Shown here: positions 1 to 64,000 of the stretch, one piece after another | Position numbering within the stretch: the stretch's first letter is position 1 | How the letters are laid out: each line of letters starts with the position of its first letter | From: Thermostichus lividus PCC 6715 | Lineage (GTDB): Bacteria; Cyanobacteriota; Cyanobacteriia; Thermosynechococcales; Thermosynechococcaceae | DNA: 64,000 nt | NCBI RefSeq assembly: GCF_002754935.1 | Contig: NZ_CP018092.1 | Location: forward strand, 2,586,501 to 2,650,500 | Direction: 5' to 3' | The notes under the pieces: generated by a model | Databases searched by the model: none | Seen by the model: only the letters and a program-made list of their open reading frames with translations | Told to the model about the DNA's origin: nothing | Translations under genes and position numbers: made by a program

Positions 1-36
1 GACTAGGCTACCCATACCTTGTCGGGGTATTCTTCC

Positions 37-897
37 ATGAGTCGCTGGCCACAACTGTGGGATCGCCTTGAGGCGGCAACCGGTCAGCGACTTCATGACG
101 GTAAAGCCTTGGCGGTGGGTGGCGGCAGCATTAACGATGCTTACGTTTGGCAGCATCCCCAGCAGACCCTATTTGTAAAGTTTAATCGTCCAGAGCGGGA
201 GGCGATGTTTGCTGCCGAGGCGCTGGCTCTTGAGGCGATCGCCAGTGTCCAAGCCATTCGTGTGCCTAAGCCCATGCTTTGGGGCACCGTTGCGGGGGCT
301 AGCTTTTTAGTACTGGAGTATTTGCCCCTGACCAGCCATGGGGACTGGCGACAGATGGGGGTGCACCTAGCGCAGCTGCACCGACAGGGAACCGGCGATC
401 GCTACGGCTGGGTGCAAGATAACACCATTGGTGCCACCCCTCAGATCAACCCTTGGTCTGACCACTGGCCAGACTTTTTTGCAGAGGCACGCCTAGGCTA
501 CCAGTTTAAGTTAGCCCGACGGCGGGGCGGAGTGTTTCCCCAGGCGGATGCACTCTTAGCACGGGTGAGTGACCTGCTCAATCATCACCCCACCCCAACT
601 CTTGTGCACGGTGATCTGTGGTCAGGGAACGCTGCGTTTATCCGCGGTGGTGAGCCAGTGATTTTTGACCCTGCCAGCTACTACGGCGATCGCGAGGTGG
701 ACGTAGCAATGACTGAACTATTTGGCGGCTTTCCTAGGGCATTTTATCAGGGCTACGCAGACACCTACCCCCTCGCCTCTGGCTACGAGCAGCGCAAGAC
801 ACTCTATAACCTGTATCACATCCTCAACCACTTCAACCTCTTTGGCGGTAGCTACGAAGCCCAAGCACAGCGGATGATTCAACAACTGTTGCGCTGA
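37..897 (+). CDS. Fructosamine/ketosamine-3-kinase family protein
   Basis: This 286-residue protein has the aminoglycoside-phosphotransferase-like fold of the fructosamine-3-kinase family, which phosphorylates sugar amines on glycated proteins or small molecules so that they decompose (family knowledge). Seen here: an N-terminal glycine-rich stretch (VGGGSINDAY), an ATP-binding Lys in LFVKFNR, the catalytic loop HGDLWSGN near residue 190 and the metal-binding FDPASYYGDRE about 20 residues later. A TTG at 19 would add six residues; I prefer the ATG at 37 because the conserved domain begins right after it. It lies 35 bp upstream of hisS on the same strand and may be co-transcribed. The physiological substrate is unknown. 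Confidence 0.88.
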   Translation: MSRWPQLWDRLEAATGQRLHDGKALAVGGGSINDAYVWQHPQQTLFVKFNRPEREAMFAAEALALEAIASVQAIRVPKPMLWGTVAGASFLVLEYLPLTSHGDWRQMGVHLAQLHRQGTGDRYGWVQDNTIGATPQINPWSDHWPDFFAEARLGYQFKLARRRGGVFPQADALLARVSDLLNHHPTPTLVHGDLWSGNAAFIRGGEPVIFDPASYYGDREVDVAMTELFGGFPRAFYQGYADTYPLASGYEQRKTLYNLYHILNHFNLFGGSYEAQAQRMIQQLLR

Positions 898-932
898 TAT
901 AATACCTCTGTTCTATACCATTGCCATGGAGC

Positions 933-2201
933 ATGGGGTTACAAGCACCACGGGGTACCCGCGACATTTTGCCTGCCGAGCGTATCTATTGGCAGCAGCT
1001 AGAGGCGACGGCACGGCAGATTCTAGATCGCGCGGCCTATCGGGAAATTTGTACGCCTATTTTTGAGCAAACCAGTCTGTTTGAGCGGGGCATTGGCGAG
1101 GCCACCGATATTGTCGGCAAGGAGATGTACACTTTTCAGGACAGGGGCGATCGCTCCTTGACCCTGCGCCCCGAAGGCACCGCTGGGGTGGTGCGTGCCT
1201 ACATTGAGCATGGCCTCTACAGCCAAGGTGGGGTGCAACGCCTCTGGTACCTAGGGCCCATGTTTCGCTACGAGCGTCCCCAATCCGGGCGGTATCGCCA
1301 ATTTCACCAGTTGGGCGTAGAAGTGCTCGGCAGTGCCGATCCCCGCGCCGATGCGGAAGTCATTGCCTTGGCGCTGGATATTCTCAAAGCCCTTGGCCTT
1401 GAAGACGTGACCCTAATGCTCAACTCTGTGGGCGATCGCGACGATCGCGCGCACTACCGCCAAGCCTTAGTGGACTATCTCACCCCCTACGCCGCCGATC
1501 TGGACCCCGATTCCCAAGATCGCCTTCACCGCAACCCCTTGCGGATCCTCGATAGCAAGGATCCACGCACTCAAGCCATTGTCAATGAGGCACCCCGCCT
1601 ATTGGATTACCTAAGTGCGTCATCGCAGCAGCACTTTGAGCAGGTGCAGTCCCTCTTGGAGGAGCTAGGTATTCCCTATCAAATTAACCCTACCCTTGTG
1701 CGGGGACTCGACTACTATACCCACACTGCCTTTGAATTTCAGCAGGGCAGCCTAGGCACTGAAGGCACTGTCTGTGGCGGCGGACGCTACGATCACCTCG
1801 TTGAGGAATTAGGCGGGCCAGCGACCCCAGCCATTGGTTGGGCAATGGGGCTAGAGCGGCTGATTCTGCTGATGGGCGATCGCCCCAAGGAACCTAGCCC
1901 TGTTCCCCATCTTTACGTAGTCACCCGGGGCAGTAGTGCCGAACGGCAGGGGCTAGTCTTGGCGCAACAACTGCGCCATCAAGGGTACATTGTTGAAGTA
2001 GATTTCAGTGGCAGCAGCTTCAAAAACCAACTGAAGCGGGCAAACCGCAGTGGCGCTACCCACTGCCTCGTGATCGGTGAGGAGGAAGCAGCAGCGCAAA
2101 CGGTACAGGTGAAGTGGTTAGCGTCCGGCGAGCAGGAGCAAGTTGCTCAGGCGGATTTGCTCTCAGCAGCGGGGCGATCGCGCCTTTTTGGGGAGCAATG
2201 A
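933..2201 (+). CDS. hisS: Histidyl-tRNA synthetase
   Basis: Class II aminoacyl-tRNA synthetase that charges tRNA-His in the cytoplasm, about 422 residues, a normal full length. The N-terminus reads QAPRGTRDILP, the usual HisRS opening. Motif 2 is visible in FRYERPQSGRYRQFHQLG, the histidine-specific segments in VRGLDYYTHTAFEF and GGGRYDHL, and motif 3 in AIGWAMGLERL. The C-terminal anticodon-binding domain follows. A TTG at 921 is possible, but the ATG at 933 puts the conserved start right at the N-terminus. The stop overlaps the start of the next gene (ATGA), which implies translational coupling with the chelatase-like gene. Confidence 0.97.
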   Translation: MGLQAPRGTRDILPAERIYWQQLEATARQILDRAAYREICTPIFEQTSLFERGIGEATDIVGKEMYTFQDRGDRSLTLRPEGTAGVVRAYIEHGLYSQGGVQRLWYLGPMFRYERPQSGRYRQFHQLGVEVLGSADPRADAEVIALALDILKALGLEDVTLMLNSVGDRDDRAHYRQALVDYLTPYAADLDPDSQDRLHRNPLRILDSKDPRTQAIVNEAPRLLDYLSASSQQHFEQVQSLLEELGIPYQINPTLVRGLDYYTHTAFEFQQGSLGTEGTVCGGGRYDHLVEELGGPATPAIGWAMGLERLILLMGDRPKEPSPVPHLYVVTRGSSAERQGLVLAQQLRHQGYIVEVDFSGSSFKNQLKRANRSGATHCLVIGEEEAAAQTVQVKWLASGEQEQVAQADLLSAAGRSRLFGEQ

Positions 2202-2884
2202 GCCGCGCCTACTTTTTAATTGCCCACGGTAGCCCCAGTGCTGACCCGCAGCAGGCCATGGTGCAGGTTGTGAGCCATCTCGCCTCCTTAGGTAAGGTGG
2301 GATGGGGTGCCCTAGAAAGCCAAGCGCATCCCCTTGAGCTACAAATTCTGCACTTTTGCCAACAAGTCCAGCAGCCCGTGGTGCTGTTGCCCCTATTTCT
2401 GCTGCCCGGAAACCATGTCGCGGTGGATGTACCGAAGGCGTTGGCCGCTGCTGAGGCGATCGCGCCTTTTCCGTTGCATTGCCTGCCATTTCTAGGGAGT
2501 CAGCCGCGCTTTCAGGTATGGCTCCAGCAGCAGCTTGTCAATGCTAAAGCAGATATTCTGGTGGGGCATGGCAGTCGGCGGCATGCTGTCTTGCCATGGT
2601 TTCAGCAGTTGTGTGACTCCTTGGGGGTGTTGCCTGCTCTGCTGAGCGACCCCGAGAGCCTTAGCAATGCCCTGAAACAGCGCCGGGCATTGGAGTACGC
2701 CCATAGCCATCTGTTTGGTTACTTTCTCTTTGGCGGCAAAACCGTTGATGCCTTTACAGAGCAAGTGCAGCAGCTACAGACAGAGTACCCTCAGCAACGG
2801 CTGTCCGTTACACCGGCGATCGCCCCCACGCCGGAGTTCATCGCCACGATCGCCGCAATTTTAGCCCAAGACGTTGTGTCATGA
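2198..2884 (+). CDS. Sirohydrochlorin chelatase-like protein (CbiX/SirB family)
   Basis: About 228 residues. CbiX/SirB proteins insert Co or Fe into sirohydrochlorin for cobalamin or siroheme synthesis (family knowledge). Visible marks are the N-terminal metal-binding histidine in LIAHGSPSADPQQ (His10) and a second repeat half with VGHGSRR in the middle of the protein, the two-half layout of this chelatase superfamily. The ATG at 2198 overlaps the hisS stop; an upstream GTG in frame would lie wholly inside hisS and is unlikely. The stop overlaps the csaB start by four bases, so hisS, this gene and csaB form a tight operon. Metal and substrate cannot be read from the sequence. Confidence 0.8.
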   Translation: MSRAYFLIAHGSPSADPQQAMVQVVSHLASLGKVGWGALESQAHPLELQILHFCQQVQQPVVLLPLFLLPGNHVAVDVPKALAAAEAIAPFPLHCLPFLGSQPRFQVWLQQQLVNAKADILVGHGSRRHAVLPWFQQLCDSLGVLPALLSDPESLSNALKQRRALEYAHSHLFGYFLFGGKTVDAFTEQVQQLQTEYPQQRLSVTPAIAPTPEFIATIAAILAQDVVS

Positions 2885-3918
2885 CTCAAGTGGTTCTCTG
2901 TGGGTACTACGGCTACGGCAATGCGGGGGATGAAGCCCTGTTGGCCACCCTCCTCGAGCAACTGCCAGCCCACTGCACCCCCATCGTCCTCAGCGGCAAC
3001 CCCCAAGCTACAACAGCACTCTATGGTGTGGCCGCCTGCGATCGCTACCAGTGGAGACAGGTTCTGCGCACCCTGCGCCGCAGTCAGGTCTTTATTTGGG
3101 GCGGCGGTAGCCTCATTCAGGATGTCACCAGTTGGCGTAGCCCCCTCTACTACCTTGGCTTAATGACCCTTGCCCAACACTTGGGCTGTCGCACCGTGGC
3201 ATGGGCACAGGGGATTGGGCCTGTGAAATCGCCTGTCTATCGGTGGTGGCTGCGGCAACTGCTGCGGCGGTGTATTGCCGTTACCGTGCGTGACTCTGGT
3301 TCGGCGGCACTGCTGCGCCAATGGCAGATTCCCCACCAGCAGGGGGCGGATCCCGTATGGTTAATGCGCTCACCCCCCCCTTCGGCACCTAGCCGCACCC
3401 CCACGATTGCAGTGTCATTGCGCCCCCATCCCACCTTGACCCCTGAGCGCTTCGCAACCATTGCTGCTGCTCTCCGGGCTTGGCAAGAAGACGCAGGGCT
3501 TGAGGTTCTGCTACTGCCCTTTCAGCCCTGCCAAGATTTACCCCTTGCGGAGCAACTGTATGGGCAACTCATTGCATCGCAGACCCGCCTCCTCTGCCTT
3601 GCAGATCCACGCCAGATCAAAGCCGTGCTGGCCGGAGTGCAGGGGGCGATCGCCATGCGCCTTCATGCCCTGATTATGGCCGCCAGTGTGGGCTGTCCCT
3701 GTTTTGCCCTAAGCTATGACCCTAAAGTAAGCCATTTAATGGCAGATACCGGAATCCCCGGCTGGGAGTTGTCTGCTCTACCGGCGACCCCCCACGTCCT
3801 ACTCAGCCAATGGCAGCAGCACTGGCACCCCAACCCACCTTACCTCAATTACCAAGCCTATCGAGACTCGGCACAGGTGCATCAAGCAGCCCTTGAGGGA
3901 CTGGGAGATACGTTTTAG
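2881..3918 (+). CDS. csaB: Polysaccharide pyruvyl transferase CsaB
   Basis: 345 residues. CsaB transfers pyruvate from phosphoenolpyruvate to a cell-wall or S-layer-linked polysaccharide, creating a negatively charged ketal that can anchor SLH-domain proteins. The N-terminus VVLCGYYGYGNAGDEALL is the family signature, followed by WGGGSLIQD near residue 77 and a C-terminal half typical of the family (AMRLHALIMAASVGCP, SYDPKVSHLM). It is the third gene of an overlapping cluster (ATGA with the preceding stop). Its 3' end faces the metallothionein gene on the other strand, 6 bp away, with no clear terminator between them. Confidence 0.92.
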   Translation: MTQVVLCGYYGYGNAGDEALLATLLEQLPAHCTPIVLSGNPQATTALYGVAACDRYQWRQVLRTLRRSQVFIWGGGSLIQDVTSWRSPLYYLGLMTLAQHLGCRTVAWAQGIGPVKSPVYRWWLRQLLRRCIAVTVRDSGSAALLRQWQIPHQQGADPVWLMRSPPPSAPSRTPTIAVSLRPHPTLTPERFATIAAALRAWQEDAGLEVLLLPFQPCQDLPLAEQLYGQLIASQTRLLCLADPRQIKAVLAGVQGAIAMRLHALIMAASVGCPCFALSYDPKVSHLMADTGIPGWELSALPATPHVLLSQWQQHWHPNPPYLNYQAYRDSAQVHQAALEGLGDTF

Positions 3919-3924
3919 CTACAG

Positions 3925-4092
3925 TTAGCTACAGCCGCAACCTGTGTGGCCGCACCCACCCTGTGCTTTACAGGTGCCATTGGCACAGACCTCGGAGCAG
4001 TAGGGTTTATCCGCTACCATGATGGCATCACTCAAGGAAACAATGCACAGGCAGTGGGGGCAAGCACATTTCATTTGGGAAACAGTGGTCAT
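3925..4092 (-). CDS. smtA: SmtA/BmtA-type bacterial metallothionein
   Basis: A 55-residue cysteine-rich protein that sequesters Zn(II) and probably Cd(II) in the cytoplasm. Ten cysteines are seen, in KCACPHCLC, YCSEVC, GTC and CGHTGCGC; the last block including His is the hallmark of cyanobacterial SmtA. An upstream ATG would add five residues, but MTTVSQMKCAC aligns with known SmtA starts. It is divergently transcribed from smtB, with a SmtB-type operator between them, so it is expected to be derepressed by excess zinc. Compared with the nine-Cys Synechococcus protein there is an extra Cys in NGTCKAQ. Confidence 0.93.
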   Translation of the reverse strand: MTTVSQMKCACPHCLCIVSLSDAIMVADKPYCSEVCANGTCKAQGGCGHTGCGCS

Positions 4093-4130
4093 GGATATGG
4101 CCTCCAAACGGGGTATGACTTAATTATGAT

Positions 4131-4144
4131 TGAACAACTGTTCA
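4131..4144. promoter_or_regulatory. SmtB operator palindrome between smtA and smtB
   Basis: A perfect 6-2-6 inverted repeat, TGAACA-AC-TGTTCA, lies in the divergent smtA-smtB spacer. It matches the core of the 12-2-12 operator bound by ArsR/SmtB-family zinc repressors (established for Synechococcus smt). It sits 39 bp upstream of the smtA ATG and 46 bp upstream of the smtB ATG at 4191, so one site could repress both genes. Confidence 0.85.
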
Positions 4145-4190
4145 GGTGTCAACTACCATTAACGATCAGTCTAGCCGTTATGATGGAGGT

Positions 4191-4562
4191 ATGAATGCTA
4201 AAACTGCTGCGACAGTCAGTGCTCATCCCTATGATGCGGCAGCGCTTACTCAGCTCGGCGATCGCCTCCTGTCCCTCGAAAAAGCGCAGCGCATGGCGCA
4301 ATTTTTTGGGTTGCTGGCCGATACCAATCGATTACGGATTGTTTCTCTGTTAGCGGAAAGGGAACTGTGCGTTGGGGATATTGCCCTTGCCTTAGGCATG
4401 AGCGAATCTGCGGTCTCCCATCAATTGCGCATCCTCAAAACAATGCGCCTCGTAAGTTTTCGTCGCCAAGGGCGGCATATGTTCTATCAATTACTGGATC
4501 AGCACATTTTTGCCCTTTACCAATCCGTTGCCGAGCACCTCGACGAGGAGGACGAGCCTTAG
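4191..4562 (+). CDS. smtB: SmtB zinc-responsive ArsR-family repressor
   Basis: A winged-helix repressor of about 123 residues, matching the usual SmtB length when started at ATG 4191; a GTG at 4146 would add 15 residues and abut the operator. The recognition helix is in [14 protein letters not shown], and the C-terminal alpha-5 zinc site is conserved as Asp-x-His in DQHIF and His-x-x-Glu in EHLDEE. Zn(II) binding there releases the repressor from DNA (family knowledge). The Shine-Dalgarno-like GGAGGT touches the ATG, an unusually short spacing that leaves some doubt about the start. It is divergent from the metallothionein gene and likely autoregulated. Confidence 0.9.
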
Positions 4563-4569
4563 CTGCTAC

Positions 4570-5040
4570 TTACGGACAGGTGGCGGGTGTTGCTGTGCCA
4601 GACGTCGGCGGATCAACTTCGATAATCTCTGTTGAGGTTAAGGTAAAGGTTGTCAGCGCACGGGCACAACCGGTGAGGGCTTTGAGTTCTGGCCGGTTGG
4701 GAGTTGCCTGAAACTCGGCAATCAAAGATGTGGCATTGGTAATGGCATAGTCATAGTCCGGGGTTTCACTAATGCCAATTTGTAGGCTTGCAATATTATC
4801 ACTAAAGGTTGGATTGGCAAGACGATAGGCTTGCTGGGCGCGGTTGACCGCTCCAATATTTGTCTTGGCCTGAGATTCTCGGGCTTTTGTAGCCTGACTG
4901 AGCATGGAGGGCAAGGCGATCGCCGCCAAAATAGCCAAAATAATGACAACAACGAGCAACTCAATCAACGTAAAGCCTTGGGAACGTGAGCGCAGACGTA
5001 AGCAGTAGAACCAGAACCAACTAGAGCGGTAGGGTAACAT
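4570..5040 (-). CDS. Type IV pilin-like protein (PilA family)
   Basis: 156 residues with a canonical prepilin leader: a basic 22-residue N-terminus, cleavage in RSQG/FTLIE with Glu at mature position 5, then a hydrophobic helix (LLVVVIILAILAAIALP) that forms the pilus core. The mature part is short and ends with a Cys pair (TGCAR and the C-terminal TCP) that may form the usual pilin disulfide loop. It would be processed by PilD and assembled into a type IV pilus or pseudopilus for motility or DNA uptake (family knowledge). It stands alone: smtB converges on its 3' end and a ruined phosphatase gene lies upstream. Confidence 0.9.
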   Translation of the reverse strand: MLPYRSSWFWFYCLRLRSRSQGFTLIELLVVVIILAILAAIALPSMLSQATKARESQAKTNIGAVNRAQQAYRLANPTFSDNIASLQIGISETPDYDYAITNATSLIAEFQATPNRPELKALTGCARALTTFTLTSTEIIEVDPPTSGTATPATCP

Positions 5041-5152
5041 ACGGGTACTCCAACAACAGTGGGCGCGTCACTTACCCTGAGTGTTCCCCAAACTCTCCGT
5101 AAAATTACAGAGATCTTGCTCAATCTTGTGGCAGTTAACTCAGTACTTTTAC

Positions 5153-5657
5153 TTACTCGGATTTGCTACAGCCCACAGTTGCCACGTCCACCACAAACTC
5201 CTCAAGCCCCCCTTGGCGAATGCCACCGTGTAACACATTCATTTGCCACACCCATTGACGGCTCCAGTCAAGGGCAGTCAACCAGCCACTACGGTGGTGA
5301 TAGGCACCGGTATCAATATCAATCCAACCGTTGCCGCGCACAAGTTGACCGGGCAGCACCCCACGAAATGTAAAGGTAATTGTGTTCCCATAACAGTTCC
5401 GTTGAGGTATAGCTGGCAAGGGTATCATCCCCGCCACTGCTGGCCCAAACAAAGAACCGTGAGGGGTTAAGGTGTTTGTCCTCAAAGGCCAACAACATCA
5501 TATCTTCGTGGTTACCGCGCACGGTGAAATAGCGCTGCTGGCGGAGTAGTTCGACCACTGCGGCACTGTTGGGGCCGCGATCTACTAAATCCCCCAAAAA
5601 GTAAAGGCGATCGCCCGCCGTTGGTGCCACCACGTCCAAAAGACGGCATAGCCCTTC
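5153..5657 (-). pseudogene. Metallophosphoesterase (PPP-type phosphatase), disrupted
   Basis: Fragments of a bacterial serine/threonine phosphatase-like metallophosphoesterase. Readable on the minus strand from about 5657: the GDLVDRGP and VRGNHED metal-binding motifs, then TELLWEH. After this the frame changes near 5400 and the text jumps to the C-terminal part (FRGVLPGQ, WIDIDTGAY, LTALDW). The segment that normally holds the later His motifs is missing, so an internal deletion plus frameshift is implied. The N-terminus with the first GDxHG motif is also absent and is replaced by a mobile-element-like sequence upstream. No functional product is expected. Confidence 0.8.
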
Positions 5658-6085
5658 TTGACTTCTCCCCTCCTTGAAAGAGAGGGGATTCCCAACGGAT
5701 GCTGCGCAACGGGCTGAAGCCGCGTTGCTTCGCTTTTCCCTTGAGCTGTCACCCACAACTTAATGCGGGTGGGGGCAGTCAAAGACCCCCTACTCACCTC
5801 AAGCATTTCTGCTATTGGGACTACGTTTATGTTTTGGTTCGTGGTTTCGCGCTTTTCAACACTAGCCAATTCGATACGCTCAACATCCTGCCATTGCTTG
5901 CAGTGGTTTAGGCTTGCCGCCAAAGCGGTAGTGACTTACTTGCCGGGATTTCTCCGTACTAGGATGTTTCTTCGCGTAGTTGATACGCCTACTTTCCACG
6001 TCTCTAGTTTAACACATAGAGAGGGCTAAAGCCCCCTGAGTTGGCTGTATCCCCTCGCTAAAGCGGAGGGGTTTTAGCCCGCCCA
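5658..6085 (-). mobile_element. Non-coding mobile-element relic, possible IscB-type omega-RNA
   Basis: About 430 bp with no sustained reading frame, sitting where the phosphatase N-terminus should be. Both ends carry stem-loops of the kind found at IS200/IS605-family ends: CCCCTC-GCTAAAGC-GGAGGGG near 6050 and CCCCTCC-TTGAAAG-AGAGGGG near 5670. The interior on the minus strand (about 5930 to 5780) looks structured rather than coding and reminds me of the HEARO/omega-RNA found upstream of iscB. That identity is a recollection, not a demonstrated match, and no IscB gene follows. Confidence 0.35.
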
Positions 6086-6128
6086 CATCACTACTATAAA
6101 GATGAGGCGATCGCCTACCATATAGCCC

Positions 6129-7817
6129 CTAGGGTGCAGAAACTGGTGTCAAGGATAGAGAATCGGTGACCGGTGCGTGGGTGGTATTTTGATAGCTCGG
6201 TCCCAGCAAGGTGGCCACCGTTAACACTTGGGGAGGGGTGGCATCGGGAGGATAGAGCAAATCGACGCTAACATTTCGTTTTTCGCCTGGGCGCATATTT
6301 AAGGTCACCAGCGGTTCGCCCCGCTGCCCCCGCCGCTGCACCAAATGGACATAGCGTTCTTGGGGCTGCCCCACATCATCCGTAAAACGCACCCGCACTG
6401 TTCCGCGGAAAAACACTTGGGGAGCGGGCGGCTCTAGGAACTGCAGGCTCACCGTACGGTGATCCTGCTTGAGGGGGGTTTGCAGCGTTACGACAACCGA
6501 CTGAAAACTGCGGCTATCATTCAGCAAGGGCAGTGTCAAACTATAGTGCACACCATAGTTACCGTGAGCATAGTAAGCTGTATCGGGATAGCGCGCCAAC
6601 ATTGGTGCACTTTGGATTTGCCCGGTGCCAAGGGTGCCTCGATGGAGGGTACTAATACCGTAGGAAATCGCCCGACCGGGTGCTGGAATGGTTAGCGCCG
6701 TCCCTTGACCGTGTTCATCGGTCAGGCTAGCTTTCCACTGCGACCCTCGACTGATGCCTGCTACGCGGCCATAGAAAAAGCGGGGGGACGTGCTATTGGG
6801 AGGCGTGGGGGGAATATCTCGGGGGGTTACCAGTTGTCCACGATGGAGCATTGTCCACCACTCTTCAAGGGTTGGTGCTCGCTCCGTACCATGTTCACTC
6901 ATACGGGCAAACATCGACATTTTGGCAAGGTAGATTGGCCCGTTGCTTTGCAAATGCATGAGGGTTGAGCGACCATTGGAGGACGAGACCTCACCAAACG
7001 GACTAACATCGGTAATCAAGGGCATCATCGGGCCAACGGTACCGTCTTGGTTGATCATAAACTCAGCACGGGCGCGGTTAATGACCGCATTAGGAAACTG
7101 GGTTGGCAGGGGCAACGGTAAATTACTCAGCATTCGTGCTTCCCGTGCCGGAATAACCACTTGAGAGGGGAAAAAGGTTTGGCGCACCCCCCGCAACACC
7201 TGATTGGTGACGCGGCTGCCCGGCCCCGAAAAAACATAGCCAATAGGGTTGTCGACGATTGCCGGTAAGCTGCGGAACGGGGCATCCGGCGTGCTTAAGA
7301 AACTGGCAGCTTGGTAAAAGGTGACGGTAACCGGGCGATCGCTGGGATTGTAGGCCAACAGCCCCAAATAAATTGTTGGTGTACTAACGGCTCGATTGGA
7401 TTGGGTAATGTGGTGGGCAAACACATCAAAGCGTCCTTGTATAGGATAGTTAAGATGTGCTGCCGGTTGCCATTTGCCTTGGGGGGGAAACGTAGAGAGT
7501 AAAATACCCTCACTTCGCACCATTTCAGGGCTGTTGCTGTTAAAGACGGGGATGTTGTCTAGGTGCCCTGGCAGAGGCCGAATATCTTGGGGAAAATAGG
7601 CAAAATTTGTTGGTGTGACGTAAGCCGTTGCGGCTGGCGTAGGTGGTGTGCTAACGCGTGGAGCTTGCGCACCCACAGGCGCAGCATTTGCCTGAACAAT
7701 AATACTCGACTGCACCGAATGCTCCTGGACAACAACCGGAACCTGTTGAGGTGGAGTAGGTAAAGCGGCTTGAGCCAAAAGAATGGGAGCCAGCATATTA
7801 TGTCCAAACCACAGCAT
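6129..7817 (-). CDS. DUF3370 domain protein, secreted
   Basis: 562 residues, or 555 from the inner ATG (MLAPILLAQAALP), which gives a short signal-peptide-like N-terminus. A Pro/Val-rich linker follows to about residue 70, then the DUF3370 domain begins at IRPLPGHLDNIPVFNSN and continues through EGILLSTFPPQGKW and GRFDVFAHH. The family is almost confined to cyanobacteria and has no known function. The protein has no transmembrane segment after the signal and is probably periplasmic or exported. Upstream lies a 400-bp spacer shared divergently with rpaA. Confidence 0.88.
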   Translation of the reverse strand: MLWFGHNMLAPILLAQAALPTPPQQVPVVVQEHSVQSSIIVQANAAPVGAQAPRVSTPPTPAATAYVTPTNFAYFPQDIRPLPGHLDNIPVFNSNSPEMVRSEGILLSTFPPQGKWQPAAHLNYPIQGRFDVFAHHITQSNRAVSTPTIYLGLLAYNPSDRPVTVTFYQAASFLSTPDAPFRSLPAIVDNPIGYVFSGPGSRVTNQVLRGVRQTFFPSQVVIPAREARMLSNLPLPLPTQFPNAVINRARAEFMINQDGTVGPMMPLITDVSPFGEVSSSNGRSTLMHLQSNGPIYLAKMSMFARMSEHGTERAPTLEEWWTMLHRGQLVTPRDIPPTPPNSTSPRFFYGRVAGISRGSQWKASLTDEHGQGTALTIPAPGRAISYGISTLHRGTLGTGQIQSAPMLARYPDTAYYAHGNYGVHYSLTLPLLNDSRSFQSVVVTLQTPLKQDHRTVSLQFLEPPAPQVFFRGTVRVRFTDDVGQPQERYVHLVQRRGQRGEPLVTLNMRPGEKRNVSVDLLYPPDATPPQVLTVATLLGPSYQNTTHAPVTDSLSLTPVSAP

Positions 7818-8235
7818 CTAATTTGAGTGAGTAGTTCGCAAAAACGGACAGAGTAACGTCCTCTGCCCCAAAGTTGCATTTCCAAAGTATAGCCCAGGTT
7901 TGCAGAAAATCTAGTTAATGCTGCATAGAACTAAAAATCGACTAGTACCACAAGGGTAGTCTGGTTGCTCGTAATTCCTGATTTGGGGTTCGTTTGAGAG
8001 CATCCAACTACTCTCCTAAGAGTAAAGTAACCCAAGCCAATGGGCAACGCTGTTGCGCTCCTGACCGCCACATGGACACAAGGTACCAGCAATTGGGTTG
8101 TAGTGTTGCTCCCTGCGCCAAATATTGAGCCAATCTAAAGAAATCCAACAAAGTCTTAAGCTTTTTGCTGAGATGTTTATAATTCTCTCAGAGGTGCTTG
8201 TCCCTTGCCCGTGAGGATTGAGTAACGTCGATTCT
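7818..8235. promoter_or_regulatory. Divergent spacer upstream of rpaA with a TATAAT box
   Basis: A gene-free spacer between the DUF3370 gene and rpaA. A perfect TATAAT lies at 8178-8183, with a weak -35-like TTAAGC about 16 bp upstream of it, placing a plausible transcription start near 8190 for rpaA. There is no convincing riboswitch or small RNA. The region from 7910 to 8150 holds no repeats or ORFs that I can support. Confidence 0.5.
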
Positions 8236-8964
8236 ATGAAGCCTCGTATTCTAATTATTGATGATGACCCAGCGATCGCCGATGTCTTGGCGATTAACCT
8301 GCAAATGGCAGGCTACGATGTCACAAAGTCCTTGGATGGGATGCAAGGACAAGCGTTGGCCGTGCAGATTTCCCCGGATCTGATTTTATTGGACTTGATG
8401 CTGCCGCAGGTCGATGGCTTCACGATTTGCCAGCGCCTACGGCGCGACCCCCGCACCCAAGACATTCCCATTTTGATGCTGACTGCCCTCAGTCAAACCC
8501 ACAATAAGGTAGAGGGGTTTAATGCGGGTGCCGATGATTATTTGACGAAGCCCTTTGAATTAGAAGAGATGTTGGCACGGGTGCGAGCGCTGTTGCGGCG
8601 CGCTGACCGCATTCCAGCCACCGCTGGGCATCGGGAAATTCTTAGTTATGGGCCTCTAACCCTGATTCCTGAGCGCTTTGAGGTCTCGTGGTTTAGCAAA
8701 ATCATCAAGCTGACACGCTTGGAATTTGAACTATTGCATTGCCTGCTGCAGCGCCACGGCCAGACTGTGTCTCCGAGCGAAATTCTCAAGGAGGTTTGGG
8801 GCTATGACCCAGATGATGACATCGAAACCATTCGTGTTCATGTCCGCCATCTGCGGACGAAGCTGGAGCCAGACCCGCGTAGCCCGAAGTACATTAAAAC
8901 GGTTTACGGGGCAGGTTATTGTCTTGAACTGCCCAGTCACATTGAGCCAGTGGCGGCACGTTGA
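8236..8964 (+). CDS. rpaA: Circadian output response regulator RpaA
   Basis: 242 residues from ATG 8236 (a TTG at 8218 adds six). OmpR/PhoB-type regulator: a receiver domain at about 1-120 with acidic pocket DDD (9-11), phospho-acceptor Asp53 in LLDLMLP and conserved Lys in YLTKPFE, then a winged-helix domain at about 135-235 ([28 protein letters not shown]). The sequence is unmistakably RpaA: Asp53 is the residue phosphorylated by SasA and dephosphorylated through CikA, driving dusk-phase gene expression (established in Synechococcus elongatus). Its partner SasA is also in this window at 47.1 kb. The 3' end overlaps larB by 28 bp in convergent orientation. Confidence 0.95.
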
Positions 8965-9722
8965 GGGAGCGATCGCAACATTTTAGCCGCTAGCATCGCT
9001 GCGCCAAAGCCATTGTCAATATTCACCACGCCAATGCCGGGGGCACAGGAGTTGAGCATAGTGAGTAGGGGAGCGAGACCTCCGAGGTTTGCGCCATAGC
9101 CAATGCTGGTGGGCACGGCAATCACCGCTGCACTCACTAGACCCGCCACAACACTGGGTAACGCGCCTTCCATGCCGGCCACGACAATGAGAACCTGCAT
9201 TGTTTCAAGGCGATCGCGCACACTGAGCAGCCGATGAATTCCTGCCACACCCACATCCCAAAACCGCTCCACCGCAAACCCCGAGAGTTGTAGCGTGATG
9301 GCGGCTTCTTCGGCAACGGGTAAATCGGCAGTGCCAGCACAGACTAGGCCAACCTGTCCCGGATAAGCAGGTGGCAAGATAGGGGCTGTACTACAGATTT
9401 GCGCCACTTCAAAGTAGTGCAGCCCTCCTAGGCGCGATCGCACCGCCGCAAAAACATCCGCAGAGATACGGGTGGCCATAACACAGGGATAGTAAGGCCG
9501 CATCCGCGCCAAGATTTCGGCAATTTGTTCAGGGGTCTTGCCAGGCCCCCAAACAACTTCAGGAAACCCTGTACGCTGTTGCCGTTGATGGTCAATCCGG
9601 GCAAAATGGCCAATGGTTTCGTAGCTCAGGTGTTGCAGTTGACGGTGGGCAGCCTCTACGCTTAACTGTCCTCGGGCAAGTGCCTCTAGTAACTGCCGCA
9701 CAGGATCGGCGCTGTCCATCAA
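8937..9722 (-). CDS. larB: Nickel-pincer cofactor biosynthesis protein LarB
   Basis: 261 residues. LarB carboxylates and hydrolyses nicotinic acid adenine dinucleotide as the first step toward the nickel-pincer nucleotide cofactor (established for Lactobacillus LarB). The C-terminal half is PurE-like (AIR carboxylase fold): [31 protein letters not shown] and [12 protein letters not shown]. An N-terminal helical part ([16 protein letters not shown]) is typical. No larC, larE or larA is present in this window, so if the cofactor is made the other genes are elsewhere. Its last 28 bp overlap the end of rpaA, tail to tail. Confidence 0.92.
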
Positions 9723-9767
9723 AAATCCTCCGAAATCCCGTCATCTGGTGCTAGGGAGTTCCTCTCA

Positions 9768-11246
9768 TTAGCCTCCAATCCCCAACTGGCCTGCCAAGCC
9801 GGGGGCTAAGGGAATCAGTGTCGCTGCCATTAAAAACAGCAGTAGCAGCCCCAACCCCGCGCGGGTATCATCCGGCTCGGTCATTTCATCCAAACTAGGA
9901 CGATCTAGGTCACGCTGTAGCAGGAGAATAATCAGCGCCCAGTACAGGGCTAAGGGATTGACGATCGCCACCAAGCCCAACACAATCAGGGTAATCCATG
10001 TCAGGCGCTGAGCGGTTTTAATGCCATAAATCGCTTGAATGATCCGACCGCCATCCAATTGCCCCGCAGGCATGAGATTGAGGGCGGTGATAATCAGTCC
10101 TAGCCACCCCATAATCACCAAGGGATGCACCGCCACAACCTCACTTTGCAAGTGGTCGCCCAAGAACAGACGAGAGAGAGTGCCCACCAAAATTGACCCT
10201 TGGAAGAAAATAGTGGGCACCTCTAAACCGCTACTGCTGGGAGAGAGCACCAAGCCAATACCCAGAAATAGCAACGACAATGCCCCAGAGGCAATCGCTC
10301 CTGCAGCAGCAATGTCAAATAGCTCGTTGCGGTTTTTCAGAAACGATTCAATGCGGGTTACAGCACCGAAGGTACCCAACTGCCACGCAGGCAGAAAGAA
10401 GGGGGGGCTAAGTTTAGCATCGTAGCGCTTGGCCATGAGCCAATGTCCTAGTTCCCGCGCTCCGGCAATCAGCACTAAACAGAGCGCCAAAGGGAGCGAT
10501 CGCTGAAACAAACCCGGCGTATTCAGTAAACTAAAGCCCTGGAGCACTGAACTGGTTTCTAGGCAGGTGCCAAGGGTCGCTACCCCTAGCAACACCGCGG
10601 TTAGTTTTTGTAAGAGCGTTGAGCGAGCTATGGTGGTCGTTGCCGGCAAAATAATGACCACAGCCTTGCCCTCGCTATTGGGCACCATAAATAGGCGATA
10701 GCGATCTGGCAATGTAGCTTGCAAGCGTTCTGTTAGAGTGGCATGCACTGCTTTCGCATCACCGCGCAGGTTGCCGCGACAGATCACCCCGCCTTTGTAG
10801 GGAATGTACTCAGTGGCAAAGTAGGTATCAATACTAAAAATACTTTGAATTCCTTGCAGATCGTCTGGCGGCAAGGCAGAGGGGGCACTGGTTGTGAGGG
10901 GTTCGCCACTGTCAGGGGTAGATTGTGAGGGGGCAAGGACGTCATCAACCTCAGGTCGCCCCGACCGCAAGGGTGGTAATGGTGCATCGGAGGTGGCAGC
11001 AAGGAGGCGTAACCAGCGACCCAAGGCAATGTAGGCCACGATGGAGAGGACAAGGCTAAACAAGACAGCGGCAAAGTTGAGGACAATGCCAACACTCAAG
11101 GTGCCAAATACCACCAGCCATGGCAGCATCAGCACTAGGGTTTGCAACCAAGCAATAATGCCGAGTTTGCCGTAGGGTAGGGCGCGATAGAGTCCCCAGC
11201 CCAACAGGGCGATCGCCCCCGCGAGTAAGCCTGCTGTAATGATCAT
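9768..11246 (-). CDS. Site-2 protease (M50) family membrane protein, Egy-like, with RELGH motif
   Basis: 492 residues. Two N-terminal hydrophobic helices (to about residue 85) are followed by a Pro/Ser-rich linker, a soluble GREEN-like domain (about 130-210), then a multi-helix M50 core. The second catalytic motif is intact as NLMPAGQLDGG. The first, normally HExxH, reads GARELGHW at about residue 265: the first zinc-binding His is Arg (CGG codon). Related proteins in chloroplasts (EGY3) also lack zinc ligands, so this could be a pseudoprotease with a chaperone or regulatory role, or a second active homologue may exist elsewhere. It lies 54 bp downstream of htpG on the same strand. Confidence 0.85.
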   Translation of the reverse strand: MIITAGLLAGAIALLGWGLYRALPYGKLGIIAWLQTLVLMLPWLVVFGTLSVGIVLNFAAVLFSLVLSIVAYIALGRWLRLLAATSDAPLPPLRSGRPEVDDVLAPSQSTPDSGEPLTTSAPSALPPDDLQGIQSIFSIDTYFATEYIPYKGGVICRGNLRGDAKAVHATLTERLQATLPDRYRLFMVPNSEGKAVVIILPATTTIARSTLLQKLTAVLLGVATLGTCLETSSVLQGFSLLNTPGLFQRSLPLALCLVLIAGARELGHWLMAKRYDAKLSPPFFLPAWQLGTFGAVTRIESFLKNRNELFDIAAAGAIASGALSLLFLGIGLVLSPSSSGLEVPTIFFQGSILVGTLSRLFLGDHLQSEVVAVHPLVIMGWLGLIITALNLMPAGQLDGGRIIQAIYGIKTAQRLTWITLIVLGLVAIVNPLALYWALIILLLQRDLDRPSLDEMTEPDDTRAGLGLLLLFLMAATLIPLAPGLAGQLGIGG

Positions 11247-11263
11247 CTAGAATCCTCCACGAC

Positions 11264-11286
11264 CCCCTAGCCTTACCCGCTAGGGG
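11264..11286 (-). terminator. Hairpin between htpG and the M50 gene
   Basis: A perfect 8-bp inverted repeat, CCCCTAGC...GCTAGGGG, with a 7-nt loop in the 54-bp gap after the htpG stop. It has no U-tract on either strand, so it may be a weak terminator or an mRNA-stabilising stem that lowers expression of the downstream protease gene. Confidence 0.45.
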
Positions 11287-11300
11287 AAGAGCTATATCGA

Positions 11301-13241
11301 TTAGCGCATAGCCATTGCAGTCAGTTGGGTAAGCACCTGACTGGCGCGTTCACTAAACTGCTGCATGCCGTTGGCATCAAAGCCTCGCTGGGACATCAAG
11401 GCCAAATCATAGATATAGTGGCACAGCTTTTCTACAAGTGCTGCGGTCTCTGACGAGCCACTGGTTTGAATAATAGTGCCCTGACTCAAGTTCAGCAGGT
11501 TCTGAATCAGGGGATGGGTGGTATTCACCACCAAGGTGTGCTCCTCGGGCAGTTGCACATTGAGTTGCTGTTGCATCATGGCCATCATTTCCTGCATTCG
11601 CCGACTGGTTTCTGGCAGCAGAATCATGGCGGGTGGGGCATCACCGCTATTGCCAGACTTGAGGGCTTCAGTACGAATGGTGAGCTTCGGCTTCTTGAGC
11701 ACCGACTCAAACAGCGCCTTAATCTGTTCGCTACGGGTTTTATTACTGCCCGGGTCAATTATTTCACTGCTTTGGTCTTTGTCAATCAGGGTTTCATCTA
11801 GTTCTGCATCCACCCGCAGGAATTTAACATCGCTGTAGGTTTGCTCTAGCCACGGCACAAAGTGGGTGTCAATGAAGCTATCCATAAAGAGCACTTCAAT
11901 GCCTTGCCCCTTGAGTAACTGAACGTAGGTGGCTTGGTTCACCTCATCGGTGCAGTAATAGACGCGGTTGGCGTGGCGCGCCTTGTTGCGCTCTAAGTAC
12001 TGTTTCAGGGTGGTGTAGGCTTGGCCATCGACAACAATACCCCCTTGAGTGCTCCATTCATCGTTCTCTGCTGGTGTACTTAAGGTGGCTGTGGTGCGAT
12101 AGATCAAAATATCCTCAACCTGTTTCTTGAACTTCTCGTCGTTGAGGGAGCCAAATTTGACAAAGGTGCCCAAGTCTTTCCACGAACGCACGTAGGCATC
12201 CGGGTCTTCGCGGTACAGTTCGTTGAGGCGATCGCCCACCTTTTTAGCGATATAATCAGCAATTTTACGCACGGTGCGATCGTTCTGCAAAAAGCTGCGG
12301 GAGACATTGAGGGGAATATCGGTGCTGTCAATCACGCCCCGCAAAGGCAGCAGAAAGCGGGGAATGATCTCTTCGCAGTTGTCGCTGACAAAGACTTGGT
12401 TGCAAAAGAGTTTGATCTGCCCTTTAGTGACATCAATATCCGGGCGGAGCTTGGGAAAGTAGAGGATACCGTTAACCACAAAGGGATAGTCGGTATTCAG
12501 ATGCACCCAAAGCAAGGGATCCTCTTGGAAGGGGTACAAGTAGCGATAAAACTCTAAATACTCCTCTTTGCTGAGGCTGCTGGGGCTGCTCTTCCACGGC
12601 GCAATTTGTTTGTTGATTTGCTCGCCATCGAGTTTGATGGGCACCGGCAAAAAGTCGCAGTACTTGCGCACCAATTCACGAATCCGTGCTGGTTCGAGGT
12701 AACCCAGTTCGTCGTCTTGCAAGGTGAGGGTGACGGTGGTACCCACACTGGTGCGCTGGCCATCCTCAAGGGTGAATTCCGTAGAGCCATCGCAGGTCCA
12801 GTGGACGGGCGTTGCCCCAGCTTTATAGGACAGGGTATCGATTTCGACGCGGCTTGCCACCATGAAGGCGGAGTAAAACCCTAAGCCAAAATGGCCGATG
12901 ATCTCTTGATCGCCATTGCCTTTGTACTTTTGGACAAATTCTTCAGCGCTGGAAAAGGCAACTTGGGTGATGTACTTTTTCACTTCCTCTGCGGTCATGC
13001 CCAAGCCTGTGTCGGCGATCGCCAGCCTCTTGTTCTCGCGATCGAGGGTAATTGTAATTTCGGGGTGATCCACATCGCCACCGTACTCACCAGAGCGAGC
13101 CACCATGCGTAATTTTTGGATGGCATCTACAGCGTTAGAGACAAGCTCCCGCAGGAAAATTTCATGATCGGAGTAGAGCCATTTTTTAATGATTGGGAAA
13201 ATATTCTCGGTATGAATTGAAATGGTTCCCTGTTCCAGCAT
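11301..13241 (-). CDS. htpG: Molecular chaperone HtpG (Hsp90)
   Basis: 646 residues, full length for cyanobacterial HtpG. GHKL ATPase domain at the N-terminus: ELVSNAVDAIQKLR, the DTGLGMT lid region and GHFGLGFYSAFMV. A middle domain with PLNVSRSFLQND and a C-terminal dimerisation domain follow. It assists folding of client proteins under heat and other stress and interacts with phycobilisome linker and HemE in cyanobacteria (literature knowledge). There is no CIRCE-like repeat in the 60 bp upstream. The spacer to hemW (13242-13308) is short. Confidence 0.98.
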   Translation of the reverse strand: MLEQGTISIHTENIFPIIKKWLYSDHEIFLRELVSNAVDAIQKLRMVARSGEYGGDVDHPEITITLDRENKRLAIADTGLGMTAEEVKKYITQVAFSSAEEFVQKYKGNGDQEIIGHFGLGFYSAFMVASRVEIDTLSYKAGATPVHWTCDGSTEFTLEDGQRTSVGTTVTLTLQDDELGYLEPARIRELVRKYCDFLPVPIKLDGEQINKQIAPWKSSPSSLSKEEYLEFYRYLYPFQEDPLLWVHLNTDYPFVVNGILYFPKLRPDIDVTKGQIKLFCNQVFVSDNCEEIIPRFLLPLRGVIDSTDIPLNVSRSFLQNDRTVRKIADYIAKKVGDRLNELYREDPDAYVRSWKDLGTFVKFGSLNDEKFKKQVEDILIYRTTATLSTPAENDEWSTQGGIVVDGQAYTTLKQYLERNKARHANRVYYCTDEVNQATYVQLLKGQGIEVLFMDSFIDTHFVPWLEQTYSDVKFLRVDAELDETLIDKDQSSEIIDPGSNKTRSEQIKALFESVLKKPKLTIRTEALKSGNSGDAPPAMILLPETSRRMQEMMAMMQQQLNVQLPEEHTLVVNTTHPLIQNLLNLSQGTIIQTSGSSETAALVEKLCHYIYDLALMSQRGFDANGMQQFSERASQVLTQLTAMAMR

Positions 13242-13308
13242 GATCGGTTCCCGTGAGCGCTACTGAATCACTAGAGACCTGCACATTGGTGCAGTGTCAT
13301 CTCCTGAT

Positions 13309-14511
13309 CTAGTGTATCGGCAGGGGTAACTTACTCTGTTGGTGGATAACCGATCTCTCGATCGCCTGCCAGAGGGTGACAATCACGCTGTTGGCCAGCA
13401 AGAATCCATCCGGCTGAGTCAGCCATAGGCGATCGCTGCAACACTGTAAATGGGCAGGGTCAATCGACTGTGCCGCTGTGACCAGTGCCTCTACCCATTC
13501 CTGCGGAAAGTCCGTGGCCAACTGCTTCAGGCACAGCCCCTCTTTGAGACGCAACCCCAGCATGAGGGTCTCCAGCCACCGATCCCAAAGGGTCTCCTCA
13601 GCAACGGTGCAAAGCCCTGTAGGTAGGGTTTGCACCCACTCGTAGTATTCGCGGCGTGTGCGCGGACGGGTGAGGCGGCGCTGCCCCAGATAGCTGGTGG
13701 CACCCATGCCAAACCCATAGTAAGGCTCATTGCGCCAGTACACCTGATTATGACGACAGGCGAACCCCAAACGGGCATAATTAGAAATTTCGTAGTGCTC
13801 ATAGCCCGCAGCCCGCAGCCGTTCATGGGCAAGGCGATAAGCCGCAGCAGCCTGCTCTTGGGACGGTAAGGGGAACACCTCTGGCTGGTAACGGCGGCTA
13901 AAAACCGTCTGCGGCTCCACAATCAAGTCATAGACTGAAAGATGGCTTGGTGCAAGGGCGATCGCCGCTGCGAGGGACAGCTCCCACTCCTGGAGCGATT
14001 GTTCCGGTAACCCACAGATAAGATCCAAGCTCCAATTGTCAATCCCAGCAGTCTGGATCACCTCAACAGCAGCATAGACCTCGGCCACAGTATGGCTGCG
14101 ACCACACACCTGCAAAAGCCTATCTTGAAACGCTTGCACCCCTAAGCTGACCCGATTCACCCCCGCTCTGAGATACCCCCGTAGCCGTGGCAGATCAAAG
14201 GTTCCGGGATCCATTTCCATAGAAATTTCCGCCGCCGCCGCGATACCAAAGCGCCGATCTAGTGCCCCTAAAAGCCGGTCAATCTGCTCAGGCGCAACAA
14301 GAGAAGGCGTCCCCCCACCAAAGAACACCGTTTGCAGCGGCTCCCCCACACTGGGGGTTTGCCTAATTTCATAGCAAAGGGCATCGATGTAGTCACTCAG
14401 GAGGGGCGAAGAGGCGGCCAGAGGCCGGTCACCTACCACCGTAATCGGAAAATCGCAGTAGAAGCACCGCCGCCGACAAAAGGGAAGATGTAGGTAAGCC
14501 GCAGTAACCAT
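13309..14511 (-). CDS. hemW: Radical SAM protein HemW (coproporphyrinogen III oxidase-like)
   Basis: 400 residues. Starts AAYLHLPFCRRRCFYCDF, with the CxxxCxxC cluster motif (plus the following Cys-aromatic) that binds 4Fe-4S and SAM. GGGTPSL and SLGVQAFQDRLL are the other radical-SAM family motifs, and a HemN-type C-terminal domain is present. HemW proteins are heme chaperones rather than the true HemN oxidase, which carries an N-terminal extension lacking here. Probably co-directional with htpG. Its 5' side is the boundary of an AT-rich island. Confidence 0.88.
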   Translation of the reverse strand: MVTAAYLHLPFCRRRCFYCDFPITVVGDRPLAASSPLLSDYIDALCYEIRQTPSVGEPLQTVFFGGGTPSLVAPEQIDRLLGALDRRFGIAAAAEISMEMDPGTFDLPRLRGYLRAGVNRVSLGVQAFQDRLLQVCGRSHTVAEVYAAVEVIQTAGIDNWSLDLICGLPEQSLQEWELSLAAAIALAPSHLSVYDLIVEPQTVFSRRYQPEVFPLPSQEQAAAAYRLAHERLRAAGYEHYEISNYARLGFACRHNQVYWRNEPYYGFGMGATSYLGQRRLTRPRTRREYYEWVQTLPTGLCTVAEETLWDRWLETLMLGLRLKEGLCLKQLATDFPQEWVEALVTAAQSIDPAHLQCCSDRLWLTQPDGFLLANSVIVTLWQAIERSVIHQQSKLPLPIH

Positions 14512-14627
14512 GAGAAATAATAAAGCCTTGCCTATTGATTCTAACTGTTCCCGGACTTTATACTGTCATATCTAGGAATAAGCAAAAAATTAGATATAGT
14601 ATGCGTAAACTCTCACTAAATCTATGA

Positions 14628-15398
14628 ATGCTAAACATGAATAAATCAGGCGATTATCAATTGGGGTTTATCAGCAATCAGGATATTTATAACCATGTTA
14701 AACAAACTATTTCAAGATACCGTCTTTCTATTAATTTTAAGGAATTTACAAAACTAAAAATTGATCCTATAAAAGCAAGTTTTGATATGGCTATTTATAA
14801 TTTAACAGCGGATGAATTTATAAGAAGAGAAATTATGCGACAAATTGACAAATCAAACAATAATCAAATTGGATATTTTCATCAAAATATATTTCGATAT
14901 ATTAAAGACTGGCAAGTTCCTGAATGTGGCTATGATATAATTAATGAAAATCTCAGCTATTATGTAGAAATGAAAACAAATTTAACACCATGAATAGCAA
15001 TTCAAAAGAAAACGTTTATCGAAAAATGAAGCAGACAGTTGATAGTGACCCAAAAGCAACATGCTTCTTAGTTGAAGTGATTGCAAAAAAAATCTAGAAA
15101 TGATCCGTGCCATTTCAAGCTAGATAATCAATAAATAATATATGAAAGAATAAGACTTATATCCATTGACAAGTTCTATGAAGTTGCAACTGGAGACAAG
15201 AATCCATTTGCTAAATTATGTCAAAATCTACCAACCATAATCAATGATATTATCAAGAATGAAGGCAATCAAACATTTATTTCAACTGATGGTATTAATC
15301 AAAATTTAGCTAGAGTTAATCCCGATGTACTGACTGCCTTGTATCTTCTAACTTTTAAGAGCTATGAAGGATTCAAGAATTCTTCACAAAACAAATGA
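14628..15398 (+). pseudogene. Eco47II-family type II restriction endonuclease, broken
   Basis: The first 121 residues (DIYNHVKQTISRYRL, RQIDKSNNNQIGYFHQNIF, VPECGYDIINENLSYYVEMK) are characteristic of Eco47II/Sau96I-type endonucleases, which cut GGNCC (family knowledge). The catalytic region D-(x)n-VEMK is present, then one A is missing near 14970 so the frame shifts to NTMNSNSKENVYRKMKQT and FLVEVIAKK. A run of eight A near 15090 shifts it again, an in-frame TAA follows in QIIYERIRL context near 15130, and the tail SIDKFYEVATGDK...TFKSYEGF ends at 15398. At least three lesions make it inactive. Base composition is much more AT-rich than the flanks, a sign of recent transfer. Confidence 0.82.
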
Positions 15399-15784
15399 TG
15401 TATTTTCTGCTGAACTGATTGCAGATATTTTTGGTGTAACCAAGGCAACAGTGCAAAAGTGGGAAAATCAAGGTGTATTAGTCTGTCAATATAAAGATAA
15501 ATTAGGCAAAAAATATACAGGTTCTCAATGCCCTGTTCTACTGTGTTCCTCAAAAACAAACTGAGCGGTGCCATCCTGACGAAACCCGCCCCCTAACGAT
15601 CCGGGAATATGCCCGTATCCAAACATTTCCAGATTTCTGGGAGTTCTGTGGTTCCTTGTCGAGCCAGTATCGACAAATTGGGAATGCCGTTCCGGTTAAT
15701 CTTGCAGAAGCTGTGGGGCGATCGCTCGTCCATTTGTTGAATAGCATCGAAACTAAAACAGTTCAACCGAAAAGCATTCTATAA
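15364..15784 (+). pseudogene. Cytosine-5 DNA methyltransferase remnant
   Basis: Two scraps. The 5' piece (ATG 15364, overlapping the endonuclease end by 35 bp) encodes a helix-turn-helix (AELIADIFGVTKATVQKWEN) like the N-terminal control domain of some m5C methyltransferases. From about 15536, in another frame, the text is the C-terminal end of an m5C methyltransferase: ERCHPDETRPLTIREYARIQ, then QYRQIGNAVPVNLAEAVG (motifs IX-X), stopping at 15784. Motifs I-VIII are missing, so most of the gene has been deleted. The 3' scrap is richer in GC and contains a HIP1 octamer, unlike the AT-rich 5' scrap, which suggests two different sources joined here. Confidence 0.78.
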
Positions 15785-15805
15785 TAAATAAAGCCCTGCT
15801 TGTCA

Positions 15806-16639
15806 TTAGTGGCTTACTAGCTTGATGTCTTCAACAGAGTTGTAGAGAGTGTGCCATTGATTTTGTCGAATCCTAAACTTAGTCCCATGATTGTGACCTG
15901 TTCGGGCATCAAAATCTACAAGCACTGTTCCATTTTCAATACATTTCAAAAAGTTATCAAATGAAAATCTAGAGAGAATTAACAACCTTACATACTTAAA
16001 AAATTCATGACCATCTTCGGTTTTACTATCTGCAATAACATAAAAACAATTTTTGATTTTAGCCCCTATTTCATACTTCAAATCATCTAGACCCCAGTAT
16101 GGCTCAGGATTGATTCCTTGCAAGCCAATTTTACTTTCTATTGATTTTATCCAATCACGAATTTTTGTGTCTGATTTATCAGCTTGAGAAGGATCAAAAA
16201 CAAATCTTAATTTTCCTTTTTCTCGATCCATAATTAATCTAAAACCCCGATTAGTAAATTCTGTTGCTTTCGTTGTCGAGCGAAAACTTTTTTCTGTAGC
16301 TGGATACTTGCTTCCTGCTTGTTTATGCTCCCATCCATAATAGGGCAATAAAATGTTAGAAACTATTTTTGCACCTCGTGGTGATGGCTCAATATGTTTG
16401 AGGGTTACTAATGATGATGTGTGATGTCGTTGCCCCTTCAGTTCCCATTCCTGCATATTTGGAATAGGTAGATTATTTTCCCGAAGCCCTAGTAAGGCTT
16501 CTAGAGTATTTCCTACGGCACCATCATTACGACTATTTTTCGTTTTTTTAACACTGCGATGCCACCCCTGAGCTGCAACCTGACGAATAAGGTCAACTAA
16601 CTCAGTTTTGGTATACAGTCTCACTGAGGTGGTCTCCAA
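15806..16639 (-). CDS. MvaI/BcnI-family type II restriction endonuclease
   Basis: 277 residues. Strongly resembles MvaI and BcnI, monomeric endonucleases that cut CCWGG and CCSGG (family knowledge). Landmarks: GNTLEALLG near residue 44, the catalytic EWELKGQ (Glu66, Lys68), HIEPSPRGAKIV, YYGWEHKQAGSKYPATEKSF and the C-terminal LVDFDARTGHNHGTKFRIRQ. The frame is intact. The gene follows its methyltransferase with a 19-bp overlap, so host protection is made first. AT-rich codon use marks it as acquired. Which of the two specificities applies cannot be told from sequence alone. Confidence 0.92.
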   Translation of the reverse strand: METTSVRLYTKTELVDLIRQVAAQGWHRSVKKTKNSRNDGAVGNTLEALLGLRENNLPIPNMQEWELKGQRHHTSSLVTLKHIEPSPRGAKIVSNILLPYYGWEHKQAGSKYPATEKSFRSTTKATEFTNRGFRLIMDREKGKLRFVFDPSQADKSDTKIRDWIKSIESKIGLQGINPEPYWGLDDLKYEIGAKIKNCFYVIADSKTEDGHEFFKYVRLLILSRFSFDNFLKCIENGTVLVDFDARTGHNHGTKFRIRQNQWHTLYNSVEDIKLVSH

Positions 16640-17547
16640 AAATCTAATAGATACTCAAAAGTGGTTCCCATTGTAATGTAATTACTAGGCCAGCCAAATA
16701 TACCAACTTTATTAACAATGTTGGTTCTATCCCAGATAATCGTATTTCTGAGTTCATAGCCTCGCTTTCTTAACTCTTCAATCAGGGCTACATGAATGGT
16801 AATACGCTGATCTTCCCACCACATATCAGGAACATTGATCACACAGTGAGCTTTCGGCTTCAACAGTGGCAGAAGTGACTCAAAAATATCACCCATGGCT
16901 GTAGTATATTCTGCCAGAGGCATTGTTCCTAAGTCCCGCGTATCCTGTGAGTACTGCTCGATCTTGCCAAATTGTTCATTGCGACGGTTTCTCCTAGACT
17001 TGTTCGTGCGCCTACGATTCAGTAGGTTAGCGTAGGGGGGAGATGTCCAAATCAAGCTAATCATTTCAGGCTCAAAGTAGTTAGGGATATTTCTAGCATC
17101 ATCTTGCAAGGCTAGTTGTTGGGCTTGATTGAATAAATTATTAGCAGCTAGGCGTTCTTGGCATAACTGAATATATGTTGCATTCAGATCAAACCCAACA
17201 GCATTGCGATTTAGATCCTGAGCAGCAACAAGAGTGGTACCACTGCCAACAAACGGGTCGAGCACAAGTTCACCTTCATGGCTAAACAGGCTGATCACGC
17301 GCTTAGCAAGAGCAATAGGAAAGGTTGCTGGATGTAAATTTTTATCACGAATATCTCTGCCTTCATAAGTAAACTGCCAGACACCAAGCTGACACTTAAT
17401 CCATTCCTTGGCACTGAGACAGTTGATATGATTTGCTGGACAAGAACAGGTTCGTGTATGCGCAATAGAAATCTTTTGCTGACTTTGAGGAACTGAGCTT
17501 AAGGAAGCAGCTAGCGCCGCCGGAGTATTCGTATTGGTGAGCAACAT
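16621..17547 (-). CDS. DNA (cytosine-N4)-methyltransferase of the MvaI/BcnI-type system
   Basis: 308 residues. SAM-binding motif I is DPFVGSGTT (97-105), the catalytic motif IV is TSPPY (168-172); SPPY rather than DPPY is typical of N4-cytosine methylation, matching the known MvaI/BcnI partners. An N-terminal stretch with four cysteines (CSCPANHINC) may be structural. The stop overlaps the endonuclease start, giving a compact MR operon read leftwards. The frame is complete, so the system is predicted active. The promoter probably lies in the AT-rich 17550-17640 segment. The next gene upstream (MoaD-like) is separated by about 300 bp. Confidence 0.9.
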   Translation of the reverse strand: MLLTNTNTPAALAASLSSVPQSQQKISIAHTRTCSCPANHINCLSAKEWIKCQLGVWQFTYEGRDIRDKNLHPATFPIALAKRVISLFSHEGELVLDPFVGSGTTLVAAQDLNRNAVGFDLNATYIQLCQERLAANNLFNQAQQLALQDDARNIPNYFEPEMISLIWTSPPYANLLNRRRTNKSRRNRRNEQFGKIEQYSQDTRDLGTMPLAEYTTAMGDIFESLLPLLKPKAHCVINVPDMWWEDQRITIHVALIEELRKRGYELRNTIIWDRTNIVNKVGIFGWPSNYITMGTTFEYLLDFWRPPQ

Positions 17548-17853
17548 GACCTCTACAGTCAGTCAAAAAATTATGTTGGAACGTATCTTTTATTAATGTA
17601 GTATATAAACTATTTGCTAGTTCTTAGACGGTTGTAATTGTGGACAAACCCTTAAAGTGATCGCAAGCATTCAGGTGAGCCTAGGGATTGACAAGTAGAA
17701 CAGCACTCATCCCATGGACTCGTTAGCCTCCCGTTCTTTGGGGATCACCGGCACCTAGCGGAGCACTGTCCCTCGGACACCTCAGTAGCACGGGTCATCC
17801 CCGCTAGGCAGATAGGTGCAACAGCCAAGGAGGAGCATTCATCTAGTGATATC
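17548..17853. other. Intergenic spacer with a structured segment (17754-17808)
   Basis: 306 bp without a gene. The left part (17550-17640) is AT-rich and likely holds the methyltransferase promoter. Farther right, CCTAGCGG (17754-17761) pairs perfectly with CCGCTAGG (17801-17808), and between them TGTCC-CTC-GGACA forms a nested hairpin. An alternative outer pairing CACCTA/TAGGTG is also available. This could be a small structured RNA or the 3' terminator of the MoaD-like gene; no U-tract follows. I could not match it to tmRNA, 6S or SRP RNA. Confidence 0.4.
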
Positions 17854-18129
17854 TTAACCGCCAGCGATCGCTGGGATGATACTCACTTCATCACCATCCC
17901 TGAGGGGAGTTTCAATGCCATTGAGGAAGCGAATATCCTCATTATTTACATAAAAATTGACAAATCGCCGTAGTTGACCGCTGTCGTCACACAGACGTCC
18001 TTTGATGCCTGGGCAGTCCTGCTCGAGTTTTTCGAGTAGATCAGCAATGGACTGGGCATGGCACTCAAGGGTTGCCTGATCGCGGGTAAGTTTTTGCAAG
18101 GCGGTAGGAATTAAAACGGTAACAGCCAT
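17854..18129 (-). CDS. MoaD/ThiS-family ubiquitin-like sulfur carrier
   Basis: 91 residues with a beta-grasp fold pattern and a C-terminal diglycine ([10 protein letters not shown]). The C-terminal Gly of such carriers is converted to a thiocarboxylate that donates sulfur (family knowledge: MoaD, ThiS, CysO). It lies 61 bp downstream of thrC on the same strand. The pairing of a CysO-like carrier with a threonine-synthase-type PLP enzyme suggests the carrier supplies sulfide to that enzyme or to another pathway; this is inference. No MoeB/ThiF-type activating enzyme is in this window. Confidence 0.88.
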
Positions 18130-18190
18130 AGGTCTCTATAGGTCTCTAGTGTGAATGGAATGTTAATAGAACAAAAGACGACGAAAATAT

Positions 18191-19489
18191 CTAAACCAGC
18201 ACAGGTTGCCAGTCGAGTCGCTCAAGGGTGCGCGCTCGCTCCAGCGCCCGCTCGAAACTACTCAACTTCGGTTCAATGGTCAGGGGTTCGCCAACATAGT
18301 CTTGCACTGCTTCCTGAGTTTTTAGACCATTACCGGTGATATAGACGACGGTGACTTCCTCAGGGTCGATTTTCCCTGCTGCCACTAATTTCTGCAGGAC
18401 GGCAATTGTGGTGCCCCCAGCGGTTTCGGTGAAGATGCCTTCAGTTTCTGCCAAGAGCTTAATTCCCGCCACGATTTCGTCATCGTTGGCGGACTCAATA
18501 GCTCCGTTGGTTTTGCGGGCAATATCAAGGGCATAAACGCCATCGGCAGGGTTACCAATGGCAATAGATTTAGCAATCGTGTTGGGTTTCACCGGTGAGA
18601 CAAAATCTCGACCCTCGGCATAGGCTTGGGCAATGGGGGAGCAGCCCGCCGCCTGCGCACCACTACAGCGCACCGGTTTATCAGCCACTAACCCCACGTC
18701 GACAAATTCCCGGAAGCCCTTATAAATTTTTGTAAATAGCGACCCGGAGGCTAGGGGTGCGACAATGTGATCGGGCAACTGCCAGCCCAATTGCTCAATG
18801 ACCTCATACCCTAGGGTTTTTGAGCCTTCGGAATAGTAGGGACGCAAGTTGATGTTGACAAAGCCCCAACCGTGGGTATTGGCTACTTCGGAACACAATC
18901 GGTTCACCTGATCGTAATTGCCTTGGACTGCCATCAGCGTGGGTGCATAAATCAGTGTCCCCAAGACCTTGCCCGATTCTAAGTCAGCGGGAATAAAGAC
19001 GCAGCAGTCTAACCCCGCATGGGCGGCGATCGCCGCTGTGGAGTTGGCCAAGTTACCAGTGCTGGCACAGGACACCGTCGTAAACCCTAGCTCCCGTGCC
19101 CGCGTTAATGCCACGGATACCACCCGATCCTTAAAGCTGAGGGTGGGCATATTCACTGCATCATTTTTAATGTAGAGATGCTTTAGCCCCAGCCGTCGTG
19201 CCAAGCGACTTGCTTTGACCAATGGGGTCATGCCAGTGCCTAAGTCAATCGGCTCTGTGGACGTAACGGGTAAAAAGGGGCGGTACCGCCAGATGGACGG
19301 TGGCCCGGCTTCAATGGTGCTGCGACTGACGGCTTCAGACAACTGGCTGAGATCGTACTTGACTTCAAGAGGGCCAAAGCAGTACTCGCAGACGTGGATG
19401 GCTTGGGCTTCATACTCCGCTCCACACTCTTTGCACTGGAGATGGGTGAAGTAGGTATCGCTGGTTGCGGAAGTCAGGGTTGCGGTCAT
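18191..19489 (-). CDS. thrC: Threonine synthase
   Basis: 432 residues. PLP enzyme converting O-phosphohomoserine to threonine. The N-terminus carries a rubredoxin-like cysteine pair set (CKECGAEYEAQAIHVCEYCF) common in plant-type threonine synthases. The PLP-binding Lys lies in LSFKDRVVSVAL, and the phosphate-binding ASTGNLANSTAA follows. The C-terminal GGTTIAVLQKL is intact. The gene is followed by a MoaD-like sulfur carrier, an arrangement that hints at a sulfur-related activity or coupling for this PLP enzyme, though the default assignment is threonine synthesis. Confidence 0.92.
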   Translation of the reverse strand: MTATLTSATSDTYFTHLQCKECGAEYEAQAIHVCEYCFGPLEVKYDLSQLSEAVSRSTIEAGPPSIWRYRPFLPVTSTEPIDLGTGMTPLVKASRLARRLGLKHLYIKNDAVNMPTLSFKDRVVSVALTRARELGFTTVSCASTGNLANSTAAIAAHAGLDCCVFIPADLESGKVLGTLIYAPTLMAVQGNYDQVNRLCSEVANTHGWGFVNINLRPYYSEGSKTLGYEVIEQLGWQLPDHIVAPLASGSLFTKIYKGFREFVDVGLVADKPVRCSGAQAAGCSPIAQAYAEGRDFVSPVKPNTIAKSIAIGNPADGVYALDIARKTNGAIESANDDEIVAGIKLLAETEGIFTETAGGTTIAVLQKLVAAGKIDPEEVTVVYITGNGLKTQEAVQDYVGEPLTIEPKLSSFERALERARTLERLDWQPVLV

Positions 19490-19671
19490 GGGTTCAGACG
19501 GCCTTAGACAAGTTGCTGACCATCCTAACAGGGGGCGATCGCCCTGTCAAATATACCCGACTAAAATAATCGGGTATTTATGATTTTTGTAAGCATCGAC
19601 ATTTGCAGAGTCTGCTGTATAGGAACTGATTTTGCTATGGATAACCGTTTGAAGTCGTAGAGACACTAAAC

Positions 19672-20604
19672 ATGGAAACACTGCAACAGCTACTGAAAAA
19701 TATTGAATTGAGCACCGCCCAAATCTTTGGTGCATTGACGGTCATTCCCTTGGTGCGATCAGTCACAGGGTCTGCTGACTATTGGACGTTAGACGAAGCC
19801 ATGGCTCATAACTGGGTGACGATCACTGAAGTTTCTGAAGCGGGTGCTGTGCCTGAGCTATTGTGTAGCAACACTAGCGATCGGTCGGTTCTGTTGCTTG
19901 ATGGCGAGGAAGTGGAAGGAGCAAAGCAAAATCGCATCTTCAACCTGACGTTGCTAGTGCCAGCACATACGAACTTAAACATCCCCGTCAGTTGTGTTGA
20001 GCGAGGTCGTTGGCGTTATCGCTCTCGCACCTTCAAGACGGCGAAGCATACCTACCACGCCAGCGGCCGTGCCAAGAAAATTCAGCAAGTCACTCGTGCG
20101 TTGAAACAACAGGGACGACCGTATGCTGATCAGCACCAAATCTGGGCAGAGGTAGATGAGCATCTTGAAGTTCTTGAATGCGACTCCCCAACCTCTGCCA
20201 TGGCGGATCTATACGCTCAAGAGTTGCCTAAGCTAGCAGACTATACAGCGGCTTTTCAGGCCATTACGAACCAAGTGGGGGCTATTTTCGCACTCAATGG
20301 ACAGATTTGGGGTCTAGAGTTGTTTGACTTCCCCAGTACGTTTGCGCAATTGTTGCCTAAACTTCTCCCCAGCTATGCCCTTGAGGTGCGGGGTGTCCCT
20401 GACCCAACTCCCCTTGCCCCCCAAGCCGTGACAGACTTTCTTCAGAACCTGTCTCAAGCGGATGCAGAAACCTTCCCAGCCTTGGCCGAAGGACTGGATA
20501 TCCGTCTCAGTAGCCCCACAGTAGTTGGCAGTGCCCTTGTTGCTAAAGAGCGGGTGATTCACGTGAGTGCCTTTCCGAATACACTGGCCACTGAAACGTA
20601 CTAG
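19672..20604 (+). CDS. ARPP-1 domain protein
   Basis: 310 residues. Matches the ARPP-1 family by its diagnostic text: WVTITEVSEAGAVPELL, LLLDGEEVEGAKQNR, VPVSCVE-like IPVSCVERGRWRYRS and the C-terminal AIFALNGQIWGLELFD. The biochemical role is unknown; the family occurs in diverse bacteria and archaea near stress and nucleotide-related genes. No signal peptide or membrane segment is seen, so it is cytoplasmic. It stands alone here, with thrC divergent upstream and IS wreckage starting 20 bp after its stop. Confidence 0.8.
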   Translation: METLQQLLKNIELSTAQIFGALTVIPLVRSVTGSADYWTLDEAMAHNWVTITEVSEAGAVPELLCSNTSDRSVLLLDGEEVEGAKQNRIFNLTLLVPAHTNLNIPVSCVERGRWRYRSRTFKTAKHTYHASGRAKKIQQVTRALKQQGRPYADQHQIWAEVDEHLEVLECDSPTSAMADLYAQELPKLADYTAAFQAITNQVGAIFALNGQIWGLELFDFPSTFAQLLPKLLPSYALEVRGVPDPTPLAPQAVTDFLQNLSQADAETFPALAEGLDIRLSSPTVVGSALVAKERVIHVSAFPNTLATETY

Positions 20605-20751
20605 GCACAACAGCTAACACAGAAGTAAACGACTCCCGCTAAGCGCTAACGCGCTGTAGATGGGAGCTTTCAGTAGCCCTCAAGATATGCTCACTCAAAG
20701 AGCAAGACAATATCTCGGATCCTCTAGGCTGGTTTACAGACAGCCCCAAAC

Positions 20752-21005
20752 ACAGAAGGATAGCTTGGTAGCCCCGTATTTTAGTACGGGGAGGAAAAGC
20801 TACCTAGCAACTTTAGTTGCTCTATGTTAAACTACACTTAATCGCCATCCTTGGTGAAAAACCCAATCGGCGACAGTTGTTGCAAGTAAGCAGAACTTTG
20901 GGGCTTTGCTTCAAGGAACTGTGTAGGGGCGTCTTGACAGCGCCTTTATGAGTCCGTTTATGGACTGCGTAAGAATCCCCCACCTTTAGGTGGTGGGAGT
21001 GTCAA
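20752..21005 (+). mobile_element. Non-autonomous IS605-type derivative (MITE-like)
   Basis: 254 bp whose two ends are near-identical to those of the IS605-type element at 57899-59684. The left 70 bp carry the GGTAGCCCCGTAYTTTAGTA hairpin and AGCTACCTAGCAACTTTAGT. The right 120 bp carry GTAAGCAGAACTTTGGGGCT, GGAACTGTGTAGGGGCG and the terminal CCCACCTTTAGGTGGTGGGAG hairpin ending GTGTCAA. All tnpA and nearly all tnpB sequence is missing, so mobility would need the Y1 transposase of the full copy. About 60 bp of interior has no counterpart that I recognise. Confidence 0.8.
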
Positions 21006-21009
21006 TTGA

Positions 21010-21530
21010 TCAGGTTTGCTCCATACTTGATTGGTCTGACTCTGGTGCTTCAGTCTTCAGTTGGATGTGCAGATAGACGTTGTCGTCTCGATGCTTGCAA
21101 AGCTGAGCCGAGGTTGGCTGACGCCCTTTGAGTGTGCCTCTTTGGTAATGGCCTGCATTCAACTTCACCTTCTCTGTGCCTTGAACTGTTGCAAGGCTAA
21201 CCTGCCACTCCTTATCGTTGAAGGTAAACAGATCGTTGTTACAGTCCATACTGGTTGGTGCAAACCGTTTAACAGGCTTGCCTTTGAGTTTGGCAGTCTT
21301 ACCGCCACACGAGCGCACGCCCTGAGCGCCATGTTGGCCACCAAGGAGAATGTCTCTTTGATGGTCTAGTCGGTCAAGGACTGAAGAGCGATTTTGTTGG
21401 TGAGTTTGGGATGGGTGTTGTCATTGACATAGTTGCACGCATCAGCAGACGCCTGAAGAGTTGCCGCCAGTTTGGACGCTTACTCAGGCCTAGGTTGAAG
21501 CTTTACAACGAGTGTCAGGACTTGTTTCAT
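21010..21530 (-). pseudogene. TnpB 5' fragment
   Basis: Begins MKQVLTLVVKLQPRPE at 21530, then is broken by stops and frame changes. Recognisable pieces are ASKLAATLQASADACNYVND, NMALRACARVA and GKPVKRFAPTSMDCNNDLF, then VQGTEKVKLNAGHYQRGTLK and PTSAQLCKHRDDNVYLHIQL. These align in order with residues 1 to about 165 of the 30-kb TnpB. The RuvC catalytic part is absent because the gene is cut at the boundary of an inserted element. Confidence 0.82.
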
Positions 21531-21818
21531 GGTTGGTACTTTACCACCACTGTGAAGATTGTCTAGAATGGCCAAGAGTATTACTGATTTCGGGGGTATC
21601 GAGCCGCACTTATACGCCTTTGGCGGAGCGAAGCTCGACAGCGCTCCTCCCTCCCTGACCGCCAAGCTTCGCTGTGGCGAGAGCACCTCGGAGGTCTAGG
21701 TGGTTATTGTGCCATCTTCTTCCTTAAGGCTCGCTGCAACTATGGGGATCGTCCTAGTCGTTGAGCCAAGCGCAGGTCTAGGGTAGGATGAATGCGGTCT
21801 ATCGTTTATTGACGGCCT

Positions 21819-23111
21819 GTGATTGATCTCAAACAGCTTCGTGAGACTCCCCAAGCGGTGGGCGATCGCCTACGACGGCGGCAAGGTGATTACGATCTTG
21901 AAACGATTCTTAAATTGGATGAGCAGCAACGCCAACTCGAGCAACAGCGCTCCCAACTACAGGCACGCAGCAACGAAATTGGTGCCCTTGTCGGCAAAAA
22001 AATCAAGGCAGGAGCCGATCCGCGCGATCCAGAGATTCAAGCCCTGAAAGCAGAGGCAAACGACCTGAAAAAAAAATTAGCCGATCTTGAACCCCGAGAG
22101 CGTGATCTCAAGGAGCAGCTAGAGGCACTGCTTCTAACCATTCCCAACCTGCCTAGTGACACCACCCCCCTTGGCCGCGATGAAAGAGATAATGTTGAAG
22201 TCCGTTGCTGGGGCGATGAATTCAAACCAAGCCATCCCTGTCAACCCCATTGGGAGGTTGCCACTCAACTGGGGCTGCTAGAGGTGGAGCGATCGGTCAA
22301 GGTGGCACAAAGCCGCTTTGTTACCCTCGTGGGGATGGGGGCAGCGCTCGAGCGCGCCCTCATTCAGTTTATGCTGGATACCCATACCGCTCGGGGCTAC
22401 GTCGAAATTCTGCCGCCTTTTTTGGTGAATACTGCCTCCCTAACGGCAACGGGGCAGCTCCCCAAGTTTGCCGAAGAAAGCTTTCGCTGTGCTGAGGATG
22501 ATCTGTGGCTCATTCCCACCGCCGAGGTTCCCGTCACCAATTTTTACCGCGATGAAATTTTGTCAGCTGAGCAGTTGCCCATCTACCACTGTGCCTATAC
22601 CCCCTGTTTTCGCCGCGAAGCTGGCAGCTACGGTAAGGATACCCGGGGGCTGATCCGCCTGCACCAGTTTGACAAGGTGGAGTTAGTGAAGTTTGTCCAC
22701 CCTGAGACCTCCGCAGCAGAGCACGAGCAATTAGTGGCCGATGCCGAGTTTATTCTCCAAGCCCTTAAGCTGCCCTATCGGGTTATAGAGTTATGTACGG
22801 GGGACTTAGGGTTTGCGGCCATGAAATGCTACGACTTGGAGGTGTGGCTGCCTGCGGCCAACTGCTATCGGGAAATTTCCAGTTGCTCGAACTTTGGCGA
22901 TTTTCAGGCACGGCGCGGCAAAATTCGCTTTAAGGGGGCAAAACAAAAGGGAACCCAGTTTGTGCATACCCTGAACGGCTCCGGACTGGCGGTCGGGCGT
23001 ACCATGGCTGCGATTTTAGAAAATTACCAGCAACCCGATGGCTCTGTGGCTGTGCCCGAGGTGCTCCAGCCCTATCTGCGCTGCTCCCATTTAACCGGAG
23101 CAAGGCTGTGA
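21819..23111 (+). CDS. serS: Seryl-tRNA synthetase
   Basis: 430 residues from a GTG start (MIDLKQLRE). Class II synthetase charging tRNA-Ser. The N-terminal helical arm that binds the long variable arm of tRNA-Ser spans about 30-100 ([20 protein letters not shown], then a Lys/Glu-rich return helix). The catalytic core has motif 2 in [20 protein letters not shown] and motif 3 in [19 protein letters not shown]. The stop TGA overlaps the murF GTG by four bases, so the two are translationally coupled. Confidence 0.97.
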
Positions 23112-24439
23112 AGACAACGCTGGCGGCGATCGCCCAAGCTCTTGGTCAAACGGGGGACTGGCCAGAGCAACCCGTGACCGGCATTAGTACAGATTCGCGC
23201 CACGTGGCTGCTGGCAATGTCTTTGTGGCACTGCGGGGAGATACCTTTGATGGGCATCAGTTTGTGGCGCAGGCGGCAACAGCAGGGGCAACTGCCCTGA
23301 TTGTGGAGGAACCTGTCGTTAGTCAGCTTCCCCAATTGCAGGTGGCCAATACCCTTGCTGCGTACCAACGCTTAGGGCAGTGGTGGCGCAAGCAGTGCCG
23401 CGCAGCCATTATTGCCATTACTGGCTCCGTGGGTAAAACCACCACTAAGGAAATGATTGCGGCCGTCCTCCGTCACTACGGCAGGGTTCTTAAAACTGAG
23501 GCCAACTTCAACAATGAGATTGGCGTTCCCAAAACCCTCCTGCAATTAGAACCTGCGCATGACTTTGCAGTGATTGAAATGGGGATGCGATCGCCCGGGG
23601 AGATTGCCCTCCTCAGCCAAATTGCCCAGCCCGATGTAGCGGTGATTACGAACGTTGGCACAGCCCACATTGGCCGCCTTGGATCCCGGGAAGCCATTGC
23701 TGCGGCCAAGTGCGAACTCCTGGCCGAAATGCCCGCCACCAGCACCGCGATACTGAATGCCGATACTCCTCTCCTATTAGAAACAGCCAGTCGCGTCTGG
23801 TCAGGAACAACCCTCACCTACGGTTTAACCGCCGGTCAGCACCGCGGGGTCTATTTGCCGCCCCATACCCTCCAGATAGGGGATCACGCCTACACAGTTC
23901 CCCTTGCCGGTGCTCACCATGCCCTCAACTTTTTGGCAGCCTTAACGGTTCTCAGGGCGCTGGGGCTGAATCCTCAAGCGTTGCCACCGCAGCTAGAGCT
24001 ACACTTGCCCGCGGGGCGAGGTGGCCGGTATCGGCTAGAACCAGATATTCTTTTACTGGATGAAACCTACAATGCTGGCCTCGAATCCATGGTGGCGGCA
24101 CTCCAGCTCCTGCGTAGCCTGCCCGGACAGCGGCATTTGGCGGTGCTGGGTGCGATGCGAGAGCTAGGGGACTTCTCGCTTCCCTTTCATCAACAGGTGG
24201 GGGCAACGGTCGCCCAGTTGGGGCTCGATGGGTTATTGATTTTAGATGAGGGCGCTGAAGGGAAAGCCCTTGCCCAAGGAGCAGCAACGGTGCCAAGCCA
24301 GCAATTTGCTAGCCATGGGGGCTTAGTGGAGTATTTATTGACCCATTTGCAACGGGGCGATCGCGTGCTGTTTAAGGCCTCCCATGCCGTTGCCTTGGAT
24401 CGCGTTGTGGCAGAACTGCGGCAACGTTGGCCGCGTTGA
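23108..24439 (+). CDS. murF: UDP-N-acetylmuramoyl-tripeptide--D-Ala-D-Ala ligase
   Basis: 443 residues, GTG start. Adds D-Ala-D-Ala to UDP-MurNAc-tripeptide in the last cytoplasmic step of peptidoglycan precursor synthesis. N-terminal substrate domain ([20 protein letters not shown]), ATP loop [12 protein letters not shown] near residue 105, [13 protein letters not shown], and a C-terminal domain with [12 protein letters not shown]. It overlaps serS by four bases, an uncommon pairing of translation and wall synthesis that follows local gene order rather than pathway. A repeat lies about 70 bp downstream. Confidence 0.95.
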
Positions 24440-24726
24440 TAGTCCGCTGTTGTTGCGCAATTCTCCATCGGTCTATAGGGTGTTGCTGAATGTGACTATG
24501 AATTGCCCTCATCCCCAACCCTTCTCCCCAAGGAGAAGGGCGCTAAGAGTCTTGTTCCCTCTCCGTTGGGAGAGGGCTAGGGTGAGGGCGGCAAAAGACT
24601 CAAACCTGAAAGTCATACTCCTATTCAGCAACGCTTGGTTGGTTGACAGGAACATAATTGCGTACAAGAGTGAGTAGAAGAACTGGGCAAAACTGACCAA
24701 TCGGCATCATAGCAATTTGAGAAGGT
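24440..24726. other. Intergenic spacer containing a dispersed inverted repeat (24506-24588)
   Basis: At 24506-24588 the arms CCCTCATCCCCAACCC and GGGCTAGGGTGAGGG are inverted, with two inner hairpins (CTTCTCC...GGAGAAG and CCCTCTCC...GGGAGAGGG). This composite stem is a well-known dispersed repeat type in cyanobacterial intergenic DNA. It may act as a terminator for serS-murF. The rest of the spacer (24590-24726) holds no recognised feature. Confidence 0.75.
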
Positions 24727-26496
24727 GTGGCAGTGACCATTCAAAAGCGACTGAGTTGGCGATCGCTAGGATTCGATTGGCTCCCCGTCATTCTGGGGAA
24801 GCGATCGCGCCTTAACTCTTTGTTACAACGGTTAGGGCTACACCATTGGCAGGTTGGCGCTATCTTGTCTCTGTGTGCGTCCCTTGGAATTTCTAGCGTT
24901 TCCCTATGGCTGCTCTTGCGGCAACCCAACACAGCGGGGAACTGCCAATTTGTGTTTTGGCCTTTTGCCTCAGCTGCCTTTCGGTTGTACTGTGCCCAAG
25001 CAGCAGCGGAGCAGCAACGCTTAGAGGATTTACTCTACGCCATTGACTTAATTGACAACTTGCCGCGAGATCATCCCCTTGCCCCCGAAGTTAACCGCCG
25101 CCTCGAAGTGTGGTCGGATCAGGTGTTGGCGCTAGCGAATGCTGCCTTTCATGAGGGGCAACTCAGTCGAGCCATTACCTTTGCCCGCCGTATTCCCCGC
25201 CATGTCCATGCCTATGGCAAAGTTGAGGCGCAAATAGCCCGTTGGCAAGAGATTTGGCAAGAGGGGGAAGGGATCTACCGCCGTGCCGAAACTGCCCTGA
25301 AAAACCTTGAGTGGCGCGAGGCGTTTGAGATTTCTCTACAACTCCAGTTTGTCGAGTGTCGCTATTGGTCACAGGAGCAGTTTGGTGCCTTTAACCAGCG
25401 GATTATTCGTGCTCAAAAAGAGGATCGGCAACTGGATGAGGCGCGAGCCTTGATGGCGCGAGGTGGTGCCGATAACCTTGCGGCTGCCATTACCATTGTC
25501 CGTCGCATTCCTAGCAGCAGCGATGTATATCCTGGGGCGCGGCGACTCATCAATGAACTGGGGGAACGCTTGCTCCAAGAAGCCATGGCTGCTCTTGAGC
25601 GCTACGAAGCGGCAGAGGCGCGGCGCATCGCCCGGCTCGTTCCCAATGATGTTAGCAGTGTCAGGGCAGCCCAAGATGTGGTGAAGCTAGCGATGGCCGA
25701 GGAATTAGCCCAGGCAGGGATGGGGGCAGACATCGGCAGTGCGATCGCCCAAGCGCGCACCATTAGTGCCCAGCGTCCTCTTTACTTTGATGCTCAGCGG
25801 GCAATTCGTCGATGGCAAACGGATCTGAAGGTATTGCAAACCCTAGCAGAGGCGCAGGCCATTGCCCGCAGTGGCGACATTGGCCACCTCCGCCAAGCGA
25901 TTGCCATGTTGATGATGCCCCTCACGGAGGCCAGTCCCTACCGCCAAGAGCAAATCCGTACCCAGCAGCGGATTTGGCAGCGGCAAGTGGAAGTTGCTGA
26001 AGATCAGCCACTGTTGGATCGTGCGAATGCGTTTGCCCGCCTCGGAACACCTGAAGGGTTACTGCAAGCGCGGCAACTTCTAGAGCAAATTCGCCCGAAT
26101 CGCGCCCTGTACGAGACGGCTCAAAACCGCATCGCTGAACTGTTTCCGGCAACACCTACAACCACTGAGGCTTGGATCCCTGATGTGGATACCCTGCGGC
26201 TCAGTCAAGCCCAAAATCGTGCCCGGGGTGGGCGACCGACGGATTTTGCTGCGGCGATCGCCATTCTCCAAGAGATTTCCCCCGAGGCCACGATTTTCCC
26301 CGAAGCTAATCAGCTACGTCTAGAGTGGGGGCACAATATTCTAGAGCAGGCACGCTACTGGGTGGGGCGCGATACCGCTGAGGCGATCGCCACCGCAGAA
26401 CTCATTCCCCAAGGCCATCCCCTCTATCCTGAGGCTGCTGAACTCATTGCCACATGGCGGCAGATCATGAGCCAACAACCGCCGATGTCGCCTTAG
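24727..26496 (+). CDS. Cyanobacterial membrane-anchored helical-repeat protein
   Basis: 589 residues from a GTG start. I do not recognise a named family. One transmembrane helix lies near residues 45-65 (VGAILSLCASLGISSVSLWLLL), and the rest is a long alpha-helical array of roughly 35-60-residue repeats with recurring text such as AITFARRIP, AAITIVRRIP, AEARRIARLVP, AIAILQEISP and AIATAELIPQGHPLYPEA. This looks like a TPR-like solenoid tethered to a membrane and used for protein-protein contacts. The 3' end overlaps the desaturase gene by 4 bp in convergent orientation. Confidence 0.75.
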   Translation: MAVTIQKRLSWRSLGFDWLPVILGKRSRLNSLLQRLGLHHWQVGAILSLCASLGISSVSLWLLLRQPNTAGNCQFVFWPFASAAFRLYCAQAAAEQQRLEDLLYAIDLIDNLPRDHPLAPEVNRRLEVWSDQVLALANAAFHEGQLSRAITFARRIPRHVHAYGKVEAQIARWQEIWQEGEGIYRRAETALKNLEWREAFEISLQLQFVECRYWSQEQFGAFNQRIIRAQKEDRQLDEARALMARGGADNLAAAITIVRRIPSSSDVYPGARRLINELGERLLQEAMAALERYEAAEARRIARLVPNDVSSVRAAQDVVKLAMAEELAQAGMGADIGSAIAQARTISAQRPLYFDAQRAIRRWQTDLKVLQTLAEAQAIARSGDIGHLRQAIAMLMMPLTEASPYRQEQIRTQQRIWQRQVEVAEDQPLLDRANAFARLGTPEGLLQARQLLEQIRPNRALYETAQNRIAELFPATPTTTEAWIPDVDTLRLSQAQNRARGGRPTDFAAAIAILQEISPEATIFPEANQLRLEWGHNILEQARYWVGRDTAEAIATAELIPQGHPLYPEAAELIATWRQIMSQQPPMSP

Positions 26497-27323
26497 CGAG
26501 AGGTACTCTCCACTAGCCGGATCTTTTTGGCTAACCCCACCGCTTGGAGAGCACGAATGGTGATCCAAGTAATGTCAAATTCCCACCATTGCAGACCGTG
26601 GCGAGCCGAGTGAGGATAGGTGTGGTGGTTATTGTGCCAGCCTTCGCCAAAGGTGAGCAGGGCAACCCACCAGCAGTTCGTGGAGCGATCGCCAGAGTCA
26701 AAGGTACGGTAGCCAAATTTATGGGTTGCACTATTGACAAACCATGTTAGGTGATATACCAACACCAAGCGCACAAAAACTCCCCACACCACAAAGGGTA
26801 AGCCCCCCCAAAGGTATAGCAACACCGCTAAGACCACTTGCAGCGGCACAAAGTACTGATTGAGAAAGCGATAGATAGGATCGCCGTTAATATCCTTCGT
26901 GAGGCGTTCCACCTCAGCTTTAGCGGGTATGGTCACCAGCATCCACCCCATGTGCGACCACCAAAAGCCCCGTTGAGAATTATGCTGATCCTGTTCTTGA
27001 TCGGAGTGCAGGTGATGATTGCGGTGCAGCCCGACCCACTCAATCACACCACCCTCACAGGCTAAGCTGCCGCAAAACACGAAGAAATATTCTAGCCATT
27101 TCGGGCACTGGAAACTGCGGTGAGTCACTAACCGATGCCAGCCAAGGGTAATGCCTAAACCGCCGGACACCCAGTAAAGGACAGCACACAAAATCACTGC
27201 CTCAACGGAAAAAAACTTCGGCACAACGGCCAGTAACGCACCCACATGGACAACAACCATAAATAGAATCACCCCCCAATTAAGACGTGAAGGGGGTGTG
27301 GGCACAACGGAAACAGATGTCAT
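26493..27323 (-). CDS. Acyl-lipid/acyl-CoA delta-9-type fatty acid desaturase
   Basis: 276 residues from the inner ATG (MTSVSVVPTPP); an ATG nine codons earlier is possible. Membrane di-iron enzyme with the three histidine boxes: HRLVTH, HRNHH and the late NNHHTYPHSARHG. Hydrophobic segments lie near residues 20-70 and 165-195. It introduces the first double bond in acyl chains, adjusting membrane fluidity (DesC-type, family knowledge). Thermophilic relatives typically keep only this desaturase class. A 6-bp GC hairpin (ACCCCG/CGGGGT) at about 27365 lies upstream of its start. Confidence 0.9.
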   Translation of the reverse strand: MTSVSVVPTPPSRLNWGVILFMVVVHVGALLAVVPKFFSVEAVILCAVLYWVSGGLGITLGWHRLVTHRSFQCPKWLEYFFVFCGSLACEGGVIEWVGLHRNHHLHSDQEQDQHNSQRGFWWSHMGWMLVTIPAKAEVERLTKDINGDPIYRFLNQYFVPLQVVLAVLLYLWGGLPFVVWGVFVRLVLVYHLTWFVNSATHKFGYRTFDSGDRSTNCWWVALLTFGEGWHNNHHTYPHSARHGLQWWEFDITWITIRALQAVGLAKKIRLVESTSR

Positions 27324-27482
27324 ACAAATCTCTTTTTTCAGTGATAACAAGCCCTGTTATAGAGACACCCCGTTTCCGGGGTCTATTTCAGGGATAATAG
27401 CGGATGGGCTTGCTTGAAGCCCCGATCGCCTGAAGGACAGGCGAGTGCCAGACATTCAATTCAGGAGAGTGGTATCCTCACT

Positions 27483-28670
27483 GTGAGAACTAGCATCCTT
27501 GCGGCAGCGGAGCAAACCCTGTCTCCTATTTTTTCCGAGATTGATAGCCGCGTCAAGCAAAATTTAGATCGGGTTTTACGCTCATTTCGCAATCAACGGG
27601 TAGGGGTACACCACTTTAGCAGCATGACTGGCTACGGCCACGGTGATCTTGGGCGCGAGACCCTCGATCGGGTGTTTGCTGAGGTGATGGGGGCAGAAGC
27701 CGCCTTGGTACGGGTGCAGTTTGTGTCCGGAACCCACGCGATCGCCACCGCTCTGTTGGGGCTGCTGCGTCCGGGGGATGAACTGGTTGCCCTCACAGGC
27801 GCTCCCTACGACACCCTCGAAGAGGTCATTGGTCTGCGGGGACACGGGCAAGGCTCCCTCAAGGACTTCGGCATCCACTATCGCGAAATTCCCTTAGACG
27901 GAAACGGGGAGCCGAACTGGGGGGCGATCGCCACCTGTGTAGAGCCACAGACGCGGATGGTGCTGATTCAACGCTCCTGTGGTTATACGTGGCGACCCAG
28001 CCTCAGCCTTGATCAGATGGCCAAGATGATTCAACTGGTCAAGGCACAAAATCCTGCTGTGATTTGCTTTGTCGATAACTGCTACGGCGAATTTGTCGAG
28101 ACCCAAGAACCCACCCACGTAGGGGCGGACTTAATGGCTGGTTCCCTCATTAAAAACCCCGGCGGTACCATTGCCCCAGCGGGCGGTTATCTCGTAGGCA
28201 ACGCCGCCCTCATCGAACAAGCAAGTTATCGGCTCACAGCCCCCGGCATTGGCCACGAGGGGGGAGCCACCTTTGACCAACACCGACTCCTGTTCCAAGG
28301 TCTATTTTTAGCACCGCAGATGGTGGGCGAAGCCCTCAAGTGTAGCTACCTGCTAGGGTATGTCTTTGATCAATTGGGCTATGCAGTCAATCCACCGGCG
28401 CTTGCCCCGCGCCGCGATGTCATCCAAGCAATTGCTTTGGGCAGTCCCGATAAACTAATTGCCTTTTGCCGCACGTTGCAGCGCTACTCCCCCATTGGTT
28501 CCTACCTTGACCCAGTGCCCGCGCCCATGCCCGGCTATGCCGATGAGCTAGTGATGGCGGGGGGCACCTTTATTGATGGCAGCACGGCAGAACTCTCTGC
28601 TGATGGCCCACTGCGCTCCCCTACATTGTCTTTTGCCAAGGCGGTACCCACTGGACTCATATGGCCTTAA
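27483..28670 (+). CDS. Methionine gamma-lyase-like PLP enzyme (aluminium-resistance protein family)
   Basis: About 395 residues if started at GTG 27483 (VRTSILAAAEQTLSP); an upstream start at 27414 would add 23 poorly conserved residues. Fold-type I PLP enzyme: cofactor pocket FVSGTHAIATALLGLLRPGD, FVDNCYGEFVE and the PLP lysine in SLIKNPGGTIAPAGGY. The family is annotated as methionine gamma-lyase-like or aluminium resistance protein; the real substrate is uncertain. It is divergent from the desaturase and converges on the glycosyltransferase. Confidence 0.85.
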   Translation: MRTSILAAAEQTLSPIFSEIDSRVKQNLDRVLRSFRNQRVGVHHFSSMTGYGHGDLGRETLDRVFAEVMGAEAALVRVQFVSGTHAIATALLGLLRPGDELVALTGAPYDTLEEVIGLRGHGQGSLKDFGIHYREIPLDGNGEPNWGAIATCVEPQTRMVLIQRSCGYTWRPSLSLDQMAKMIQLVKAQNPAVICFVDNCYGEFVETQEPTHVGADLMAGSLIKNPGGTIAPAGGYLVGNAALIEQASYRLTAPGIGHEGGATFDQHRLLFQGLFLAPQMVGEALKCSYLLGYVFDQLGYAVNPPALAPRRDVIQAIALGSPDKLIAFCRTLQRYSPIGSYLDPVPAPMPGYADELVMAGGTFIDGSTAELSADGPLRSPTLSFAKAVPTGLIWP

Positions 28671-28707
28671 TTCTGGAGGCACTCCTTGCAGATAAAACGC
28701 TGTGGCC

Positions 28708-29982
28708 TCAACCGACCTGTTGAGGGGGCGCGATCGCTTCCCAATGGCTAAGAATATCCGCTTCAAACGCCTCTTGCCACGAGGGGCAAGTGCGCTGAGT
28801 TATCGCGTGAGCCGCTGTGCCCATCCGCTCGCGATAGCTAGGATCGGTGAGCAAGGGTGCAATGGCTGCCGCCCACACCTGCGGATCACGGCTGAAAACA
28901 ACCATACCATCGACTCCCGATGCATCCACGTACTTGCGCCCCCCATCAAACCCTGAAATCACAACCGGTAGCCCCGCTGCTCGCGCCTCAACCACCACAT
29001 TGGGACCTGTTTCCGACTCTGAAGGAAACACAAACACATCGCTGCTGGCGTAGATCGCCCCTAGTTTCTCTTGGGGTACTTTGCCCGTCAGGGTCACCCG
29101 ATTTCCTAAGCACGCCTTGACCTCCCTGTCCTGTGCTCCTTCCCCCACCACTAACACGTGGAAATCATAGCCCTGCCTAGCTAACTCCATTGCCGCTGCT
29201 GCCATCAGCAAGACGTTTTTACTGGCATCTACCCGCCCCACAAACAGTAGGATGGGAACATCAGGGAGGTGATATTCTTCCCGTAGCCACTGCGGTTGAC
29301 GCCAACGCGGATGAAAGCGATCGCGATCGATGCCCCGGCGAAACCAATACACCCGTTCCTTGGGTAAAAAACTCATCAGCCACTCATAATCCTGCTGCCG
29401 CGAAACAAGAATGCGATCGCTAGCACGCATAAATCCCGCGAGCTTTCGCTCGGCTCGCCGACTAAACCACTGGTCAACCTTCAGTTGCTCCAGCCATAGC
29501 CATTGCCATAGCTTGCTGCCCCAGCTACGGCCACTCATACGCAGGATAATTTCCCGGGAATAGATGCGCGTTAGTAACGGTAAATTGGTATGGATTGAAC
29601 TCAGTAGGGGGCGGCGCTGCTGCTGGCAAAAACGGCGTACCGTTTGCGCAAAGCTAAAGGTATCGGTGAGGTGAAAGACATCGTGCTCAGCTAGATGCCG
29701 CCATAGCTCCCAATGAAACGGTGCGACATCTGTCAGTCCTGCCCCTTGGCGCAAGATTTCAAGGCGCTGCGTGCTGAATTGGGGTCGCAGCAAGCGGTAA
29801 CGTACATTGGCAGCTAGGTCAATGGTTTGTGCCGTTGCCCCCAAAAAGTAAATCGTCAGATCAACACGTTCTGGATACTGGGTGGCGGCTTCAGCAAAGC
29901 GTTCCCAGCATTTGACGTGCCCCCCAGCATTGGGCTGCCATTCCAAGCAGATAAAAACAGCAACCGATAGCGGCGGTTTCAA
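28708..29982 (-). CDS. Glycosyltransferase family 4 protein
   Basis: 424 residues. A GT-B glycosyltransferase: variable N-terminal acceptor domain (LEWQPNAGGHVKCWERF) and a conserved C-terminal domain with ILLFVGRVDASKN, VGEGAQDREVKA and the nucleotide-sugar motif FPSESETGPNVVVEARAAGL (the E-x7-E pair). It likely transfers a sugar to a lipid or cell-surface polysaccharide. No pathway partner is adjacent. A TnpB element has inserted 50-60 bp upstream of its start and may have separated it from its original promoter. Confidence 0.88.
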   Translation of the reverse strand: MKPPLSVAVFICLEWQPNAGGHVKCWERFAEAATQYPERVDLTIYFLGATAQTIDLAANVRYRLLRPQFSTQRLEILRQGAGLTDVAPFHWELWRHLAEHDVFHLTDTFSFAQTVRRFCQQQRRPLLSSIHTNLPLLTRIYSREIILRMSGRSWGSKLWQWLWLEQLKVDQWFSRRAERKLAGFMRASDRILVSRQQDYEWLMSFLPKERVYWFRRGIDRDRFHPRWRQPQWLREEYHLPDVPILLFVGRVDASKNVLLMAAAAMELARQGYDFHVLVVGEGAQDREVKACLGNRVTLTGKVPQEKLGAIYASSDVFVFPSESETGPNVVVEARAAGLPVVISGFDGGRKYVDASGVDGMVVFSRDPQVWAAAIAPLLTDPSYRERMGTAAHAITQRTCPSWQEAFEADILSHWEAIAPPQQVG

Positions 29983-30039
29983 GCCCCTCTCCTGAAAGAT
30001 TGCACCTTAGTAAAACCAACAAGAACCCTTCACATCGGG

Positions 30040-31322
30040 TAGGGCTGGAAGCCCCGTACTTCAGTGCGGGGAGGAAAGCCTCTTTAGCAACTTCAGTTGC
30101 CATATTACCATTTAGGCGCATAAAATGAACTCATGCCACAGCAAATACTGACCATTGTCTGTCAACTAAATCCCACTGCAGAGCAAATTGTCAAGCTAGA
30201 CCAAGTTCTGCAGGGCTTCGCTGAGGCTTGCAGATACATCAACAGTACCATTTGCCCCAGCATTACTAACAAGAACCGTATTCAGAAAGAAGTTTACAGA
30301 GCAGTACGACAGCAATTCGGCTTAACCGCTAACTTGGCTGTCAGGGCTTGTGCCAGAGTTGCCGCTAACCGCAAGGTGGGAAAGGTTAAGGGATTCAGGG
30401 CTACTTCTGTGGATTATGATGCTCGCCTGTTTGACTACAGAGCGAAAGAACAATGCGTTAGCCTCTCCACCCTAAACGGACGGGAACGCATTCCCTTAGT
30501 GGTGGGTAACTACCAGATAGAAAAACTCAAGGGCAAGAAGCCTACTTCTGCCACTCTCTGCAAACGCAAAGATGGTAAGTTTTATATCCACATCCAAGTA
30601 AAGGAAGAAGTGCCAGAACCTCAGACTGGACATGGGGTTTTGGGCGTTGACTTCGGTAGGACAGACATTGCACATACATCGGAAGGAGACAACTGGCATG
30701 GACAGCAGTTAACTAAGGTACGAGACCACTACTCCAAACTGAGGGCGGTACTCCAGCAGAAAGCCAGTAAAGGCACACGCAGTTCTAGGCGTAGATGTCG
30801 GGAACTGGTGAAACGGCTATCTGGCAGGGAGAGACGCTTTCAGGCATGGGTAAACCACTGCATTTCTAAGACCATTGTGGCAAGGGCAAAAGCAACGGGC
30901 AGTGTTATTGCTTTGGAAGACCTGACAGGGATACGGGAGCGCACTAATCAAGTACCTCGTTCTAAAACAGAGCGTAGGCGTGCCAACAGTTGGGCGTTTT
31001 ACCAACTGCGTAGCTTCATTAGCTACAAGGCACTCAAAGCAGGTGTGGGAATAGTGCTAGTTAATCCTCGCTACAGTAGTCAAACTTGCCACAGATGCCT
31101 GCATATTTACCCCGACCCAAAGCAGTCCTATCGCACTGGGAAGCAGTTTAAGTGCGGGCATTGTGGCTGGACAGGAGACGCAGATTTCAATGGTGCTAGC
31201 GTAATTGCGCTTTTGGGGGCTGTTGTAAACCAGCCTAGAGGTTCGGGCTTGTCTTGTTCTCTTGCAGAACATAACAGGCTCAGGGCTACTGAAAGCCCCT
31301 GACTTCAGTCAGGGGAAGTTTA
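30040..31322 (+). mobile_element. IS1341-type element (IS200/IS605 family, TnpB only)
   Basis: Left end: a hairpin formed by GCCCCGTACTTCAGTGCGGG at about 30053-30072, then AGCAACTTCAGTTGCC. Right end: the CCCCTGACTTCAGTCAGGGG hairpin at 31296-31315 directly after the tnpB stop, followed by AAGTTTACT. There is no tnpA, so it depends on a Y1 transposase elsewhere. The right end should also encode the guide scaffold (omega-RNA/reRNA) for TnpB, with the guide taken from the flank beginning near 31323. A decayed relative is at 20.6-21.7 kb. Confidence 0.85.
30133..31302 (+). CDS. tnpB: RNA-guided endonuclease TnpB, intact
   Basis: 389 residues. RuvC-type nuclease guided by RNA from the element's right end (established for ISDra2 TnpB). 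Catalytic residues appear intact: Asp in GVLGVDFGRTD, Glu in IALEDLTGIRERTN and the final Asp in GDADFNGASVIALLG. A four-Cys zinc ribbon lies between them (CHRC and CGHC). The N-terminal part has the helical and wedge regions (AVRACARVAANRKVGK). The frame is complete, so it may be active. It is the only TnpB of this type in the window that is full length. Confidence 0.92.
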   Translation: MPQQILTIVCQLNPTAEQIVKLDQVLQGFAEACRYINSTICPSITNKNRIQKEVYRAVRQQFGLTANLAVRACARVAANRKVGKVKGFRATSVDYDARLFDYRAKEQCVSLSTLNGRERIPLVVGNYQIEKLKGKKPTSATLCKRKDGKFYIHIQVKEEVPEPQTGHGVLGVDFGRTDIAHTSEGDNWHGQQLTKVRDHYSKLRAVLQQKASKGTRSSRRRCRELVKRLSGRERRFQAWVNHCISKTIVARAKATGSVIALEDLTGIRERTNQVPRSKTERRRANSWAFYQLRSFISYKALKAGVGIVLVNPRYSSQTCHRCLHIYPDPKQSYRTGKQFKCGHCGWTGDADFNGASVIALLGAVVNQPRGSGLSCSLAEHNRLRATESP

Positions 31323-31636
31323 CTGGCAATCTATGATGGAAGTATCTATAGATTGAAGCGCGAGATAAGTTGTAGCGATAGCCCATGGTACCATTCTTTT
31401 TCGCTGAAGCTTGAGCCATTCTGTTGCCAGCACCAAAGCGATATTGCCGTTTGTAGTGGCCGCATTTAGTGAGCCTCTAGCCGTAACAGAGCAGTTGGAG
31501 TGAGGGCTGATGCGATCGTTGACGGTCAAGGTGAATCTGATTGGTATTGAGCCGCTGTCTGATAGGGGCACGGGTTTTACGCTGCGTGTAGTGATTTTTC
31601 TCAATACAATACAGATCTGAATGGAGGCACTCAGGT

Positions 31637-32125
31637 ATGGAACCTCAAGTTAAGGCTAAACCCACGTCACTATACGATGAAGATTACCAACGTTGGTTAG
31701 ATCAAACGGTTGCTCAATTGAAAGCGCGCAACTTTAGTGATCTTGACTTGGAAAATTTAATTGAGGAGATTGAGAGCTTGGGCAGAAGTGAGAAACATGC
31801 AATTTCAAGCTATCTCATGTGCTTATGTGAGCATCTCCTCAAAATTAAGTATTGGGAATCTGAACGAGAGATGTGCTTGCGAGGTTGGAAACGTGAGGTC
31901 ATCAACTTCAGATTGCAAATTCAGGAGGAGTTGGAAGTCAGTCCTAGCTTGAAGTCGTTTTTACAGGATGTTTTCCGTAAACAATATAAAAATGGTAGAA
32001 AGCTTTTTCTCAATGCAAGTGAGTTGAATGCCTACTTGATTCCTGAAGAGCCGGTATTTTCATTGGAGCAAGCCCTAGATGAAGACTGGCTCCCTTGGCC
32101 GCCAGAATCGTCTTCTCGTTCGTAG
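31637..32125 (+). CDS. DUF29 domain protein (copy 1)
   Basis: 162 residues. DUF29 proteins are small, almost entirely helical and of unknown function, abundant as multicopy families in cyanobacteria. The conserved core is seen: LYDEDYQRWLDQTVAQLKA, LDLENLIEEIESLGRSEKHA, a middle LCEHLLKIKYWESER and the C-terminal FSLEQALDEDWLPWPPES. The RBS-like GGAGG lies at about 31622. Highly similar to the next copy; differences are spread along the protein, and both frames are open, so both copies may be under selection. Confidence 0.88.
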   Translation: MEPQVKAKPTSLYDEDYQRWLDQTVAQLKARNFSDLDLENLIEEIESLGRSEKHAISSYLMCLCEHLLKIKYWESEREMCLRGWKREVINFRLQIQEELEVSPSLKSFLQDVFRKQYKNGRKLFLNASELNAYLIPEEPVFSLEQALDEDWLPWPPESSSRS

Positions 32126-32267
32126 CGATCTCAACAACAAATAAAGGTTTTACTACAACCTTTTGCCTTAATCATGTCTCAACTCACATGCCCAACTGTC
32201 CAATGCGCGCGGGGCAAGGATGGTGTCCACGAGATGGATATTGTGGGGTCTGCGATGCCGATCCAAG

Positions 32268-32387
32268 AGTGTCAGGGCAAGGTAGATTTGATTTATATCG
32301 ACCCGCTGTTTGATGTAGGTGCAGATTTTTCGAGGCGTGTGATATTGGCAATCAATACAATGAAGCAACTGATGGAGGTGAGGCACT
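32268..32387 (+). pseudogene. Adenine DNA methyltransferase motif scrap
   Basis: A short open stretch encoding QGKVDLIYIDPLFDVGADF, closely resembling the motif-IV region (normally DPPF/DPPY) of site-specific adenine methyltransferases, with the second Pro replaced by Leu. Nothing else of the enzyme is present. A more decayed version precedes copy 1 at about 31510-31625, so the scrap was part of the duplicated unit. It is not expected to be functional. Confidence 0.55.
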
Positions 32388-32876
32388 ATGGAACCTCAAG
32401 TTAAAACTAAACTCACGTCACTATACGATGAAGATTATCAACGTTGGTTGGATGAAACGGTTGCTCAATTGAAAGCACAGGATTTTAGCAGTCTTGATCT
32501 GGAAAATTTAATTGAGGAGATTGAGAGCTTGGGGAGAAGTGATAAACGAGCCATTTCCAGCTACCTGATGCGATTATGTGAGCATTTTCTAAAGCTCCGG
32601 TATTGGAAATCCGAGCGAGAGATGTGTTTTAGAGGGTGGGATCTAGAGATTACTAATTTTCGTTTGCAGATTCAAGCCATTCTCGAAGATAGTCCCAGCC
32701 TCAAAAATTACCTCAATGACCAGTTTTTATCTGCCTATGGCAATGCTAGAAAGCTTTTTCTGAAAGCAAGCCAACTGGAGTCCCAAGAAGTTCCTGATGA
32801 GCCAGAATTTTCGTTGGAGCAAGCCCTAGATGAAGACTGGCTCCCTTGGTCACCAGAATCGTCTTCTCATTCGTAG
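32388..32876 (+). CDS. DUF29 domain protein (copy 2)
   Basis: 162 residues, same length and domain as copy 1. Landmarks: LYDEDYQRWLDETVAQLKAQ, SLDLENLIEEIESLGRSDKR, RLCEHFLKLRYWKSE and the near-identical tail FSLEQALDEDWLPWSPES. Function unknown. The middle third (LEDSPSLKNYLNDQFLSAYG) is the most diverged from copy 1. The scrap of methyltransferase upstream and the IS at 30 kb suggest an accessory, recombination-prone locus. Confidence 0.88.
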   Translation: MEPQVKTKLTSLYDEDYQRWLDETVAQLKAQDFSSLDLENLIEEIESLGRSDKRAISSYLMRLCEHFLKLRYWKSEREMCFRGWDLEITNFRLQIQAILEDSPSLKNYLNDQFLSAYGNARKLFLKASQLESQEVPDEPEFSLEQALDEDWLPWSPESSSHS

Positions 32877-32962
32877 CGATCTCAACAACGAAATTACAGG
32901 GTCTGCGTTGATGTTGAACTGAAGTAGTGGCCTCAAAGCAAGTTGCTAGGTCTCTAATTCCA

Positions 32963-33406
32963 TCAGGCTATGTTAGGGGGAAGGCTCAACGTGCTGCGAA
33001 CTTGAGCTAGCAGTGACTCACGACTGACTTCCCAACCCTGCTCGCCATTGGGAGGCTCTAACACAATCAGGCTATCTACGGGGTCGGCAGCTAAGAGTTG
33101 GAACAGCAGTGGAATAATGGGCATTTCGACAACAACGAGTTGGCGATCGCCCTCACTATGGGCATTTGCCATCTCAGCACTACCGTAGGCGTGAATGACC
33201 ACCTTTTGGTGGTAGGGGGGATGGCGCTCTTCAAGGGTAATAATCTGCCACTGGCCATCCTCGGTTTGCAGCACATAGTACATGGTCTGCTGGTAGCGTT
33301 GGGCTTCCTCTAGGAGGATAGGGGCGATCGCCTGTACCGCCGCAATTGTTGCCGGGTCGTCTGGGGCGTTGGCAATTAATTGGTTAACTTGGGTGGCTAA
33401 ATCCAC
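32963..33406 (-). CDS. Conserved cyanobacterial protein, unknown function
   Basis: 147 residues from GTG 33404-33406 (VDLATQVNQLIANAPDD), chosen because an AAGGAGG ribosome site lies just upstream; a longer frame exists to 33481 but is poorly supported. No known domain is recognised. The protein is soluble and mixed alpha/beta, with an acidic central part (LQTEDGQWQIITLEER) and a C-terminal helix. It follows the small membrane-protein gene at 33435-33805 by about 30 bp on the same strand, so they may be co-transcribed. Confidence 0.7.
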   Translation of the reverse strand: MDLATQVNQLIANAPDDPATIAAVQAIAPILLEEAQRYQQTMYYVLQTEDGQWQIITLEERHPPYHQKVVIHAYGSAEMANAHSEGDRQLVVVEMPIIPLLFQLLAADPVDSLIVLEPPNGEQGWEVSRESLLAQVRSTLSLPPNIA

Positions 33407-33434
33407 ACCGCCTCCTTGGATCGAGTGGCACGAC

Positions 33435-33805
33435 CTACTTTTTCGCGTCAAGGGCATCAAGGTCAAGGGCTTGGGAGCCACCCGTACCCAAAATGGTCAG
33501 CAGCTTGCCCAGTTGGTACCACACTAAAATGGCCGTGGCAACCGTCAGCCCAAGGGCGATCGCTATGCTCAGCCGTGCAGGAAAGCCATAGGTCCATAGC
33601 CCTGCGCTCAAAAATAACCAAATTCCTAAACAAATACCTAAGTAAGGTACCTGTAGCTGGAACCGCGAAGCTGACTGAGAATACGCGTTGAGCGACTACG
33701 GTTCCACTCCTGCACACTTTGTTTCAGGGTGGCCTCAAAAGCCTTGCCACTGGCCAACCCTATAAAAATTCCGGCAAGCAGCACTACAATGGGTGGATCA
33801 AACAC
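33435..33805 (-). pseudogene. Small membrane protein gene with a frameshift
   Basis: Starts at GTG 33805 (FDPPIVVLLAGIFIGLASGK, a membrane helix), runs to QSVQEWNRSRS, then the frame must change near 33680 to reach FQLQVPYLGICLGIWLFLSA and a second helical hairpin ending in ALDLDALDAKK at 33435. The two halves are consistent as one cyanobacterial membrane protein of about 123 residues. Start and stop are not in the same frame as written. Unlike other frameshifts in this window, there is no obvious homopolymer at the break, so either real inactivation or an error is possible. Family unknown. Confidence 0.65.
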
Positions 33806-33863
33806 AACAATAACCTGTCCTTACTGCATTAGCGAGCAACCGACAACCGCCCGAGCCCACGCT

Positions 33864-35567
33864 CTAGCGGGCAACCACTAAGGACTCCTCTTCTTTAGGA
33901 AGCGCTTGGGACACTGAAGCTTTGAGGGCTTCCCACGCCACATCAATGAAAAAGAGTGGCCGCAGGTCAGATTTCACCAAGTTCCAGAGCCGTTGCACCT
34001 CTTCGGTGTGGAGTCGGTCATCTTCGGTTAACGCTAGCACAATTTGGCGCCGTAAATACTGCCCCTCGTCTGAAAAGAGATACTGTAGGCCAAGGGTGGC
34101 TGTAGGTGCAAGGTTAAAATGACCATCTTGACGGGCGATCGTAATCAAGTTTTCAAGCCGCTGCCATTGCAGACGACCGTCTTTGAACAGTACATCCAAT
34201 AATCGCCGCCGCAGTTGGGGCGATTCACCTTGCAGCAAGCGTCGCGCCACATAGGGATAGCTAACATCCACAATCCGAAACTCAGGGTTTAAGCAAAGGG
34301 CAATCCCTTCTTGGGTGACGAGGGAGCGAATAATCAAGGCAAACTTGGCTGGCACCCGAAATGGATAAGCATACATCAACTCTGAAAAGCGATCGGTAAT
34401 AACCTTAAAGTTAAATTCTTGGACACTCGAGCCAATCACTTCCTCAAACACCGACTCAAGGGCAGGGATGATGGGCGTAATGTCGGTATCTGGGGTCAGG
34501 AAGCCTAGCTTGACAAAGTCTGCCGCTAATTGTGGGTAGTCCTTATTAACAAGGTGAACCACCGCATCTACCAAGGATTCTTTGGTGGTGTCTTCTAACT
34601 GATCCATCATGCCAAAGTCAATGTAGGCCATACGGCCATCCGCCATGGCAAACAGGTTGCCGGGGTGGGGATCCGCGTGGAAGAAGCCAAATTCCAGTAA
34701 TTGGCGCAGACCAGAAATCACACCGACACGAATGAGATTGTCTGGATCAACCCCCGCCGCCACCATACAATCGGTACGGGTGAGCTTAATTCCGTGGATC
34801 CACTCCAGCGTTAGGACGTGCTGGCTGGTGAACTCCCAATAAATTTGCGGCACTTTTACCGTTGGGTCATCCCGGAAGTTGGCGGCAAATTTTTCAGCAT
34901 TGCGCCCCTCATTTAAGTAGTCGATTTCCTCAAAGAGCTTCCGGCCAAACTCATCGACAATATCGCGCAGATCATGGCAAAGGTTAATGGGCAGCAAGGG
35001 CTTCACCCACTGCACTAACAGCCGAATTAAAAACAAGTCGCGGGTAATTACCGGCAACAAGTTGGGTCGCTGTACCTTCACTGCCACCTCTTCGCCGGTG
35101 TGCAGTTTGGCACGATACACCTGACCAAGGCTGGCAGCCGCCACTGGCTGGGGTGAAAATTCTGCAAAGATATCCCCTAAGTTCAATCGCAAATCTCGTT
35201 CAATAATGGCGATCGCAATTTCGGTGGGGAAAGGAGGCAGCTTATCTTGCAGTAAGGTGAGCTGCTCAAGATAATCGGGACACACCAGATCGGGACGGGT
35301 GGACAGGGCTTGGCCTATTTTAATAAATGTTGGCCCCAAACGAATTAAGAGCTTGCGTAGCTGCATGGCTCGCAGTGGGATGTTAACCTCCTGTTGGCCG
35401 ATCAATTTATCCCATTGCAACAGCAGCCAAAATGTAAAGAAGGATACAAAAATATTACAGAACCGCCCTATCACCTGCCATGGTCGAAACAGGAAGTAGC
35501 GGGCAATAGCCTCGGGATCGTAGCGACGATGACCAGCAGATGGAGCAGCGGGAACGAGGGGAGTCAC
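33864..35567 (-). CDS. ABC1/AarF/UbiB-family atypical kinase
   Basis: 567 residues. Protein-kinase-like fold of the ABC1 family, connected with prenylquinone (plastoquinone, tocopherol) metabolism in cyanobacteria and plastids. Visible: the family-specific KxGQ motif in FIKIGQALSTRPDL, the Ala-rich loop AAASLGQVYRAKL, the lysine in EEVAVKVQRP, the catalytic FFHADPHPGNLF and the metal-binding IDFGMMDQ. The N-terminus has a hydrophobic segment (FVSFFTFWLLLQW), and the C-terminal region contains helices typical of cyanobacterial members. It is transcribed away from the palindrome region at 35.7 kb. Confidence 0.92.
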   Translation of the reverse strand: MTPLVPAAPSAGHRRYDPEAIARYFLFRPWQVIGRFCNIFVSFFTFWLLLQWDKLIGQQEVNIPLRAMQLRKLLIRLGPTFIKIGQALSTRPDLVCPDYLEQLTLLQDKLPPFPTEIAIAIIERDLRLNLGDIFAEFSPQPVAAASLGQVYRAKLHTGEEVAVKVQRPNLLPVITRDLFLIRLLVQWVKPLLPINLCHDLRDIVDEFGRKLFEEIDYLNEGRNAEKFAANFRDDPTVKVPQIYWEFTSQHVLTLEWIHGIKLTRTDCMVAAGVDPDNLIRVGVISGLRQLLEFGFFHADPHPGNLFAMADGRMAYIDFGMMDQLEDTTKESLVDAVVHLVNKDYPQLAADFVKLGFLTPDTDITPIIPALESVFEEVIGSSVQEFNFKVITDRFSELMYAYPFRVPAKFALIIRSLVTQEGIALCLNPEFRIVDVSYPYVARRLLQGESPQLRRRLLDVLFKDGRLQWQRLENLITIARQDGHFNLAPTATLGLQYLFSDEGQYLRRQIVLALTEDDRLHTEEVQRLWNLVKSDLRPLFFIDVAWEALKASVSQALPKEEESLVVAR

Positions 35568-35879
35568 AGTTTTTTCTCACCTTTTACCTGAACCCACGTT
35601 ACTACAAGCATGTTGTCCTGCCATGAGTGCTTTTACGGATACGAAAAGGTACCAACGTAAGCAACCATCGCATTTATGAGGATTTTATTGATCCCCACTG
35701 AGTAAGCGCATGATTCTTTAGGGTTTGCTTAAATATACTATAAGTATAGTATAGAAAACTACACATTATCCTTGCTAATTTCAGGAATTCTTAACAAAAC
35801 TTTAATATTGGTGTGCTTGTGAGGCTCCTGTTAACGCAGCAGCTAGTCGAATATCCGCAGTGTCAGAGAGTATGTCAAA
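35568..35879. promoter_or_regulatory. Divergent promoter region with a perfect palindrome (35734-35753)
   Basis: 312 bp between the ABC1 kinase gene (leftward) and the next rightward gene. At 35734-35753 the 9-bp arms TATACTATA and TATAGTATA are perfectly inverted around AG. The arms also contain -10-like hexamers on both strands. This is a good candidate operator for a dimeric repressor or a divergent promoter core. The surrounding 100 bp are AT-rich (CTTAACAAAACTTTAATATT). Confidence 0.55.
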
Positions 35880-36332
35880 GTGAAAGTGTTGGTTTATGAG
35901 CAGGTAATGTCCACAGATTTGCAGCATCCCCAACACTCCTTTCAGCAATTTCTCAAAGACTGTAGCCGTTTAGGACTGCTACGCCTTGTTGTTACGAACG
36001 ATACAGCAGTTCTTGAGGTGCGATCGCCCCTTGAAAAGGTGTTCTACGCTGAGCTACCCAAAGGTCGGTATGCCAATATGCACAGCGATGACTTTGAGTT
36101 TCATCTCAATATGGATCAGGTTGCCACCATTCGCTTTGAGGAAGGCCAAGCTAAGCGGGGGAACTTTACCACCTACGCGATTCGCTTTCTTGATGGCAAT
36201 GACAAATCGGTGCTGAGTGCCTTTTTGCAGTGGGGCAACCCCGGGGAATACGCCAACGGCCAAGTGGAGGCTTGGTACGCCCTGCAAGAGCAGTACGGTC
36301 GCCAATGGCATCCCATTGTGGAGGCTGTATGA
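35880..36332 (+). CDS. Conserved cyanobacterial protein, possible ChuX/HutX-like fold
   Basis: 150 residues from GTG 35880; an ATG at 35907 (MSTDLQHPQ) would give 141. Its core (FQQFLKDCSRLGLLRLVVTN, FYAELPKGRYANMHSDDFEF, RGNFTTYAIRFLDGND, SAFLQWGNPGEY) is strongly conserved in cyanobacteria. Annotation pipelines sometimes link it to ChuX/HutX heme-utilisation proteins; that link is a recollection and I give it low weight. The stop overlaps the start of the TIGR01777 epimerase gene (ATGA), indicating an operon. Confidence 0.72.
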   Translation: MKVLVYEQVMSTDLQHPQHSFQQFLKDCSRLGLLRLVVTNDTAVLEVRSPLEKVFYAELPKGRYANMHSDDFEFHLNMDQVATIRFEEGQAKRGNFTTYAIRFLDGNDKSVLSAFLQWGNPGEYANGQVEAWYALQEQYGRQWHPIVEAV

Positions 36333-37303
36333 GAGTTGTTGTCACCGGTGCAACGGGCTTTGTTGGGCGGCAGGTAGTACGGGCACTTGTGGAGCGCGGC
36401 GATCAGGTGGTGGCCTTAGTCCGCAGGGTATCCAAGACGTTTGCCACTACCCCGCAGGTTACCGTGGTGCCCTACACCCCTAAAGCCCAGGGAGACTGGT
36501 ATCAGGTGCTTGAGGGTGCGGATGCAGTGATTCATCTGGCGGGGGAACCCCTAGCCAATGGCCGCTGGACTCCCAGCCGCAAGCAAGAAATTTACGATAG
36601 TCGTGTTATTGGTACCCAGCAACTGGTGCAGGCGATCGCCGCAGCTCAGGCGCGTCCTAAAGTCCTGGTTTCCACCTCGGCGGTTGGCTACTATGGCACG
36701 AGTGAAACGGAAACCTTTATTGAAACAAACACTGCTGGCACAGATTTCCTCGCCCATGTTTGCCAAGACTGGGAAGCCGCTGCCCGCGCCGTCATTCCCC
36801 TTGGCGTACGGCTGGTAATTCTGCGGTTTGGGATTGTCCTAGGAGATCAAGGGGCACTGGCCAAACTTCTCCCGATGTTTAAGCTCTATCTGGGAGGGCC
36901 TTTAGGCTCAGGGCAACAGTGGTTTTCATGGATTCATCAGCAGGATTTAGTCCGGCTTATTCTGACCGCCCTCGATCAAGACACCCTGCAGGGAGTGTAC
37001 AATGCCACTGCTCCGGAACCGCTGACCATGGCGGAATTCTGCCGCATCTTAGGAGAGGTACTGCAGCGTCCCTCTTGGTTGCCCGTGCCTGCCATTGCTC
37101 TGCAACTGTTACTGGGGGAAGCCGCAGAAGTTGTGCTGAAGGGGCAGCGAGTGTTGCCGGAGCGCACCTTAGCCAGTGGATTTGAGTTTGAGTACCCGAG
37201 TGCAAAAGCAGCCCTGACAGACCTTCTCAACAATACCGCTGTTCGTTCCTGTGGTGGCACGTTAGTGGATGGGGAGCAGCGGAGGTGGTATAGTCCAGAT
37301 TAA
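36329..37303 (+). CDS. TIGR01777-family NAD(P)-dependent epimerase-like protein
   Basis: 324 residues. Extended SDR protein: Rossmann motif VTGATGFVGRQVV at the N-terminus, GADAVIHLAGEPLANGRW, the STSAVGYYG segment holding the active-site Tyr, and the C-terminal DUF1731-type end (LLGEAAEVVLKGQRVLPERT). Its physiological substrate is unknown; some relatives in plants and cyanobacteria are linked to cell division. The start at 36329 overlaps the previous stop, and longer upstream starts fall within the preceding gene. A 7-bp hairpin (CTGCTAT/ATAGCAG, 37320-37344) follows. Confidence 0.9.
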   Translation: MRVVVTGATGFVGRQVVRALVERGDQVVALVRRVSKTFATTPQVTVVPYTPKAQGDWYQVLEGADAVIHLAGEPLANGRWTPSRKQEIYDSRVIGTQQLVQAIAAAQARPKVLVSTSAVGYYGTSETETFIETNTAGTDFLAHVCQDWEAAARAVIPLGVRLVILRFGIVLGDQGALAKLLPMFKLYLGGPLGSGQQWFSWIHQQDLVRLILTALDQDTLQGVYNATAPEPLTMAEFCRILGEVLQRPSWLPVPAIALQLLLGEAAEVVLKGQRVLPERTLASGFEFEYPSAKAALTDLLNNTAVRSCGGTLVDGEQRRWYSPD

Positions 37304-37385
37304 TTAACAAATGTTAAGGCTGCTATCGTGAATAGCCATAGCAGTGTGATAGAAAATGTGACTATCTGTGTGGCGTGAGGACTCC

Positions 37386-38757
37386 ATGATGAGTGTGCAG
37401 CAACCGATTCGTTTTGGCACCGACGGTATTCGTGGGCGTGTAGGCCAATTACTCACCCCCAATCTGGCATTGCATTTAGGCTATTGGGTCGGTCAAGTGC
37501 TGCGCGAGGGAACAGATTTCCCCCATCCTGCCTTTGTTATTGGTCAAGATTCCCGCAATTCTAGTGATATGCTCGCCACTGCCCTAGCAGCAGGCTTGAC
37601 CGCAGCCGGCGTTGATGTTTGGAATGTGGGGTTGTGCCCAACCCCCTGCATTGCTTACCTGACGGCCCATACCGAGGCCATCGGCGGAGCAATGATCTCG
37701 GCGAGCCATAACCCCCCCGCCGATAATGGCATTAAAATTTTTGGCAGCGATGGTAGCAAATTAGCACCAGCTCTGCAACAGCAGATTGAAGCTCGCCTCA
37801 ATGAAGGATCGGTACTGTCACCAACGCACCAGTGGGGTCGCCTGCGCCATCGCCCGAGCTGTTGCAGCGATATCGCCATGCCCTCCAAGCTCCCCTAGAG
37901 GAGCGTCAACCCTTGCGGGGGTTACGGGTGGTGCTGGACTTGGCATGGGGGGCTGCTGTATCGATCGCGCCGACGGTGTTCCATGCCCTAGGGGCTGAAG
38001 TGATTCCGCTACACGATCAACCCGATGGCGATCGCATCAATGTGGCGTGTGGCTCAACTCATCTAGAGCCATTGCGCCAAGCAGTGAGTGAAACGAAGGC
38101 TGCGATGGGCTTTGCCTTTGATGGGGATGCCGATCGCGTCCTTGCGGTGGACAATGAAGGCCGCACGGTCGATGGTGATCATATCCTTTACTTTTGGGGA
38201 CAGACCCTACAGGCACAGGCGCAGTTGCCCAAGGATTTAATTGTGGCGACGGTGATGTCTAACCTTGGGTTTGAGCGGGCGTGGCAGGCACGAGGCGGCC
38301 AACTGGTACGGGCCGCTGTTGGGGATCAGTACGTCCATGCCGAAATGGTGCGCCATGGCGCAATGCTGGGGGGTGAACAATCGGGACATATTTTGTGTCG
38401 GCACTATGGCGTGGGGGGGACGGCCTCCTAACCGCCATTCACCTCGCTACATTAGTACAGGATGCAGGCTGCCCCTTAGCCCAACTGCGGAATAACAGTT
38501 TTACGGCGTATCCACAGATTTTGCGTAATGTTCGGGTGGAGGATCGGCACCGCCGCCTCCAGTGGCACGAGTGTGAGCCACTGCAACAGATGATTGCTAA
38601 AGCACAGCAGGATATGGGCGATCGCGGTCGCGTCTTGGTGCGCGCGTCCGGTACTGAGCCTGTGATTCGGGTAATGGTTGAGGCCGAACAGCAGCCTGTT
38701 GCCGACTACTGGACTGAAACCCTTGTTAAAACTGTAGCCCACTATTTGGCAGCATGA
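37386..38757 (+). CDS. glmM: Phosphoglucosamine mutase, frame broken twice in G-runs
   Basis: Interconverts glucosamine-6-phosphate and glucosamine-1-phosphate for peptidoglycan and LPS synthesis; normally essential. All parts are present in order: [11 protein letters not shown], catalytic serine loop [17 protein letters not shown], metal loop [20 protein letters not shown] and the phosphate loop [12 protein letters not shown]. The frame changes at 37834-37837 (GGGG, five expected) and at 38413-38419 (seven G, eight expected). Adding one G at each restores one continuous protein of about 457 residues. Because the gene is essential and both breaks are homopolymer undercalls, sequencing error is the likely cause. 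Confidence 0.9.
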
Positions 38758-38921
38758 CATCTATGACATCACAGTGGCGGCTTCTCTACCCCCGACCCCC
38801 CTCAGCTAAGAGCTAGCGTACTCTCAGACCAAGCCTTCAGCAACTGCGGATCTGCTACCTCAGTGCCGACTGCGAGAGGATCGCAATGGGCTGTACCATA
38901 GGTAGCTAAGGGCAATTGAAG

Positions 38922-39844
38922 ATGACTGAAACCGCTGTGGTGAACTCCCAACTGCCAACAACATCTGGTTCCACGTGGCGGGCGATCGCCCAGTTGCTTC
39001 GCTGGCACAAACCCGCAGGCCGCCTTATTTTATTAATTCCAGCCCTGTGGTCGCTGGTGCTGGCCAGTAACGGGCTGCCCTCTGTCACGCTCCTCGGCAT
39101 TATTATTGTCGGCACAATCACCACCAGTGCCGCAGGCTGTATCATTAATGACATTTGGGATCGCAATATTGATCCCCACGTCCAACGCACCCAGCACCGT
39201 CCTTTAGCCAGTCGGCGACTCTCGCTGAGTCTAGCGCTTGGCCTCATGGTGATTGCGTTTGGGTGTGCTTGGGGCTTAACCTTTTATCTCACACCTTTGG
39301 GCTATGGGCTGGCGATCGCTGCGGTGCCAGTCATTATCCTTTACCCTTTAGCAAAACGGGTGTTTCCTATTCCCCAACTTGTGCTTGCCTTAGCATGGGG
39401 GTTTGCGGTTTTAATTCCATGGGCAGCGGTTCAAGGTCGCTTAACGCTGACAACGGCGTGGCTATGGGGGCAGTGGTGGTGTGGACGCTGGCCTTTGATA
39501 CGGTCTATGCCATGCCCGATCGCCCCGACGATCGTCGCTTGGGGGTGCATTCCAGCGCCCTGTTTTTTGGTGCCTATGCCCCGTTGGCGATCGCGCTCCT
39601 CTATGGCTGCACCATCCTACTGCTTGTAGGCGTAGGGTACAGCGCTAATTTGAGCTGGCGATTCTGGCTGGCCTTAGGGGTTACCAGTTACTTTTGGCTG
39701 CGGCAGTCTCTACAAATTTACAGCCACGAGCGCCGCGACATCCAAACCACAACATTACCGATCCAGACCTATGGTCGCTACTTTAATGAAAATGTCTGGC
39801 TAGGGTTTCTGCTGTGGGTGGGAATGTGGTGCCCTAGGCCTTAG
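38922..39844 (+). CDS. UbiA-type prenyltransferase (4-hydroxybenzoate solanesyltransferase-like), frame broken in a G-run
   Basis: Multi-pass membrane prenyltransferase for quinone synthesis, most like the cyanobacterial 4-hydroxybenzoate enzyme of plastoquinone synthesis. First aspartate motif NDIWDRNID with RTQHRPLAS, and second motif YAMPDRPDDRRLG. The frame shifts at 39466-39470 (five G, six expected); adding one G joins TAWLWG to AVVVWTLAFDTVYA and gives about 307 residues ending LLWVGMWCPRP. This looks like a base-call error. The last 11 bp overlap comB, convergent. Confidence 0.85.
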
Positions 39845-40568
39845 TCAATACTTTGGCAGCAATCTGCCACGGCACAATCTCAAGAATATCGGTCTGAGCA
39901 CAGTACTTAAGATCCGCCTCATTGCCAAGATTGAGGAGGCGCTGGCCATGGCTAGAGTGGTGAAACAGAGTCAGTAGATCCTCTTGATAGTAGCGGTAGA
40001 GTGCTGTGGCCGCTATCGTCTCATCATTTCCGGCCAAGGTTTCAAGGGAGACATCCTGTTGCCCCCACAGGCAGTGGACCAGTGCACCAGCGCAGACCGT
40101 ATCCTCTAGCGAATAGCTCCCCTGCCAACCCGACCCCACGACCCAAATCGTTTCGGGCTGATGTTTATGGACAAATTCAGCCACCGCAGCACGGTTCACT
40201 AAGGCCGCCGCCAGCACCAGAGGACTGGCTTGAATTCGCTCTAGAGAACGGGTACCATTCGTTGTACTCATAAACAGCCGCCGCCCCTGCACCCGCTCGG
40301 GCACGCACTCGCTCGGCGAGTTGCCCATATCAAAGCCAGCAACTTTCTTGCCACCGCGCTCTCCGACCCGCACCCGTTTTGCCGCCGGCCACTGCTGGCT
40401 GGTGCGCTCTAGCTCTTCAAGATCACTAAAGACCTGTACCGCCTCGGCTCCGGCAGCAAGGGCAGCCGCAATGGTGGTAGTGGCACGTAATACATCAACT
40501 GCGATCGCGCAGTCGGGCTGCCAATCGGCGGGAACACGCTCCGGCGTGTGGTAGGTATAGATTTTCAT
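39834..40568 (-). CDS. comB: 2-phosphosulfolactate phosphatase family protein (ComB)
   Basis: 244 residues. Family text: CAIAVDVLRATTTIAAALAA, VGERGGKKVAGFDMGNSP, LFMSTTNGTRSL and EDTVCAGALVHCL. ComB dephosphorylates 2-phosphosulfolactate in archaeal coenzyme M synthesis, but cyanobacteria do not make coenzyme M, so the physiological substrate here is likely a different 2-hydroxycarboxylic acid phosphate. Full length. Converges on the prenyltransferase gene with an 11-bp overlap and lies 19 bp downstream of the psb32 stop. Confidence 0.85.
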   Translation of the reverse strand: MKIYTYHTPERVPADWQPDCAIAVDVLRATTTIAAALAAGAEAVQVFSDLEELERTSQQWPAAKRVRVGERGGKKVAGFDMGNSPSECVPERVQGRRLFMSTTNGTRSLERIQASPLVLAAALVNRAAVAEFVHKHQPETIWVVGSGWQGSYSLEDTVCAGALVHCLWGQQDVSLETLAGNDETIAATALYRYYQEDLLTLFHHSSHGQRLLNLGNEADLKYCAQTDILEIVPWQIAAKVLTKA

Positions 40569-40587
40569 AAATAATAAAGGCGGTTGG

Positions 40588-41273
40588 CTACGATGATCCT
40601 TGATAGATAAAGTATGTCACCATTGGAATCACTGTAGCGGCAATTAAGAGCATCACGACAATAATTGTGGCAGAGCGGTCATCGGTTTCGCTTTTACTTT
40701 TATAGGTCTTTTCCGTAATCACTTCACGAATGACGGGGGGCCTGGGTCGGGTTCTCCTTGGAGCACCTTACTGAGGCGATCGCCCGCATCTAAGACTGAT
40801 TGATTGTAGTTGCCATCGCGCAGCGGTACCCGCATGGTTTCTTGGACGATGCTGTCGGCAGTTTCTGGGCTGAGGGTTTGGGCAACGGCATCGCCGTAAC
40901 GAATAGCCGTACCATTGGTCACCGTATCAAGGGCAACAATCACTTGGTTGGCTTGGGCAGCCGCATCGGGAAACCATTCGGTAAACAACGTATCCACAAA
41001 GGTTTGCGGTGTTTCCCCATAGTCCAGTCGATGCACCGTGACAAAGTGAACATTAAAGCCAGTCTTCTTGGCAACCTCTTGCAGAAGCCGACCGAGGCTG
41101 CTTTGGGTAATGGGGCTGAGCACATTCCCTTCGTCAATCACTCCGCTGTCGCCAGCGGGGAAAGGAATCTCTGCGGCACTGGTGGCCCACACCGGCATCG
41201 CCATGAGGGCGATCGCAATCACACCCAGCCCCACACAGCCAACAAAGCGTTTCCAAACCACTTGCCAATTCAT
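40588..41273 (-). CDS. psb32: Photosystem II repair protein Psb32 (TPM domain), frame broken in a C-run
   Basis: N-terminal signal/anchor (GLGVIAIALMAMPVWATSAA), a TPM domain (VIDEGNVLSPITQSSLGRLL, NVHFVTVHRLDYGETP), then a C-terminal transmembrane helix (IIVVMLLIAATVIPMVTYFI). As written the frame ends early at PGPPSFVK. Adding one base to the C6 tract (plus-strand G at 40735-40740) restores PGPPVIREVITEKTY and reads to the stop at 40588. Psb32 protects photosystem II from photodamage and speeds its repair (literature knowledge). The break is most likely a homopolymer undercall. Confidence 0.82.
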
Positions 41274-41381
41274 TCTTAGCTCATCCTAAGAGTCTCAATG
41301 CAATTTTCCCAGATTTTGCTTGAGTAAATGAGTTAACTCTCAACAAATCTTAAAAACTCGCTGCATAGGCCACACGGGCAG

Positions 41382-42662
41382 TTAGGCTTCCACAGGCTCC
41401 AAATTAAACAGCGCCTGGAGGGTCTGCATGGCTCGCTGGCGACTTTCTAAATCTTGCTGGGATTGCAATTGTACCGTGGGGTCGTGGAGGATTTTGTTAA
41501 TAATGGTTCGGGTCATCGCCTCAATCACCCCTTGGTGCTTATCGGCAAACTCACTGCCGAGGCGCGAGAGGGCTTTGTCGAGTTCTTGGGTGCGAATTAG
41601 CTCCATTTTTTCCCGCAGGCAACGAATGGTTGGGATGGTTTCCAGAGCGTGCCACCATGCGAGGAAGGTGTCTAATTCCTTTTCAAGAATGGCTTCAGCT
41701 TCTTGCGCCAGTTGGCGGCGGGCTTCTTGGTTTTGAGCCACCACCGCTTCTAGATCGTCCACATTGTAGAGCTGCACGGCTGCTAGTTCCGTAACGTTGG
41801 CGTGAACATTTCGGGGCACGGAAATATCAATGATAGATAGGGGGCGATCGCCCGTGAGCACTGCGCCTAGGTTATCCCGATCCAAGAGGGGCTGCGTTGC
41901 GGCGGTGCCGGTAAAAATTAAATCCATCGCGGCCACAATCGGCAGCAAATCAGTCATGGTAAAAAGTTCAAATCGTACATCCGGAAACTGCTGTGCGAGG
42001 TCTTGGGCGCGCTCCACAGAGCGGTTAATAATACGTAGCTCCTTGACTCCGCGGGCAATCAGGTGTTGTACCACCAAACGCGACATTTTACCCGCACCCA
42101 CAATTGCAATGCGGCAGTGTTGCAGGTTGGGGATTCGCAAATCCGCTAGCTCCACTGCTGCGGAACTAATGGAGACTGCCCCGGTACCAATACTGGTTTC
42201 AGTACGCACCCGCTTCCCCGCAGCGATCGCCGTAGTGAACAGACGATTCAGAATTGACCCAATGGCTTTATACTGCTGCCCCAACTGGTGGCACCGCTTG
42301 ACTTGGGAGAGAATTTGGCCTTCGCCAATCACGAGGCTATCTAACCCCGAAGCGACTCGCATCAGGTGCATCACAGCATCTTGGTGCAGCAAAATAAACA
42401 GGAATGGCCGCAACTGCCGCAAGGGAATATGGCTCCATTCACTGAGGAATTGGTGTACCTCCCGTACCCCAGCTTCCGTGTCGCTGGCCACAATGTAGAT
42501 TTCCAGACGATTGCAGGTACTCAGAATCGTTGCTTCTTGGATATGGGCATAGCCACAGAGGTGCTGTAGTGCTCGCTCCCGCACATCCTCTGGCACGCTG
42601 AGTTTTTCGCGAACCTCTACGGGGGCAGTTTTATGGCTTAATCCAATGACAGCAATATTCAT
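41382..42662 (-). CDS. hemA: Glutamyl-tRNA reductase
   Basis: 426 residues. Reduces glutamyl-tRNA to glutamate-1-semialdehyde, the committed step of tetrapyrrole (heme, chlorophyll, phycobilin) synthesis. N-terminal catalytic domain with [14 protein letters not shown] and the nucleophilic Cys in [23 protein letters not shown], an NADPH-binding domain with [15 protein letters not shown], and a C-terminal dimerisation helix region. Full length, ATG start. An upstream spacer of about 160 bp separates it from the ABC exporter gene, which has the same direction. Confidence 0.97.
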
Positions 42663-42820
42663 AACAGCGTGTTCTCGTGGTTTTTAGCGGCAACTCCATA
42701 GATTGTTGTATCAAGATTCTTGAACCCCCTTCACGCTTGTTTGCAAGTCTTTACTTTTTGGTGTGCTGGTTTTGCGAGTATCTGAAGGAGCTTGGGCTAC
42801 AAGGCTGCCACCCTTTGCCG

Positions 42821-44629
42821 CTAGGCCGATGCCTCGGTCATGTCCGATAAGGCCTGTAGGCGGTAAAGATTGGCATAGACCCCATTGCGTTCCAAGAGTT
42901 CAGTGTGGGTGCCCTGCTCCACCAGTTTGCCGCGCTTGAGCACTAAAATGCGATCCACATAGCGAATAGTGGCGAGGCGGTGGGCAATGATAATGGCTGT
43001 GCGATTCACCAAAAGGCGGTTCAAGGCTGCCTGAATCATGACCTCGGTACCCACATCAAGATTGGCTGTGGCTTCGTCCAGTACCAGAATTTGTGGATTG
43101 CGGATGGCAACCCGCGCAAAGGCGAGAAGTTGCCGTTGCCCTGCCGATAGATTTGTGCCGCGTTGCCGTAGAAGGGTGTCGTAACCTGCGGGCAATTGCT
43201 CAATAAACTCAGCAATGTTCATCTCCCTTGCGACCCGCTGAATCTCCTCGAGGGTGTAGGCATCACCAAGGGTAATGTTGCTTTTCACATCCCCGGAAAA
43301 CAAAAAGCTATCCTGCAAAATTACGCCAATGTGGTGCCGCAGTTCCGCTTGGGTGAACTCGCGAACATTACGACCATCCACAAAAACATCGCCGCGACTG
43401 GGTTCGTAAAGACGGCAGAGTAAGCGAATAATGGAGCTTTTACCAGCCCCTGTGGGGCCAACGATAGCTACCTTCTCACCGGCCGCAATCTGAAAGGATA
43501 CCTGTTGGAGGATATAGTCATCGTCTTTGTAGGCCAGCCAAACATCACGAAACTCGACGGCTCCTCGCTCAGGGCTGTGTGGCGCGATCTGTACAACGGT
43601 GGGATCGGGGTCTTGGATATCAATTGGCTCTGTCAGCAGATCGGTGATGCGCTCAATGGCCGTTAGCCCCGCCTGCAGGGTAGTAAATTTCTCAGCCAGT
43701 TGCCGGAGTGGATCAAACACGCGCTGCGAAAAGAGAATAAATGTGGCTAGGGTACCAAAGTCAATCGTGCGCTGCTCTACTAAGGCACCCCCTAACCACA
43801 GCACCCCAGCGATCGCCACAAAGGCAATCCACTCTAGGGTGGCCGAAACCGCTGAATCGTAAAAAATCGTGCGATCCACTTCAGCAACGTAGCGTTGATT
43901 ACGCCGCCGGAATAAGTCACTATTAAAGGCCTCGCGCCGAAACAACTGCACTACGCTAATGCCAATAATATTTTCCTGTAGGTTGGCATTCAGGAGCGAT
44001 AACTCTTCGCGGGATTTGTAATTGGCCACCCGATAGCGATTCTGAAAATAGATAATGAGCGCCGTAATGGGCAACACCAGTGCTAGCAACAGGGTAGCTA
44101 GGGTGCGATCAATAAAAAACATGGTGAGGATCACCACCACCATGGAAAAGACATCGCTGATCACCCCCACCGCACCCGTGGCAAACACATCGCCGAGGGC
44201 ATCTACATCACTGGTCAAGCGGGTAATCAGCTTACCCACTGGTGTGCGATCAAAGAAGCGAGAGGACAACCGCAATACATGGTTAAACAAGTCGTGGCGA
44301 ATATCTGCGGTAATCTGCTGACCAATTTTCTGAATCCAATACCCTTGGGCCGCCTGCATCGTAAACCGCAATAACACGGTGATCAGCAGCGCCATACTCA
44401 GAACATCAATGCCTTGGGTCAGCGACAGGGGCTTGAGAAAAGCGTAGGTGCTCTCCTCCCCCTTAAGGAAGGCGATCGCCTGCCCAATGATAATGGGCTG
44501 TAGGGCGGCGGCAGCGGCCAAGGGCACTAGCAGTAAACCACTGCCTAAGAGCGCCCAACGGTAAGGCCGTAGGTAGGGGATCAATTGCTGTAACAATTGC
44601 CAGTCAGTGGCGCGGGATGCAGATACCAT
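42821..44629 (-). CDS. ABC-type multidrug/lipid exporter, fused permease-ATPase
   Basis: 602 residues. Half transporter of the MsbA/MdlB type: six-helix membrane domain (about residues 20-320; LITRLTSDVDALGDVFATGA is the typical coupling region) and a nucleotide-binding domain with Walker A GPTGAGKSSIIRLL, signature LSAGQRQLLAFARV, Walker B ILVLDEATANLD and H-loop IIAHRLATI. It acts as a homodimer or with another half. The substrate (lipid, drug or peptide) is unknown. Its promoter likely lies in 44630-44760. An IS remnant begins about 240 bp upstream. Confidence 0.92.
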   Translation of the reverse strand: MVSASRATDWQLLQQLIPYLRPYRWALLGSGLLLVPLAAAAALQPIIIGQAIAFLKGEESTYAFLKPLSLTQGIDVLSMALLITVLLRFTMQAAQGYWIQKIGQQITADIRHDLFNHVLRLSSRFFDRTPVGKLITRLTSDVDALGDVFATGAVGVISDVFSMVVVILTMFFIDRTLATLLLALVLPITALIIYFQNRYRVANYKSREELSLLNANLQENIIGISVVQLFRREAFNSDLFRRRNQRYVAEVDRTIFYDSAVSATLEWIAFVAIAGVLWLGGALVEQRTIDFGTLATFILFSQRVFDPLRQLAEKFTTLQAGLTAIERITDLLTEPIDIQDPDPTVVQIAPHSPERGAVEFRDVWLAYKDDDYILQQVSFQIAAGEKVAIVGPTGAGKSSIIRLLCRLYEPSRGDVFVDGRNVREFTQAELRHHIGVILQDSFLFSGDVKSNITLGDAYTLEEIQRVAREMNIAEFIEQLPAGYDTLLRQRGTNLSAGQRQLLAFARVAIRNPQILVLDEATANLDVGTEVMIQAALNRLLVNRTAIIIAHRLATIRYVDRILVLKRGKLVEQGTHTELLERNGVYANLYRLQALSDMTEASA

Positions 44630-44875
44630 GCTGTCTAAGAACGAGACTGTACTCTACCAACAACGCCAAAGCACGGCCTGGCGATACAACTTGGTTAAAT
44701 GCTCGGAGAACTTTTTTTGCAAATACAATAGCTCTATGATACCCCTGCCGCATAAAATAACCGAAAACCAGACTACGCCGTAGGCTCAACTGGGAAACCT
44801 GCCCATGGAGCAAAGGGCGAGTCTCGCTGGATAGTGATTTATAGAAAATGGAGGGCACGGGAACCAGATAAACCC

Positions 44876-45545
44876 CCTTCCTTCAGGTCGGGGATACAGA
44901 ATGGTTCCCGCGCCGCTGCAAAGCGGCAGAGTTGATCAACCCTGGCACTCCTCGATATAGCGCTTAACGGTTTGAGCCGACACATGGCCACAGGTTCCCC
45001 AATAAAACGACCTGGCCCAAAGCGGATCTTTTTGGTAGAGCTGCTTCAGCCAGGGAAACTCCATCCTAAGATGCCGTGAACTGTAGCCTTTCAGGATGTT
45101 CACGACTTCTGACATTCTAGGCGGGAAGGAAACGCGCCAGTTCAATAAGAATCAGTACAAGGTGATGCTGCCCGACTTGAAGCGGCAATTTGCGTGGCTG
45201 AAATACCCCAATTCACAGTCACTCCAAAGCGCCGTAGATAATCTGTATCCGAGTGCTGCACGTCTACACCACCTATAAGGGCAAGTGGTACGGAGCTGCC
45301 GTTCAATTCATTGAGGGCTGGTTCCCGTCCACCAAGCTTTGCTGGGATTGCGGGTCACTGAACGACAATTTGACGCTCAGTGACCGAGAGTGGACGTGCC
45401 CATCGTGTGGAAGGCAGCATGTTCGCGACGTGACCGCTGCATGGAATATCCTGCAAGAGGCGGTTCGTCTTTTACTGGGGAACCCGGAATTAAGCCCCTA
45501 ACCGGGGTAGAAGCCTCGCCCTTCTAGGGCGGGGTTCAGTTCACC
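44876..45545. mobile_element. IS605-type element, internally deleted
   Basis: A left-end stem CCCCCTTCC...GGTCGGGG near 44890 and a right-end stem GCCTCGCCC...GGGCGGGG at 45520-45540 frame divergent remnants. On the minus strand the C-terminal half of a Y1 transposase TnpA (45115-44936: EVVNILKGYSSRHLRMEFPW, catalytic Tyr in TVKRYIEECQG) lacks its HUH motif. On the plus strand a tnpB N-terminal scrap (45130-45240: QFNKNQYKVMLPDLKRQFAW) is joined to its C-terminal end (45250-45501: zinc ribbon CWDCGS...CPSCGR and RDVTAAWNIL). The RuvC centre and TnpA N-terminus are lost. Inactive. Confidence 0.82.
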
Positions 45546-45689
45546 CACTTCCTAAGGCTTAGCCCTAGGTCTTTAGCTACGTTGGGATACTGTCAGATTG
45601 GGTTGCCTTTAGTCTGAGAGCTGCGTTACAATTCTTAATACAAGGCATAAGTAAGCCTTTTGCCCTGTTGCAGGTTAGCTGAGGTTTCT

Positions 45690-46669
45690 ATGTTTGATAA
45701 CACGCAGGGGGCTATGGCGATCGCCACCGACTCGCCGTCTTCCTTAAGCAGTCTGGCGCAAGCATGGGCAAAGCGCTACATTACCACATTGAATACGACA
45801 GCGGTTGCCGAGGACGCTCCTGAAGTTGTAGCACCGCGGCTGCTTTCAGAGTTACGCAATGCCAGTATCAAGGCATGGCAGCGCACCGAAGGATTTTTGG
45901 CCGCAGAAATGATCCGCCATGGAATTGCCGCAGAGTTAGTGGATCCGTGGGCAATTTCCAAGGATATTCACGACATCTATCAGCGAACCCTGAAGCTATA
46001 CCAAGATCATAAAAGTACGCAGCAGATGACGGCCAAGGTGGCCAGTGCCATCAGCGAGGTTCGTGCTCGCTATACGGCGGCGGATCCGCGGGTTATTGGC
46101 TTTGTCAGTATGCAGTTTCACCACACCGGCTTGCTATTACTGGAGGCAGCGCCAGAGAGCCAACGCGGCATCTTGGGTAGCTTTTTTAAGGTCATTGACG
46201 ACCATTTGTATATGCCCTTACACCGAGCGTACGAGGCAGCCGCCAACTATGATTACGACGCGCCAGCGCTACAACTGGTTCGGCATTTACTCCCCAAAGC
46301 ACAGCGATCGCCACTTGCATTTGTGAGCGTGTGGCGGCACTCAACCCCAAACACCGTTGTTTTAGCGGTTCTTTAAGTCAGCCCAGCGTCAGGGTGTCCA
46401 GTATTCGGGATGTGGAAATGTTCCAGATTTACCTGTGGGTGTGCTTGTTGGAACAGCGTCTTGAAGCGTTGCAGCGGGAGTTGTTTCCCTTGTGTCTCAT
46501 GCTCTACCCGTCCCTAAACGTTACATGGGAGCTAGTCTTTCAGATGGTGCACCTACTGGGGAAAGAAATCGAAACCCGCGCCGCAGATCATGATACAAGT
46601 GTGTTCATCCCGTACTATCTTGCCCTGCGGGACATGTTTGATCCCAAAATTTTCCAAGGATTGTTATGA
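45690..46669 (+). CDS. Conserved cyanobacterial protein, frame broken in a C-run
   Basis: I do not recognise the family. From ATG 45690 a mostly helical protein runs to about residue 202 (LQLVRHLLP), and then the frame shifts. Adding one C to the CCCC at 46292-46295 continues it as QSTAIATCICERVAALNPKH and IRDVEMFQIYLWVCLLEQ to the stop at 46667, giving about 326 residues. No signal peptide is seen. A motif-like FMS/MQFHHTGLLLLEA lies in the middle. The stop overlaps the next gene (ATGA), so the two form an operon. The break is probably a base-call error. Confidence 0.72.
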
Positions 46670-47007
46670 TTCAAAACCTACACCAGATTTCCCTCTCACC
46701 GATCGCCATTGCCGGTTCTGGGCTGTGGGCGATCGCCCTGTATTGGGGATTTTACCCAACGAGCCAAGCCTTTATTCAGCGTTTGTCCACTTGGCTGAGT
46801 GGGGATGTGGCACTGGTTAAAGCCGGCGATCGCGCCGACTTTTGGGCAGGGATGGTTGGAGTGATTCCCTTTGTGGGGCTAGGCATTATCTGCTTTTTGC
46901 TTTTGAGCCTTGGGTTGGGGCAAAGCTGGGCATTGAGCATGGGCTTAATGGGCATGGTGGGCGGTGGCATTTACGAGCTAGGCCGCCGCAATGGTCAACA
47001 GTCCTAA
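46666..47007 (+). CDS. Small three-helix membrane protein
   Basis: 113 residues, start overlapping the previous stop. Hydrophobic segments are near 12-30 (IAIAGSGLWAIALYWGFY), 62-82 (MVGVIPFVGLGIICFLLLSL) and 88-104 (LSMGLMGMVGGGIYELG). No known domain. DUF3611-like small cyanobacterial membrane proteins have similar layouts, but I cannot assign one. Operon context suggests it works with the preceding protein. About 110 bp separate it from sasA. Confidence 0.7.
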   Translation: MIQNLHQISLSPIAIAGSGLWAIALYWGFYPTSQAFIQRLSTWLSGDVALVKAGDRADFWAGMVGVIPFVGLGIICFLLLSLGLGQSWALSMGLMGMVGGGIYELGRRNGQQS

Positions 47008-47117
47008 GTTGGGTTCTAGCCAAGAATCCGCTAAGATTTAGCTAACTTTACACTGTATTGTTGGCAGTGCGAAGGGTGGGCGATCGCAGTTGAAATAATG
47101 ATGTTTGTGGTGGTTTG

Positions 47118-48271
47118 ATGAAAGCCTTTGCTGATCCCAGTTGTAATCATACCCCCCCACAGCAGCGCCCCTCAGCCTCCTGTTGTTTGTGGCTGATCGA
47201 CCAGGGGATGAAGAGGAAACGGCTGCCATCCAATCCTATATCCAGCAACTGCCGTCCAACTTTGGTGTGGAGTTAAAAGTTGTGCCCATTGGGGAGCAGC
47301 CTTACCTGCTCGAGGAGTATAAGCTGGTGGCTACCCCAGCCCTCATTAAAGTGCGACCCGAACCCCGCCAAACCCTAGCCGGTCGCAAATTGTTGGAAAA
47401 AGTAGATTACTGGTGGCCACGCTGGCAGCAGCAACTGGCCATGGTGTTACAGGCAGATATGGAAAAAACTGCTGCTGAGCAATCCGATTGTAGTATGGAG
47501 CTGGTGCGCCTTCAGGAAGAACTCTTTCAACTGCGCCAAACCTGCGATCGCCTCAGTGAGCAACTGCACTTTAAAGATCGCATTATTAGCCTGCTCGCCC
47601 ACGAATTACGCAACCCCCTCACCGCCGTTGGCATTGCCCTAGAAACCTTAGAGTCTCATTGGCACAACGAACTCAGTTGTCAACTCAATCGGGAGGATAC
47701 ACAGCGGCTGTTTCACCATGCTCGCAGCCAAACCGTCGTCATGGGGCAATTGATTACCGACCTGCTATTGGCCGCCCGTGGGCCGCAAGATAACTTGCAA
47801 ATTATGCCCCGCCAACTGGATCTGCGCAGCCTCTGCCAAGAGACCATCAACGATGTGCGTCTGAACTTTGAACGCAAACAACAAACGTTTACAACTGACT
47901 TACCGTTGGATATTCCCCTAGTCTATGGGGATGGCGATCGCATCCGCCAAGTGTTAGTCAATCTACTAGACAACGCCTGTAAATACACCCCAGAAGGCGG
48001 CACCATTCACCTGAGTGTGCTGCACCGCATGACCCAAAAAGTCCAAGTGACCGTCTGTGATACCGGGCCAGGTATTCCGCCGGAGGATCAGGAGAAAATT
48101 TTTGGTGAGACCGTGCGCCTCGATCGCGATCGCGCCATTGAAGGCTATGGCATTGGCCTTGCCCTCTGTCGCCAAATCATCCGGATGCACTACGGCCAAA
48201 TTTGGGTGGACTCCCACCTCGGTAAAGGCAGTTGTTTTCACTTCACATTACCAGTGTATCGCGCTCGATGA
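47118..48271 (+). CDS. sasA: Adaptive-response sensory kinase SasA, frame broken in a C-run
   Basis: Histidine kinase that binds KaiC through an N-terminal KaiB-like domain and phosphorylates RpaA. The ATG at 47118 opens [14 protein letters not shown]; at the C7 run 47152-47158 one added C continues as [20 protein letters not shown], linking to the long frame and giving about 384 residues. KaiB-like domain to about residue 105 ([19 protein letters not shown]), a coiled linker, then phospho-His in [14 protein letters not shown] box [13 protein letters not shown] and G boxes [18 protein letters not shown]. Without the repair the kinase would lack its clock-binding start. The likely cause is sequencing error. 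Confidence 0.88.
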
Positions 48272-48279
48272 GGCCAAAC

Positions 48280-48716
48280 ATGACAACTAACGGCAATCCC
48301 ACCGTTCCCGTGACGGTACTGACAGGGTACCTCGGAGCAGGTAAAACCACCCTTCTGAATCGGATCTTGACCTACGAACACGGCAAGAACGTTGCTGTGA
48401 TTGTGAAGATGCCCATGAACACGATGACACCGTTGGCTCCGTCTCCATTGTTGCCCAAGGCGAGCTAGATGGGGCAAGGTTGCAGGCATGGCTGAGCCAG
48501 TTATTACAAACCCAAGGCCCCGATATCTTCCGCATGAAAGGCATTTTGCATCTCGCGGGGCAGCCCACCCCCTTTGTATTTCAGGGGGTACATATGCTCT
48601 TTGACGGTCGTCCCCTCGATCGCCCTGTTAACCATCAGCGTAACGAGCTGGTGTTTATTGGCCGCAATTTAGATGAACAGCAGTTACGTCAGCAGTTTGC
48701 CGCCTGTCTCATCTAG
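48280..48716 (+). pseudogene. CobW/COG0523 GTPase gene with a large internal deletion
   Basis: N-terminal part: [20 protein letters not shown] (Walker A) to NVAVIV at about 48403. The next bases are in another frame and encode the C-terminal region: [20 protein letters not shown], then QAWLSQLLQTQGPDIFRMKG and a typical CobW_C end (NELVFIGRNLDEQQLRQQF). About 200 residues, including the Cys-x-Cys-Cys metal motif and the rest of the GTPase domain, are gone. It directly follows sasA (9 bp). COG0523 proteins are metal-trafficking GTPases; this copy cannot bind GTP properly. Confidence 0.82.
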
Positions 48717-48856
48717 GGGTTGCCACCGCGATATTGCAGGACACTTGAGTAACTGCCTGTGCATAGGCGATCGCCCCCAAGGGTAATGTTTATAGTAGGC
48801 AACTAAGGGCTATCTTCAACGTTTCCTTAAGCAATTAACCATAGGGTGAGACACAA

Positions 48857-49489
48857 ATGTCGGAACAGCGTGCCATTGCCACCACGATCGCCACTGGGTT
48901 TGTGGCTATTGCCATCAGCGGTTGCGGCTTGTTTGTGAGCGAGAGCGAAATCAGTGAACCCCTCCCCCAGCAACCAGCAGCTGAGGCCGAACCGGCTGCC
49001 GAAGCTACGCCAACTCCAGCCATTGTCCCTTCGCCTATCACTGCCCTAACGCCGCCCACCAACCCCAAAGAGTATGTTGCAGGGTTGTCTGATACGGGTC
49101 GCTCTAACCCGTTTGAACCGGTACCAGTTCCGGGAACGGGCACCCCAGGCGGTAATGGCAATGGTGCTACGGGTGGAACAAGTGGTACAGGTGGTGCGGG
49201 TGGTTCTGCTACCCTGCCGCCACCGCCCCCACCGGTAGATGCCCAAGCTGTCCAAGTATTTGGTGTTGCGGCGATCAACGGTCGTCTCCAGGCCGTCATT
49301 CGCTCTCCCAAAGAAAATGTCACCCGTACCGTGCAAGTAGGGGACACCATTGCTGGTACAGTGCTGGTGCGCTCCATTGATGCCTATGAAACCGTACCCG
49401 CAGTGATTTTGGAGCAATTTGGCCAAACGGTACGAGTGCCGGTAGGTAAACCGACAACCGCTCAAGCAGGGCAGCCAGCGACGATCTAG
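48857..49489 (+). CDS. Lipoprotein with proline/glycine-rich linker, PilP-like end
   Basis: 210 residues. The signal peptide ends in a lipobox-like AIAISGC (Cys near residue 23). A low-complexity Pro/Ala/Glu and Gly/Thr-rich region spans about 35-125 (EAEPAAEATPTPAIVPSP, GNGNGATGGTSGTGGAGG). A compact C-terminal beta domain (VFGVAAINGRLQAVIRSP, VQVGDTIAGTVLVRSID) resembles the repeat of PilP/GspC-type secretin-associated proteins. A role in envelope or pilus assembly is plausible but unproven. Confidence 0.72.
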   Translation: MSEQRAIATTIATGFVAIAISGCGLFVSESEISEPLPQQPAAEAEPAAEATPTPAIVPSPITALTPPTNPKEYVAGLSDTGRSNPFEPVPVPGTGTPGGNGNGATGGTSGTGGAGGSATLPPPPPPVDAQAVQVFGVAAINGRLQAVIRSPKENVTRTVQVGDTIAGTVLVRSIDAYETVPAVILEQFGQTVRVPVGKPTTAQAGQPATI

Positions 49490-49899
49490 CTGGGCTGGCT
49501 ACACCGATCTCTAGCCCAAGGGTAGCGTTAAGGAGGTGCCGCCTATCCTCTTGGTTGCCCTTGAGGTGCTGGATCGTGACCCCCTCTTTCGCGATGCCTA
49601 GGCAGTGAGTGCATTGATGCCTACCGCAAGCTAAGATCCTGCGAATGGGAGCAGTTTTGTGAAACAAACGATCGCAGCTAAGGGCGCGGCGATCGCGCTA
49701 TGGGGCAACAAACGATCGCCAGTCATGTTTTTGTAAAAAATCATTGAGAGTTCTCCAAGAGACTCCGCTTGCAAGCGCGGGGAAGGTGTTAATGTTCAGC
49801 TCCAAAGTGATTGTATGTCCTAGGTGTAGCGAATAGGCATGGGGTGTTATCTGCTATTTACTTAGCTGTGAGCGTGTTAATCGATCTTCAGGATAACCG
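49490..49899. other. Intergenic region with a glutamine-synthetase-like remnant (about 49530-49680)
   Basis: 410 bp without an intact gene. From about 49540 the plus strand reads VALEVLDRDPLFRDA, and after one frame change near 49600 LGSECIDAYRKLRSCEWEQF. Together this resembles the extreme C-terminus of GSI/GlnT-type glutamine synthetases (A-L-E-x-L-x-x-D-P...YK-x-x-E-W). It is only a scrap. At about 49770 there is a perfect palindrome CGCTTGCAAGCG in a GC-rich setting that looks like a decayed IS end. Confidence 0.42.
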
Positions 49900-50247
49900 A
49901 TGCATTTATCTGACCCCCTACAGCAAGCGATCGCCCAATTCAACAGCGGCCAATACTATGCGTGCCACGACACCCTCGAAGTGCTGTGGTTAGAGGCTAC
50001 CGAACCCGATCGCACCTTTTATCAAGGTCTGCTGCAGATTGCTGTTGCCTGTTACCATGCTAGCCGCAGTAACTCCCGGGGGGCAATTTTACTTCTAGGG
50101 GAAGGAACCCGCCGCCTGCAACAGTGCGACCCCGCCCATTATGGCCTTGACTTAAAAGCATTGATAGCTGCCGCCATGACCTTACAGGCCCAGCTTCACG
50201 CCCAAGCACCGCCCTCCATAGTGCTGCACATTGACCGATTGAATTAG
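49900..50247 (+). CDS. DUF309 domain protein
   Basis: 115 residues. The DUF309 signature is clear: FNSGQYYACHDTLEVLWLEA, the following FYQGLLQIAVACYHAS and RGAILLLGEGTRRLQ. This helical family is widespread in cyanobacteria and bacilli and resembles metal-dependent or DinB-like helical proteins because of conserved His/Glu residues (H-D-x-x-E), but no activity is established. It converges on the CHAT gene, whose stop lies 11 bp away. Confidence 0.88.
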   Translation: MHLSDPLQQAIAQFNSGQYYACHDTLEVLWLEATEPDRTFYQGLLQIAVACYHASRSNSRGAILLLGEGTRRLQQCDPAHYGLDLKALIAAAMTLQAQLHAQAPPSIVLHIDRLN

Positions 50248-50257
50248 CTAGGACAAG

Positions 50258-52127
50258 CTACCACGGGCTGCCAATCATCGTAAACGCAGACCAATAGTAG
50301 GGATGGCTGAGGCGGCGATCGCCCCCGCCACGAGCCACGTCTGGCGGCAGCGGAATTGATCCCCGTGGGGTTTGCAGTTGATTGCCCTTGACTTGAACGT
50401 CCCCCCGCAGCATCGCTAACTGCGCCTGCCGCAACGCTTCAGCCTTAATCGGTGCCGTATTCAATTGATGATAAAACTCAGTCATCAAGGCCAAGGTTCC
50501 CTCATCACTGACGTACCACAAACTGGCCAGCACCGACTTGATCCCTGACTGCGCTGCCAAACCAGCAAAGCCTAACTCTGCCCCCAAATCGCCAACAGCG
50601 GTTCGACACGCACTCAAGGTCAACAGTTCAGTATCTGGGCGGTAGAGCTGCAAATTGCGCAACTGCAACAGATTCAAGCGGCTATCCCTAAACGCAATAT
50701 AGGAATTTTCTGGAGACCCCGGCTGGAACTCCGCGTGGGTGGCCAAATGGATCACCTGATAAGCTCCACTCCGCCGTTGGGCCTGAAGATTAGAAATGGT
50801 GAACGCCTCATTCAAAAACTCTTTCCCACCCCCCAAATCGTCTGTGATCTGAGCCAATTCAATCGGTACCGCCGGTAATGGCGACTGATCCACAAACTCC
50901 GAGGCTCCCATAGCCAGGATGCGCCCCTGCTGAACATTGCGGTAGCGGGTATCCATTAAGCTCATACTGGGTACTAGCCCAACGCTAAAGCGCTCCACCA
51001 AAAAACCTTGACCATCGTGCAGTGCCGCTATAGGAACCCCTCGCATCCCACCATCCAGGACAAAGACCAGCGTTTCTATCCCTTGAGTCTCCAGTTGCGG
51101 ACGCAGCGGCGCAATCAACCATTGATAAAGCTGTTGCGATGCTGGCAAGTAGGTACGGGTATTGACGAGCCGCGGATCCCGCACATTGTTCATGAACTCC
51201 TCAGCAGCTTTGAGAACTTGCGCTTGCCCTACCCCCTTCACGGCTTGATAAATTGGCTCACCCTCAGGAGTCACCATCAAGAGATCCGTTTGCTCAGGAC
51301 GGTTGAGCATGTAAATGACCGCAGGTTTCTTGCCCGTTTGCTTGGCAATTTCGTTGAGGATGGCCTGAATTTGCGCCAGCGATAGCTCATCCGCATCACA
51401 GGTGCGCCCAAAGTAACTGCTGACCTCTTGGCACCCCATCTGATCGAGCAAAATTAGGGCATTTTCTAAGTCATTATTCTCTAGAGCAAGGGCAATCTCT
51501 TGTGGAAACAGGACTGGTGGAAGCTCAGAAGGGGGCTGCAACGGCGGAATTATTGCCGGTGGTGGAGGTTGCAATACATTGTTGGCCGCCTGAGTACACT
51601 CATTGTTACTGTACTGCAACTGCGAGCAAGGATTAGAGACCAGATTAGGGCCTAAATTCTGGAAGCGAATATTGCCACGCTCAACCGTTCCCGAAAGAAT
51701 CGTTGGATTGCCATTCGCTAGGGGGGCAATCACTGAATTGGGGGTCACCAGCGCACCAAGCGTACCATTGACCGCTGGATTACCAACCAAGAAAAAGGTA
51801 TCACTATTAATAAAAATATTAATGGCATTGCCATAGATGCTGGTGAGAATGCCGTCAACAGTAAAGGCTCCCGTTAGTCGCAACGAATTACCTGCAAAAA
51901 TATCGACGTTTCCAGTGCCAGCATTAATAAAACTCAATAATAGATTGATCCCAGAAAGATTGACATTACCGCCACTGCCAGCACTGATAAGGAAGCCTGA
52001 CGTAATGTTGCCGTTGCTAGCAGCAATCGAGATATTACCGCCCCGCGTAAAAATGTCACCAGTGTGTGCCTCTGCGTTAATTGGCCTGTTGAAATCAATG
52101 GGGAATGAGTTATTCTGCCTCGCTTCT
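50258..52127 (-). pseudogene. CHAT-domain/filamentous haemagglutinin protein, 5'-truncated
   Basis: The open frame has no good start: it runs from a stop near 52130 and reads haemagglutinin-type beta repeats (NGNITSGFLISAGSGGNVNL, FINAGTGNVDIFAGNSLRLT), a Pro-rich linker (PPPPAIIPPLQPPSELPP) and a complete C-terminal CHAT protease domain with catalytic His in VIHLATHAEF and Cys in LTLSACRTAVG. Full cyanobacterial relatives begin with a secretion signal and an N-terminal haemagglutinin domain, which are missing. A TTG at about 51937 could start a 559-residue cytoplasmic form, so residual function is possible. Confidence 0.75.
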
Positions 52128-52198
52128 CAGCCAAAGGGGCTGAATTGACCCAAGGGGGCGTTAAAGTAGGAGTGGTCTTTGAGATAGGTTATACATCT

Positions 52199-52384
52199 AT
52201 GGATTTGCCCACTCTGCGCGATCGCCTACAGATCATTCTCAGTAAACGAGAGAGTCTGAAAATGCTGATGGAGCTTCCCGGTACTGGCACCATTAGTATT
52301 GACATCCAATCTGCTTTGGCGGAACTGGATGAACTGGTGAACGATATTAAACGTACCTTCCCAGACTTAGACATCTCTGCATAG
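52199..52384 (+). CDS. Small conserved protein, unknown function
   Basis: 61 residues from ATG 52199 (MDLPTLRDRLQIILSKRE). Predicted mainly helical and acidic at its end (ELDELVNDIKRTFPDLDISA). I do not recognise a family. It ends 10 bp before the dienelactone hydrolase start and is probably co-transcribed with it. Upstream it abuts the broken edge of the CHAT gene. Confidence 0.6.
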   Translation: MDLPTLRDRLQIILSKRESLKMLMELPGTGTISIDIQSALAELDELVNDIKRTFPDLDISA

Positions 52385-52394
52385 GACGGCAGTC

Positions 52395-53159
52395 ATGGCA
52401 GACATTACCAGTCGTTGGGTAAAAGTGGTCAATGGTGATTTGCTCATTGATGCCTACTTGGCGGCACCCACCGCCCCGGGATGCTACCCTGGTGTCATTG
52501 TGTTTCAGGAGATTTTTGGGGTTAATGCCCATATCCGAGATGTGACGGAACGAATTGCCCGTGAGGGCTATGTGGCGATCGCCCCGGCGTTGTACCAACG
52601 CTTTGCGCCGCAGTTTGAAGCCGGTTACACCGCCGCTGACATTGACTTGGGGCGGCAGTACAAAAACCAAACGAAGGCCGATGAACTCCTCAGCGACACT
52701 CAGGCCACCATTGCTTACCTGCAAGGATTAGAGGCAGTTAAAGGGGATGCCATTGGCACCATCGGCTTTTGCTTTGGCGGGCATGTGGCCTACTTAGTGG
52801 CTCAGTTACCCGACATCAAGGCCACTGCTGCATTTTATGGCGCGGGCATTACCACCATGACCCCCGGTGGCGGCCTGCCCACCTTGGCCATAACCCCGAA
52901 AATTCGCGGGACGCTCTACGCCTTTTTTGGCGATCGCGATCAAAGTATTCCCATGGAGCAGGTTAAAGAGATTGAAAGGGCGCTGCACCACCATGGCATC
53001 CGCCATCACATCTTTATTTATCCGGCAGATCACGGCTTCTTTTGCGATCAGCGCGACAGTTACGATGCAGCGGCGGCTCACGATGCTTGGACGCAGGTGA
53101 TGCACCTGTTTGAAACCGTGCTGAAAGCATCTACGGCTCCTGCCCAACCTAGTAGCTAG
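52395..53159 (+). CDS. Dienelactone hydrolase family protein
   Basis: 254 residues, alpha/beta hydrolase. Catalytic triad positions typical of the family: Cys in GFCFGGHVAYL near residue 123, Asp in FFGDRDQSIP near 176 and His in YPADHGFFCD near 211. The early oxyanion region IVFQEIFGVN is also present. It hydrolyses lactone or ester bonds; the cellular substrate in cyanobacteria is unknown. Cytoplasmic. The stop overlaps the pyruvate-kinase-like gene by 11 bp in convergent orientation. Confidence 0.9.
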   Translation: MADITSRWVKVVNGDLLIDAYLAAPTAPGCYPGVIVFQEIFGVNAHIRDVTERIAREGYVAIAPALYQRFAPQFEAGYTAADIDLGRQYKNQTKADELLSDTQATIAYLQGLEAVKGDAIGTIGFCFGGHVAYLVAQLPDIKATAAFYGAGITTMTPGGGLPTLAITPKIRGTLYAFFGDRDQSIPMEQVKEIERALHHHGIRHHIFIYPADHGFFCDQRDSYDAAAAHDAWTQVMHLFETVLKASTAPAQPSS

Positions 53160-54645
53160 GCGCACTGGGTTGCCAAGAGTGTAGGGCACGCAGTTGAGGC
53201 GTTTTCTTCTGTTGATGGGCTTCCATGCGAACCAGCACATCATCCAGCGTATCGACGGCTAAGCCAACGTAGGGACCTTTGTTGAGCATGACGCACTCCG
53301 CCCGCTCTGCCATTGCCGCATCAGTCATTTCTGCGCGGGAGGGCACCCCTTTTTTGACCAAATTTTCTAAGACCTGAGTGGCCCAGATGACGGGGACGTG
53401 GGCGGCTTCGCACAGCCAGAGAATTTCTTCTTGCATTTCCGCAAGCCGTTGATAGCCAATTTCAACGGCTAGATCGCCACGGGCAATCATAATACCAAAG
53501 GGTTGCTGCCCTGCGGCCTGCACTATGAGATCCGGCAGGGCACGAATGGCTTGGAGAGTTTCTATTTTGGCGATGATACCGAGCCGCTGAGCGCGATCGC
53601 CACAGCGTTGGGTAAGCTCTGATTGTAGGAGCGCAATGTCAGCCGCAGACTGCACGTAGGAGTAACCGATGAGGTCAGCCTCTTGAACAATTAGATCAAG
53701 GTGTTGGCGATCGCGATCGGTGAGGGGACACAACGACAGTTGGCTATCCGGGAAGTTAAAGCCTTTATCCGGTTTCAGGCGTTGGCCTTTTTTGCAATGG
53801 CTGAGGACTAGCTCAACCCCTTGCTCGTTTTTTGCCACAATCTGCCCGCCAATGTGGCCATCGTCCAGCCACACCCGATCGCCCACCTTAAGCTGGGGCA
53901 AAATTTCCGGTAGGGAGCACGTGATCTGAACAACACCCGCACGGGAGCGATCAATGTTGTAGCACACGTAGAGGCGATCGTTCGGCTTGATCCGTGCCCC
54001 CTCAGGAAACACCTCTGCTACCCGGGGTTTTGGCCCGCCCAAATCCATCAGGATTTTACAGGGCTGGTTGGTGAGGTGCACCGCCGCCCGTAAATTGGCA
54101 ATCATCGCCTGCCATGTGGCGGGGTCGTCGTGGGCACAGTTAATACGGGCGCAGTTCATCCCCTTGCGCAATAAGGTAATGCTCCACTGTGGATCTGTGG
54201 CAGCAATAGTTGGCAGTGTTACCATAATGCGTACATGGCGCTTGCCGCGGATCTCCCCGAAGAGTTCTTGGGTGTGCTGCCGCAGTTGGCGATCGCCCTC
54301 AAAAAAAGCTGCCAAGGGAGGTCGCGGAGGCAACCCCTGCTGAGAGTGGCACAGTGCCCCCAAGGTGTTAATGACCGCATCGAGGTTAGGCAGTACCCGC
54401 GCTTCAATGCGCCCCAAGGAGGATAACCCCCAAGGCATCAATGCCATTTGAATGGCACGCAGATCCCGCCAGCGCAAGGCCAAATAGTAAGCTAAATTCC
54501 GGGCACTTGGCAGAAACTGGGAACGGCGAATGTGGGGTTGCCAGCGCTGAAAGCGAGCCTCCCCTTCCTTAAACACCTCATGGCGTAAGTCTAAAAGACT
54601 CTGGAGTAAGGCGGTGGGTGCAATCGTTTGTGGCTCAGTCAGCAT
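53149..54645 (-). CDS. Pyruvate-kinase-like protein with N-terminal extension
   Basis: 498 residues from ATG 54645 (MLTEPQTIAP). About 150 N-terminal residues precede a pyruvate kinase-like barrel: RINCAHDDP replaces the usual NFSHG, LMDLGGPKPR replaces DTKGPEIR, and the catalytic KIE survives in IIAKIETLQ with MIARGDLAVEIG. The potassium/phosphoenolpyruvate segment reads MTDAAMAERAECVMLNKGPY instead of the classical ALDGTDAVMLS. The C-terminal regulatory domain is absent. So this is a divergent paralogue; a true pyruvate kinase should lie elsewhere, and substrate specificity is open. Confidence 0.85.
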   Translation of the reverse strand: MLTEPQTIAPTALLQSLLDLRHEVFKEGEARFQRWQPHIRRSQFLPSARNLAYYLALRWRDLRAIQMALMPWGLSSLGRIEARVLPNLDAVINTLGALCHSQQGLPPRPPLAAFFEGDRQLRQHTQELFGEIRGKRHVRIMVTLPTIAATDPQWSITLLRKGMNCARINCAHDDPATWQAMIANLRAAVHLTNQPCKILMDLGGPKPRVAEVFPEGARIKPNDRLYVCYNIDRSRAGVVQITCSLPEILPQLKVGDRVWLDDGHIGGQIVAKNEQGVELVLSHCKKGQRLKPDKGFNFPDSQLSLCPLTDRDRQHLDLIVQEADLIGYSYVQSAADIALLQSELTQRCGDRAQRLGIIAKIETLQAIRALPDLIVQAAGQQPFGIMIARGDLAVEIGYQRLAEMQEEILWLCEAAHVPVIWATQVLENLVKKGVPSRAEMTDAAMAERAECVMLNKGPYVGLAVDTLDDVLVRMEAHQQKKTPQLRALHSWQPSAPSY

Positions 54646-55218
54646 GAGTGCCTCCTGTGATGAATGCAATGGCAACCAACAACCACCGGCACGGAACGCA
54701 TCTTAATAAGCTTTTTGGTTGTGCAGGAATAACAGCGTCTAGTCTTTCGATCGTTCCTCTATTTCTAAGTATATCTACTCCCTGCCAAGCTCCTTTTACA
54801 GTTCAGCAATATTTTACGATCCCCCACAAAGGGGGTCTGCCAATACTGCCAATTTTCCTTGTTGAAGGAAGACTTCCAGTAGTTGACACTCCCCATGCCT
54901 AAAGGCAGGGGATTCTTTCTTCTACGGGAGTCTATTGACTTTACCCTCAGAAAGCATCTTGACCGTATGCCCTACGGCTGCAAGTCCACGCTGAGCCACT
55001 ACTTGAGCGGCAACGTCCCTATCAGTCTCGTATCCACACTCAGGACAGCTATGTACTCTCAGACTTAGCGGTTTTTTGCCAGTGTGCGTTTGGCAATTAG
55101 GGCAAATCTGAGATGTACCATTTGGATCAACCTTTAAGAAAGCAACACCACGCTTAAGGCAGACATATTCTAAAATGCTGAGAAACTGCCCAAACCCAGC
55201 ATCTAAAGTGTGCTTACC

Positions 55219-56585
55219 GAAAAACGCCGTAAAGCCCCTAGCTTTAGCTATGGGGATATAAGGCGCATATTGTTTTATCAAGCTGAGTCTGTGATAAAAT
55301 GGAACCATGAGAGTCATAGAAGCCAAGCTAAAGGGCACACAAGAGCAATATCAGTCTCTGGACGAAGCCATCCGTACCGCACAGTTTGTGCGCAACAAGT
55401 GTGTACGGTACTGGATGGACAACAAGGGTGTGGGCAGGAATGACCTCTATTCCCACTGCAAAACCTTGGCTCAAGAGTTTGATTTTGCTAAAAAGTTAAA
55501 CTCAGCAGCCAGGCAAGCAAGTGCAGAACGGGCTTGGGCTTCTATCTCTCGGTTCTATACCAACTGCAAAAACAAGGAGGCAAAGAAGGGATACCCCAAA
55601 TTCAAGAAGCATTGCCGCTCTGTAGAGTACAAGCTATCGGGTTGGAAGCTATCAGCGGATGGACTGTCCATCACCTTCACCGATGGCTTCAATGCTGGCT
55701 CGTTTGCTCTGTACTGCAATGGAGAGGCAAGACAGCATATCCTCAACTCTAAAATCAACCGAGTGCGAGTGGTACGCAGAGCAGACGGGTACTATGCCCA
55801 GTTCTGCTTGGATGTGGAGCGCAAAGAGCAGGGAGAGTACACAGGCAATGTCATCGGTATTGACTTGGGGTTAAAACACTTCTACACCGACCAGAACGGA
55901 AACACGGTCGATTGTCCTAAGTTTTTAAGACGTAGTGAACGGAGGTTAAAGCAACACCAACGCAGATTAAGTCGGAAGTTCAAGAAAGGGGCGAAACCTC
56001 AATCCAAGAACTACCACAAGCAAAGAAAGCGACTAGGCAAAGTACATCTGAAAGTTCAACGCCAACGTAAAGACTGGGCAATCAAGCTTGCTCGGTGCGT
56101 AGTGGCATCTAACGATGTCGTGGTGTATGAGGACTTGCAGGTGAAGAACCTAGTCAAGAATCATCATCTTGCCAAATCCATCCATGATGCTAGTTGGTCT
56201 CAGTTCACCCAATGGCTGGACTACTACGGGAAGGTGTGGGATAAGGCAGTAGTGTCAGTACCGCCACAATACACCACACAGGACTGTACTCATTGCGGTC
56301 ATAGGGTGCCAAAAACTCTATCCACTAGAACCCATAGTTGTCCTAAGTGCGGGTTTGAGTTAGACAGAGACCAAAATGCGGCTTTGAACATCCTCAAGAA
56401 GGGGCTAAGCATCTTGGGGATGGAGTGGCAAAACAGTACCTTTGGGCAAAAGGGAACTGGGGAGAAATCCCGAACGACTGGGGAGATAAGCACCTCTGCT
56501 ATGGATGGGAAACCTGAAATGGTAAGTGCTGTCGCTGAACTAGTAACAAGAATCCCCTGCCTTTAGGCATGGGGAGTATGTCAAA
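55219..56585 (+). mobile_element. Inner IS1341-type element inserted in the outer tnpB
   Basis: About 1,367 bp, inserted just after TTACC in the outer tnpB. Left end: hairpin around AAAGCCCCTAGCTTTAGCTATGGG. Right end: CCCCTGCCTTTAGGCATGGG hairpin followed by GAGTATGTCAAA. There is no target duplication, as expected for single-strand peel-and-paste transposition of this family. Carries only tnpB. Confidence 0.82.
55307..56566 (+). CDS. tnpB: RNA-guided endonuclease TnpB of the inner element
   Basis: 419 residues, open throughout. RuvC residues: Asp in VIGIDLGLKHFYTDQNG, Glu in VVVYEDLQVKNLVKNHHLA, final Asp in LDRDQNAALNILKKG. Zinc ribbon CTHCGHR...CPKCGFE. N-terminal helical domain (MRVIEAKLKGTQEQYQSLDE, VRNKCVRYWMDNKGVG). 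Probably active if its omega-RNA, overlapping the 3' end, is expressed. No tnpA, so transposition needs a partner Y1 enzyme. Confidence 0.92.
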   Translation: MRVIEAKLKGTQEQYQSLDEAIRTAQFVRNKCVRYWMDNKGVGRNDLYSHCKTLAQEFDFAKKLNSAARQASAERAWASISRFYTNCKNKEAKKGYPKFKKHCRSVEYKLSGWKLSADGLSITFTDGFNAGSFALYCNGEARQHILNSKINRVRVVRRADGYYAQFCLDVERKEQGEYTGNVIGIDLGLKHFYTDQNGNTVDCPKFLRRSERRLKQHQRRLSRKFKKGAKPQSKNYHKQRKRLGKVHLKVQRQRKDWAIKLARCVVASNDVVVYEDLQVKNLVKNHHLAKSIHDASWSQFTQWLDYYGKVWDKAVVSVPPQYTTQDCTHCGHRVPKTLSTRTHSCPKCGFELDRDQNAALNILKKGLSILGMEWQNSTFGQKGTGEKSRTTGEISTSAMDGKPEMVSAVAELVTRIPCL

Positions 56586-57320
56586 CAGCATGCCTTTAGA
56601 CATAGTTTTGAGATCTAAGTCTTCAGCAAATATCATTCCTGCTTGATCGCAAAGATGATGCGCTGTCTTAAAGTGGAAATCCTTTCTGCTATCGCTGATA
56701 CGCTGATGATGTCTAGCTACCTTTTGTTGAGCCTTGTGCCAGTTTTTTGACCCTAGTTTTTTGTGTTTCAGCCTTTGTTGCAGCAATTTCAGCTTGCTTT
56801 GAGCATCTACAAAAAACCGTGGTCTTGGTACAAGTTCATGGTCAGAAGTAGCTAAAAACTTCTCTAAACCCAAGTCAATTCCTAGAACATGACCGTGAGG
56901 TGTTGCTTTCGGAATCTCCACATCACACTGCAAAGCCAACATCGCAAAGTAGCCAGATGCTCTTTTAACTATTCTGATTTGCTTGATAATAAAGCCATCA
57001 GGAATAGGGCGAGACTGTCTAAACTTGACTCTGCCAATCATCGGCAAATCAATATGATTACCGATAACTGTTCTACGATGAGGGCTGGATGCGCCTCGGC
57101 TACCGGAAATAAACTCGGTTGCTGTACTGCGTATCGCTGCTGCTGCTGGTAGGTGCGGATCGGCAGTTTCCACTGCTCAAGGGTGGCTAGGCTCAGCTCA
57201 AGGTTGCCGGTGCTGCTGTAGGTTCCCGCCGGCGATCGCAACCGCCATTGCTCCTGCGCCGAAAACAGCTCCCCCTGCTGCCCCTCTGCGGCAGGCGAGT
57301 TAGAGTGCATGACTCAGCAC

Positions 57321-57833
57321 TTAATAGGTCACCAACGTCGTAATGGGAACATCAGGGAGCTTAGCACGCCCTCCCAAGTCCGCTAGCTCGACAATAAACG
57401 CAAAGCCGTGAAGCTCCGCTGAGGCCTGTGCCATTAAACCCGCTGCGGCTGCGGCTGTGCCCCCCGTAGCGATCAAATCATCCACAATCAGCACCCGTTG
57501 CCCAGGCTGAATCGCATCTTGGTGCATTTCTAGGCGATCGCTACCGTACTCTAGGGTATATTCCACAGAATACACAGGACGGCACAGCTTACCCGGTTTG
57601 CGCAGGGGAATAAACCCCGCTCCTAAGTGATAGGCCAAGGGTGCGCCAAAAATAAACCCTCGCGATTCAATGCCAGCCACATAGTCAAGGCCATCATGGC
57701 GATGCTTTTCCACCAGTTGGTCAACCACATACCGCAGTCCCGCTTGATTTTGCAGCAGTGTTGTTAAATCCCGGAATAAAATGCCGGGCTTTGGAAAATC
57801 TGGGACATCACGAATGAGGGATTTTAAGTCCAT
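57321..57833 (-). CDS. apt: Adenine phosphoribosyltransferase
   Basis: 170 residues from ATG 57833 ([20 protein letters not shown]); an ATG six codons earlier is possible. Converts adenine and PRPP to AMP. The PRPP-binding loop [20 protein letters not shown] is complete, and [20 protein letters not shown] and the [10 protein letters not shown]-like [11 protein letters not shown] segments are typical. The NCS2 purine permease gene lies upstream on the same strand, beyond an IS605 insertion, so uptake and salvage were probably one operon. Confidence 0.96.
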
Positions 57834-57967
57834 AGCATCTTTGGCCATCAATGCGATCCAGAAGCATCCTACCCTAAATTTGACGGCCTGTGGTTGACAC
57901 AGAGGGATAGCTTGGTAGCCCCGTACTTTAGTACGGGGAGGAAAAGCTACCTAGCAACTTTAGTTGC

Positions 57968-58372
57968 TCACCAATGATGTGGATCATTGATATAGTTTTG
58001 GATTGCCTCAGCGCTAGCATTTCCCGCAGTGCAGAAGAAATAACTCCTACTCCAAAGGCTAGGGAGTTTTCGCAGGCTAGGAAATTCCTGTCGCAAGTAT
58101 TTGGATGCTCTACCCTTAAATGCTTTTACTACCAAGTGAATCGGGTCAGTAGGCTTGATTTCAAGAAAGAGGTGAACATGGTCTGGGGCTATCTCAAGCG
58201 CCCTAATATGCCAACCTTTTTCGCTGGATAACGCCTGCCATAGCTCAAACAGTCTATCCCTTATTTCTCCCACCAGAACTTTTTTCCTTCTCTTAGGACA
58301 AAAGACTAGATGGACAATCGCTAACCCCACCCCATGATTGTAATGATTATATTTTTGGCTTTCCTTTCTCAT
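57968..58372 (-). CDS. tnpA: IS200/IS605-family Y1 transposase TnpA
   Basis: 134 residues from the inner ATG at 58372 (MRKESQKYNHYNHGVGLAIV); longer starts would run into the tnpB leader. HUH motif APDHVHLFLEI (His-Val-His) and the catalytic Tyr in EAIQNYINDPHH are both present, so it should cut and rejoin single-stranded ends with the typical hairpins as signals. Only intact tnpA in the window, and the probable source of mobility for the deletion derivative. Confidence 0.92.
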   Translation of the reverse strand: MRKESQKYNHYNHGVGLAIVHLVFCPKRRKKVLVGEIRDRLFELWQALSSEKGWHIRALEIAPDHVHLFLEIKPTDPIHLVVKAFKGRASKYLRQEFPSLRKLPSLWSRSYFFCTAGNASAEAIQNYINDPHHW

Positions 58373-58418
58373 TGTCGTTATGTTATGATTGTAGTTATCA
58401 TGCCACCTATCAACAAAT

Positions 58419-59651
58419 ATGGAATATGGATGCCAGCAGGTTCTCATCAACGACAAAGGGCTAATGCCTATCCTAAAGTACCTATGTCAGCAGTCTAACA
58501 AGGTGTATAACTGCGCTCTGTACTATGCAAGACAGGTCTATTTCAAGACGAAACGACTTGTAAGTTACGCTAACCTTTGTGCAGAGATGACCAGAAGCAA
58601 AAACAAACACTTTATGGCGATGTATGCTTCTTCTGCGCAACAGACCTGTAAATCAGTAGCAGAAGCACTAAGTACTTTTAAGGCAAATCTCCGACTAGGA
58701 GCAAAACCAAGACTGCCAGCTTACCGTAAGGCTGGATTGTTTACTGTAGCCTATCCTAAAAAGTGGCTAAAAATTCACGAGGGGCAGGTTAGAGTACCTC
58801 TTGGACTCCAAGTCAAGGCGTGGTTTGGAATAGATACGTTGTGGGTGCAGTTTCCCACCAATTTGCAGTGGGAGAACATTAAAGAATTGCGCATCCTATC
58901 TCGTAATGGAGCATTTTACTTGGAGTGGGTATATGTCAAGCCTCCTGAACCCAAACCCCTTGACCCAGCAAAGGCTCTAGCAATTGATCATGGAGTCAAT
59001 AACTGGCTTACTTGTGTTACCAATCTAGGACATAGCTTTATCATTGATGGGCGCAAGGTCAAATCTTTCAATCAGCGGTACAACAAGCAAGCGGCTAGGC
59101 TCAAAACTGGTAAACCGCAAGGGTTTTGGTCTCGGCAATTAGATTCTATCACTGAGAAAAGAAATCGCAGGATGCGAGATGCTATCAACAAAGCCGCCCG
59201 TTTGGTAATCAACTACTGCCTAGACCACTCTATCGGCAAAGTTATCTTTGGCTGGAATAAGGGGCAGAAACAGGAATCTAATCTAGGCAGAGTCAACAAC
59301 CAAAACTTTGTGTCTATTCCCACAGGTCGGTTGAAGCAGCGTATAGCAGAACTATGTCAACATTACGGTATTGAGTTTATTGAGGTTGATGAAGCGTATA
59401 GTTCCCAAGCTAGTTTCTTGGATGGGGATGAGCTACCTAATTATGGTGAAAAACCCGACGGGTGGCAGGCATCTGGGAAACGAGTGAAACGGGGCTTGTA
59501 CCAAACAGCCAAAGGATGGCTGGTCAATGCGGACGCTAATGCCTCAGCTAACCTACTCAGAAAAGTAAGCAGAACTTTGGGGCTTTGCCTCAAGGAACTG
59601 TGTAGGGGCGGTTTGCTCACGCCTTTACGAGTTCGTTTGTGGACTACGTAA
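58419..59651 (+). CDS. tnpB: TnpB with rearranged RuvC site
   Basis: 410 residues. N-terminus EYGCQQVLIND and YCRQ-like CALYYARQVYFKTKRLVSYA as in TnpB. The first RuvC Asp is in LAIDHGVNNWLTC. The usual Glu position (VYED-type) reads KVIFGWNKGQKQESNLGRVN with no Glu at that site. Downstream are FIEVDEAYSSQASFLDGDEL and VNADANASANLL. The CxxC pairs of the zinc ribbon are absent. Such TnpBs with a displaced catalytic Glu exist (family knowledge), so activity is possible but not assured. The omega-RNA would overlap the 3' end at 59560-59684. Confidence 0.88.
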   Translation: MEYGCQQVLINDKGLMPILKYLCQQSNKVYNCALYYARQVYFKTKRLVSYANLCAEMTRSKNKHFMAMYASSAQQTCKSVAEALSTFKANLRLGAKPRLPAYRKAGLFTVAYPKKWLKIHEGQVRVPLGLQVKAWFGIDTLWVQFPTNLQWENIKELRILSRNGAFYLEWVYVKPPEPKPLDPAKALAIDHGVNNWLTCVTNLGHSFIIDGRKVKSFNQRYNKQAARLKTGKPQGFWSRQLDSITEKRNRRMRDAINKAARLVINYCLDHSIGKVIFGWNKGQKQESNLGRVNNQNFVSIPTGRLKQRIAELCQHYGIEFIEVDEAYSSQASFLDGDELPNYGEKPDGWQASGKRVKRGLYQTAKGWLVNADANASANLLRKVSRTLGLCLKELCRGGLLTPLRVRLWTT

Positions 59652-59707
59652 GAATCCCCCGACTTTAGTCGGTGGGAGTGTCAAATCAGCGGCGTAACGC
59701 AAGAGCA

Positions 59708-61054
59708 TCACCGCCAAAAATAGTGCCCCACAAAAACAACAGCCAACACCCAGAGGGCTGGGTGCACCTCGTTGGTTTTGCCGCTGGCCCACTTCACGAG
59801 AGGGTAGCTAATAAAGCCCACCGCTAACCCTTCGCTAATGGAATAACTCAGGGGCATCACAAGCATGACCAAAAAGGCTGGAATGGCCTCGGTTAAGTCT
59901 TGCCATGGAATCGCGCTGATCGATCGCACCATAAACACCCCCACCAACACTAAGGCTGGCGTAGTAGCAAAGGCTGGAATAGCGGTGGCGATCGGCAAAA
60001 ACAGCAAAGACAGCACAAATAACCCACCAACCACAATGGCCGTTAAGCCCGTCCGCCCGCCAATGGCAATCCCCGCTGCCGACTCAATGTAGGTGGTTAC
60101 CGTGGAGGTGCCAAAGAGCGCCCCCACCACCGTGGCCACCGCATCCGCCATAAACGCGCCCAGCGATCGCGGCAGATGCCCTTGACGAGTCAGAAATCCC
60201 GCCTGCACACTCACCGCAGATAAGGTGCCCACCGTATCGAACAAATCGGTGAACAACAGCACCAAGGTCACCAACAAAAACGAACTCACCTGATGGGGGC
60301 GTAGCGACCCCAACCCCACCACGGCCTGACCAAACAAATGGGACGGCCAGCGCGGCCAGTCCACCAGCCCTGTCGGCCATGGCGCTGCGCCTACCATCCA
60401 GCCAACAACGGCGGTTCCCAATACCCCAAAAAAAATCGCTCCCTTGACCTCCCTAGCACAGAGCATCGCTGTCACCAACGTGCCTACTGCCCCCAAAATT
60501 GGCGGCCAAGTATGAAATTGGGTCAGGGTGGTCTTAGTGACCGCATTCGGCACAATAATTTCGGCATTAGCCAAGCCAATATAGGCAATAAACAGCCCCA
60601 CCCCCGCCGCGATCGCCACCTTCAGCGACACCGGAATCATATTCACCACTAGCGATCGCACCCCACTCAAGGTGAGCACAATAAAGATTACCCCCTCAAG
60701 CAAAACCGAACTCAACGCCAGCGGCCAAGGAATCTGCAATTGTTGCACCACCGCAAAGGCAAAAAAGGCATTGATCCCCATTCCCGGCGCCAGCGCCACT
60801 GGATAGTTTGCCCACAGCCCCATTAGAATACTGCCCACTGCCGCTGACACGGCCGTGGCAATAATCAACTCCCCCCGTAAGTCTTGGGGTTGCTGCAAAA
60901 AAATTGCACTCGAGAGAATTTGGGCATTCACCGGCAGAATGTAGGCCATCGTCAAAAACGTTGTCAGCCCCGCCAGCAACTCCGTCGAGAGGGTTGTTTT
61001 GGCGCGCTCAAGTTGAAACCACGTATCTAGCCGCAACTGCCACAGTCCCCGCAC
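59708..61054 (-). CDS. NCS2-family purine permease (AzgA-like)
   Basis: 448 residues, 12-14 hydrophobic segments. Nucleobase transporter of the AzgA/GhxP group for adenine, guanine or hypoxanthine: LLAGLTTFLTMAYILPVNAQ, NYPVALAPGMGINAFFAFAV, FTDLFDTVGTLSAVSVQAGF and GTSTVTTYIESAAGIAIGGR are the signature segments. Inner membrane. It precedes apt with an IS605 element between, so the two form a disrupted uptake-salvage unit. About 300 bp upstream separate it from the pseudopilin cluster, divergent. Confidence 0.93.
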   Translation of the reverse strand: MRGLWQLRLDTWFQLERAKTTLSTELLAGLTTFLTMAYILPVNAQILSSAIFLQQPQDLRGELIIATAVSAAVGSILMGLWANYPVALAPGMGINAFFAFAVVQQLQIPWPLALSSVLLEGVIFIVLTLSGVRSLVVNMIPVSLKVAIAAGVGLFIAYIGLANAEIIVPNAVTKTTLTQFHTWPPILGAVGTLVTAMLCAREVKGAIFFGVLGTAVVGWMVGAAPWPTGLVDWPRWPSHLFGQAVVGLGSLRPHQVSSFLLVTLVLLFTDLFDTVGTLSAVSVQAGFLTRQGHLPRSLGAFMADAVATVVGALFGTSTVTTYIESAAGIAIGGRTGLTAIVVGGLFVLSLLFLPIATAIPAFATTPALVLVGVFMVRSISAIPWQDLTEAIPAFLVMLVMPLSYSISEGLAVGFISYPLVKWASGKTNEVHPALWVLAVVFVGHYFWR

Positions 61055-61362
61055 AATTGCCCCCTTACGCTTCCTGACGAATAGTTAACAGTTCTAAAGC
61101 AATGTTATGCAAACTTTAGGGTAGGCAAACGGCTTTGTTATAATCGGCGTAGCCTTTTCGTAAGGTCAGAGAACCTGTGATAGAGCACACTCGTACCGTT
61201 AGCTTTCTCGTACCGTTAGCTTTATTGTTTAATCGGCTTGGTTAAGTTCAACCCTCCTGCGGGGCATTATAAAAACATGGCGTTAAGACACATCACAGGA
61301 TTCAACTCACAGCTGGTATGGATACGACTGAACAGTAGCGTTGGCGTAAGAGGGTAACGATA
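61055..61362. promoter_or_regulatory. Divergent spacer with a 17-bp tandem repeat (61190-61223)
   Basis: 308 bp between the NCS2 gene (leftward) and the pilus-like gene (rightward). CTCGTACCGTTAGCTTT occurs twice back to back at 61190-61206 and 61207-61223. It could be a duplicated regulator-binding site or a slippage product. TTATAATCGGCG near 61138-61145 resembles a -10 box for a rightward transcript. No other feature is supported. Confidence 0.45.
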
Positions 61363-63105
61363 ATGACCATTAAAAAACTCCTTCGCACACTCTCACGGCG
61401 GTTGATGCATCCCCCCACAGGGCATCGGCGACGCTACCGCCAGCGCGGCTTTACCCTACCCTTAGTGCTGGGGATGGGGCTAATTATGATGGTGGTTGCC
61501 CTCACCCTCATTTCGCGATCGCAACTCGATGTCAGCACCGCTAGTTTACAAAAGCAAACCCAACAGGCCTTTGCTGTTGCCGAAGGTGGAATGGCACGCA
61601 CCCTTGGCCTTCTCAATGGCAATTATCAAATTCTTTTACGACGTACCTACAACCCCGTCAACCCCAACACCGGTCGACGCTATCTCATTGACCGTGCTGT
61701 CGATCCCAGCAAAGTGGGGCAACCCAACGTGGGGCAACCCAACACCGATCCCAGGCAACGCAACACCGATGGCATTGACGCAACCCCCGTCGACGAATGG
61801 AATGCCGCCAGCCTTGGGGATGCCGTGCCTCCCTGCTTCACCCTCAATAACGTCACAGACATTCTCCTGAACGGTCAAATTGGCACCCCCGTTCAAGGCA
61901 ACTACCGCATTTTGGCCTACCTCTACGACCAACCTACAGAAACTGGCCACTTGCTGATTGAAGGCCGCTTGGCCAACAACTCCCCCGCCAATGCCTACGT
62001 TCTGCAAAAAATGAAGATTACCGATCGCAATGTGCCCGCTAACTTTCCGGGGTTGCTTGCCCAAAGGATTAACCTAGGGAATAACGATGTCTTTGGCGCC
62101 GTCAACGGTAACGTCATTTGTACCAACGCCAACAACTGTAAAGTGCCGGCCGATCAATGCGTCAACGGCCAGCCCACTAACGCTGGCTTAAGGCAAGCTG
62201 TGGGTGCCCTTAATAACTCAATCATCCACGGCACCATCGCCGTCAATAAAATTGAGTTGCCGCCCTTTCCTACGCCACCGCCTACGGTGAATCCGTCAGG
62301 CAACCCACCTGTCAATGGGGATGTGCAGGCTCCCGACCCCTCAGACTTAAGAAACTTCCTCATGAAGCGAAAAGATTATGTTGATGGTACCAACAGCAAC
62401 GATCGCTATAGCCAAGGTGCTTACAACCTAGGGAATATTGGTGAGATGACCCTGCCGCGCCCCGACGATCGCCCCTACGTCGATACCAGCTTGCCTGCGG
62501 AACATCCCGATAGGATTTACTACGCCTACAGGGTTAACGACATCAACCTCAGTGGCAACAACAACCTCACCATTAACACCAGCCGCTGGCCAGTGCGCCT
62601 ATTTGTCAGTGGGAACATCTCCCTGAGTGGTCAAGCCGGTATTCGCAATATCTGTAGACCCAGCCCCAATAGTAGCCCCAGCCCCGATAGCGACGACACC
62701 TGCCGCCGCGGTGCCAAGATGGGGTTACCTAGCGAAGTCATCCCCTGCGGCAAAAACACCCGCTGCAGCATAGGCACCCCCGATCGCCTGCGCATCTACG
62801 GCAACCCACCGGATCCTAACAATGCGGTAACCGATCAGCAGTTTACCCTCAGTGGTGGCTCCACAGCGGGCAGCCTGTTTGTCTATGCTCCCGATGCAAA
62901 GGTGGGCATCAACGGTGGCAGCAGCAGCCCCGATATTGTCGGTGCGGTGTGGGCTAAAGAGTGGAACGGCTCCAACTCCAATAATGCCGAAATTTACGTG
63001 CCCGATCGCCTGCCCGAAGACCTTGGTGAAGCCTATCAAAACTCCTCGATTGTAGTGGCACGCACCACCGAAGCCAGTAACTGGAACCGCCTTGCGCAGT
63101 ACTAA
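61363..63105 (+). CDS. PilX-like/pseudopilin-associated large exported protein
   Basis: 580 residues. Basic N-terminus then RGFTLPLVLGMGLIMMVVAL, a prepilin-like hydrophobic helix with a Gly-Phe junction but without Glu at mature position 5 (Pro instead). A PilX-like coiled part (STASLQKQTQQAFAVAEGGM) follows, then a long secreted region rich in Asn, Pro, Gly and Ser, with repeats such as KVGQPNVGQPN and SPNSSPSPDSDD, and beta-helix-like text (NLSGNNNLTINTSRW, LFVSGNISLSGQAGI). It may be a minor pilin or adhesin. Starts the same-strand unit with the two pseudopilins that follow. Confidence 0.78.
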   Translation: MTIKKLLRTLSRRLMHPPTGHRRRYRQRGFTLPLVLGMGLIMMVVALTLISRSQLDVSTASLQKQTQQAFAVAEGGMARTLGLLNGNYQILLRRTYNPVNPNTGRRYLIDRAVDPSKVGQPNVGQPNTDPRQRNTDGIDATPVDEWNAASLGDAVPPCFTLNNVTDILLNGQIGTPVQGNYRILAYLYDQPTETGHLLIEGRLANNSPANAYVLQKMKITDRNVPANFPGLLAQRINLGNNDVFGAVNGNVICTNANNCKVPADQCVNGQPTNAGLRQAVGALNNSIIHGTIAVNKIELPPFPTPPPTVNPSGNPPVNGDVQAPDPSDLRNFLMKRKDYVDGTNSNDRYSQGAYNLGNIGEMTLPRPDDRPYVDTSLPAEHPDRIYYAYRVNDINLSGNNNLTINTSRWPVRLFVSGNISLSGQAGIRNICRPSPNSSPSPDSDDTCRRGAKMGLPSEVIPCGKNTRCSIGTPDRLRIYGNPPDPNNAVTDQQFTLSGGSTAGSLFVYAPDAKVGINGGSSSPDIVGAVWAKEWNGSNSNNAEIYVPDRLPEDLGEAYQNSSIVVARTTEASNWNRLAQY

Positions 63106-63116
63106 GTTGGAGATGT

Positions 63117-63944
63117 ATGTTGATGACTCGCCCCTCTCCTTGGCAGCGAACCCTCTTGAGCAAAGGGTTTACATTGGCCGAAGTCCTCGCCTCAATTCTT
63201 GTCATTAGCCTCTTTACCGTGGCGGCAATGCAGGCAGTGGTGGTGGCCGCCCTGTTCCAGTCCAACGCCCGCCGCTTTGCCGAAGCCAGCAACTGGATTC
63301 AAGACGACCTCGAAAACATTAAAATTGTTGCCTACGACCTCTGCCAGACTCGCTTTGCCCAGCGCAAGCTTGCCGCTCCAGCCCAAAATACCAACACCAT
63401 CACCCTTGCCTTTATCGAGCCCTACGAGAGCGACTACAAGCAAGCCATGCCCCCTGAGTATTGGCCTAATAATCAACCCATGCCCCCTGAGTATCGTGAG
63501 TATCCGACTCGCGGAGTCTGCTCCTTGAGCTCGGTGACCGATGGCTTTCGGGTGGGGGATGAGATTTTAATTGGCTCTGATGCAGGCACCAACCGCATTA
63601 CCGCTATTTCTGGGGACACAATTACACTGGCAAACACCATTACCTCCTATCGGAGTGCAGGAACCCGCGTCTATGCCCGCTGCCGCGCAGGAAAGAGCGA
63701 AGGTGGCTTCGCCGCCTATCTCCAGAGCTTACTGCCTCCTCTTGGCAGCGGCAGTGGTAATACCTCCACCGGAACACGCACGTTTATTAATGACACCTTT
63801 AGCATGTCCCGAACTGCCACTCGTCTTGCACCTGCCCCGTTTCAAACCCTAGAACTGGCCTACGTTGTGCGAGACAGCAATAACAATATCGTGGCGCAAG
63901 TCACAACCGAGGTGGTGCCCAATGCCTTTTTCCGTTGTCCGTAG
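63117..63944 (+). CDS. HpsB-like pseudopilin
   Basis: 275 residues. Prepilin leader ending in SKG/FTLAEVLASILVI (Glu at mature position 5) with helix VISLFTVAAMQAVVVAALF. The body resembles hormogonium-polysaccharide HpsB: EASNWIQDDLENIKIVAYD and the C-terminal TTEVVPNAFFRCP. Hps pseudopilins are thought to form a secretion system for motility polysaccharide in cyanobacteria (literature knowledge). It follows the preceding gene by 11 bp and overlaps the next by 23 bp, so this is an operon. Confidence 0.8.
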   Translation: MLMTRPSPWQRTLLSKGFTLAEVLASILVISLFTVAAMQAVVVAALFQSNARRFAEASNWIQDDLENIKIVAYDLCQTRFAQRKLAAPAQNTNTITLAFIEPYESDYKQAMPPEYWPNNQPMPPEYREYPTRGVCSLSSVTDGFRVGDEILIGSDAGTNRITAISGDTITLANTITSYRSAGTRVYARCRAGKSEGGFAAYLQSLLPPLGSGSGNTSTGTRTFINDTFSMSRTATRLAPAPFQTLELAYVVRDSNNNIVAQVTTEVVPNAFFRCP

Positions 63945-64000
63945 AGTCCCGCAGGGGCTTACCCTGATTGAAATTTTAATTGTGATGGCGGTGGCTGCCG
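63922..64000 (+). CDS. Pseudopilin, cut off at the window end
   Basis: Begins at ATG 63922 inside the previous gene's end and reads MPFSVVRRVPQ then GLTLIEILIVMAVAA, a prepilin leader with Glu at mature position 5. Only 26 codons are visible. By position it is probably the HpsC-like partner. Confidence 0.75.
   Translation, partial: MPFSVVRRVPQGLTLIEILIVMAVAA

Follow-up and report, generated by a model that had tools for sequence, protein, structure and literature searches.

The two tandem DUF29 genes in the window (the whole 64,000-nucleotide stretch analysed here, positions 2586501-2650500 of the 2.66-Mb single-contig genome of Thermostichus lividus PCC 6715) are two orphaned cassettes, each led by a decaying scrap of the 5' end of a Type III restriction-modification methyltransferase gene (mod). 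Together, the genes and their scraps look like leftovers of a type of cassette array seen in a number of cyanobacteria. A cassette of this type consists of the 5' end of mod (H, codons 1 to ~125), a small cargo gene or gene pair and a hairpin tail, and the final H of an array continues into mod.

The initial annotation had pointed to two DUF29 genes with related leaders, starting at 31505, and to a sequence in the second leader close to motif IV of adenine methyltransferases, of which the first leader kept a more decayed version. All of this held, with the start right to within 1 bp (Table 1). The two proteins scored 159.3 and 165.8 bits against a gathering threshold of 22.5 and matched the PF01724 profile over 1-138 of 138. 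The alignment of leader 1 with leader 2 had 92 identities, 24 mismatches and 25 gap columns, and its local score was 63, whereas 300 first-order Markov shuffles reached 27 at most. An HMM of codons 1-128, built on 17 mod genes (the H model), matched both scraps significantly (E 6e-9 and 1.4e-17), and direct alignments to the mod of a congener scored 50 for leader 1 and 96 for leader 2 (shuffle maximum 30 for each). Because the leaders match both the mod model and the congener mod, the 'IYIDPLF' in leader 2 is motif IV of this mod. The matches of the H model to scrap 2 lay at 32262-32351 (E 1.4e-17, codons ~95-125) and 32228-32267 (E 0.003, codons ~35-47); the frame from the mod start codon was still open despite internal deletions, and it stopped at a TAA 14 nt inside the second DUF29 gene. 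The possible tail remnant overlapped the 3' end of the first DUF29 gene.

Table 1. Features of the DUF29 cassettes and their right flank (positions are those of the window)
Feature	Position	Strand	Evidence
mod 5'-end scrap 1, codons ~93-123 of Type III mod, decayed	31506..31595	+	nhmmer, H model, E 6e-9, model 279-368
DUF29 gene, cassette lineage 1	31637..32125	+	Pfam PF01724, E 8.5e-47; tree
Possible cassette-tail remnant (ACTACAACCTTTTGCCTT) ahead of mod start codon	32112..32173	+	nhmmer, tail model, weak, E 9e-3, 32112-32170; by-eye comparison
mod scrap 2, open 76-codon frame from mod start codon (ATGTCTCAACT...) via GKVDLIYIDPLFDVGADF	32174..32404	+	ORF list; H model; junction
DUF29 gene, cassette lineage 2	32388..32876	+	Pfam PF01724, E 8.1e-49; tree
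Right-flank neighbour gene	32963..33481	-	blastn

The predicted DUF29 structure was helical (model pLDDT 89.4) and resembled 3fcn (Z 12.0, rmsd 4.7, 132 aligned). This known DUF29 structure was the only good match, and a likeness of the model to C3PO/translin was rejected since its Z of about 5 was within the range of common helical arrangements.

No mod of the family of the scraps was found near them, and tblastn searches of the window for Res, Uma2, HepT and DUF2283 gave no match. Elsewhere in the window (16702-17397, minus strand) there was another N6_N4 methylase (PF01555) of a different family with a 313-aa open frame, the two PF01555-matched parts of which were permuted (positions 138-220 before 1-84 on its own strand). 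A TnpB gene (30133-31302) lies upstream of the DUF29 pair, and sequence surrounding it (30027-30099 and 31213-31256) recurred with 96% and 82% identity at L058 8651-8829, beside the other DUF29 cluster of the genome (three DUF29 genes, 1408214-1409544); an IS200/IS605-type remnant may therefore sit at both clusters. On the right flank, DNA homology to 10 other genomes of the genus started at 32965 or beyond, and blastn aligned no DUF29 at the counterparts of this flank (at least 11 kb at seven of the ten places and ~3.3 kb at three). As the DUF29 ortholog of genome G008 was also at another chromosomal place, cassettes occupy different places in different genomes.

The intact mod of the same genome is at 1.109 Mb (L007, L081), where ResIII and Uma2 genes adjoin it, and was assigned to Type III by PF01555 (E 5.6e-44) and PADLOC MTase_III (757.5 bits; L007). 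The Res partner (ResIII, PF04851) was present near mod at L081 and at L068 of G008, and the 14 kb around the intact mod held no second N-terminal copy. Inserted into the G008 mod itself (L068 7068-10079) was a segment with both a DUF559-type endonuclease domain and an intein C-terminal splicing motif (TIGR01443). A further mod-type 5' scrap was seen at L097 7126-7713 (G010), where a different methyltransferase (31% identity), reduced to a truncated N-terminal part, stood immediately ahead of another mod. Among phage and plasmid records just distant methyltransferases were matched, and the one plasmid region inspected had no array annotated.

The initial annotation had proposed that one junction of DUF29 and methyltransferase was doubled in place and then decayed. 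Such a local tandem duplication would explain why both leaders carry the same scrap and why the two DUF29 genes are 93-94% identical at their ends, but two middle segments of the genes were just 56-57% identical (pair overall, 74.7% protein identity, dS 0.98). In a tree of 36 DUF29 proteins, window copy 1 fell in a supported clade of 20 (99/98), along with the second G212 cassette, the G252 cassette and the G008 ortholog, and window copy 2 fell outside it. Over 101 central columns, the best identity of each copy was to a DUF29 in an array of another genome, namely 91% for copy 1 (G252, L251) and 89% for copy 2 (the first DUF29 of the G212 array, L249). Sisterhood of the window pair was rejected by the AU test (p 1.6e-4 on all columns, 1.3e-4 on the centre), in which the pair was that of the initial annotation and which followed sight of the tree. 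The same scrap-cargo unit also occurs with unrelated cargos. We therefore consider local duplication highly improbable and, the two genes being of separate cassette lineages, each scrap arrived with its own cassette. The similarity of the gene ends suggests that recombination homogenised them, and with the copies not being sisters, the dS of 0.98, from the synonymous comparison that the initial annotation had proposed, dates the cassette lineages rather than a duplication.

The first lead to arrays was in G008, where an N-terminal-only copy of mod (L068 6071-6433) preceded the mod with a long open frame (7068-10079), with two small genes between them. With codons 1-128 of the G008 mod as query, a search of 388 genomes sampled evenly from a larger set of the class gave 69 matches in 41 genomes; 14 of the 41 carried two or more copies lying within 4.5 kb of each other. 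As a control, the C-terminal 128 residues of the mod from the genome of the window gave 32 matches in 30 of the 388 genomes, with tandem copies in none of the 30 (Fisher p 1.7e-4). Where two C-terminal matches were found in a genome, they were adjacent pieces of one gene (G020) or 205 kb apart (G252). Seven of the 30 genomes had no listed N-terminal match, and therefore lone 3' remnants of mod exist too. Loci were examined in 32 of the 41 genomes with N-terminal matches, the mods of the remaining nine being only 39-52% identical. N-terminal-only copies occurred in 19 of the genomes searched (G008, G020, G099, G104, G112, G113, G121, G193, G205, G212, G222, G249, G252, G293, G305, G321, G349, G356 and G417), with no cargo recognised beside them in G193 and G205, and mod 5' ends without cassettes were found at nine loci. 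Several loci were taken as identical stretches and are not independent (L253 and L113, L260 and L138, L261 and L112, L256 and L149, L258 and L117). Together, these searches yielded repeated fragments of an anchor gene, mod, beside a fuller copy, each fragment with a different cargo.

All parts of the arrays lay on a single strand, in the order promoter-H-cargo-tail-H-cargo-tail-mod. The longest clear array (L249, G212) was H-DUF29-(insertion sequence)-H-DUF29-H-DUF6883/DUF4926-H-X/DUF2283-mod. Cargos identified with Pfam were DUF29, X with DUF2283, DUF6883 with DUF4926, a nucleotidyltransferase with HepT (MntA-HepT), PIN and XisH/XisI. X is a 111-aa protein, and none of the three tested reached a Pfam cut-off (one had a sub-threshold DUF4258 match). 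For the MntA-HepT cargos, PF01909 and PF01934 were adjacent and above cut-off in L262 and L276, PF01909 was found twice in L252, and the pairs of L254, L256 and L261 were assigned by eye; judged by domain content, this cargo is of the toxin-antitoxin class. At seven places in five genomes MntA was fused in frame to mod codons 1-50, giving open frames of 169-181 aa. Among 20 ORFs scanned beside seven arrays, ordinary host genes stood at array heads (an M61 peptidase gene in L068 and a 2'-5' RNA ligase gene in L257), and XisH, Uma2 or ResIII followed mod in L068, L252, L257, L263 and L265.

By a fixed rule, 17 of 23 heads (solo or first H; the misses were L272 and five others) had a TATAAT box in the 80 bp preceding them, compared to none of 28 internal H copies or array-end mods (Fisher p 7e-9). 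At the latter, the tail stands where the promoter would be. In clear cases a tail with two hairpins directly followed the cargo stop of DUF29, DUF4926 and DUF2283 cargos, and none followed MntA-HepT; its predicted folding energy was -19.0 kcal/mol, a value without a shuffle control. Searches of eight genomes with the 80-bp tail gave 14 matches (in four of the eight), 11 of them in arrays and three being short pieces elsewhere. On these counts we rejected the tail as a genome-wide repeat, though core pieces of 25-28 bp occur elsewhere too. The 28-bp palindromic core of the tail was repeated several times at or past the 3' end of mod in L250 (11457-12484) and L264 (6856-7679).

The point at which a scrap gave way to its cargo depended on the class of the cargo. 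Scraps ended at H model position 368-369 before DUF29 (L249 twice, L250, L253, L257, L258 and L260, with 368 and 374 in the window), at 365-367 before DUF6883 (six), at 375-376 before X/DUF2283 (five, with L253 at 368), at 367 before PIN, and at 148-149 before MntA-HepT (L254, L256, L261, L262 twice, L276 and one of two in L252, the other being at 162). The ends at 319 in L251 (at an insertion sequence) and at 160 in the first scrap of L257 did not fit the class pattern. The junctions of three cargo classes fell within ~10 bp of each other, tighter than random illegitimate joins, for which a site-specific enzyme, a hot spot or the exchange of cargos at a single old junction could account.

In 18 of the 23 junctions scored by script (out of 25; L055 and L111 were left out), the mod frame was open through the join and stopped -2 to +14 nt from the cargo ATG, although these counts are not independent owing to shared ancestry within cargo classes, with two DUF6883 cassettes (G212, G252) being nearly identical. 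The stop was at +1 in all six DUF6883 junctions, at +8 in five of six X junctions (+1 in the sixth), and at +14 in five and -2 in one of ten DUF29 junctions; the other four DUF29 junctions and the PIN junction lay outside this stop-on-start pattern. In the window, the junction of scrap 2 was of the +14 kind and that of scrap 1 was broken (-19). At L258 4296-4853 (G249), a frameshifted mod scrap and the DUF29 behind it formed a single in-frame ORF of 185 aa. A mod frame ending on or beside the cargo start codon is, as a sequence pattern, as expected of translational coupling, which has not been kept everywhere because many scraps are shortened or frameshifted (four of the ten scored DUF29 junctions).

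Two readings of these arrays as the work of a dedicated insertion process bear on the same features. In a site-specific, integron-like system a recombinase would recognise the tail or the end of H, which would be its attachment site, and insert cassettes there; the promoter-first layout, the near-identical left junction of three cargo classes and the two-hairpin tail shared by three classes right behind the cargo stop all speak for it. Nevertheless, we think such a system quite unlikely, as Pfam assigned no integrase family to any of the 20 scanned ORFs flanking seven arrays, the MntA-HepT cassettes have no tail and a different junction, and the repeated joint is hundreds of bp long, a length suited to homologous recombination. 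Alternatively, a cassette might transpose as a unit and copy several hundred bp of its target. Such an insertion predicts a cargo between two copies of the 5' end of the target, as was found, but the tail is one-sided, in the place of the promoter, and the junctions vary with the cargo; we regard it as decidedly unlikely.

The arrays were in varied states of repair. Where H restarted as mod (15 arrays), the terminal mod had an open frame of at least 596 aa in seven (L068, with the intein, L249, L252, L255, L261, L263 and L265) and was deleted, interrupted, stopped early or cut by a contig end in the other eight; at eight further scrap loci (L259, L262, L273-L277 and L279), no mod followed within the stretch examined. 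Many scraps had been deleted from the 5' side with the last 30-40 codons before the cargo kept. Median dN/dS of eight intact scraps was 0.17 among themselves and 0.13 against full mods, with 0.09 for full mods, a test biased by its restriction to intact scraps. These values look like constraint or recent renewal. One could hold that the scraps are plain debris, dead ends of repeated mod replacement, with the cargo there by chance through defence-island clustering; the many deleted or frameshifted scraps, the first scrap of the window included, and the eight arrays in which the last mod is broken or cut are what this would produce. It does not sit well with the fixed order and orientation, the class-specific junctions, the stop-on-start overlap at most scored junctions or the purifying pattern of the eight intact scraps, and we therefore consider it unlikely.

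The reading we favour, and hold to be probable on sequence comparison, is that serial recombination adds a cargo and a new mod 5' end while the old 5' end is left as a leader scrap. In this model, imported DNA that bears a cargo together with a mod 5' end would undergo homologous recombination with the resident mod at its right side and be joined illegitimately at its left, near mod codon 125 or 50. This would rebuild mod behind the cargo and displace the old 5' end as a scrap, which, with the mod promoter and start codon, would then act as a putative transcribed and translated leader of the cargo, so that expression of the cargo would be tied to that of mod. Recombination between H copies might later reshuffle the cassettes. 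The observed part of this model comprises the order, the common orientation, the class-specific junctions, the mod frames ending at the cargo start and the shuffled order, with G212 and G252, of different genera, having common cassettes at 90-93% identity in differing order; from these we infer the recombination events. Rebuilding of mod is not universal, given the defective or cut terminal mods and the scrap loci with no mod described above. Judged by H model E-values, the first scrap was weaker than the last in six of the seven arrays that allowed a comparison within one class (L249, L252, L253, L257, L262 and the window, but not L250), mostly by small margins, which is only a hint that the older scrap may be at the promoter end and that cassettes may be added next to mod.

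How far the link extends within DUF29 was assessed with 80 close relatives from public genomes, the best of 331 found. The H model matched at 11 of 46 loci with 56-83% DUF29 identity and at none of 34 with 38-50%, although the Fisher p of 0.0019 for this split is purely descriptive because the split was drawn after the hits were known, and five of the 11 hits were weak (L111, L119, L132, L136 and L137, E 1e-5 to 1e-3). With tblastn, mod starts or scraps were found beside DUF29 at L112, L113, L117, L138 and L149, in line with the search of relatives that the initial annotation had proposed. An association of DUF29 as a whole with methyltransferases was not supported, there being no H hit at E 0.01 in 26 loci from across the phylum (L190-L215) or in those of the genus (L053-L067); DUF29 was present in 30 of 78 genomes of the phylum sample. 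A weak H hit at L055 (E 0.01), the ortholog in a congener at another chromosomal place, arose in a smaller search set. L055 seems to keep a much shortened mod scrap, but its two pieces, which scored 32 and 35 against mod (shuffle maxima 35 and 32), are each about at chance level. Tandem DUF29 pairs ~510 bp apart, in which mod scrap was undetected, were present at L053 and L054 (G003, G006), and thus tandem DUF29 exists outside mod arrays too. Four viral contigs with distant DUF29 relatives gave no H hit. The recurrent link to methyltransferases suspected in the initial annotation is consequently real in other genomes but confined to one DUF29 subfamily. Similarly, its suggestion that DUF29 once was joined to or followed a methyltransferase gene was correct as to a genuine mod fragment, but in the arrays DUF29 has a displaced mod 5' end on one side of it and the start of the following mod on the other. 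The defence or mobile-element role that it raised is plausible as a hypothesis.

Parts of this organisation resemble known systems. Orphan toxin modules of Rhs and CDI loci are arranged in tandem, each starting with a stretch of the main gene that permits recombination. The tandem modules described here likewise start with a piece of the main gene, but the toxin-tip swapping of those systems was not seen, the sole in-frame fusion being that of MntA to mod codons 1-50. Integron gene-cassette arrays have the promoter first, small cargos, an integrase gene and an attC site after the cargo. The mod arrays share with them the leading promoter, the small cargos, a structured tail after most cargo classes and toxin-antitoxin cargos, and differ in the lack of an integrase among the 20 scanned ORFs, in a joint that is a ~370-bp gene segment and in having mod as the last element.

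In the parts of the report on orphan immunity-gene arrays of Vibrio cholerae type VI secretion that we consulted, module displacement is proposed and homology-facilitated illegitimate recombination is discussed (PMC5361080). The proposal there, as here, is that modules are successively added at an anchor gene, with displaced parts left as an array, in addition to homologous recombination (PMC5361080). However, 3' ends and immunity genes are left downstream in Vibrio cholerae (PMC5361080), whereas here mod 5' ends are left upstream of a restarted mod, and the cargo here is toxin-antitoxin-like rather than effector immunity. For some restriction-modification genes, insertion with long target duplication has been proposed, with variable duplications in the order of 100 bp according to the sections consulted (PMC3874152). 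The likeness is that inserted DNA lies between long copies of the target (PMC3874152); the arrays with several cargos, the one-sided tail and a target that is itself a restriction-modification gene are unlike it. Microcystis MaOC1 also has a cyanobacterial toxin-antitoxin pair between direct repeats, but, in the portion of the report available to us, its 152-bp repeats are intergenic and not described as the 5' end of a gene (PMC7935541). Such cassette arrays were not found described in the open-access literature searched (titles and starts of abstracts). DUF29 as a whole word was likewise absent from it, the apparent 'DUF29' in the part of PMC3710099 seen being the longer name DUF294.

We tentatively raise a further interpretation, though it is unlikely, in which the 5' end of mod serves as a dedicated platform for cassettes, both a rebuildable landing site and a translational leader tying toxin-antitoxin-like cargo to expression of the host Type III methyltransferase. 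Mod and cargo would then rise and fall together, loss of the island would be punished, and DUF29 would serve the platform as a single-gene cargo for addiction or abortive infection. Among cyanobacteria DUF29 is common and unexplained; one subfamily is now placed among the toxin-antitoxin-like cargos of a definable array type, and DUF29 function is therefore directly testable. The arrays also suggest a route by which small defence-type genes may accumulate at a restriction-modification locus with little harm, because each insertion could rebuild mod and turn the displaced 5' end into a leader for the cargo.
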